Assembly (NCBI GenBank): GCA_024229195.1
Contig: JAAESS010000248.1
Location: forward strand, 1-37,416
DNA from: Flavobacteriales bacterium
GTDB lineage: Bacteria > Bacteroidota > Bacteroidia > Flavobacteriales > Flavobacteriaceae
Length of the DNA stretch: 37,416 nt
Reading direction: 5' to 3'
The translations under genes were made by a program, and so were the position numbers. Positions 1-37,416 of this stretch are shown in pieces; position 1 is the first letter of the stretch, and every line of letters starts with the position of its first letter. Under the pieces are notes generated by a model that ran no database searches, was not told the DNA's origin, and worked only from the letters and a program-made list of their open reading frames with translations.

Positions 1-167
1 TGGAGAGTTTTTCTTTTTATAAAAGTAATAATTGAAAATATGCTCGATCTGAAATCTCCAAAATATTTTTATTTTCTATCACACAACAATATTAAAAATT
101 AATGTGCGTTGTATAAACTCATTAGTTTTTTTATTTAAAACTAGGGAAAATTGTTATTGTTAAAGAA

Positions 168-202
168 GAAAAAACTCTCCATGAATTTGGAGAGTTTTTT
201 TT
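168..202. terminator. Bidirectional intrinsic terminator hairpin (AAAAAACTCTCC-atgaattt-GGAGAGTTTTTT)
   Basis: Perfect inverted arms flanked by A-tract/T-tract, directly 3' of the minus-strand phosphatase stop at 229. Confidence 0.85.
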
Positions 203-228
203 ATGTTTTATATCGAATATGAAAAAAA

Positions 229-1866
229 TTACTTCAATGCTTCCTTCAAAACTTTACCGGAATGACTATTTGGAAATGAAATTTGTAAAAGGTTTGACAT
301 GATTGGAGCAATATCAATAATCTCAGCATATTCGCGACTTCTACCCTTTTTTACTCCTTTCCCAAAGAACATCATTGGAACGTGTCGGTCGTAACTGTAT
401 GCTGACCCATGGGTGGTTCCTGTTTGTCGTTTGTAAATCATTGCTGGATTTGGAACCATCACTATATCACCGGATAATTTCTGATTGTAACCGTTTTGAA
501 TATAGTTTAGAATTCCTTTTGTGAAATTGGTATTCTGAAGCGTTCTTGCCGTCACTACCTTATTGACACCCTCATAATTGATCATTTCATCAGCTAATTT
601 TTGAGATACTTCAGCTGCATCAAGATCGAGTTCTGTCAAAACATCTCGATTCAAAAAGACCTGGTTGTTCGAAAAGTTTTCAATCACACTTAAAGTACCA
701 TAGTGTTTGAGACAAAGATCATTCAAATAGGCTCTAAATGCCGCATAATCAAAATAACCGGAAGGAATTTTTAAGGATTTCAAATAGGCAGGAACAGGCA
801 CAACAGCGTGATCGGCTGTTAAGAATAAGGTATAGTTATCTTCTCCGATCTTGCTATCAAGATAATCTAGAAGCTCAGCCATATCAAGATCAAGTCTTAA
901 ATAAGTATCCTGTATCTCCTTTGAATCAGAACCATAGCGGTGCCCTATATAATCAGGGCTTGAAAAGCTTATAGCTAAAAAATCGGTAAAATCTCTGTCG
1001 CCCAGTTTTTCACCTTCTATGGCTGCTTTAGCGAATTGCACCAATATAGAATTACCATAAGGAGTTTCTTTGATCAAATCATAATTACCATTTTTCTCCT
1101 TTAATTTTGTCAGGTCATGAGGAAAAACCGGCTTCTCTTCTCCACTAAATAAACCTTCATATGGATTGTCATCAGCAATGCTTTCCGTATAACTTTCTAT
1201 GGGATATAAGGTCTCCCATTTCTTCTCCATATATGAATCTGATAGTCCATTATTATTGAACTTATTCACCCAGTCCGGCAAAGCATCCATATAATAGGTT
1301 GAGGTCACGAACTTTCCATCATTTTTTCCAACAAACCAGTAAGAACCATTAGATGTATGACCTCCGGGAATAACAGCCGAACGGTCTTTAAGCCCAATAG
1401 CAATTGTTTTCCCTTTCATGTTTTGAGACAACCTGAGCTGATCTGTCACTGTAGTTGACAAAAGGTTTACCGGAGATTTCTGTTCATTTGACTCATCAGT
1501 TCCTACTGCCTTATAATTAAAATCATCTACGCAATAGATCATTTTTTTTGCATATTTATCGTACCAGTTGTTTGCAATAATTCCATGTCCACTTCCGGCA
1601 GTTCCTGTATAAACAGATGCGTGACCTACAGCTGTAACAGTAGGCATATAGCTGTAATGGGCATTCTCATAATTAAAACCTTCCCCTAATAACCTCTTGA
1701 AACCTCTCTCTCCATACCTATCATAGAACTTTGTCAAATAGTCGTATCGCATCTGATCTACTATGATTCCAACCACTAACTTTGGCCGGTCAACTTTAGT
1801 TATATCTTGAGCAAAAACATTTAATGAGAAACAAATTACACAAAGTGCTACACATAACTTTTTCAT
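229..1866 (-). CDS. pafA: PafA-like alkaline phosphatase / type I phosphodiesterase family protein, secreted
   Basis: Signal peptide ending ...NVFA|QD; VVGIIVDQMRYDYL, PTVTAVGHASVYTG (Thr nucleophile), HGIIANNWYD, LTADHAVVPVP motifs. Confidence 0.85.
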   Translation of the reverse strand: MKKLCVALCVICFSLNVFAQDITKVDRPKLVVGIIVDQMRYDYLTKFYDRYGERGFKRLLGEGFNYENAHYSYMPTVTAVGHASVYTGTAGSGHGIIANNWYDKYAKKMIYCVDDFNYKAVGTDESNEQKSPVNLLSTTVTDQLRLSQNMKGKTIAIGLKDRSAVIPGGHTSNGSYWFVGKNDGKFVTSTYYMDALPDWVNKFNNNGLSDSYMEKKWETLYPIESYTESIADDNPYEGLFSGEEKPVFPHDLTKLKEKNGNYDLIKETPYGNSILVQFAKAAIEGEKLGDRDFTDFLAISFSSPDYIGHRYGSDSKEIQDTYLRLDLDMAELLDYLDSKIGEDNYTLFLTADHAVVPVPAYLKSLKIPSGYFDYAAFRAYLNDLCLKHYGTLSVIENFSNNQVFLNRDVLTELDLDAAEVSQKLADEMINYEGVNKVVTARTLQNTNFTKGILNYIQNGYNQKLSGDIVMVPNPAMIYKRQTGTTHGSAYSYDRHVPMMFFGKGVKKGRSREYAEIIDIAPIMSNLLQISFPNSHSGKVLKEALK

Positions 1867-1962
1867 GATTTCTATTTTTTGAGGCTAAATTTAAGGATAA
1901 AAGCGTGTTTATATGTTTATATGTCAGTCAAATTTTAATATTTTAGCACTATTCAAATCGTT

Positions 1963-2703
1963 ATGAAGTATTTTCACAATATTGGGCTTTATTTTATCAT
2001 GCTGATGCAGGTTTTCAGGAAACCTCAAAAATCATCAGTTTTTAGGGAGAGTCTTTTCAAAGAAGTTGAAGAACTTGGCTTAAAATCTCTTGGGATCGTG
2101 GCCTTTATATCATTCTTTGTTGGCGGAGTTGTTGCCATACAGACGGCACTAAATGTGGACAGTCCATGGATTCCAAAATACCTCATCGGTTTTGCTACCA
2201 AAAGATCTATCATTCTTGAATTTGCACCAACTTTTATGTCGATCATTTTGGCTGGAAAAGTAGGCTCATATATCACTTCGAGTATAGGCACAATGAGGGT
2301 AACAGAACAAATTGATGCGCTTGAGGTAATGGGAGTAAATGCCCTTAATTTTTTGGTATTTCCTAAAGTAATTGCAGCTGTATTCTTTTATCCTTTTATC
2401 GTTTTATTGGCAATGTTTTTAGGTGTTTTCGGGGGATGGGTATCTGGTTTTATGACTGGATTATTTACCTCTGACAGTTATATTGAAGGAATTCGAATGG
2501 ATTTTCAACCTTATTTGATCAGATATGCACTGATCAAAACTATGGTTTTTGCTTTTGTCATCGCAACCATACCCTCTTTTTATGGCTATTATGTAAAAGG
2601 TGGATCACTGGAGGTTGGTAAAGCCAGTACACAAGCTGTAGTCTGGACAAGTATCGTCATTATATTACTCAATTATTTCTTAACTCAAATGCTACTTGGA
2701 TAA
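1963..2703 (+). CDS. mlaE: MlaE-family ABC transporter permease
   Basis: MlaE-type sequence (VGGVVAIQTALN..., APTFMSIILAGKVGSYITSSIGTMRVTEQIDALEVMGVN). Confidence 0.9.
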   Translation: MKYFHNIGLYFIMLMQVFRKPQKSSVFRESLFKEVEELGLKSLGIVAFISFFVGGVVAIQTALNVDSPWIPKYLIGFATKRSIILEFAPTFMSIILAGKVGSYITSSIGTMRVTEQIDALEVMGVNALNFLVFPKVIAAVFFYPFIVLLAMFLGVFGGWVSGFMTGLFTSDSYIEGIRMDFQPYLIRYALIKTMVFAFVIATIPSFYGYYVKGGSLEVGKASTQAVVWTSIVIILLNYFLTQMLLG

Positions 2704-3465
2704 ATGATAGAAGTTACAGACTTACATAAATCTTTTGGTGATCAGCACATTTTGAAAGGTGTTTCAGCCACTTTTCACAAAGGAGACACAAGTATGATCA
2801 TTGGAACCAGTGGGTCCGGTAAAACAGTTTTTTTGAAATGCCTGCTTGGACTTTTTTCACCTGAAAAAGGAGATATCTGCTATGACAATCGTCATTACAG
2901 TAAAATGACCCTATCAGAAAAAAGAGATCTGCGTAAGGAAATTGGAATGGTATTTCAAGGTGGGGCACTTTTTGATTCAGAAACCATAGAGGACAATATA
3001 AAATTTCCACTTAAGATGTTTACCAATCAAAGTGACGAAGAAATGAAAGACAGAGTGAACTTCGTTTTAAACAGGGTGAATCTGGAAAATGTAAATGACA
3101 AATTTCCGGCAGAACTTTCTGGGGGAATGCAAAAAAGGGTTGCGATCGCAAGAGCTATTGTAATGAACCCCAAATATTTATTCTGTGATGAGCCAAACTC
3201 AGGTCTTGATCCTAAAACAGCAATTGTTATTGACAATTTGATACAGGAAATTACGGATGAATATCAGATGATCACTATTATTAATTCACATGATATGAAT
3301 TCGGTGATGGAAATTGGTGAAAAAATTATTTTCCTTAAACAAGGTCTAAAAGAGTGGGAAGGCTCTTCTGAAACGATCTTCAAAACTGATAATGAGTCTG
3401 TTACAGACTTCGTGTATAGTTCCAACCTCTATAAAAAAGTAAGAGAAGTATACAATAAAGGATAA
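2704..3465 (+). CDS. mlaF: MlaF-like ABC transporter ATP-binding protein
   Basis: Walker A GTSGSGKT, signature LSGGMQKRVAIARA, Walker B YLFCDEPNSGLDP; start codon abuts mlaE stop. Confidence 0.9.
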   Translation: MIEVTDLHKSFGDQHILKGVSATFHKGDTSMIIGTSGSGKTVFLKCLLGLFSPEKGDICYDNRHYSKMTLSEKRDLRKEIGMVFQGGALFDSETIEDNIKFPLKMFTNQSDEEMKDRVNFVLNRVNLENVNDKFPAELSGGMQKRVAIARAIVMNPKYLFCDEPNSGLDPKTAIVIDNLIQEITDEYQMITIINSHDMNSVMEIGEKIIFLKQGLKEWEGSSETIFKTDNESVTDFVYSSNLYKKVREVYNKG

Positions 3466-3526
3466 GAATATTTTAAACTAAAGTCCTTATCCAATCATGT
3501 AACTGATATCATCCTTCTATCAAAAT

Positions 3527-4975
3527 TTATGGGCGCTGCCTGATTTCTAAATTTTTAATATTCAATCGGGTTTCCAGCCATTTTTGCAATTTCTGTTCTT
3601 GTTGCTTTCTTTGTTTTTTCGATAGCTTATTTTTCCATCTTACAGAGATTACATTGATCGTATCCATCTTCTCAAAATTGGATACATACTCTCTTGAGTA
3701 TCCAATCTCCTGCAGTTCTGCATAATTGATCTGAATCTCTTTGATCACTCTGTCAAAATGAACTTCATTAAGATAATATTTCCTCAGATCTTTTTCCAGT
3801 TCATTGATCCGTTGGTTTTTTTCTTTAATGGTTTCATCTCTTGAGCTCAGTATCTGATTTGAATTAATATAAAGTTCTTTGATCTTGTCAATATCTTCCC
3901 TGATACTTGAATCATCCTGACTTTTTAAAATCGTAAGCTTGGTGTTTTTTAACCCTAAATCACGGATCTGCTCTTCCCATCTTTCCTTTTGTTTTTGAGA
4001 ATAGTCATTTCCAAAAACATATAATTTAATCTCTTTTTCCTGAAAATTAATACTTTCCTTACTATCACCAATAATATTAATACCCTCTTCCTTCAAATTC
4101 TTAATAAATATTTCCGCTTTGGTTGTGTAATCATTCAATAAATACAACTGATAGAATAGAAATATACTAAAGGCAAGTATCACAAAAGCAATCAAAGAGG
4201 CAATACGAGAAATTCTTTTTCTTTTGGCCTGATTGATGTACTTAAGCATTGGAAACTTTAAGTATTTTGTAATGACAAATGCAGCAAGAGCTATATAGAT
4301 ACAATTAATTGTAAATAGGAACATGGCACCCCCGAAATAATTAAATTGACCAGTTGCCAAGCCAAAACCAGCGGTACAGAGTGGCGGCATTAGGGCTGTT
4401 GCAATCGCTACACCAGCAACCGTGTTGAACTGAGGTTTATTGCGACTAATGGCAATAATCAATGCTAAACCACCTGATATAGCGATTAGCACATCTCTTA
4501 CATCAGGCTTAGTCCTGGCAAGAATTTCAGGTGTTGCTTCCTGAAAAATGGGAATACTAAAAAAAATAAATGAAGTCAATAAACTTAAAAACACCATTGC
4601 ACCAAAGTTGATGACCGACCCTTTCAATGTGTCAACATCATTTACACCAATTGAAAAACCAATACCCAAAATTGGGCCCATTAATGGTGATATAAGCATG
4701 GCTCCAATCACAACTGCAGTTGAACTTACATTCAATCCTATGGAAGCAATCAAAATTGAAAATACCAAAATCCATGCGGTTTGACCCTTGATCGAGATCC
4801 CTTCTCTAATAGTCTTTGCGGTAGCTTCTTTATCAGTATCGCGACGAATACTCAAAAGTTTCGGGATATATTCCTTTAAACTCTGAAAGAAACCTTTAAA
4901 TTCTTTTTGGACGTCTTCCTTTTGTTCTTGAAATTTCTTATCCTCTTCTACCTGATCTTTATTATTTTCTTCCAT
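3527..4975 (-). CDS. DUF389 (TIGR00341-type) membrane protein with C-terminal coiled-coil-like region
   Basis: ISIKGQTAWILVFSILIASIGLNVSSTAVVIGAMLISPLMGPILGIG is characteristic of DUF389; multiple TM segments. Confidence 0.85.
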   Translation of the reverse strand: MEENNKDQVEEDKKFQEQKEDVQKEFKGFFQSLKEYIPKLLSIRRDTDKEATAKTIREGISIKGQTAWILVFSILIASIGLNVSSTAVVIGAMLISPLMGPILGIGFSIGVNDVDTLKGSVINFGAMVFLSLLTSFIFFSIPIFQEATPEILARTKPDVRDVLIAISGGLALIIAISRNKPQFNTVAGVAIATALMPPLCTAGFGLATGQFNYFGGAMFLFTINCIYIALAAFVITKYLKFPMLKYINQAKRKRISRIASLIAFVILAFSIFLFYQLYLLNDYTTKAEIFIKNLKEEGINIIGDSKESINFQEKEIKLYVFGNDYSQKQKERWEEQIRDLGLKNTKLTILKSQDDSSIREDIDKIKELYINSNQILSSRDETIKEKNQRINELEKDLRKYYLNEVHFDRVIKEIQINYAELQEIGYSREYVSNFEKMDTINVISVRWKNKLSKKQRKQQEQKLQKWLETRLNIKNLEIRQRP

Positions 4976-5017
4976 AAAAGCACAACTTATCCGTGACCAG
5001 AGTAAATGTAGTAAAAA

Positions 5018-6088
5018 TTAATCTTCCCTGAATCTCTTCTCTGCTTCTTTTGATACTTCTTTGATATTTTGCTCCTCTGATTTGGGATAAATCATAATCG
5101 TATCATCAGTTTCAACAATAATATAATCACTGATTCCGGCAACTACAATGTTCTTACCTTGAGTAGTACTGATCATATTATTTTTGGCATCGATAAAATA
5201 TCCCTTCGAATAAACAATGGCATTTTCGGTTTTATCTTTATCAAGCTTATCATAAAGTGAACCCCAGGTTCCCAAATCATTCCAACCAAAATCTGTTCCC
5301 ATAACAAACACATTTAGAGCTTTTTCCATAATACCGTAGTCAATGGATATATTCTCGGAATCGGGATAATGTTGATTGATAAAATCCATTTCTTTTTCTG
5401 TATTCCACAAGTCAGCACCCTTTTCAAATAAATTACACATCGCAGGAAGACTTCTTTGAAAAGAATCAAGGATACTTTTTACACTCCAGATAAATATACC
5501 TGCGTTCCACAAATAATCTCCCTGTGCAATGAATTCTTGAGCTGTTTTCAAGTCTGGTTTTTCTGTAAAATTCTTTACTTTTCTTATCTCATCTGCACCC
5601 TCTTCAAATTGAATATAACCATACCCTGTATTAGGTCCTATAGGCTTAATTCCTAAGGTCATCAAGATATCTCGTTCCTGACATGCTTCAAAGGCTGACT
5701 TTACATTTCGCACAAATTCTGTCTCATCCTCTATATGGTGATCTGAAGGGGCAACGATCATCACTGCTTCACTATTCTGGTCCTTAATTTTAAGCGCAGA
5801 ATACAAAATACACGGTGCCGTATTTCTCATCGCCGGTTCCAACAATATCTGATTTTCAGTAACCTCAGGCAAATGCTCCATAACCAGATCCTTATACCTC
5901 TGATTGGTAGCGATGAGTATTTGATCACTAGGGATCAAGCTTGACAATCTGTTAAATGTTTGCTGGATGAGCGACTCTCCTGTACCCAACATATCGTGAA
6001 ACTGCTTGGGGTTATCAGGTGTGCTTACCGGCCAGAATCGGGAACCGACTCCCCCGGCCATTATAACTGCGTAATAGTTCTTGTTCAT
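5018..6088 (-). CDS. manC: Mannose-1-phosphate guanylyltransferase
   Basis: AVIMAGGVGSRFWPVSTPDNPKQF nucleotidyltransferase signature; VAPSDHHI; FTEKPDLKTAQEF; NAGIFIW. Confidence 0.9.
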   Translation of the reverse strand: MNKNYYAVIMAGGVGSRFWPVSTPDNPKQFHDMLGTGESLIQQTFNRLSSLIPSDQILIATNQRYKDLVMEHLPEVTENQILLEPAMRNTAPCILYSALKIKDQNSEAVMIVAPSDHHIEDETEFVRNVKSAFEACQERDILMTLGIKPIGPNTGYGYIQFEEGADEIRKVKNFTEKPDLKTAQEFIAQGDYLWNAGIFIWSVKSILDSFQRSLPAMCNLFEKGADLWNTEKEMDFINQHYPDSENISIDYGIMEKALNVFVMGTDFGWNDLGTWGSLYDKLDKDKTENAIVYSKGYFIDAKNNMISTTQGKNIVVAGISDYIIVETDDTIMIYPKSEEQNIKEVSKEAEKRFRED

Positions 6089-6092
6089 AATA

Positions 6093-6692
6093 TTATCTTA
6101 AAAGCTCCACCTCTGCATGTGGGTGGAAAATATATTTTCTGTGTGTGAGTACCTCTATACATTCATATCGAGTCCGCCTTTTATTTCCTTTGATAAAAGT
6201 TTTGTTCCGATACTGAAATCGACTGTTATCCGGAATCTCAAAAATAAGCGATTTATCCGTGCTGTGGTCATAATTTCTAAAGGCCAGTGATAATTTTATA
6301 TCACCGTCACTGCTTGCCCTGGGATTGATTAAATAATTGGCAATAAGTTTTAAAATATCATCAGGAAATATCTCAGGACTGAGAAATGGCAGCATCAGTA
6401 ATTTAAAGTTATTTTTCCATTCCAACCCGTGTGGTCTGACCTTTTTAAATTCCTGAAAAGTAACCAAATGAGCGTACTCATGCACAAGTGTCAATAAAAA
6501 TCGATATGGATTCAAATCATTGTTGATGGTAATCTGAACTTTTCCATCGTTGAACCTTTTAAAATCTCCATGTTTGCTGCTTCGTTTATTTACAATTTTC
6601 AGGTGACAGGGATATCGATTAGTAAGATCAATTACTTTTTTAATGGCTTCCTCAGGAAGGTATTTTTGGAGAATTTCTTCTTTTGCTTTCAA
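6093..6692 (-). CDS. SprT-like domain zinc metalloprotein
   Basis: HEYAHLVTF zinc motif in SprT-like context; 4-nt gap to the next gene. Confidence 0.75.
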   Translation of the reverse strand: MKAKEEILQKYLPEEAIKKVIDLTNRYPCHLKIVNKRSSKHGDFKRFNDGKVQITINNDLNPYRFLLTLVHEYAHLVTFQEFKKVRPHGLEWKNNFKLLMLPFLSPEIFPDDILKLIANYLINPRASSDGDIKLSLAFRNYDHSTDKSLIFEIPDNSRFQYRNKTFIKGNKRRTRYECIEVLTHRKYIFHPHAEVELLR

Positions 6693-6722
6693 TTAATAAC
6701 TACTTTTTTGTTTTAATATCAA

Positions 6723-7415
6723 CTAGGGAGTTGAATTTGAAACCTGCAATACCTTTCCGTTGTATACTTTATTTCCATTTAAAGCAAATTCTGAGATATA
6801 GTTCGCCATTTCTGCTGCGGATATTGGCGCCTCATAATCCGGAAATGCCTCTTTGAGCATTTCTGTCTGAACGGCTCCTAAAGCCAGAACATTAAAAGAG
6901 ACCCCTTTTTCTTTATATTCTTCCGCCAAAAGCTCCATTAAGGTTATGACTGCACCTTTAGACGAACTGTAAGCCGCTAATCCGGCAAACTTCATACTGC
7001 CCTGAATACCGCCCATACTGCTTATTGCAACCACATGTGCTCCATTCGTTAAGAATGAATCGAGCCTTCTTGTCAATTCAGCTACTGCAAAAACATTGAC
7101 CTGATAAATCTTCTGAAAATCATCTGTAGTAGTTTCTTTAAAAGGCTTGTGAAGTAGGGCTCCAGCGTTATGAATTAAAACATCTACACTTCCCCAATGT
7201 TCTTGGACAAAGCCAAGCACCTTGTCTAAACCTGCCTCTGTAGTGATATCAGTTTGTAAAGCACTTAGTTGACGGTTCTCTGATGCTAATTTTTCAAGCT
7301 TAGTCGTATTTCTGCTTAATGCAAGTACTTGATGACCATTATTTGACAACTGTTTGACCAGCTCCAACCCTATTCCTCTGCTGGTTCCTGTAACAAGAAT
7401 TCTTTTTAAGTTCAT
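6723..7415 (-). CDS. SDR family oxidoreductase
   Basis: TGTSRGIG cofactor motif, NAG, S...YSSSKGA catalytic motif. Confidence 0.9.
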   Translation of the reverse strand: MNLKRILVTGTSRGIGLELVKQLSNNGHQVLALSRNTTKLEKLASENRQLSALQTDITTEAGLDKVLGFVQEHWGSVDVLIHNAGALLHKPFKETTTDDFQKIYQVNVFAVAELTRRLDSFLTNGAHVVAISSMGGIQGSMKFAGLAAYSSSKGAVITLMELLAEEYKEKGVSFNVLALGAVQTEMLKEAFPDYEAPISAAEMANYISEFALNGNKVYNGKVLQVSNSTP

Positions 7416-7445
7416 ATCAAGTATGTTTCTGTTTATGGTTGAAAA

Positions 7446-8972
7446 TTAACGATCAAAAATAATATGCTGATAAGCACCCATGTCTGGCGACACAATACGA
7501 GTTACTCCCAATAGATCAAAGGGAACTTGTTGAGCCGCTGACAGATCTGCACTCCCTTTTGCATCCGACAACTCTCCTATGAGAAAGCTATTTTCATTAT
7601 CATCCTGAAAATCCGGCTCCCCGTTAAAAATATTATTCTGATACTTTTCCGTGTCCTCAAAATCATATAGTGGATTATTCACCAGATTACCTCCCGAATC
7701 AAAAAAGTGCAACATGTTATTTTTAAAATTATAATTGAATGCTGCCTGATCATTTTTTTGAAGTAAGAATTCAATATTTTGATTTCCTTCGATAATGCAA
7801 TTTGTAAAATTTGCAGCTACTAGATCATTCACAAGTTCTTGACCTGAATTACCTGAAGCAGCAGATGACTGAAAATTGCTTATGAGAACAGCAGGAAACT
7901 CTCTGATACCATTTGACCAAAAGTTTGCAAAAGTAGCATGCGTAAAATTATAAGTACCTCCTGAGATACAGGCAAGAGAAGACTGTCCATTGTTACCAAT
8001 AACCAGATTAGATCCTTTTATATTTGTGGCTCGAGCGAAAAGACCAAAATTACTGGTATTGTAAATCTCTGTATTTCTTATATTCAGCATTGGCTCGGCC
8101 TCGCTGCCAATTGTATCAACAAGAATTCCAATAATATTATTTTTAATCAGTGCATGATTGATCTGATGATCCTTACTGCCGGCTCGTAACCATATCGTTC
8201 CCCATTGACCGGGAATATCCTCGAAAAACGGCTCCAACCTGTCTCCTTGAATGATTACCTTTTTATCAAGTGTCCCATTGATTTTCAGAGATCCATTTTT
8301 CTCAACCAACAGACCTGAATTTTCATGAAAATGTATATTTGCCCCCTTTTCGATAGTTAGCGTATTGCCTTGATCAACGCCAACATAACCGTATATTACA
8401 TAGGGCTTTTCATTGGTCCAGGTATGATTACCCTCCAGGTAGAAGCCCTCAACCTCTATGACTTCTCCATCTTCATCAATACCTAAATTAATTGTTTCCT
8501 TTATGCCATTAGCGTCTCTTTCAGGAAATAAAAAATAAGCGTCCTGCACCAACGTGATCAGTTTTATATCCTGCTCATTGTCACCCTGATCAAAAATAAC
8601 CTCATCAGTATAAAGAGGATCACTTACCTCGGTATAATCTATAGTAGCTTCGACAAAAATATAAATACTGTCTTTAGGCAGTATGTCAATATTCTCAAAA
8701 GACTTTCCTGGCTCACCATTTACATTGAGTCTGTAAAATGACTGCTCTCCTTTACCCAATCTGACACTTGGAATATTGATATGGTCATTTCCTTTATTGT
8801 AGACTTTGAAAGTTCTTGTGCTCGAGCTGATGTTGGTAAACACAGTATCAAGAAAAACCGTATCCCTTGAAAAAGTTAAGTCACCAGTACTTGGAGTCGT
8901 CTCAAAAATATCATCACTACAAGACTGCAGTGATATTAAAACAATAAATAGAAAGAAGATATAACGAAACAT
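7446..8972 (-). CDS. Lipoprotein with right-handed parallel beta-helix-like repeats
   Basis: Lipobox LISLQSCSDD; repetitive GTLTIEKGANIHFHENSGLLVEKNGSLKINGTLDKKVIIQGD pattern. Confidence 0.7.
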   Translation of the reverse strand: MFRYIFFLFIVLISLQSCSDDIFETTPSTGDLTFSRDTVFLDTVFTNISSSTRTFKVYNKGNDHINIPSVRLGKGEQSFYRLNVNGEPGKSFENIDILPKDSIYIFVEATIDYTEVSDPLYTDEVIFDQGDNEQDIKLITLVQDAYFLFPERDANGIKETINLGIDEDGEVIEVEGFYLEGNHTWTNEKPYVIYGYVGVDQGNTLTIEKGANIHFHENSGLLVEKNGSLKINGTLDKKVIIQGDRLEPFFEDIPGQWGTIWLRAGSKDHQINHALIKNNIIGILVDTIGSEAEPMLNIRNTEIYNTSNFGLFARATNIKGSNLVIGNNGQSSLACISGGTYNFTHATFANFWSNGIREFPAVLISNFQSSAASGNSGQELVNDLVAANFTNCIIEGNQNIEFLLQKNDQAAFNYNFKNNMLHFFDSGGNLVNNPLYDFEDTEKYQNNIFNGEPDFQDDNENSFLIGELSDAKGSADLSAAQQVPFDLLGVTRIVSPDMGAYQHIIFDR

Positions 8973-8978
8973 ATACTA

Positions 8979-9995
8979 TTATTTTTCAATCAATTTGATC
9001 TCAAAAACCTTATTCCAGTTTTTTCCTGTTACATATAGTCGGTCATTTTCCTTATCGTAGGCAATACCGTTTAACACATTATCTTCTCCTTTTTGTCCGG
9101 CCTTGGCTTGCAGACCCTTTAAACTAACAATCCCCTCTATAGCCCCATTGGAAGGCTCAACAATAAGAATTGAATTCTGCTGCCATATGTTCGCATAGAT
9201 CTTACCATTCACGTACTCAAGTTCATTCAGTTTTTCAGCTTTCCGCTTATTAGTATATGTCTCAATAAACGAAAGCTCTTTCTGGGTTTGAGGATCCAGG
9301 AACCACATACGTTCAGAACCATCGGTTTTTACCAGATAGTCTTCATTATGGGTAAGACCCCAGCCTTCAGAACTTTGACCATATTCAAATGAGCTTTCAA
9401 GCTCAAAGCTTTCCAAATCATAAATAAAGCCTATTTTTTTTCTCCAGGTCAATTGATAAATCTTCCCATTTTTGATCGTCATACCTTCCCCAAAATATTG
9501 CTTTTCAAGATCTATATTTTGCAATACTTTTCCTGATTCAATGTCAACTTTTCGCAAAGATGACTTTCCATTCTGCCCGGTACTTTCATAAAAGTAGCCA
9601 TTGTGATACACAAAACCTTGAGTAAAGGCCTGATCATCGTGAGGATATTCATTGACAACCTCATAGGTAAAAACTTCAGGGGCTTTGTCATTTAAAAAGT
9701 AGATCGTATTATTTAATTTTTTGCTTTTCCCGTCAAAATATATTGTGGCTGACAAGGCTTGTTTTCCTAATTTATAATTCTTGATATCAATAGTCTCATT
9801 ATTATTGATCAAACGACCATTAAGAAAATACTGAACAGAATCTATAGGATTATTTTTTTTATCTTGTACACTAATTGTTAAGGGTTTATCTATTTGAATA
9901 CTTTTGGGAGATTCTAACTGAAATTGATACTTATTACCACATGCATTCAAAATAAGAAGGAATACCACCGCAAGAACGTAAGCAATTTTATTCAT
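8979..9995 (-). CDS. Glutaminyl-peptide cyclotransferase (glutamine cyclotransferase family), lipoprotein
   Basis: Lipobox ILNACGN; YPHDDQAFTQGFVYHNGYFYESTGQNGKSSLRKVD, LTWRKKIGF, NELEYVNGKIYANIWQ, LNGIAYD motifs. Confidence 0.9.
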   Translation of the reverse strand: MNKIAYVLAVVFLLILNACGNKYQFQLESPKSIQIDKPLTISVQDKKNNPIDSVQYFLNGRLINNNETIDIKNYKLGKQALSATIYFDGKSKKLNNTIYFLNDKAPEVFTYEVVNEYPHDDQAFTQGFVYHNGYFYESTGQNGKSSLRKVDIESGKVLQNIDLEKQYFGEGMTIKNGKIYQLTWRKKIGFIYDLESFELESSFEYGQSSEGWGLTHNEDYLVKTDGSERMWFLDPQTQKELSFIETYTNKRKAEKLNELEYVNGKIYANIWQQNSILIVEPSNGAIEGIVSLKGLQAKAGQKGEDNVLNGIAYDKENDRLYVTGKNWNKVFEIKLIEK

Positions 9996-10030
9996 ATTAT
10001 TATTTTTTGTTTAAAATAACTAAAATAATG

Positions 10031-10060
10031 TTTGAGTTTTAAAAATATTATTTAAATTTG
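10031..10060 (+). promoter_or_regulatory. Candidate Bacteroidetes-type promoter for rpmE2 (TTTG-N18-TAAATTTG)
   Basis: -33-like TTTG at 10031-10034 and TAnnTTTG -7 box at 10053-10060. Confidence 0.65.
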
Positions 10061-10132
10061 CACTCTCAAATTCGGCAGGTGCTGAATCTACTTTTAAGAG
10101 AAGCGAAAGTATAAAATTTAAATGAGTTAACG

Positions 10133-10384
10133 ATGAGAAAAGGAATACATCCAGAAAATTATAGAATGGTAGCGTTTAAAGATATGTCGAACGGAGATGT
10201 TTTTTTAACAAAATCAACTGCTAATTCAAGAGAAACTATTGATGTAGAAGGTGTTGAATACCCATTGATCAAATTGGAGATCTCTCGTACTTCTCATCCT
10301 TACTATACAGGTAAAATGAAATTGGTTGATACAGCTGGTCGAATTGACAAGTTCAAATCTAAATATGCCAAATTCAAAAAATAA
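10133..10384 (+). CDS. rpmE2: Type B 50S ribosomal protein L31
   Basis: MRKGIHPENYRMVAFKDMSNGDVFLTKSTA; no Cys zinc motif (C- form). Confidence 0.95.
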   Translation: MRKGIHPENYRMVAFKDMSNGDVFLTKSTANSRETIDVEGVEYPLIKLEISRTSHPYYTGKMKLVDTAGRIDKFKSKYAKFKK

Positions 10385-10407
10385 GAATTAGTTTCTTTAC
10401 AAATTTT

Positions 10408-10447
10408 ACAAAAAAAGTCCTTTTTCCAAAAAAAGGGCTTTTTTTAT
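10408..10447 (+). terminator. Intrinsic terminator downstream of rpmE2
   Basis: AAAAAAGTCC...GGGCTTTTTTT stem (one G-T wobble) followed by a T-run. Confidence 0.8.
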
Positions 10448-10665
10448 TCACGGTATACCATGAAATTCATCAACAATTCTGGGTATATTTATTAACTTTC
10501 TTAGGATAAGCCATTTTAATTTTTAACTTTGATTTAAGATTAATGCTCAGCCTTTGGCAAAGTAATTGATTTAATCTTTATAATATCCCCTCTAATAACG
10601 CCTATGAATCATAGATTGAATCTAAACCATTCAATTTGTAAAATATTTTAACCTAATTAAAGATC

Positions 10666-11133
10666 ATGGAGATAAGTGAGGTAAAAGTTAGAAATGAGTT
10701 TTTTGTGTCAGCACTATTCGTAGAGAGTACGATTACTGACTACTTATCTGAAAAACTCAACATCAAAGATAGTATCAATTCAGAATTATTAGGTAATCAC
10801 GATAATGCACTTTCATTCAGTGACAAAATATATGCATTGATGGAGTCTGAAAATCTGTCGATCATAGACAAAAGCAAATTATCAGTCTTTAGAGAAATTC
10901 ATTTAGAATTCATTGGAAATTCCGGTGCCTATTCTCTAGAAGAAAGTTTTACATCTGATGACAGTAACGATGATTTTTTATTGATCCTTTATCCTCAGAA
11001 CGATTACCTTCCAAGAGAAGAAAAATTGACCAACGCTTGTTATCAATTGATTGGTGAGGTTTCTGAATTAGTTTCAGATTACACCAATATACCTGAAGTA
11101 AAAATGACCAAAAGAAATCGTTTTTTCAATTAA
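10666..11133 (+). CDS. Hypothetical protein; possible divergent MltR/HEPN-like helical protein
   Basis: Intact ORF between two terminators; LSFSDKIYALMESENLSIIDKSKLSVFREIHLEF pattern resembles MltR/DUF4145-type helices. Confidence 0.65.
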   Translation: MEISEVKVRNEFFVSALFVESTITDYLSEKLNIKDSINSELLGNHDNALSFSDKIYALMESENLSIIDKSKLSVFREIHLEFIGNSGAYSLEESFTSDDSNDDFLLILYPQNDYLPREEKLTNACYQLIGEVSELVSDYTNIPEVKMTKRNRFFN

Positions 11134-11212
11134 TACAGCTTAAAAATCGGAAAAGTTACGATGCTATTTTCCTTTTTATTCATCTTACAATAAATAATTA
11201 ATATTAGTTCTT

Positions 11213-11241
11213 AAAATGACCGCAATCGCGGTCATTTTTTT
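11213..11241. terminator. Intrinsic terminator hairpin AAAATGACCGC-AATC-GCGGTCATTTT + T-run
   Basis: Perfect 11-bp stem with 4-nt loop and poly-T. Confidence 0.9.
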
Positions 11242-11243
11242 GT

Positions 11244-11251
11244 TAAATTTG
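11244..11251 (+). promoter_or_regulatory. Candidate -7 box TAAATTTG for the NUDIX gene
   Basis: Exact TAnnTTTG match 18 nt upstream of ATG 11270; no clear -33 element. Confidence 0.4.
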
Positions 11252-11269
11252 TAGGTATCAATCAATGAA

Positions 11270-11701
11270 ATGGGAAAAATATACAGACAGGCCGTGATGG
11301 CGGTCATCATCAATGAGGAGTCAAAAGTACTTATTGGCTATTCACCTCGTGACAAGAGTTATAAATTTCCTCAAGGTGGACTGGAAGGCAAAGAAGATCT
11401 GATTTCGGGAATTCAAAGAGAGCTTATGGAAGAGTTGAATTATCATTTACTTCATGATCATATCCTTGAAGTTTATCAGGAAAAAGTAAGGTACCCATTT
11501 CCTCCTAACTGCCATCCTGTTTATATGGGTCAGGAATTATCAATCGTAAAGATCAAGCATAGAAATGAAGCCCAGACGATACCTCAAGACGATGAATTTG
11601 ATAAATTAATTTGGATTTCACCCAAAGATGTAAGAACATACAATTATGAATATCGATCAGATGCCTATCACAAAGCGCTTCTTATCTGTGGCTTGCTCTA
11701 A
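11270..11701 (+). CDS. NUDIX hydrolase, RppH/diadenosine polyphosphate hydrolase-like
   Basis: KFPQGGLEGKEDLISGIQRELMEELN Nudix box. Confidence 0.85.
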   Translation: MGKIYRQAVMAVIINEESKVLIGYSPRDKSYKFPQGGLEGKEDLISGIQRELMEELNYHLLHDHILEVYQEKVRYPFPPNCHPVYMGQELSIVKIKHRNEAQTIPQDDEFDKLIWISPKDVRTYNYEYRSDAYHKALLICGLL

Positions 11702-13302
11702 AGATCAGGAGAAATAAGATCAAACTTCAGATTTAAGGGCTTAAGAATCTGAACTAGCATTGGAATCAACTCATCTCCATAAATTTCATAGAATTCAGAA
11801 AAATTAGCCTGTCTTTCCTGAAGACTCTGTTTGGGGAATAATTGATCTTGAAGACTCGTAATACGCAATACAATCTCTTCATACTTTCTTTTTTGAGCTC
11901 GTAAAAGTCTTTTTTCAAGCTTATCCAAACCATTTAATTGTTTCTTTTCCTGAGCGAGTACGGCGCCACTAAATGACTTATCGGTTTTATCAGATAAGGA
12001 TTTTAATTTACCAAACATCTCTTCCAAATCATTTCTTTCCTGTGAAAAATCAATATTCACATCCGAGATCTCCTTTACCTTTTTTTTGACCAAATCATTC
12101 TGTTTTAGAAAAATATCCTGCTCAGACAAACCTAATCTAGTCATTTTTTTACGCTGCTTTCGATCAATGATCAACACTGAATTACGGAGCAGTAAAATTG
12201 GAAAAGGAATCGACACCTTTTCAAAGAAATTTTTAAGCTGCATCCAATAAGCTAATTCTCCACCTCCGCCTATATAGCAAATATTTGGTAATATAACCTC
12301 TTGAAACAAAGGCCTCATCAGTACATTAGGACTAAACTTCTCAGGCGATGTTTCAACCAGATCCATCATTTCATCTTTTGAAAAAACAAGATCGGTATTG
12401 TTAATTTTATAACGACCTTCTTCGAATAAAATACGCTCTCTGAGATCATCGTCCAGAAAAAATAAATTGACTTCCCTTGGGTTGACCTGAATGGCATAAG
12501 ATTCACCTAAAGCCTTATTGGTCTCACTCACCTGCTCAAAGCAAATTTGTCTTGTTAATTCCTCCTTTATACAGGGAGTAAACAATCTTTTTAAGTCTGA
12601 ATTATCTCCGTCAACAATCACTAATCCATAGGCTGCAAAAAGTTCGTTGGCTAAATATCTCGTAGCTTCAGTTAGCGTTGAATGTTTTAAATAAGCATCC
12701 TGAAATAACTGTTTTAACTTAACAGCATGTTTATTGCTTCCAAAGTATTCTTCTATCATCTTAAAAACTCCATCCAATCCTTCATTCGAAGTTCTACCAA
12801 CTGCGCCTTGCACATCTTTATCCCATTGTAGCCTCTTTCCTTTGTAATTGAAATAACAGATCTCTTCAAAATCATGATCTTCAGTGGCCATCCAATAAAC
12901 AGGTACGAAATTTTTATCAGGGAAATTCTCTTTTAATTCACCGGCAAGATTAATAGCCGAAATAATTTTGTAAAGAAAATATAAAGGACCTGTAAAAAGA
13001 TTTAGTTGATGTCCTGTGGTCACGGTAAAAGTATTCTTATCCTGGAGTAATAGCAGGTTTTCCTGGGTTGCTTCAGACAAGCTTAAATGCTTTGTTTGCC
13101 GCTTTAAACAATCATATAAAACCTTTCTGTCTTCTTTGGAAATGGAGACTGATTTTTCTTCTATCTGATTCTTAAATCCTTCAATATTTGGAAAATTATT
13201 ATAATACCTTTTCAAGGAATCCTTCTGATCAAGGTAATCACAGATGATCTTTGAAAAATAACCTGTATCCTGAGATTTAACGGTCGAGCTAATTTGTTCC
13301 AA
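11698..13302 (-). CDS. bshC: Bacillithiol biosynthesis cysteine-adding enzyme BshC
   Basis: FTVTTGHQLNLFTGPLYFLYKIISAINLA, FVPVYWMATEDHDFEEI, NICYIGGGGELAYWMQLK are BshC hallmarks. Confidence 0.92.
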   Translation of the reverse strand: MEQISSTVKSQDTGYFSKIICDYLDQKDSLKRYYNNFPNIEGFKNQIEEKSVSISKEDRKVLYDCLKRQTKHLSLSEATQENLLLLQDKNTFTVTTGHQLNLFTGPLYFLYKIISAINLAGELKENFPDKNFVPVYWMATEDHDFEEICYFNYKGKRLQWDKDVQGAVGRTSNEGLDGVFKMIEEYFGSNKHAVKLKQLFQDAYLKHSTLTEATRYLANELFAAYGLVIVDGDNSDLKRLFTPCIKEELTRQICFEQVSETNKALGESYAIQVNPREVNLFFLDDDLRERILFEEGRYKINNTDLVFSKDEMMDLVETSPEKFSPNVLMRPLFQEVILPNICYIGGGGELAYWMQLKNFFEKVSIPFPILLLRNSVLIIDRKQRKKMTRLGLSEQDIFLKQNDLVKKKVKEISDVNIDFSQERNDLEEMFGKLKSLSDKTDKSFSGAVLAQEKKQLNGLDKLEKRLLRAQKRKYEEIVLRITSLQDQLFPKQSLQERQANFSEFYEIYGDELIPMLVQILKPLNLKFDLISPDL

Positions 13303-13455
13303 TGAAATGAAGTTTTTAGTAAAAATACACCTTTTTTAATCTTAAAAAAGAAGGTCTGTTTTTTTTAACCTTGTTTTAAGAATCTTAGGAAGTGAATCCT
13401 TAAATTATTCGATACTTCGTTGAAATTAAAAAAATAGTGTGCGATATCTCCTAAC

Positions 13456-14766
13456 CTAGGAGGGTTTCCCGTATAGATCGAAATCCGTGGCTTCCGTTAT
13501 GGTAATATCGATGAACTGACCAATCTGAAGATAATGTTTAGTGGCATCAACAATAACATTATTATCTACGTCAGGACTGTCAAACTCCGTTCGTCCAATA
13601 AAAAAGTTCCCTTCTTTTCGATCAAAAATACACTTAAAAGTTTTACCTACTTTTTCCTGATTCAGATCAAAAGAGATCTGACCTTGAATTTCCATTAGAT
13701 CTGCTACGCGCCTCTCCTTTACCTCCTCAGGAACGTCATCTTTCAGCAGATAGGCATGGGTATTTTCTTCATGAGAATAAGTAAAGCAACCCATTCTTTC
13801 GAACCTTGTACTTCTTACAAATTCTTTTAGCTCTTCAAATTGTTCTTCTGTTTCTCCCGGATAGCCTGCAATAAAAGTGGTACGTATAGCCATTTCAGGA
13901 ACCATTTCTCTGAATTTTTTTATCAGATCAATTGTTTTCTCGGAATTGTTTCCCCTTCTCATAGATTTCAGAAGCTCTGAATTGATATGTTGTAAGGGAA
14001 TATCGAGATAATTACACACCTTGGATTCGTTTTTCATCACCTCCAAAACATCCACAGGGAAGCCTGTTGGAAAAGCGTAATGCAACCTTATCCACTCAAT
14101 ACCATCTACCCTCACTAACTCTTTTAAGAGATCAGCAAGCGCTCTTTTATTATAAAGATCTAATCCGTAATAGGTAAGGTCCTGAGCTATTAAAATCAGT
14201 TCTTTAACTCCATTGGCAGCAAGACTTTCCGCTTCTTTTACTATTTCTTCTATGGGTGTTGATTTATGTCCACCTCGCATCAAAGGTATCGCACAAAACG
14301 AACATGGTCGGTCACATCCCTCAGCAATCTTTAAATATGCATAATGCTTCGGTGTTGTAGTCAGTCGCTCCCCAACAAGTTCATGCTTATAATCCGCTTC
14401 GAGTGCTTTTAATAAATTCGGAAGATCATGTGTGCCAAAATACTGATCCACATCTGAAATTTCATTTTCAAGATCCGGCTTATAACGCTCACTTAAACAT
14501 CCGGTAACAAATACCTTATCTACTGTACCTGCCTCTTTTTTATCTACATAATGTAAGATCGTATTGACAGACTCTTCCTTGGCCTTTCCTATAAATCCAC
14601 AAGTATTGATCACTACAATATTCCCGTCGTCATTTTCATCTTCATGAACCACGTCTTTGTTATTCGCTTTGAGCTGACCCATTAATACCTCACTGTCGTA
14701 TACGTTTTTAGAACAGCCTAAAGTGACAACATTTATTTTATTTTTCTTTGAAGATTTTGTGCGCAT
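13456..14766 (-). CDS. rimO: Ribosomal protein S12 methylthiotransferase RimO
   Basis: VVTLGCSKNVYDSEVLMGQL; radical SAM EGCDRPCSFCAIPLMRGGHKS; C-terminal TRAM-like domain. Confidence 0.95.
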   Translation of the reverse strand: MRTKSSKKNKINVVTLGCSKNVYDSEVLMGQLKANNKDVVHEDENDDGNIVVINTCGFIGKAKEESVNTILHYVDKKEAGTVDKVFVTGCLSERYKPDLENEISDVDQYFGTHDLPNLLKALEADYKHELVGERLTTTPKHYAYLKIAEGCDRPCSFCAIPLMRGGHKSTPIEEIVKEAESLAANGVKELILIAQDLTYYGLDLYNKRALADLLKELVRVDGIEWIRLHYAFPTGFPVDVLEVMKNESKVCNYLDIPLQHINSELLKSMRRGNNSEKTIDLIKKFREMVPEMAIRTTFIAGYPGETEEQFEELKEFVRSTRFERMGCFTYSHEENTHAYLLKDDVPEEVKERRVADLMEIQGQISFDLNQEKVGKTFKCIFDRKEGNFFIGRTEFDSPDVDNNVIVDATKHYLQIGQFIDITITEATDFDLYGKPS

Positions 14767-14800
14767 AATTTCTTAACTCTTTCAATTTCACTTTTAATTC

Positions 14801-14856
14801 CTCAACTGGTCTGAAGTGAAGGGTGCACTTCCGAAAGGTTCACCACTTGAGTGGTG
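14801..14856. ncRNA. Structured ftsY-rimO intergenic element (candidate)
   Basis: Two stem-loops: GAAGTG/CACTTC (14813-14831) and CACCACT/AGTGGTG (14841-14856), plus an alternative pairing of CTCAACTGG (14801-14809) with CCACTTGAG (14843-14851, 8/9). Confidence 0.4.
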
Positions 14857-14868
14857 GCAATAATATTT

Positions 14869-15825
14869 CTACTTAAAAAAAGAATCTACAAACTCAGTTT
14901 TATTGAATACCTGAAGGTCTTCAATACCTTCTCCTACTCCAATATATTTTACCGGAATCTGAAATTGATCTGAAATACCGATTACAACGCCGCCTTTGGC
15001 TGTACCATCAAGTTTGGTTACTGCAAGCGAGGTCACTTCTGTAGCTTTTGTGAATTGTTTGGCTTGTTCAAAAGCATTTTGTCCTGTAGAACCATCTAGA
15101 ACCAACAAAACCTCATCAGGTTTATTTGGTGTTATTTTTTGCATGACCCTTTTGATTTTTGACAGCTCGTTCATCAAGTTTACTTTATTATGTAGTCGTC
15201 CTGCTGTATCAATTATCACTACATCCGCAGATTGTTTTACAGCAGATTGTAAAGTATCATAGGCCACAGAAGCCGGATCACTGCCCATCTCCTGTCTTAC
15301 CATAGGCACATCAACACGATCTGCCCAAACTTGAAGTTGGTCAATGGCGGCTGCCCTAAACGTATCAGCAGCTCCCATTACTACTTTTAATCCCTGTTTT
15401 TTAAACTGTGAAGCCAGCTTACCTATGGTAGTTGTTTTCCCAACTCCATTAACTCCTACAACCATAATTACATATGGTCTTTCAGCATCAGAAGGAATTC
15501 CAAATTCAGTTTCGTTTCCCGTATTGGTTTTTGCCAGAAGGGCCGCAATTTCCTCTCTGAGAATTTCATTCAGTTCATCGGTTCCAAAATACTTATCTCT
15601 TGAAACACGAGCTTCGATCTGTTCGATGATTTTTAAGGTGGTATCTACTCCAACATCAGAGGATACCAGAACCTCTTCTAGATTATCTAACACATCATCA
15701 TCTACAGTCGACTTACCGGCTACTGCTTTTGATAACTTATTAAAAAAAGAAGTTTTAGATTTCTCCAGTCCTTTGTCTAAGGTCTCTTTCTTTTCTTTGG
15801 AGAATATTTTTTTGAACAAACTCAT
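14869..15825 (-). CDS. ftsY: Signal recognition particle receptor FtsY
   Basis: SRP GTPase motifs GVNGVGKTTTIGKLA, AADTFRAAAIDQL, DTAGR, TKLDGTAKGG. Confidence 0.95.
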   Translation of the reverse strand: MSLFKKIFSKEKKETLDKGLEKSKTSFFNKLSKAVAGKSTVDDDVLDNLEEVLVSSDVGVDTTLKIIEQIEARVSRDKYFGTDELNEILREEIAALLAKTNTGNETEFGIPSDAERPYVIMVVGVNGVGKTTTIGKLASQFKKQGLKVVMGAADTFRAAAIDQLQVWADRVDVPMVRQEMGSDPASVAYDTLQSAVKQSADVVIIDTAGRLHNKVNLMNELSKIKRVMQKITPNKPDEVLLVLDGSTGQNAFEQAKQFTKATEVTSLAVTKLDGTAKGGVVIGISDQFQIPVKYIGVGEGIEDLQVFNKTEFVDSFFK

Positions 15826-15907
15826 ACTTTGATTCTGATTAGGTCGATTGTTTTTGCAACTGCAAAGTTAATTAAAATTCAGAGGATTATCATCTGTGGC
15901 CTAAAAT

Positions 15908-15940
15908 CAAAAAAGCCACTTTCAAAAAGAAAGTAGCTTT
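15908..15940. terminator. Terminator hairpin between the ribosomal protein operon and ftsY
   Basis: AAAGCCACTTTC-aaaaa-GAAAGTAGCTTT (one mismatch); T-run follows on the minus strand. Confidence 0.75.
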
Positions 15941-15963
15941 ATAAATATTTTAAAAAGTAAGGA

Positions 15964-16116
15964 TTACTTCTTGCTTAAGTATTCGTTTACTTTACTAGGA
16001 TCCATAATGCTTTCAACAAATGTATAAGCACCAGATTTTTCTGATTTAACCATTTTTATAGCTTTGGTCAATCTCTTTGACCCTGTTTGTAACGATGCTA
16101 CTGATTTCTTTGCCAT
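15964..16116 (-). CDS. DUF4295 family protein (50 aa), likely the Bacteroidetes ribosomal protein bL38
   Basis: Manual translation: MAKKSVASLQTGSKRLTKAIKMVKSEKSGAYTFVESIMDPSKVNEYLSKK*. Absent from the ORF track because of length; position after rpmG is typical. Confidence 0.88.
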   Translation of the reverse strand: MAKKSVASLQTGSKRLTKAIKMVKSEKSGAYTFVESIMDPSKVNEYLSKK

Positions 16117-16161
16117 GACTCAATGTTTATCTGACATTCTCACAAAAGTGAAAATCTCTAA

Positions 16162-16347
16162 TTATTTAATTTCTTTGTGAACTGTCATTTTTTTCAAGAT
16201 AGGATTGAATTTTTTGACTTCTAATCTATCCGGAGTATTTTTTTTATTCTTCGTTGTGATATAACGAGACGTTCCAGGTTGTCCAGAAGCTTTGTGCTCT
16301 GTACATTCTAATATAACCTGTATTCTATTTCCTTTCGACTTTGCCAT
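16162..16347 (-). CDS. rpmG: 50S ribosomal protein L33
   Basis: [49 protein letters not shown]. Confidence 0.95.
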
Positions 16348-16354
16348 CTTCTTC

Positions 16355-16594
16355 TTATTTTTTTAGAAAACCATTAGCTCTAGCTTCAGCAACTACTGCC
16401 TCAACACCTTTCTTATTGATATTCTTTAAAGCTCGTGTAGAAACTTTTAAAGTTACCCATTTGTCTTCTTCTGGTAAATAAAAACGTTTTTTTACCAAAT
16501 TAACTTTGAATTTCCTTTTAGTTCTATTCATAGCGTGAGATACGTTGTTTCCAACCATTGCTCTCTTGCCCGTTAACTCACATACTCTTGACAT
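16355..16594 (-). CDS. rpmB: 50S ribosomal protein L28
   Basis: [33 protein letters not shown]. Confidence 0.96.
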
Positions 16595-16631
16595 TTCCTG
16601 ACTGTTTTAATTCTTATTTCAAAACGAGGTG

Positions 16632-16663
16632 CAAAAATAAATATTCTTTCCTAATCTGACAAA
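16632..16663 (-). promoter_or_regulatory. Candidate promoter for rpmB-rpmG-DUF4295 (TTTG-N20-TATTTTTG)
   Basis: Minus-strand TTTG at 16663-16660 (inside the cinA 3' end) and TATTTTTG at 16639-16632. Confidence 0.65.
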
Positions 16664-17916
16664 CTATTTACACTGTTTTTTAAAATTTCTTTTCTCAGGA
16701 GTTCTAAGGCTTTGACAGAAGCTCTTTCAATTACTTTTGTTCTGGGTGTACCAAAGAAAAACTCTTTTACATAAACTCCTGATTGGCTTGCAATACAAAT
16801 AAATACCACACCTACTGTTTTATCCGTTTTATCCGCTGTAGGACCCGCGTTTCCGGTAGTTGAAATCGCATAATCAGTACCAAATAATTTCCGACATTGC
16901 AAGGCCATTTCAACCGCCACTTCCTCACTCACAACAGAATGTTTATTGATCAATTTTTGCTCCACACCAAGCAGCTTTGTTTTGACCGCTGCACTGTAAG
17001 CAACCAATGACCCCTTTAAAAAATTTGATGCTCCGGGAATACCTGTGATCATTTTTGAGATCTGACCTCCGGTGCAACTTTCAGCCAAACTCAGCGATTG
17101 TCCACTATTTGATAACAATTCATTGATGGTCCTTTCTATGGATGTATTTTCTTCATCTCCAACAAAAATATCTTTAACAAGAAGTCTTAACTCTGCAATC
17201 TTCTCCTCCATATTTGATTTCAATGGAGCTTCTTCCTGTCCTTTGGCAGTTAATCTCAAACGAACCCTTCCATATGAAGGTAAATAGGCTAGTTTGATCG
17301 AACCAGGCAGGTTATCTTCAAAATCAGCCAATCGCTCTGCAACCCTGCTTTCTCCCAGCCCGTAAGTATGGAGTGTTTTATGGATTATATAAGGAAGATG
17401 AAATTTTTTTCTCAGTTTTGGTAAGACTGAAGTGGAAATCAATCCTTTCATTTCATTAGGTACTCCTGGCAATGAAACATAAATCTTCTTGTCTCTCTCG
17501 AACCACATTCCTGATGCAGTTCCTAAATGATTCTTTAAGATCACAGCCTTGCATGGTAGCATAGCCTGCTGAAGATCCATCTCTGTAAAATTGTATTTGA
17601 TCCGTCCAAACAAATGTTTGATATGGTTTTCTATTTCCTCATTACGTTGTAATTCATCATCAAAATAGTCAACAAGGGTTATTTTAGTTATATCATCTTT
17701 TGTTGGTCCAAGACCTCCGGTCATTATTACGATATCTGCATTTGTCTCAGCCTCTTCAATGGCCTTTACAATATGTTCCTTATCATCTTGAATAGAGGTG
17801 ATCTGATAGACAGAAACACCGATCTCATTGAGTCGCTGACCCAACCATTGTGAATTCGTATCAACGATCTGCCCAATGAGAATCTCATCTCCAATAGTAA
17901 TGATTTCAGCCTTCAT
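16651..17916 (-). CDS. cinA: CinA family nicotinamide-nucleotide amidohydrolase / competence-damage inducible protein
   Basis: MKAEIITIGDEILIGQIVDTNSQWL; TGGLGPTKDDIT; ESCTGGQISKMIT. Confidence 0.93.
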   Translation of the reverse strand: MKAEIITIGDEILIGQIVDTNSQWLGQRLNEIGVSVYQITSIQDDKEHIVKAIEEAETNADIVIMTGGLGPTKDDITKITLVDYFDDELQRNEEIENHIKHLFGRIKYNFTEMDLQQAMLPCKAVILKNHLGTASGMWFERDKKIYVSLPGVPNEMKGLISTSVLPKLRKKFHLPYIIHKTLHTYGLGESRVAERLADFEDNLPGSIKLAYLPSYGRVRLRLTAKGQEEAPLKSNMEEKIAELRLLVKDIFVGDEENTSIERTINELLSNSGQSLSLAESCTGGQISKMITGIPGASNFLKGSLVAYSAAVKTKLLGVEQKLINKHSVVSEEVAVEMALQCRKLFGTDYAISTTGNAGPTADKTDKTVGVVFICIASQSGVYVKEFFFGTPRTKVIERASVKALELLRKEILKNSVNSLSD

Positions 17917-18048
17917 CTGTGATTTTTATTTTTTGGTGAACAAAGATAATCATTGATAACCAAAATCTATTTTTAATTTAAAATACCCATTCAATACATT
18001 TTCTTTTTAATTTATATATTTAACATCCTAATTTTAAAAAACACCCTA

Positions 18049-19539
18049 ATGAAAAATTCTGTATTATTTGTGATGTTCCTTTGCTTAGGCATGACCTTAA
18101 ATGCCCAAACCAACAAAGAGCTGGTCACCTCAACTGTATTCAAAAGTGACATCGAGGGGCATATCTATTTTCTGGCTTCTGATGAACTCAAAGGGAGACA
18201 AACAGGATCAGACGAACTGGACATAGCAGCAGCTTATATAGCAACTACACTAAAAAAATACGGAGTTAAACCTGCCGGTGACAATGATTCCTACTACCAA
18301 AATGTTCCTCTTGAAAAAGTTAATCCTCCTTCAAATATCAAATTACAGCTAAACGATATCTCGGGAGAAGAATTCTTGGGTGTATCAGTAAAAAATATTG
18401 ATTTTAACGGCGAGGCTATTTTTCTTAATTATGGATCAAAAGAAGATTTTGAAAAAGCTGATGTTTCAGGTAAACTTGTCATCGTTAAAGCGGGAAATGT
18501 GGAAACAACGAATCTTAGATCTAAATTTAGCGCTTCAGGAGAGAAAATAGAATTGGCGCAAAGTCTTGGGGCAGCTGGCCTAATAGAATTAGCTGAAATA
18601 GATAAAAATATGTTTAGTCGATATGCTCATTATTTCAATGAGGCAAAAACCGGACTAAAAAGTAAAGAAGAAGCTGAAAAATTTATCCATATTTGGATGA
18701 TGGATGAAGGCATGTCAAATGCCACAACTCTGGCAGGCTCAAAGTCCATCAAGGCAGAGCTCAAGATAGACGGAATTGTTGTTGAGGACTTTTCTTCCAG
18801 AAATGTAGTTGCTTATCTTGAAGGATCAGATCCTGAATTAAAAGATGAATTTATTATCTATTCAGCTCACTATGATCATGTGGGAATTGGTGTGCCTAAC
18901 GCTGAAAATGATTCCATTTATAACGGAGCGAGAGATAATGCAGTGGGAACAGTAACCGTGCTGAGTGTAGCTGAAAATTTGGCCAAATATCCGGTAAAAA
19001 GATCTTCATTATTTATTTTGTTTACAGGAGAAGAAAAAGGTCTGTTGGGTAGCAATTATTATACTGAAAACCCGGTCATGCCTTTAAATAAAATGGTCTA
19101 CTGTTTCAACAGTGATAATGGGGGCTATAATGACACCTCAAAAGTGACTATTTTTGGTTTGAACAGAACCACTGTTGGTCATCATATTATTGACGGAGCC
19201 AAGGAATTTGGCTTGACAGCCATTGATGATCCTGCCCCCGAACAGAATCTATTCGACAGATCAGACAACGTGAATTTTGCCAAGAAAGGAGTTCCTGCAC
19301 CGACCTACAGCATGGGATTCACCGCTTTTGATGAAGAAATCACCAAAACTTATCATCAAGTGACAGACAATCCTGAAACTGTGGATTACGACTACTTAGA
19401 AAAGTTTTTTAGATCCTATGTATTGACCTCAAGACTTATCGCTAATGATCCTCAGACTCCTTTTTGGACAGAGGGCGATAAATATCATAAGGCTGGTGTA
19501 GAATTGTATAAAGAAGAAGAATCTTCAGTTTTAGATTAA
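18049..19539 (+). CDS. M28 family metallopeptidase with PA domain, secreted
   Basis: Signal peptide ...TLNA|QT; YSAHYDHVG, GARDNAVGTVTVLSVA, FTGEEKGLLGSNYY zinc-site motifs. Confidence 0.9.
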   Translation: MKNSVLFVMFLCLGMTLNAQTNKELVTSTVFKSDIEGHIYFLASDELKGRQTGSDELDIAAAYIATTLKKYGVKPAGDNDSYYQNVPLEKVNPPSNIKLQLNDISGEEFLGVSVKNIDFNGEAIFLNYGSKEDFEKADVSGKLVIVKAGNVETTNLRSKFSASGEKIELAQSLGAAGLIELAEIDKNMFSRYAHYFNEAKTGLKSKEEAEKFIHIWMMDEGMSNATTLAGSKSIKAELKIDGIVVEDFSSRNVVAYLEGSDPELKDEFIIYSAHYDHVGIGVPNAENDSIYNGARDNAVGTVTVLSVAENLAKYPVKRSSLFILFTGEEKGLLGSNYYTENPVMPLNKMVYCFNSDNGGYNDTSKVTIFGLNRTTVGHHIIDGAKEFGLTAIDDPAPEQNLFDRSDNVNFAKKGVPAPTYSMGFTAFDEEITKTYHQVTDNPETVDYDYLEKFFRSYVLTSRLIANDPQTPFWTEGDKYHKAGVELYKEEESSVLD

Positions 19540-19640
19540 TTGGTATATTTATTTCATTCAGTAAAATAGCCATTTAATTTTTCCCGACTTCTCATGTATT
19601 ATCGAAACAGAGCAAGTTTCTCTAACCAAAATCGATCTCA

Positions 19641-20144
19641 ATGAAAAATTTTTTTTTATCCCTTTTAATTCTGGGTTTTAGTCTCCCTGCCATTGGTCAG
19701 GAGTTACTGGTAAAAAGATTCGATACCAACTACAACGAAATAAGTATTGATACTTTTATGTTGGGTGATTTAATTATTATCGGACATGCTAAAAAAGGAA
19801 AAAATCCACATTATTTTCAAGGAAAAATTACTGGAATTTTTAAAGATAGAGGCGTTGTAAGGGTTTTTGACTATGCCAGAAGTACCCGATTTATGCCTAT
19901 TGCCGGAAAAAAAATTCCCATAGATAATATCATTGCTGTAGGTCGACCCGATGAGAAAAAAATGAAAGGTCGGCAAACTAGAGCTATAGCCGCTACTGCT
20001 GGACAATTTCTTGGCTCAGCCGTTGGAGGAGATGCAGGGGATGTGATTTTTTGGGGCTCAACAGCCGGAAATGTAGTTTCTGATTTTATCTCTAGAGAAA
20101 AACTCAAAACCGAAAGAATTAAGTGTGAAATTTTTGAATTTTGA
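19641..20144 (+). CDS. Hypothetical secreted protein
   Basis: Signal peptide MKNFFLSLLILGFSLPAIG|QE; Gly/Ala-rich segment near the C-terminus (AGQFLGSAVGGDAGDVIFWGSTAGN). Confidence 0.7.
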   Translation: MKNFFLSLLILGFSLPAIGQELLVKRFDTNYNEISIDTFMLGDLIIIGHAKKGKNPHYFQGKITGIFKDRGVVRVFDYARSTRFMPIAGKKIPIDNIIAVGRPDEKKMKGRQTRAIAATAGQFLGSAVGGDAGDVIFWGSTAGNVVSDFISREKLKTERIKCEIFEF

Positions 20145-20149
20145 AAAAT

Positions 20150-20689
20150 ATGAAAAGTTATACGATACATATAACAATGCTTATTGCTGTACTGTTCATC
20201 TCATGCAACAAGGAAAAAAAGGAAGAAAATCCTGAAAAAAAAGAAGTTACTGAGAACAACCATCAATGGAGTGAAAAAGAAATGCTTGAGTTCGAAAGGA
20301 ACTGCGTGGGGTCACTTGAGCGTGAGGGTGTTGAAAATGCTAAACAGTATTGTGATTGCCTCCTGGAGTCAAGTATTGAAGCCTATCCTGATCCTTCTGT
20401 GGCCATTGAGCTTGAACAAAACGATATTGTTGCGCTTTTTGAAAAATCCAATTGTCTAGATGATCTCTTAATGATCAAAATTGAAGATCCCTGGACAGAA
20501 GAAATTGATCAATTATTCCTTGAACACTGTAAAATAGCTCAAATTGAACAAGGGGTTACTGATTCTGATGCAAGCGACTATTGTGACTGTGCCTTAGGAG
20601 AAATCAAAAACATTATCCCGAATCCGCACCACGTTATGGCGCTTACTCAAGAGGAACTAAACCATGTTTTAGAAAAATGTAATGATTAA
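20150..20689 (+). CDS. Hypothetical lipoprotein with tandem four-Cys domains
   Basis: ATG at 20150 (ORF track starts at TTG 20141) gives MKSYTIHITMLIAVLFISCNKEK, a lipobox; two C-x15/17-CDC-x29/31-C repeats. Confidence 0.75.
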   Translation: MKSYTIHITMLIAVLFISCNKEKKEENPEKKEVTENNHQWSEKEMLEFERNCVGSLEREGVENAKQYCDCLLESSIEAYPDPSVAIELEQNDIVALFEKSNCLDDLLMIKIEDPWTEEIDQLFLEHCKIAQIEQGVTDSDASDYCDCALGEIKNIIPNPHHVMALTQEELNHVLEKCND

Positions 20690-20732
20690 GTTTTTTAGTT
20701 GAAAACAATTTGTTCTCTTAATTTTAAATCTT

Positions 20733-20769
20733 AAAAAAAATGGTGAATATTAACATATTCACTTTTTTT
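20733..20769. terminator. Bidirectional terminator between convergent genes
   Basis: GTGAATA-ttaaca-TATTCAC (20743-20762) flanked by A8 and T7. Confidence 0.85.
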
Positions 20770-20771
20770 AA

Positions 20772-21245
20772 TCACCAGTTTCGAAAAGGGTTTTTCACCA
20801 AACTGGAATTGTAATATTTTTTTTGACCGGTTACCTCCTCTCCCAACCAATGAGGCTTTTCGAATAAATCGTACTCATTATCTAATTCTACTTCGGCGAT
20901 CACCAAGCCATCGTTATCAAGGGAAAATTCATCAATCTCGAATATATGTCTACCTAATTCAACAAAATAACGTTCCTTATCAATAATACCGGGCTCACAA
21001 ATCTCCAATAAACTTTCAGCTTCTTGCCTTGTAATTTCTCTTTCCCATTCAAATCTTGTAGTACCTGATTGATTACCAATCCCCTTCACTGTAATAAAAC
21101 CGACGTCAGCCATAAGTCTTATCCTTACAGTTCTTTCCGGCACAGAGGAAAGAAATCCTTGTATTATGCGCTCTTTTTTAAATGCTTCTTTTTTGAATTC
21201 AAGATTCAAGATTAAAAATTTTCTCTCTATTTCTGTATTCTTCAA
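20772..21245 (-). CDS. CYTH domain protein (triphosphate tunnel metalloenzyme family)
   Basis: N-terminal EIERKFL, RTVRIR, RFEWEREI, EIDEF, AEVELDNE motifs. Confidence 0.9.
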   Translation of the reverse strand: MKNTEIERKFLILNLEFKKEAFKKERIIQGFLSSVPERTVRIRLMADVGFITVKGIGNQSGTTRFEWEREITRQEAESLLEICEPGIIDKERYFVELGRHIFEIDEFSLDNDGLVIAEVELDNEYDLFEKPHWLGEEVTGQKKYYNSSLVKNPFRNW

Positions 21246-21248
21246 ATG

Positions 21249-21857
21249 CTATTTTATTTTAATTTGAAACATTACTTTTCCTTCCATTAGTCCCTTTAAC
21301 TGATCATTAGCCTTTACCCTTCCAACTCCAGCAGGAGTTCCTGTAAATAACACATCACCTATTTTAAGTGTAAAAAATTGCGAGACATAGGCAATCAATT
21401 CATCAATTTTCCAAAGCATATGTGAAGATTCTCCATCTTGAACCAGCTCATCATTCTTAAACAATTGAAATTTAATATTATCCAGATCAAAGGTGTCTTT
21501 TGGATAAAATTTACCGATAAGAGCACTACCATCGAAAGCTTTTGCTTTTTCCCATGGAAGCCCTTTTTCTTTCAACCGGCTTTGAAGGTCTCTTGCGGTA
21601 AAGTCAATCCCTAAGCCAATTTCATTATAGTATTTATGAGCAAATTTTCGATCTATATGCTTGCCTATCCTATTGATCTTAACAAGAATTTCAACTTCAT
21701 AATGAATATCCTGAGAAAAAGGTGGAATGATAAAAGGATTGTTTTTTAACAATATGGCTGAATCCGGTTTAATAAATACAACAGGCTCATCAGGTCTTTC
21801 ATTCTCGAGTTCCTCGATATGCTTGGCATAATTCCTACCAATACAGATTATTTTCAT
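21249..21857 (-). CDS. Fumarylacetoacetate hydrolase family protein
   Basis: IICIGRNYAKHIEELEN..., PVVFIKPDSAI, HYEVEILVKI, GIDFTARDLQ, GDVLFTGTPAGVG. Confidence 0.93.
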   Translation of the reverse strand: MKIICIGRNYAKHIEELENERPDEPVVFIKPDSAILLKNNPFIIPPFSQDIHYEVEILVKINRIGKHIDRKFAHKYYNEIGLGIDFTARDLQSRLKEKGLPWEKAKAFDGSALIGKFYPKDTFDLDNIKFQLFKNDELVQDGESSHMLWKIDELIAYVSQFFTLKIGDVLFTGTPAGVGRVKANDQLKGLMEGKVMFQIKIK

Positions 21858-21946
21858 GATTCAGATTTACTTATTATTGAAACGATTAAAAGTGTGCAAT
21901 ACAACTTCATCCTTCTTAACTCTCAACGCTGACCTGTTCCTTCTCT

Positions 21947-22786
21947 CTAAGGAATCCATTTCTTTTTAAAATTAGGCTTTCTTTTCTCTAAAAAGGCATC
22001 TCTACCCTCTTTGGCTTCGTCTGTCATATAAGCCAATCGAGTTGCTTCACCGGCAAAGACCTGCTGTCCTACCATGCCATCATCTGTCAAGTTCATGGCA
22101 AATTTCAACATTTTAATGGAAGTTGGTGACTTGGCCAGAATTTCCTGACCCCATTCAAAGGCTGTTGATTCAAGTTCATCATGAGGAATTACCGCATTGA
22201 CCATTCCCATTTCATAGGCTTCCTGAGCCGAATAATTTCTTCCTAAAAAGAATATTTCTCTCGCTTTTTTCTGCCCAACCATTTTAGCCAGATAAGCAGA
22301 TCCATATCCACCATCAAAACTGGTGACATCAGCATCTGTTTGCTTGAATATGGCATGTTCTTTACTCGCCAAAGTAAGATCGCACACAACATGTAGACTA
22401 TGTCCGCCTCCAACTGCCCAACCGGGAACTACTGCTATTACTGCTTTCGGCATAAAGCGAATCAATCTTTGCACTTCTAAAATATTGAGACGATGGTAAC
22501 CATCTGTACCCACATAACCCTGGTGACCTCTTGCTTTTTGATCTCCTCCACTGCAAAATGAATATACACCGTCTTTGCTTGAAGGACCTTCTGCAGAAAG
22601 TAATACCACACCTATGTTAACATCCTCCTGCGCGTCATAAAAAGCTTCATACAATTCTTTGGTAGTTTGCGGTCTGAATGCATTTCTGACATCAGGTCTG
22701 TTAAAAGCAATTCTGGCTATGCCATCGCACTTCTTGTAGGTGATATCTTCAAATTCTTTTACTATTGTCCAATTAGTTGGATTCAT
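21947..22786 (-). CDS. menB: 1,4-dihydroxy-2-naphthoyl-CoA synthase
   Basis: Crotonase fold: FNRPDVRNAFRPQTTKEL, SFCSGGDQKARGHQGYVG, VVPGWAVGGGHSLHVVCDLTLAS, DADVTSFDGGYGSAYLA. Confidence 0.95.
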   Translation of the reverse strand: MNPTNWTIVKEFEDITYKKCDGIARIAFNRPDVRNAFRPQTTKELYEAFYDAQEDVNIGVVLLSAEGPSSKDGVYSFCSGGDQKARGHQGYVGTDGYHRLNILEVQRLIRFMPKAVIAVVPGWAVGGGHSLHVVCDLTLASKEHAIFKQTDADVTSFDGGYGSAYLAKMVGQKKAREIFFLGRNYSAQEAYEMGMVNAVIPHDELESTAFEWGQEILAKSPTSIKMLKFAMNLTDDGMVGQQVFAGEATRLAYMTDEAKEGRDAFLEKRKPNFKKKWIP

Positions 22787-22859
22787 TTGATAAGTTTTAC
22801 AGATTGTACAAAATAATTATGCCTATTCAACGTTGGATAATTAATTAATCGAAGCGAAA

Positions 22860-22893
22860 TTAACAAAAGTTTAGAGATTAAACTTCTTGTTAA
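22860..22893. repeat. 14-bp inverted repeat with one bulge, TTAACAAAAGTTTA-gagat-TAAACTT(c)TTGTTAA
   Basis: Read directly from the sequence in the menB/esterase divergent region. Confidence 0.8.
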
Positions 22894-22936
22894 TCGTTTT
22901 TGTCATGCAAACAAAAAACAATTTAAACTTCATCTC

Positions 22937-24157
22937 ATGAGAAAATTAGTGCTATTATTTTTCTTTGTTTCTTTTATCGGGCAGGCTCAGGATAATATTA
23001 TTTATAAAAAATTCAACTCCTTCAACCTGAATGAGGAAAGAATTTTAAAAATTTACGTTCCTGAATCTTTTCAGGAAGATGATCAAAATACCTATCCGGT
23101 AACGGTTATTTTTGATGGAGAATTTCTCTTCGATGTCTATGTTGCAAACACAAAATTATTTGCATCTAGAGACAAAGCTCCTGAACAAATCGTTGTTGGC
23201 ATTTTTCAGAACCAGAATGAAGAGCGTTATTCAGATTGTGATTACAGCGAAGATACGGGTCTTCCTAATCAGGAAAGTTCAAAGTTTTATGGTTTTGTGA
23301 GAGATGAACTTTTACCTTATATAGATGACAACTATCCTACTTCCCTGTTTAAAACAATCATGGGAAATACATTGACTGCCAACTTTACAAACTACTTTTT
23401 CTTGGAAAGTACGCCTGTTTTTAATGCATATATCAATATCAATCCCAGTTATGCTACTGATATGCATGAAAAACTAGAATCTCAAAGCCAGAATTTGATC
23501 ACACCCTATTACTATTATCTCAGTGGTGGTGATTTTAATACTGAAAAGAGAACTGATGGCATCAACAACACCAATAATTTACTAAAACTTTCAGAAAATC
23601 CAAATTTCAAATATCACTATGATGATTTTTCAAATTCTAGTAAAACTGCCTCGATCGGACAAGCTATTGCCAGTGGTATAGGTTTTACTTTTCGACAGTT
23701 TGCAGCTATTTCACAGGAGGAATTCGAAGAAGAGATTGCAGGTATGGAACCTGGCGATGCGATTGAATATCTGGAAAGAAAATATGTAGAAATTGAATAT
23801 TTATATGGGTCTAATGTAAAGATCAGAGAGAGTGATATTTACAAAATAGAGCCGATTATTATTGATAAATTAAATGGTGATTATCTCGAGGAATTTGGAA
23901 AAATGATCATGAGATTGTATCCGGAAACACCTCTGGGAGATTATTATATTGGTCTTTATTACGAAACAGGTTTTGAATATAAGAAGGCACTTAAGCATTA
24001 CAAGAATGGTTATGCTAAAATTGGTTCTGATAATGCGAACTCAGATGGATACTACGCGAATATTGAAAGAGTACTTGAAAAGCAAAGAGCTGAGCGACTT
24101 GGCTATTATGAAGAAGAAGTTCCGGAGGAAGAATTAGACAATGAAAATGAAGGGTAA
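22937..24157 (+). CDS. Secreted alpha/beta-hydrolase (esterase D/IroE-like) family protein, probable pseudoenzyme, with C-terminal TPR-like region
   Basis: Signal peptide ...GQA|QD; ILKIYVPESF...YPVTVIFDGEFLFD; GNTLT in place of GxSxG; C-terminal PLGDYYIGLYYETGFEYKKALKHYKNGY. Confidence 0.7.
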   Translation: MRKLVLLFFFVSFIGQAQDNIIYKKFNSFNLNEERILKIYVPESFQEDDQNTYPVTVIFDGEFLFDVYVANTKLFASRDKAPEQIVVGIFQNQNEERYSDCDYSEDTGLPNQESSKFYGFVRDELLPYIDDNYPTSLFKTIMGNTLTANFTNYFFLESTPVFNAYININPSYATDMHEKLESQSQNLITPYYYYLSGGDFNTEKRTDGINNTNNLLKLSENPNFKYHYDDFSNSSKTASIGQAIASGIGFTFRQFAAISQEEFEEEIAGMEPGDAIEYLERKYVEIEYLYGSNVKIRESDIYKIEPIIIDKLNGDYLEEFGKMIMRLYPETPLGDYYIGLYYETGFEYKKALKHYKNGYAKIGSDNANSDGYYANIERVLEKQRAERLGYYEEEVPEEELDNENEG

Positions 24158-24173
24158 GATACTGAAAATCAGT

Positions 24174-25889
24174 TTATTTTATAAATTCAAAATAATCTTT
24201 TAAAATCCGGTCATTATCTTGATTGGGTGTAAAAATCTCTAGTAAAGCAGGTTTCCCTGTATTTACATAAAACGAAGTCAATGCTGTTTTCAATTCTGAT
24301 GAATTATTCACGGAGTGATAGTCAAAATCATGCATTTCGCATAAATAAGAAGCATTCAGATTATGAGTTGTTTCAAAAAAATCAAGCGCATCTGAATCTA
24401 TTGGTCCGGGAATGATCCTAAAGATACCTCCACCACTATTATTCACTAAAATAATTCTAAAATTTTGAGGTACATAGCTGTTCCAAAGCGCATTGCTGTC
24501 ATAAAAGAAACTGACATCACCAGTGATAAAAACCGTTTGTTTTTTTTGAGTAAAAGCCGCTCCCAAAGCGGTTGAAGTACTTCCGTCAATACCACTTGTA
24601 CCCCTGTTGCAAAAAACATGAATACTCGGATCCATATCAAACAGTTGTGTATAGCGGACAACAGAACTATTCGCCAATTGTAAATAAATATGAGAGGGCA
24701 GCGTATTCAAGATACTTTCAAAAACACTCATATCAGAGTACTCAATACCTTTAAGGTATTCCTTATGCTTTAACCCTCTTTGATTTTTTAAAAGAAGCCA
24801 TCTTTTCTGGTATGAACTTTCTAATTGTTCGGTCAGGAAAAAAAACTGGCTAAAGAATAATTTTGGAGAAATATTAAAATACTGCGATAGACAATCAAAG
24901 GTATCAAGTGAACCCAAAGCATCAATGTGCCAATGTTCTTCAGGCTTGTAATTTCTCAAAAACTGCTTGATTCTTTTAGAAACTACCATCCCCCCAAAGG
25001 TCAGCAAAACATCAGGTTTTAGCTCATTAAATTCTTCATCACCAAGAGGAAAAATAAGCTGATCAATATGATCGATAAAATGAGCCCCATGAATGTTTGA
25101 AATGGTTTCCGTTAAAATAATCACTGATGGATCCTTGATTAAATGATCCATCTGAATCTGAATCAATTCATCAGGAACATGACTTCCAATAAGCACTATT
25201 TTCTTTGGAGATCTATTCCATTTTGATGCAAATTTCTCAAGTTCGCTGACGGCCCAGGGAGTCTCATCTAGCAGTGACTCCGTAGCAATCGAAGCTTGCT
25301 TAATCAATGAATCCGTAAAATCATATAATTCCGAAACCGTTTCATAAAGTGGTTCAGAAAAAGGTATGTTAATGTGAACAGGTCCCATCCGATCCTTTGC
25401 AACTGTCAAGGCTTTTTTAATTTTTATACCATTTACTTTTTGCAGATCATCTCCTGAGAGCTGAGTTCCTCTGCCCTCTTCAATGAGACAAGTTTCAAAA
25501 CAGATATGATTTGAAAATACAGCTTCCTGTCTTATGGTTTGACCATAGCCAATATCGATAAGGTGCTTCGGCCTATCGGCTGAGAGAATCAATAAAGGTA
25601 TTCTACTGTAGTAAGCCTCCGCTATGGCGGGATAATAATTTAATAAAGCTGAACCGGAAGTACATAAAAGTGCAACTGTTTTTTGATCCTGTTGTGCCAT
25701 ACCCAAGGCAAAAAAAGCAGCGCTTCGTTCGTCAACAATGCTAAAAGTCTTGATATCCGGGTGATTTACAAACCCAAGAGTAAGGGGTGCGTTTCTGGAT
25801 CCCGGAGAGATGACGACCTTCTCAATTCCATGGGCTACACAGGTCTGTAATAACAATTGTGCGAGTTCTTTTTTAGGATACTTTGGCAT
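24174..25889 (-). CDS. menD: 2-succinyl-5-enolpyruvyl-6-hydroxy-3-cyclohexene-1-carboxylate synthase
   Basis: ThDP enzyme: VVISPGSRNAPLTLGF, DERSAAFFALGMAQ, CTSGSALLNYYPAIAEAYYSRIPLL, GDVSFFYDSNALW. Confidence 0.95.
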   Translation of the reverse strand: MPKYPKKELAQLLLQTCVAHGIEKVVISPGSRNAPLTLGFVNHPDIKTFSIVDERSAAFFALGMAQQDQKTVALLCTSGSALLNYYPAIAEAYYSRIPLLILSADRPKHLIDIGYGQTIRQEAVFSNHICFETCLIEEGRGTQLSGDDLQKVNGIKIKKALTVAKDRMGPVHINIPFSEPLYETVSELYDFTDSLIKQASIATESLLDETPWAVSELEKFASKWNRSPKKIVLIGSHVPDELIQIQMDHLIKDPSVIILTETISNIHGAHFIDHIDQLIFPLGDEEFNELKPDVLLTFGGMVVSKRIKQFLRNYKPEEHWHIDALGSLDTFDCLSQYFNISPKLFFSQFFFLTEQLESSYQKRWLLLKNQRGLKHKEYLKGIEYSDMSVFESILNTLPSHIYLQLANSSVVRYTQLFDMDPSIHVFCNRGTSGIDGSTSTALGAAFTQKKQTVFITGDVSFFYDSNALWNSYVPQNFRIILVNNSGGGIFRIIPGPIDSDALDFFETTHNLNASYLCEMHDFDYHSVNNSSELKTALTSFYVNTGKPALLEIFTPNQDNDRILKDYFEFIK

Positions 25890-25962
25890 TTAGCAAATTA
25901 AAAATACCAGACAAAAATACGTGAATTTTTTATGAATACTAAGAGAATAAACTGCGGTAATT

Positions 25963-27078
25963 TCAACTGCCAATTACTGTCTTCATAATTAAACTCTTCT
26001 GAACTGTTTCCTGCCATTCCGATAGCGGGTCACTGTCCTGTGTAATACCTCCCCCGACATAAATTACAGCTGAAGGTTGCTGATTCTCTTTCAACTCCAT
26101 ACATCTCAAGTTCACAAAAAGATTAGATCGAGTAGAATTTGAAATGTTTTCTCCGGAAGCTGCAATATCATCCTCATGAAAATTCAATTCTCCAAGAAAA
26201 CCCGTGTAAAATGATCTGTCGTAACCTTCTTCTTTCAAAATAAATTCCTGTACTTCCTCTCTGGGTAAACCGCAAACAGCTGCAGTAGGATGCAACTTTT
26301 TTAGAAGTTCATTCAAATTATTTTCTTGACCTAAAAACCCTTTTATATCATTGCATAAATGAAGTAAATTTCCTGCTTTTCTGGTATAGGTTTCACTTAC
26401 ATGAAGATCCAAGCCATCCAGTGACTTAAGGATATGTTCAGTAACGATTTTTTGTTCTTTTCTTTCTTTTTCACCCCATGACACATCAATTGTGTCTTTA
26501 TATTTTTGGGTTCCGGCCAGTGACATCGTTTCAAAAGTTGATCCCTTTGTTTTTAAAAGAGTTTCTGGGCTTGCTCCTGCCCATATGCCAATTTGAGGAT
26601 GATACCAGACATACACAAAAGCCAAGGGATAATTTGACATCAATCTTTTAAAAATCTCAATAACATCGATGTGCTCCAGCCTAACTGTTTCTGATCTTGA
26701 AAGGACAGTTTTTATAAAATCACCCGTTTTAATTCTCTGAATCCCTTTTTTTACAAGCTCCAGGTGCTTTTTTCTAGAATTTTCAAGCTTATCATCATAT
26801 GACTTATTTTTTCTATCAACCGCAAAAATATCTTGATCACCATCCAGCATGCAATTCAACCTTTCTATATTTTCCTCAGAAAATAGTACTGCTTTTTTCC
26901 GTCCATCAAAAGGTGCCATGATAAATCCTGAGCCTTTAAAATCATCTGAATATTCCAAACGGTTATTCTTTTGAACAATTGCGTGCACCAACTTGGCTTC
27001 CGGTTTTCTATATATCACAAAAGGTAGATTCGAAGCTTTTGCCCTATCAATTTTGTTCAATATCTCTTTAAAATTCAT
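25963..27078 (-). CDS. menF: Isochorismate synthase (chorismate-binding)
   Basis: FKTVLSRSETV, GASPETLLKT, SLAGTQK, LHPTAAVCGLPREEVQEFI, FYTGFLGE, VGGGIT motifs. Confidence 0.9.
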   Translation of the reverse strand: MNFKEILNKIDRAKASNLPFVIYRKPEAKLVHAIVQKNNRLEYSDDFKGSGFIMAPFDGRKKAVLFSEENIERLNCMLDGDQDIFAVDRKNKSYDDKLENSRKKHLELVKKGIQRIKTGDFIKTVLSRSETVRLEHIDVIEIFKRLMSNYPLAFVYVWYHPQIGIWAGASPETLLKTKGSTFETMSLAGTQKYKDTIDVSWGEKERKEQKIVTEHILKSLDGLDLHVSETYTRKAGNLLHLCNDIKGFLGQENNLNELLKKLHPTAAVCGLPREEVQEFILKEEGYDRSFYTGFLGELNFHEDDIAASGENISNSTRSNLFVNLRCMELKENQQPSAVIYVGGGITQDSDPLSEWQETVQKSLIMKTVIGS

Positions 27079-27949
27079 CTATGCTTAAACTATTTATAAG
27101 TTCAGTTTTTATGAGATCAAAATTAGTCCAAATTAGTGAATGACCCTCCTCATGAAGTGGAATTAAGGAAAACTTCTTTTTCCCTAACATCTTTTGTAAA
27201 AAAATTGAATTTTCATAGGGAACGATAAAGTCTTCCGTTCCATGAATGGACAGCACAGGTGAGGGGCTCAAATTCCATCTTTTTTCATACTTATTTAATT
27301 CAGTAACATGTCTGATTTTTTCTATACTTGCTCCCCTGAACACTTTCGGAATCATTGATCGTGTAAGCCTCCAATTATACAAATTCATGGCCCAGAACAT
27401 CGGCTCAAGATCTCCCTTGACTGCAGCGGCTAATGCAATCTTTTTTTTGTAATTCAAATCTGAAGCCATCACAACAGTTCCTCCATAGGAATAACCAACC
27501 ATAACGACCTTAGACACATCTAAGTTCCTTGCCAACTGATGTAGTAAATCAACCTCCTCCTGAAGTGTATTCAAGACTTCTCCGGTACGTTTGGGACCAT
27601 ATCCTATTCTGTCATAACTAATCATATTAGCCAGCGTATTTAATGTGCTGTCACTTAAATAACGTTTAAAATCCATGGAGGAGCCTGGAGAGCCATGAAC
27701 AAAAAAAAGTGTTGGTAATAGCGAGTCAATTTCTTTCTGCATACCGACAACTCGCACATGACGATCTTTAAAAAGCTCATAACTTATGACTGGTTGGTCG
27801 ATATCGTCCTCAAATTTTTCAAGAATTTCAGTTTCGGAGACAGGCGAAGTAAATGTGTAGAGCAAAAAAACCAGTATACCCGAAATCGTGAGCAAAGTCA
27901 ATCCAATTATTTTAAAAATTTTTCTGATCAAACTTCGATTCATCCTCAA
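27068..27949 (-). CDS. Membrane-anchored alpha/beta hydrolase
   Basis: N-terminal TM; FFVHGSPGSSMDF, GYSYGG nucleophile elbow, HGTEDFIVP, EEGHSL: intact triad. Overlaps menF start by 11 nt. Confidence 0.85.
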   Translation of the reverse strand: MRMNRSLIRKIFKIIGLTLLTISGILVFLLYTFTSPVSETEILEKFEDDIDQPVISYELFKDRHVRVVGMQKEIDSLLPTLFFVHGSPGSSMDFKRYLSDSTLNTLANMISYDRIGYGPKRTGEVLNTLQEEVDLLHQLARNLDVSKVVMVGYSYGGTVVMASDLNYKKKIALAAAVKGDLEPMFWAMNLYNWRLTRSMIPKVFRGASIEKIRHVTELNKYEKRWNLSPSPVLSIHGTEDFIVPYENSIFLQKMLGKKKFSLIPLHEEGHSLIWTNFDLIKTELINSLSIDEF

Positions 27950-27954
27950 AAAGT

Positions 27955-28371
27955 TTAACTTTTAGTCAGGATGATACAGGTGAGCTTACAAATAGATATT
28001 AATCGCTGTTTTTCATCTTCAATCTTGATCTCCCAAAGAATTGTTGTTCTTCCTTTATGAAGTATTGTCGCCTTAGCCGTTACGACACCTTCTTTTACAC
28101 TTCTTACATGATTGGCACTTATTTCAATGCCACGAACTTCTTGATTATCCTCAAGCCGAAAATAATGAGATGCTGCACTGCCAACACTTTCGGCTAGGGC
28201 AACTGTAGCTCCACCATGAAGAAGACCCATGGGTTGATGCACTTTTGAATTGACAGGCATGGTTGCCACTAAGTAGTCGTCTCCAATTTCTGTATAAGTG
28301 ATATCGAGTGTTTCCATTAATGTATTCTTATTAACGGCATTCAGTTTTTCTAAGTCAGTTATGGTCTTCAT
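27955..28371 (-). CDS. PaaI-family hotdog thioesterase, plausible DHNA-CoA thioesterase
   Basis: HQPMGLLHGGATVALAESVGSAASH hotdog motif; first gene of the men cluster. Confidence 0.88.
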   Translation of the reverse strand: MKTITDLEKLNAVNKNTLMETLDITYTEIGDDYLVATMPVNSKVHQPMGLLHGGATVALAESVGSAASHYFRLEDNQEVRGIEISANHVRSVKEGVVTAKATILHKGRTTILWEIKIEDEKQRLISICKLTCIILTKS

Positions 28372-28410
28372 TCTTGAAGTATAATTATTACATTTTTAAC
28401 AAGGTAAAAG

Positions 28411-28434
28411 TAACACTTTTGGATTAAAGTGTTA
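28411..28434. promoter_or_regulatory. Operator-like palindrome TAACACTTT-TGGATT-AAAGTGTTA overlapping a -7 box TATTTTTG (28433-28440)
   Basis: Perfect 9-bp inverted repeat with 6-nt spacer in the divergent intergenic region. Confidence 0.65.
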
Positions 28435-28463
28435 TTTTTGCAAAAAATTTAGAACAGCAGATC

Positions 28464-28982
28464 ATGGTGTATAAAATCAGGGTAATATTGAATACAGAGG
28501 AAGATGTAATTAGAGATATTGCGATTGACGCTGGTTCAAATCTGGAAGATCTGCATAATGCCATCACGAATGCATTTGGCTATACCGGTGATGAAATGGC
28601 TTCTTTTTACAGATCAGATGAGACTTGGGTTCAAGGAGAGGAACACCCGCTGTTTGATATGAGTGAAGGTGCTGATAGAAAAGTTCAAATGAGTGATGTT
28701 GGGCTCGGGGAAGTGCTTATGAAAGACAATGACAAATTACTTTATGTCTATGACTTTTTTAATATGTGGTCCTTTTATGTAGAATTGATCCAATCTGACT
28801 TCGATCACACTAATATTGAATTACCCGGTCTGTTATTTTCTTTAGGTATCTTACCAAACGTAGCTCCTGAGATTCAATTCGAAAGTGAAGACCTGTCTGC
28901 AAACGACTTTAAAGAGCATGGTTCAGAAGAGGATGATTTTGATGAATACGAGGATGATTTTAGTGATTTTAGTTACAACTAA
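28464..28982 (+). CDS. Plasmid pRiA4b ORF-3 / IS1096 TnpR-like family protein with acidic C-terminal tail
   Basis: VYKIRVILNTEEDVIRDIAIDAGSNLEDLHNAITNAFGYTGDEMASFY pattern; tail SEEDDFDEYEDDFSDF. Confidence 0.75.
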   Translation: MVYKIRVILNTEEDVIRDIAIDAGSNLEDLHNAITNAFGYTGDEMASFYRSDETWVQGEEHPLFDMSEGADRKVQMSDVGLGEVLMKDNDKLLYVYDFFNMWSFYVELIQSDFDHTNIELPGLLFSLGILPNVAPEIQFESEDLSANDFKEHGSEEDDFDEYEDDFSDFSYN

Positions 28983-29066
28983 GCACTGAACAATTGACTT
29001 ACAGCGTCATTTACAAAACTTTTTAGCTCTTTATAAGAGTGTTGAGCCCCTTTTACTTTCTCTTTT

Positions 29067-30128
29067 TTATCTGATGATATAGGTGTTGGCGCTTTCGTAA
29101 TTGCGAACAACAAAATTAAAGACGACTTGTATGATCTCTCCCATATTTTTACAATTCTTAAACTCCTTATCATGCGTATAATCGATAAGGTCTTTTTTTA
29201 GTCGCTCCACATTTTCATGCGTCGAAATCTGATCATTCTTCATACATTTCATCAGTCTTCGAATTCTGTTCCCTGTGGCTTTGAGTCTTTTCGCCAAAGC
29301 TGATCGTTCCTCCTTTTTATATTGTTCAACCGATTCTTTCCCTAAGCTTTGTTCTACCATTTTCACAAATTCAAAATTATCTGCAAAGAATTGCGGCCTG
29401 TATACTTTCAATTTTCCTTCAAAACTTTGCTGATCAAAATCCATTGCCCTGATCCTGTACTGAACCTGGTCAAAATCATAAGTAGGAACAATCACATAAT
29501 TATAGGCACGCATGTCGCCCAATAATCTTAGGGTACATCGCTCATTAAATTTGACAAACTCCTTAGACAAACGCTGCTTTTCAGTTTTTGATATGTCCTT
29601 AAGACTTTCTTCCATGAACATATCTCCTGGAATCCCCAATACATGCTCTTCTATCAAGGTATCTTTATAGATCAAAAAGTTAATGTGATTGGGAGATAGT
29701 AAATGTTCAAACTCCAGACCATATACTCTCGAAGCGTCTGCTTTTTTTACATAAATGTATGTATAGTTGTCATTTAAAATATTTCTGACCCTGACCCGAA
29801 AAGGCTTTGAATTACCGAAAGTGCAGTAATCAATTTCATCAATTATCAGATTTTCAAGAATCCCTTCACTACCATCACCATGAAGAATATTATACATACG
29901 TTTTAGGCTCATGTCAATCTCATTTTGCTCAAACTCGGGATAGTATACCCTGATCCAAAGCGTATCCTTATCATATTTATCATAAACCGTAACAGAACCT
30001 GAAAATCGCAATAAATCATCGTAAAAAATTGGGATCTTGATACTTCTGTTATAGGTACTCAGATAGTTATATAACTCTTCATTAATAGGAAAAGTAGGCT
30101 TTTTTCTTGAAATTAATTTTTCATTCAT
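29067..30128 (-). CDS. Conserved hypothetical protein with protein-kinase-like motif order
   Basis: YIYVKKAD ... GLEFEHL ... TLIEEHVLGIPGD ... LLGDMRAYN ... AMDFD in kinase order. Confidence 0.6.
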   Translation of the reverse strand: MNEKLISRKKPTFPINEELYNYLSTYNRSIKIPIFYDDLLRFSGSVTVYDKYDKDTLWIRVYYPEFEQNEIDMSLKRMYNILHGDGSEGILENLIIDEIDYCTFGNSKPFRVRVRNILNDNYTYIYVKKADASRVYGLEFEHLLSPNHINFLIYKDTLIEEHVLGIPGDMFMEESLKDISKTEKQRLSKEFVKFNERCTLRLLGDMRAYNYVIVPTYDFDQVQYRIRAMDFDQQSFEGKLKVYRPQFFADNFEFVKMVEQSLGKESVEQYKKEERSALAKRLKATGNRIRRLMKCMKNDQISTHENVERLKKDLIDYTHDKEFKNCKNMGEIIQVVFNFVVRNYESANTYIIR

Positions 30129-30271
30129 TGTTCCTCATTTTGGATACTTTCGTCATTCACGAATTTAATAAACTTTAAGCCCAGAACCTAACTTTAGCCG
30201 TCTAGCTTCAAATTTTTAGTAACATTTATTTATTCTGTTCGTCTAATGAATGTCACATCAATCTATATAAT

Positions 30272-31171
30272 TTGGAAACAATCCTATCACTGAACAAACT
30301 GCATAAAAAATTTGGCAGAATTCATGCCGTCAATGATCTATCATTTGATATTCAAAAAGGGAATGTTTACGGAATACTTGGTCCAAATGGCAGTGGTAAG
30401 TCTACTACCCTTGGTATAATTCTGAATGTCGTCAATAAGTCCTCAGGCAGTTTCAGTTGGTTTGATGGGAGATTATCTACCCATGAAGCGCTGAAAAAAG
30501 TGGGTGCCATTATCGAAAGACCAAACTTCTATCCATACATGACTGCGACCCAAAACCTACAGTTGGTATGCAAGATCAAAGGGGTTTCTTATGACAAAAT
30601 TGATGAAAAGTTAAAACAGGTAAACCTTTTTGAAAGACGGAACAGTAAATTCAAAACCTTTTCTCTGGGGATGAAGCAACGATTGGCAATCGCTTCTGCT
30701 CTTTTGAATGATCCCGAAATTTTAATTCTCGATGAGCCAACTAACGGTCTTGATCCACAAGGTATCCACGAGATTCGAAGTATCATAAAAGATATTGCAG
30801 CTAATGGAACAACGATATTACTGGCCTCACATTTACTTGATGAGGTTGAAAAGGTATGTACTCATGTTGTTGTGATTAGAAATGGAATCAAACTGTATTC
30901 AGGAAGAGTTGATGAAATGACCTCCTCTTTTGGAGTAATAGAAATTGAAACGACAAGTTCTGCGAAAGAACTTTTTGAGGTCCTTAAAAATTATGAGGGT
31001 ATAGAAAGTACCACAGAAGAAAACGGAAAAATATTTTTAAAACTCAATAAGGAAATCTCAAGTGCTGAAATGAACCAATATCTCATGAAAAATAATATTG
31101 TCTTGTCGCATTTGGTTAAACGATTACCAACACTTGAGCAGCAATTTCTCACCATAACAAATAATAACTGA
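30272..31171 (+). CDS. ABC transporter ATP-binding protein
   Basis: GPNGSGKST, FSLGMKQRLAIASALLNDPEILILDEPTNGLDP; TTG start codon. Confidence 0.92.
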   Translation: METILSLNKLHKKFGRIHAVNDLSFDIQKGNVYGILGPNGSGKSTTLGIILNVVNKSSGSFSWFDGRLSTHEALKKVGAIIERPNFYPYMTATQNLQLVCKIKGVSYDKIDEKLKQVNLFERRNSKFKTFSLGMKQRLAIASALLNDPEILILDEPTNGLDPQGIHEIRSIIKDIAANGTTILLASHLLDEVEKVCTHVVVIRNGIKLYSGRVDEMTSSFGVIEIETTSSAKELFEVLKNYEGIESTTEENGKIFLKLNKEISSAEMNQYLMKNNIVLSHLVKRLPTLEQQFLTITNNN

Positions 31172-31194
31172 TCACTTAATTAAGATCCAGGAAT

Positions 31195-32031
31195 ATGTTT
31201 AGATTACTCAACATAGAAATTCATAAACTCAAGAATAGCAGGGCCAGTATCATTTTGATCTGTACCTATTTCGCGCTTCTTACTTCAATTGCATTGATCG
31301 CGGCGATAAAATTCGATATTGGACCTATTCAGTTTCATCTCGCCGAACAAGGGATCTTTAATTTCCCTTATATCTGGCATTTTAACACCTTTGTTGCAGC
31401 TTTTTTCAAATTGTTTTTACTGTTAGTCATCGTTTCCATGATGGCCAATGAATACAGCAACAAAACCCTAAAACAAAACCTGATCGATGGATTGAGCAAA
31501 AAGGAATTTATCCTAAGTAAGTTCTATACCGTTGTGCTTTTTGCATTAATTTCTACTGTTTTCGTATTCATTGTCTCGATCGTTTTGGGTATGATCTATT
31601 CAGATTATAACGAGATCTCGATTATTTTTTCAGATCTTGAATATCTGGTTGCTTTTTTTGTAAAGCTGATAGGTTTCTTTTCTTTTGGCCTTTTTCTTGG
31701 AATGCTGATCAAAAGATCTGCTTTTGCCGTTGGCGCCATGCTGATCTGGTTTTTTGCAGAAACCATTGGTTATAATATTTTGAAGTGGGATGTATTCAGA
31801 GGAACTGATATTGCAGATCAAATATTTCAATTTGCACCCTTACAATCGATGTGGCATCTGATTGATGAACCTTTTTCAAGATTGAATGCAGTAAGAACAC
31901 TTGCAAGTCAGATTGGTGAAGATATCAGCGCAGAACACGGAGTTGAATTATTTGAAATTTTAATCGTTTTGGGCTGGACTTTTATTTTTATTTATGGTTC
32001 TTACTATTTATTAAAGATCCGAGACTTGTAA
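31195..32031 (+). CDS. ABC transporter permease (ABC-2 type)
   Basis: Six-TM-like hydrophobic profile; NEYSNKTLKQNLIDGLSKKEFILSKF; adjacent to its ATPase. Confidence 0.87.
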   Translation: MFRLLNIEIHKLKNSRASIILICTYFALLTSIALIAAIKFDIGPIQFHLAEQGIFNFPYIWHFNTFVAAFFKLFLLLVIVSMMANEYSNKTLKQNLIDGLSKKEFILSKFYTVVLFALISTVFVFIVSIVLGMIYSDYNEISIIFSDLEYLVAFFVKLIGFFSFGLFLGMLIKRSAFAVGAMLIWFFAETIGYNILKWDVFRGTDIADQIFQFAPLQSMWHLIDEPFSRLNAVRTLASQIGEDISAEHGVELFEILIVLGWTFIFIYGSYYLLKIRDL

Positions 32032-32050
32032 ATTAGTTGCCTGAATACAC

Positions 32051-32058
32051 TATTTTTG
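32051..32058 (+). promoter_or_regulatory. Candidate -7 box TATTTTTG just upstream of uvrB
   Basis: Exact TAnnTTTG match ending 4 nt before the ATG; TTG at 32026-32028 is a possible -33. Confidence 0.4.
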
Positions 32059-32062
32059 TAAG

Positions 32063-34054
32063 ATGCAGTTTCAATTAGAGTCCGAATTCAAACCCACCGG
32101 AGATCAGCCCAAGGCCATCAATGAATTGGTCAAAGGAATAGTGGATCAGGAAAGGTATCAGGTACTCCTTGGCGTTACTGGTTCTGGTAAAACATTTACA
32201 GCTGCCAATGTAGTTGAAAAAGTACAAAAACCAACACTTGTATTGGCACATAACAAGACTTTGGCCGGTCAGTTGTACTCAGAATTCAAACAATTCTTTC
32301 CCAATAATGCAGTAGAGTATTTTGTATCATATTATGACTATTACCAACCCGAGGCATTTATACCGACTACGGGCCTTTATATAGAAAAAGACCTATCGAT
32401 CAATGATGAGATCGAACGGATGCGACTGAGTACAACTTCTTCTTTGTTGTCGGGAAGAAGAGATGTTTTGGTTGTTGCTTCTGTATCATGTTTATATGGT
32501 ATTGGAAATCCGGTTGAATTCAAAAAAAATGTAATCGATATTGAGGTTGGACAAAGTATCGCCAGAACTCGATTTTTACACCAACTTGTAACGAGTTTGT
32601 ATTCCAGGACTGAAGAAGAAGCCAAAAGTGGAACTTTTAGAGTAAAGGGAGATACCATAACGATTTATCCATCTTATGGGGAATATGGTTTTAGAATACA
32701 CTTTTTTGGGGATGAAATCGAAGAGATCGAGAGTTTTAATCTGATCAGCAATGAAATTATTGATTCTTTTGACAGCTTAACGATCTATCCGGCAAATTTA
32801 TTTGTAACCTCACCTGATGTGCTGCAAAATGCAATCCATGAAATTCAGGATGACCTCATGAAGCAAATAGATTTTTTCCATGAAACAGGTCGTCCGCTTG
32901 AAGCTAAAAGATTAAAGGAAAGAACTGAGTTTGATTTGGAAATGATCCGCGAACTAGGCTACTGTAGTGGGATAGAGAATTATTCAAGATATTTAGATGG
33001 ACGAAAAGCCGGAACCAGACCTTTCTGTCTGCTTGACTATTTTCCGGATGATTATTTGATGCTTGTTGATGAAAGTCATGTGACTATTCCGCAGGTTCAT
33101 GCCATGTTTGGCGGAGACAGATCCAGAAAGGAAAATCTCGTTGAATATGGCTTCCGTCTTCCTGCAGCGATGGATAATCGACCATTAAAATTCGAAGAAT
33201 TCGAAGCGATCCAAAATCAAGTCATTTATATTAGTGCAACACCAGCAGATTATGAATTACAACATAGTGAAGGTGTATTTGTAGAGCAAGTAATCCGACC
33301 TACGGGATTATTGGATCCTGTACTAGAGGTAAGACCAAGCTCAAATCAGATCGATGATCTTATCGAAGAAATACAGCAGCGAATAGAAGTTGACGAAAGA
33401 ATTCTCGTTACCACCCTGACCAAAAGGATGGCAGAAGAACTGACAAAGTATCTATCAAGGATACAAATTCGATGCAGGTATATTCATTCTGATGTCGATA
33501 CTTTGGAAAGAATTGAGATCATGACAGATCTGAGAAAAGGATTATTTGATGTACTTATTGGAGTGAATCTGCTTAGAGAAGGACTTGATTTGCCCGAAGT
33601 ATCTTTGGTCGCTATTTTAGATGCAGATAAAGAAGGCTTCTTGCGAAGCCATCGCTCTTTAACACAAACTGTCGGACGAGCCGCCCGAAATGTCAATGGA
33701 AAAGCCATTATGTATGCTGATAAGATTACGAGAAGTATGCAGCTCACCATTGATGAAACCCAGCGAAGACGCGAAAAACAGACTGCTTACAATGTAAAAC
33801 ATAATCTCTCTCCAAAGCAGATCAAAAAGAATATAGACGACTCACTAACCAAAAACCAACTGGCAACCTATCAATATGATGGAGCGAATGCCAAAGCAAC
33901 AGAACACGACCTTCAATACCTGAGCAAGTCCGAAATTGAAAAACGAATTAAAGACAAACGGAAAGCGATGGAAGTCGCTGCAAAGGCATTGGATTTTCTC
34001 ATTGCAGCACAATTAAGAGATGAGATCAAAGAACTTCAACAATTTATGAAATAA
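32063..34054 (+). CDS. uvrB: Excinuclease ABC subunit UvrB
   Basis: FKPTGDQPKAINELV, GVTGSGKTFT, YYDYYQPEAFIP, GIENYSRYLDGR, DESHVTIPQ, helicase motifs, C-terminal UVR motif. Confidence 0.97.
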   Translation: MQFQLESEFKPTGDQPKAINELVKGIVDQERYQVLLGVTGSGKTFTAANVVEKVQKPTLVLAHNKTLAGQLYSEFKQFFPNNAVEYFVSYYDYYQPEAFIPTTGLYIEKDLSINDEIERMRLSTTSSLLSGRRDVLVVASVSCLYGIGNPVEFKKNVIDIEVGQSIARTRFLHQLVTSLYSRTEEEAKSGTFRVKGDTITIYPSYGEYGFRIHFFGDEIEEIESFNLISNEIIDSFDSLTIYPANLFVTSPDVLQNAIHEIQDDLMKQIDFFHETGRPLEAKRLKERTEFDLEMIRELGYCSGIENYSRYLDGRKAGTRPFCLLDYFPDDYLMLVDESHVTIPQVHAMFGGDRSRKENLVEYGFRLPAAMDNRPLKFEEFEAIQNQVIYISATPADYELQHSEGVFVEQVIRPTGLLDPVLEVRPSSNQIDDLIEEIQQRIEVDERILVTTLTKRMAEELTKYLSRIQIRCRYIHSDVDTLERIEIMTDLRKGLFDVLIGVNLLREGLDLPEVSLVAILDADKEGFLRSHRSLTQTVGRAARNVNGKAIMYADKITRSMQLTIDETQRRREKQTAYNVKHNLSPKQIKKNIDDSLTKNQLATYQYDGANAKATEHDLQYLSKSEIEKRIKDKRKAMEVAAKALDFLIAAQLRDEIKELQQFMK

Positions 34055-34071
34055 GAACCGTACAGGTTCTT
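34053..34071 (+). terminator. Hairpin AAGAACC-gtaca-GGTTCTT overlapping the uvrB stop
   Basis: Perfect 7-bp stem; only a weak T-rich tail, so terminator function uncertain. Confidence 0.45.
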
Positions 34072-34156
34072 CTTGCCTTCAGCAAACAGTTTATAGTTCA
34101 AACATCGATATGATAAAAATATAACTATCTTGCGATGTGATATCAATCCTACTGCT

Positions 34157-36916
34157 TTGAAAAATGCTTTTTTATCAATTTTATTTTTATTCTTTTTTGG
34201 CTTCTTATATGGTCAGAAAGAAACTGCGAATTGGTTTTTCGGAGAATATGCCGGACTCAACTTCAACAGCAAGACACCTGTAGCTCAGGTCGGAAAATTA
34301 GCAACAAGGGAAGGATGTGCTGCAATTTCAAATGACAGAGGTGCGCTCCTTTTTTACACAGATGGATCCACCATTTGGAATAGAAATCATGGTGTCATGC
34401 CAAATGGCACAGATTTATTTGGGAATAATTCAAGTACGCAATCAGCGATTATTATTCCTAAACCTGAGGAAAAAAACATTTATTACGTTTTTACAGTTGA
34501 TCAGGCAGAAAAGGTAAATGGTAATCAAGGACAAAAAGGATTGAATTACTCCATTATCGACATGAATCTTGACAATGGTAATGGTGATGTAGTCGACGGA
34601 ACAAAGAATACTCATTTGATAACATATGACACTGGCGACAGTAAACAAAGTGACTGGAAATGCTCTGAGAAAATAGCTGCCACCCTTCATGGAGATGACA
34701 CCGCCTATTGGGTACTAACCTATTTTGTTGATACTTTCTATGCCTTTAAAATTGATGAAAACGGATTGTCAGATGCACCTATTAAATCGAAAGTAAACAA
34801 CCGTATCCCCATTGTTGAATGGCAAGATGAATCTTTTTTGACAAATGTATCAGCTGTAGGTTACTTAAAGATTTCTCCAAATGGCGAAAAAATTGGAATT
34901 GCTCATAGTTTCACGGCACAGAACAGAATTTCAGGAAAAGCATTTCTATATGATTTTGACAATATTACAGGTATGGTCTCCCCTGCAGGAACGCAACTGG
35001 TTGCCGGTACATACCCCTATGGTATTGAGTTTTCTCCTAAATCTAGAAAACTATATATAACCACAAGCAATTACGTGACCAAACGTGGTCAGGAATCATT
35101 TGAAGGAAGTAATTTATACCAGTTCAATGTTGAGGCCCCTAATGTACTTGGTACAAAAGTTGAAATCAGTAAATCCGGAACTTTGTTTGCAGGTGCTCTC
35201 CAACTGGCATTGAATGGGAAAATCTACAGAGCAAAAAGCTCAGCTGGTGGCGGTGAATCAAGTCTGGCTGTGATCAATAGACCTGAATTAGAGGGTAAAG
35301 CTGTAAATTATGACTCGAATGGTTCAAGATTGGCAGGGAATACATTTTCGGGTTACGGACTACCGCCATTTGTTTCGTCAGCCTTTATTCTCACTTTTGA
35401 TTTTGAATTTACCTGTATCGGAGACGAAACCCATTTTTTCATTACCTCTGATGATCCATATGATAGTTTGGTTTGGGATTTTGGGGATGGGACTACTAGT
35501 ACTGAAGTAGAACCGTATCACAGGTACGCGGAACCCGGAGAATATGAAGTAAAGTTAACAACTACCTATAATGCTTTTAAAAACAAACCATTAAAAAAGA
35601 AAGTAGAAATTATTGGACAGGTTGAAGTCCTTGCCCAACCCTATAGTTTAATTGAATGCGACGTTGATGACAGTCCTGAAGATGGAATCACCACCTTTAA
35701 TTTGCAAATGGCCAATGATCCAATTAGTTTGGGACGTGGCAATGAGGTTGAGGTTTATTATTATAAAGATCCAACCAGTCTTGCAAATGACACATTGAAT
35801 ATCAAATCACTACCTAATTTTTATCAAAATATCATGCCTGATGAGCCTCTCTTAGCCAAGGTAATTGTTTCAGGGGCTGACTGCTATAATATTGCAGATG
35901 TGGTATTAAAGGCGACAAAAACAATTGATTTTGAAGTTGATAAATTATTCGGTTGTAATCAGGGAGATGGCACTGCTCTTTTTGATCTTGCCGCTGAAAA
36001 AGAAGGGATCATTAATGATCTTGATTTACTTCCCACGACCAAGATAAGTTTTCATAGATTGAAAGATCATGCTGCAATGGGATATGAGCCTTTAGATGAG
36101 AACCATGTTGGTAGTACATCAACAGTATTCATAAGACTGGAAAATAACAATATCTGTTCCGGAATTGGGAAAATTGAGCTCGATTTACCTATACTACCCA
36201 AAATCAATTTGGATGAAGAATATTTTATCTGTGCGACCATGTACCCTTATAAAATTGATGGAGAAGTAGATTCATCAGAAAGGCAAAACTACACCTATGA
36301 ATGGTTAAACGGAGAGAACACCTATCAAATAGAAGCACAGACCGAGGGAGAATATTACCTTACCATTACAGATAAAAAAACTCTATGCAGCTTGGTGAAG
36401 AGTATCAAAATCAACACCATAAGCATTCCGATAATCAAAGAAATTGAACTAAAAGAGGAGTTTGGCTCTCATAGTGCGACCGCGCTATTACAAGAGGAAG
36501 GAGATTTTGAATATTCATTAGAAAATCCATTAGGACCTTATCAGGAAAACCCGTCTTTTACAGACTTAAAGCCAGGTTCTTATTCCTTATATGCAAGAGA
36601 TCGATGGAAATGTAATCTGACTGAGAAAAAGTTTTTTATTTTTGGTTTTCCTAAATTTTTTACACCAAACAGTGACGGAGAAGCGGATGTTTGGGAAGTT
36701 CAAGGACTGAATCCGGTAGATTTTAAATACTCAGATATTCAGATATTTAATCGTTATGGAAAATTAGTTGCGGCTATTCCTGCAAATGGACACTGGGATG
36801 GCACCTACAATGGAAAAATGCTTCCCTCAGATGATTATTGGTTTAGAATTACTGTTACTGATCCGGATAATATCTCGACTACATATATCAAACATTTTAG
36901 CCTCTTGCGCAATTAA
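34157..36916 (+). CDS. Secreted T9SS type-B cargo protein: beta-propeller-like N-terminus, PKD domain, gliding-motility-associated C-terminal domain
   Basis: Start moved from 34130 to TTG 34157 to give signal peptide MKNAFLSILFLFFFGFLYG|QK; PKD VWDFGDGTTSTEVEPYHRYAEPGEYEVKL; FFTPNSDGEADVWEVQG...IQIFNRYGKLV...WDGTYNGKMLPSDDYWF C-terminal domain. Confidence 0.85.
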   Translation: MKNAFLSILFLFFFGFLYGQKETANWFFGEYAGLNFNSKTPVAQVGKLATREGCAAISNDRGALLFYTDGSTIWNRNHGVMPNGTDLFGNNSSTQSAIIIPKPEEKNIYYVFTVDQAEKVNGNQGQKGLNYSIIDMNLDNGNGDVVDGTKNTHLITYDTGDSKQSDWKCSEKIAATLHGDDTAYWVLTYFVDTFYAFKIDENGLSDAPIKSKVNNRIPIVEWQDESFLTNVSAVGYLKISPNGEKIGIAHSFTAQNRISGKAFLYDFDNITGMVSPAGTQLVAGTYPYGIEFSPKSRKLYITTSNYVTKRGQESFEGSNLYQFNVEAPNVLGTKVEISKSGTLFAGALQLALNGKIYRAKSSAGGGESSLAVINRPELEGKAVNYDSNGSRLAGNTFSGYGLPPFVSSAFILTFDFEFTCIGDETHFFITSDDPYDSLVWDFGDGTTSTEVEPYHRYAEPGEYEVKLTTTYNAFKNKPLKKKVEIIGQVEVLAQPYSLIECDVDDSPEDGITTFNLQMANDPISLGRGNEVEVYYYKDPTSLANDTLNIKSLPNFYQNIMPDEPLLAKVIVSGADCYNIADVVLKATKTIDFEVDKLFGCNQGDGTALFDLAAEKEGIINDLDLLPTTKISFHRLKDHAAMGYEPLDENHVGSTSTVFIRLENNNICSGIGKIELDLPILPKINLDEEYFICATMYPYKIDGEVDSSERQNYTYEWLNGENTYQIEAQTEGEYYLTITDKKTLCSLVKSIKINTISIPIIKEIELKEEFGSHSATALLQEEGDFEYSLENPLGPYQENPSFTDLKPGSYSLYARDRWKCNLTEKKFFIFGFPKFFTPNSDGEADVWEVQGLNPVDFKYSDIQIFNRYGKLVAAIPANGHWDGTYNGKMLPSDDYWFRITVTDPDNISTTYIKHFSLLRN

Positions 36917-36964
36917 GAAAGGCTGTTTTGGCATACTTGACAAAAACTGAATACGAATTTTTAT

Positions 36965-37416
36965 CTACCAAACTTCGGTTTCTAACCATTCAACTGCATC
37001 TTTCATATAATCAAGATAGGTACAAGGCTCATTGTGAACCAGGCCATCTGCAGTCACAAATGTTATGTCCGAACCGGCAGCAACTGATTCGTCTACAAAA
37101 CTTTTTGTAATGTCAATTGGAAAGAGATCATCCTCTGTTCCATGAATTACATAGAGCGGAACATTGATCTTATTTGTCTGACCTGAACTGTTAGTTGTAT
37201 TATATGAACTCGCCAATGGAATAGTAGCTGTGATCAGGTCTTCATAATATTGCGCATAAAACCAACTTCCATTTCCACCGTCACTATAGCCCGTTATGAC
37301 AACCTTCTTCTGATCAATATTGAATCTTGAAGTGGTCAGATCCATTAATGCAAGCACCTGAACCTGATTGATTTGTTCGTACCACAGGTCTCCATTACTA
37401 TTCGGACTCAAAATAA
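36965..37416 (-). CDS. PHB depolymerase/prolyl oligopeptidase-like esterase, 5'-truncated at the window edge
   Basis: Reading frame stays open to 37416; GYSDGG, HGTEDDLFP, HNEPCTYLD. Confidence 0.8.
   Translation of the reverse strand, partial: ILSPNSNGDLWYEQINQVQVLALMDLTTSRFNIDQKKVVITGYSDGGNGSWFYAQYYEDLITATIPLASSYNTTNSSGQTNKINVPLYVIHGTEDDLFPIDITKSFVDESVAAGSDITFVTADGLVHNEPCTYLDYMKDAVEWLETEVW

Follow-up and report, generated by a model that had tools for sequence, protein, structure and literature searches.

Coch_1243 from Capnocytophaga ochracea (PDB 4W9R) is an uncharacterised protein that served as a homodimer target in CASP (T0852) and CAPRI (T94), and it has been called a putative esterase according to Pfam only (PMC5030136). 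In a search of the literature outside subscription titles, 4W9R was mentioned only in the CASP/CAPRI paper, and no description of the pseudoesterase family discussed below was found. The nearest structures of catalytic relatives are 3GFF, an IroE-like serine hydrolase from Shewanella oneidensis, and 2QM0, BES from Bacillus cereus. Here we compare these proteins with one encoded in a 37,416-nucleotide stretch of DNA from a marine Flavobacteriales bacterium (contig JAAESS010000248.1; hereafter, the window), which named relatives place in or next to Lutimonas.

The open reading frame in question (22937-24157, plus strand) encodes a 406-residue, putatively exported protein whose fold is of the IroE/BES esterase type. 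As originally predicted, it lies between menB (21947-22786, minus strand; ECH_1, E = 2e-60) and menD (24174-25889, minus strand; TPP_enzyme_N / TPP_enzyme_M_2) and on the strand opposite to both, so that menB is a divergent and menD a convergent neighbour; both adjacencies are conserved. A scan of 22780-24300 for sigma-70 promoters and terminators gave signals near chance.

Fold and active-site positions

The protein begins MRKLVLLFFFVSFIGQAQ, and residues 1-18 (22937-22990, plus strand) read as a putative Sec-type signal peptide with no lipobox Cys, a pattern repeated in the orthologues. As a lipobox is lacking, the mature protein should be free in the periplasm or secreted. Residues 30-144 match the Pfam Esterase model PF00756 above its gathering score (37.9 bits against 22; E = 2.3e-9), over profile positions 3-122 of 251 only, and 17 of 18 orthologues match the same model. 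An AlphaFold2 model built from an 18-sequence orthologue alignment (mean pLDDT 86.6) consists of an alpha/beta-hydrolase core up to about residue 255, a helix bundle, and a disordered acidic tail. The IroE/BES-like core (about residues 19-255; 22991-23701, plus strand) is modelled mostly with pLDDT above 90, while in the remainder (residues 256-406; 23702-24157, plus strand) helices span 260-387 and pLDDT is below 50 from residue 393.

When the model was searched against the PDB with Foldseek, 4W9R ranked first (E = 9.6e-27, TM-score 0.81/0.90), followed by 3GFF, 2QM0, and feruloyl and siderophore esterases. The original prediction had described the protein as esterase D/IroE-like with a TPR-like C-terminus, and each half of that description fared differently. 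The nearest catalytic relatives are indeed of the IroE/BES type, but an identity as esterase D / S-formylglutathione hydrolase was rejected, as esterase D structures rank lower (TMq about 0.38) than 4W9R, the IroE-like structure and BES. The C-terminal half is helical in the model, yet matches to TPR models are weak (2 of 18 orthologues, best E = 0.004).

Within the core, residues 142-150 read MGNTLTANF. The degenerate nucleophile elbow GNTLT (residues 143-147; 23363-23377, plus strand) aligned column for column in phmmer with GHSFG of 3GFF and GHSLG of 2QM0, which places Thr145 (ACA, 23369-23371, plus strand) at the position of the nucleophilic Ser and replaces the last Gly of GxSxG by Thr147. 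The segment DDFSNSSKTASIGQ (residues 229-242) includes Lys236 (AAA, 23642-23644, plus strand), which phmmer pairs with the catalytic His of 2QM0. A profile-profile alignment with active paralogues reproduced this register both at the elbow and near the His, and codon arithmetic agrees with the codons originally predicted for both replacements. Position 201, a candidate for the catalytic acid, is mostly Asn in the clade of the window protein and Asp in its sister clade, in an alignment that is gapped there against active enzymes. In the model, the elbow region has an ordinary strand-elbow-helix arrangement. Measured against an IroE/BES-type enzyme, the fold is present, and both GxSxG (here GNTLT) and the catalytic His (here Lys236) are absent.

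Distribution and conservation of the family

A model search with a cut-off of E = 1e-30 or better found the family in 224 of 247 good Flavobacteriaceae genomes, from 183 of 203 genera; most of the listed non-carrier genomes are small. Outside Flavobacteriaceae but within the order, the strongest match (E = 5.9e-39) came from a genome whose protein is an active-type GHSFGG sequence. Strict GxSxG was found at the elbow in none of 126 family members, and in a phylogenetic tree the family formed one group with the active GHSxGG esterases outside it (SH-aLRT 100). This group splits into two clades. The first, which includes the window protein and is mostly located between menB and menD (the men clade), has lost both the Ser and the His: among 51 non-redundant representatives, 43 have Thr145, two have Ser145 and none has His236, and the other residues at 145 include Glu, Asp, Lys, Arg, Gly and Asn. 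In the sister clade, position 145 is mostly Asp (48 of 76) or Gly (24 of 76), with Ser once, and His236 is kept in 61 of 76. The window protein shares with 4W9R-type members the two-domain fold, the lack of GxSxG, and the elbow G-x-x-x-T-A-N-F-x-N-Y. Pro272 lies within an insertion that all 51 men-clade representatives have and that is missing from the sister clade and the outgroup, a clean clade marker.

The most economical history on this tree would have the Ser lost early, in the family stem, and the His lost later in the men clade and again, several times over, within the sister clade's GYD group. One sister-clade protein (L151, 3947-5107, minus strand) is the one case seen in the family where Ser145 and His236 occur together (GHSFTANF ... 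ADHVS), though with Thr147; judging from its sequence, it could be an active or re-activated member, and some family members could therefore be active.

Orthologues from the same genus, at 65-88% identity, carry the same active-site changes, so the loss of Ser and His is not private to this strain. Residue 145 is Thr in 94 of 99 orthologues of a partly redundant set, and all four Thr codons are found there within the genus, as expected for a residue under selective retention. A median pN/pS of 0.22 over 136 pairs points to strong purifying selection on the gene, and while dS is saturated in most pairs, the 13 without saturation give a dN/dS of about 0.1. Positions constant in both clades include D60, R97, D100, G143, F150, N152, P170, K282, Y283 and D300; because N152, K282, Y283 and D300 differ from the active outgroup, the family appears to be under a constraint of its own.

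These data agree with the original prediction that the gene is retained rather than decayed: it is under purifying selection, near-universal in Flavobacteriaceae, and has an intact signal peptide. Nor did intact motifs turn up in any close orthologue, or a strict GxSxG at the elbow of any family member; the modelled geometry of the elbow is normal. The His segment that the prediction had given as usual for the family, ATHYSL, is that of the sister clade, where the Ser is missing as well. The family-wide loss of the Ser, and the location of most of the family away from men genes, go beyond what had been predicted.

Proposed function, genomic setting and alternatives

We consider it likely that these proteins are exported, periplasmic pseudo-esterases that act as binding or scaffold proteins, having lost the Ser family-wide and, in the men clade, the His as well. 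The window protein would have no hydrolase activity. A site for a ligand or partner could be made up of its remodelled elbow, G-x-x-x-T-A-N-F-x-N-Y, together with a loop in which R-x-x-D-C is conserved, and the helical C-terminal domain may serve protein contacts. Like the original prediction, we infer the scaffold or ligand-binding role.

A narrower version of the binding-protein proposal would make the pseudoesterase the periplasmic partner of a flippase-like membrane protein (LPG_synthase_TM; PF03706, TIGR00374), acting in envelope lipid or glycan handling. The gene for this protein lies upstream in the sister clade, in a block of fixed order on one strand, panC-panD-flippase-like-pseudoesterase-radA. 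Among 70 sister-clade loci, panC is upstream on the same strand in all 70, the flippase-like gene was detected in 68, radA is downstream in 65, and panD gives a separate match in 45. However, the two genes are apart in the men clade, and the C. ochracea copy lies elsewhere, beside a thymidylate-synthase-like ORF, with the copy of a related Capnocytophaga species beside radA. Moreover, panC, panD and radA are functionally unrelated, so adjacency within the block may be passive. When 20 genomes lacking the family were checked, 19 retained the flippase-like gene and 17 retained menD; thus neither the flippase-like neighbour nor menaquinone synthesis strictly needs the pseudoesterase. We regard the partnership as possible but rather doubtful. 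Tandem pseudoesterase copies, two or three, occur at the pan locus in L169, L171, L175, L176, L189, L190 and L191, and some of the extra copies have diverged elbows (for example, GHDIMGNFINS).

How the two genomic homes are related can be approached from both the loci and the trees. In three men-clade genomes (L229, L230, L231) panC, panD, the flippase-like gene and radA are all in place as a block and only the pseudoesterase is missing from it, the last two matches lying 20 to 80 bases apart; in Lutimonas, the pan block itself is split and radA is elsewhere. An unrooted tree of concatenated panC-panD-LPTM-radA places the five men-clade genomes, as one group (SH-aLRT 100), among pan-locus taxa, whereas in the protein tree the men clade stands next to the pan-locus proteins as a whole. 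AU tests on the protein tree reject a host-like placement (p = 0.003, narrow group), but the comparison group alone is also rejected (p = 1e-12), so the conflict between protein and host trees is more general. The men-locus gene may be either a moved orthologue or an old paralogue. Tentatively, and with less than even confidence, we suggest that an esterase became a near-universal non-catalytic envelope protein (a ligand sensor or flippase-partner subunit) near the origin of Flavobacteriaceae, and that one lineage then moved the gene to the men locus and lost the last catalytic residue. If true, this conversion and move would be a natural series of stepwise active-site loss.

A counterpoint to the pseudoenzyme proposal is that nucleophilic catalysis by Thr is possible in principle, and 84% of the men clade has Thr at position 145. 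The family might then still be hydrolases with a non-canonical nucleophile, either Thr145 (43 of 51 men-clade representatives) or, in the sister clade, Asp145 (48 of 76 rows) with His236; the latter two occur together in 40 of 89 sampled proteins. Such a pair resembles the GHD elbow found in hydrolases with an Asp nucleophile, for example epoxide hydrolases. Yet the men clade is wholly without His236 and has Glu, Asp, Lys, Arg, Gly or Asn at 145 in other members, a large sister-clade group combines Gly145 with His236, and others combine Asp145 with Glu or Asp at 236. These mixed combinations indicate that the two positions are not coupled, and Asp145-His236 was rejected as a catalytic pair for the family in general. 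Thr147 also stands where an elbow normally requires a small residue. Continued hydrolysis by such a nucleophile is therefore unlikely.

Less probable again is that the protein is an accessory of the menaquinone pathway, kept between menB and menD through joint work. Among 80 loci of closest relatives, menB is divergent upstream in 74 (within 400 bases in 51) and menD convergent downstream in 63, and about half of the loci without a detected menB or menD have insufficient flanking sequence. However, the putative signal peptide is at odds with cytoplasmic MenB and MenD, the gene is on the opposite strand, the sister clade is away from men genes in the 70 loci examined, and menD persists in most of the non-carrier genomes checked (17 of 20). 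The men location of the pseudoesterase is probably incidental.

The men locus has other features of note. An insert of about 7.5 kb, with ORFs of 789, 428 and 1233 residues, separates menB from the pseudoesterase in L067 (2420-9980) and about 20 loci, many of them Lutibacter. The men cluster of the window encodes a second alpha/beta hydrolase (27068-27949, minus strand) that has a hydrophobic N-terminal anchor and keeps both GYSYGG and a His (EEGHS); it occupies a possible MenH place, and no counterpart was detected in some of the related men clusters. A 353-residue protein with no Pfam match (29067-30128, minus strand) is a conserved neighbour of the men cluster in both Lutimonas and Lutibacter.

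Finally, although the window's genome is fragmented (415 contigs) and 7.4% contaminated, gene decay or a fault in the draft assembly has a negligible chance of explaining the changes, and a strain-specific mutation or assembly error is ruled out by the same-genus orthologues at 65-88% identity that share them under strong purifying selection.

Comparison with known esterases and probable pseudoesterases

The window protein has in common with 3GFF and 2QM0 the alpha/beta-hydrolase core and the elbow register; unlike them, it has neither GHSxGG nor the His, and it has a C-terminal helical domain of its own. Esterase-TPR paralogues of the same genus and genome (L002, L028, L030, L031) share the signal peptide, the esterase domain and the helical/TPR C-terminus, but keep an intact GHSYGG (or GHSYAG) and LHG and are an outgroup to the pseudoesterase family. 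The pan-locus pseudoesterases (for example, L119, L154 and L178) resemble the window protein in lacking GxSxG and in the T-A-N-F-x-N-Y elbow helix, and differ in having Asp or Gly at 145, mostly His236, and the panC-panD-flippase-like-radA context. Active paralogue, Ser lost with His kept, and both lost thus make a graded series in which to study the passage from enzyme to binding protein.

4W9R shares the two-domain fold over nearly its full length (26% identity), with no Ser and no His; its elbow is more diverged (ASEEAG), and its gene is not beside men genes or radA. About nine in ten Flavobacteriaceae genomes keep a protein that is matched by the Pfam esterase model, and so would be annotated as an esterase, although the usual esterase mechanism is not open to it. 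Treating the family as pseudoenzymes puts this annotation right and makes sense of a crystal structure that had been left uncharacterised. Catalytically dead proteins are known from hydrolase superfamilies; the apparent novelty here is that a pseudoesterase family is near-universal within a single bacterial family, occupies two conserved genomic locations and has lost its active site step by step.
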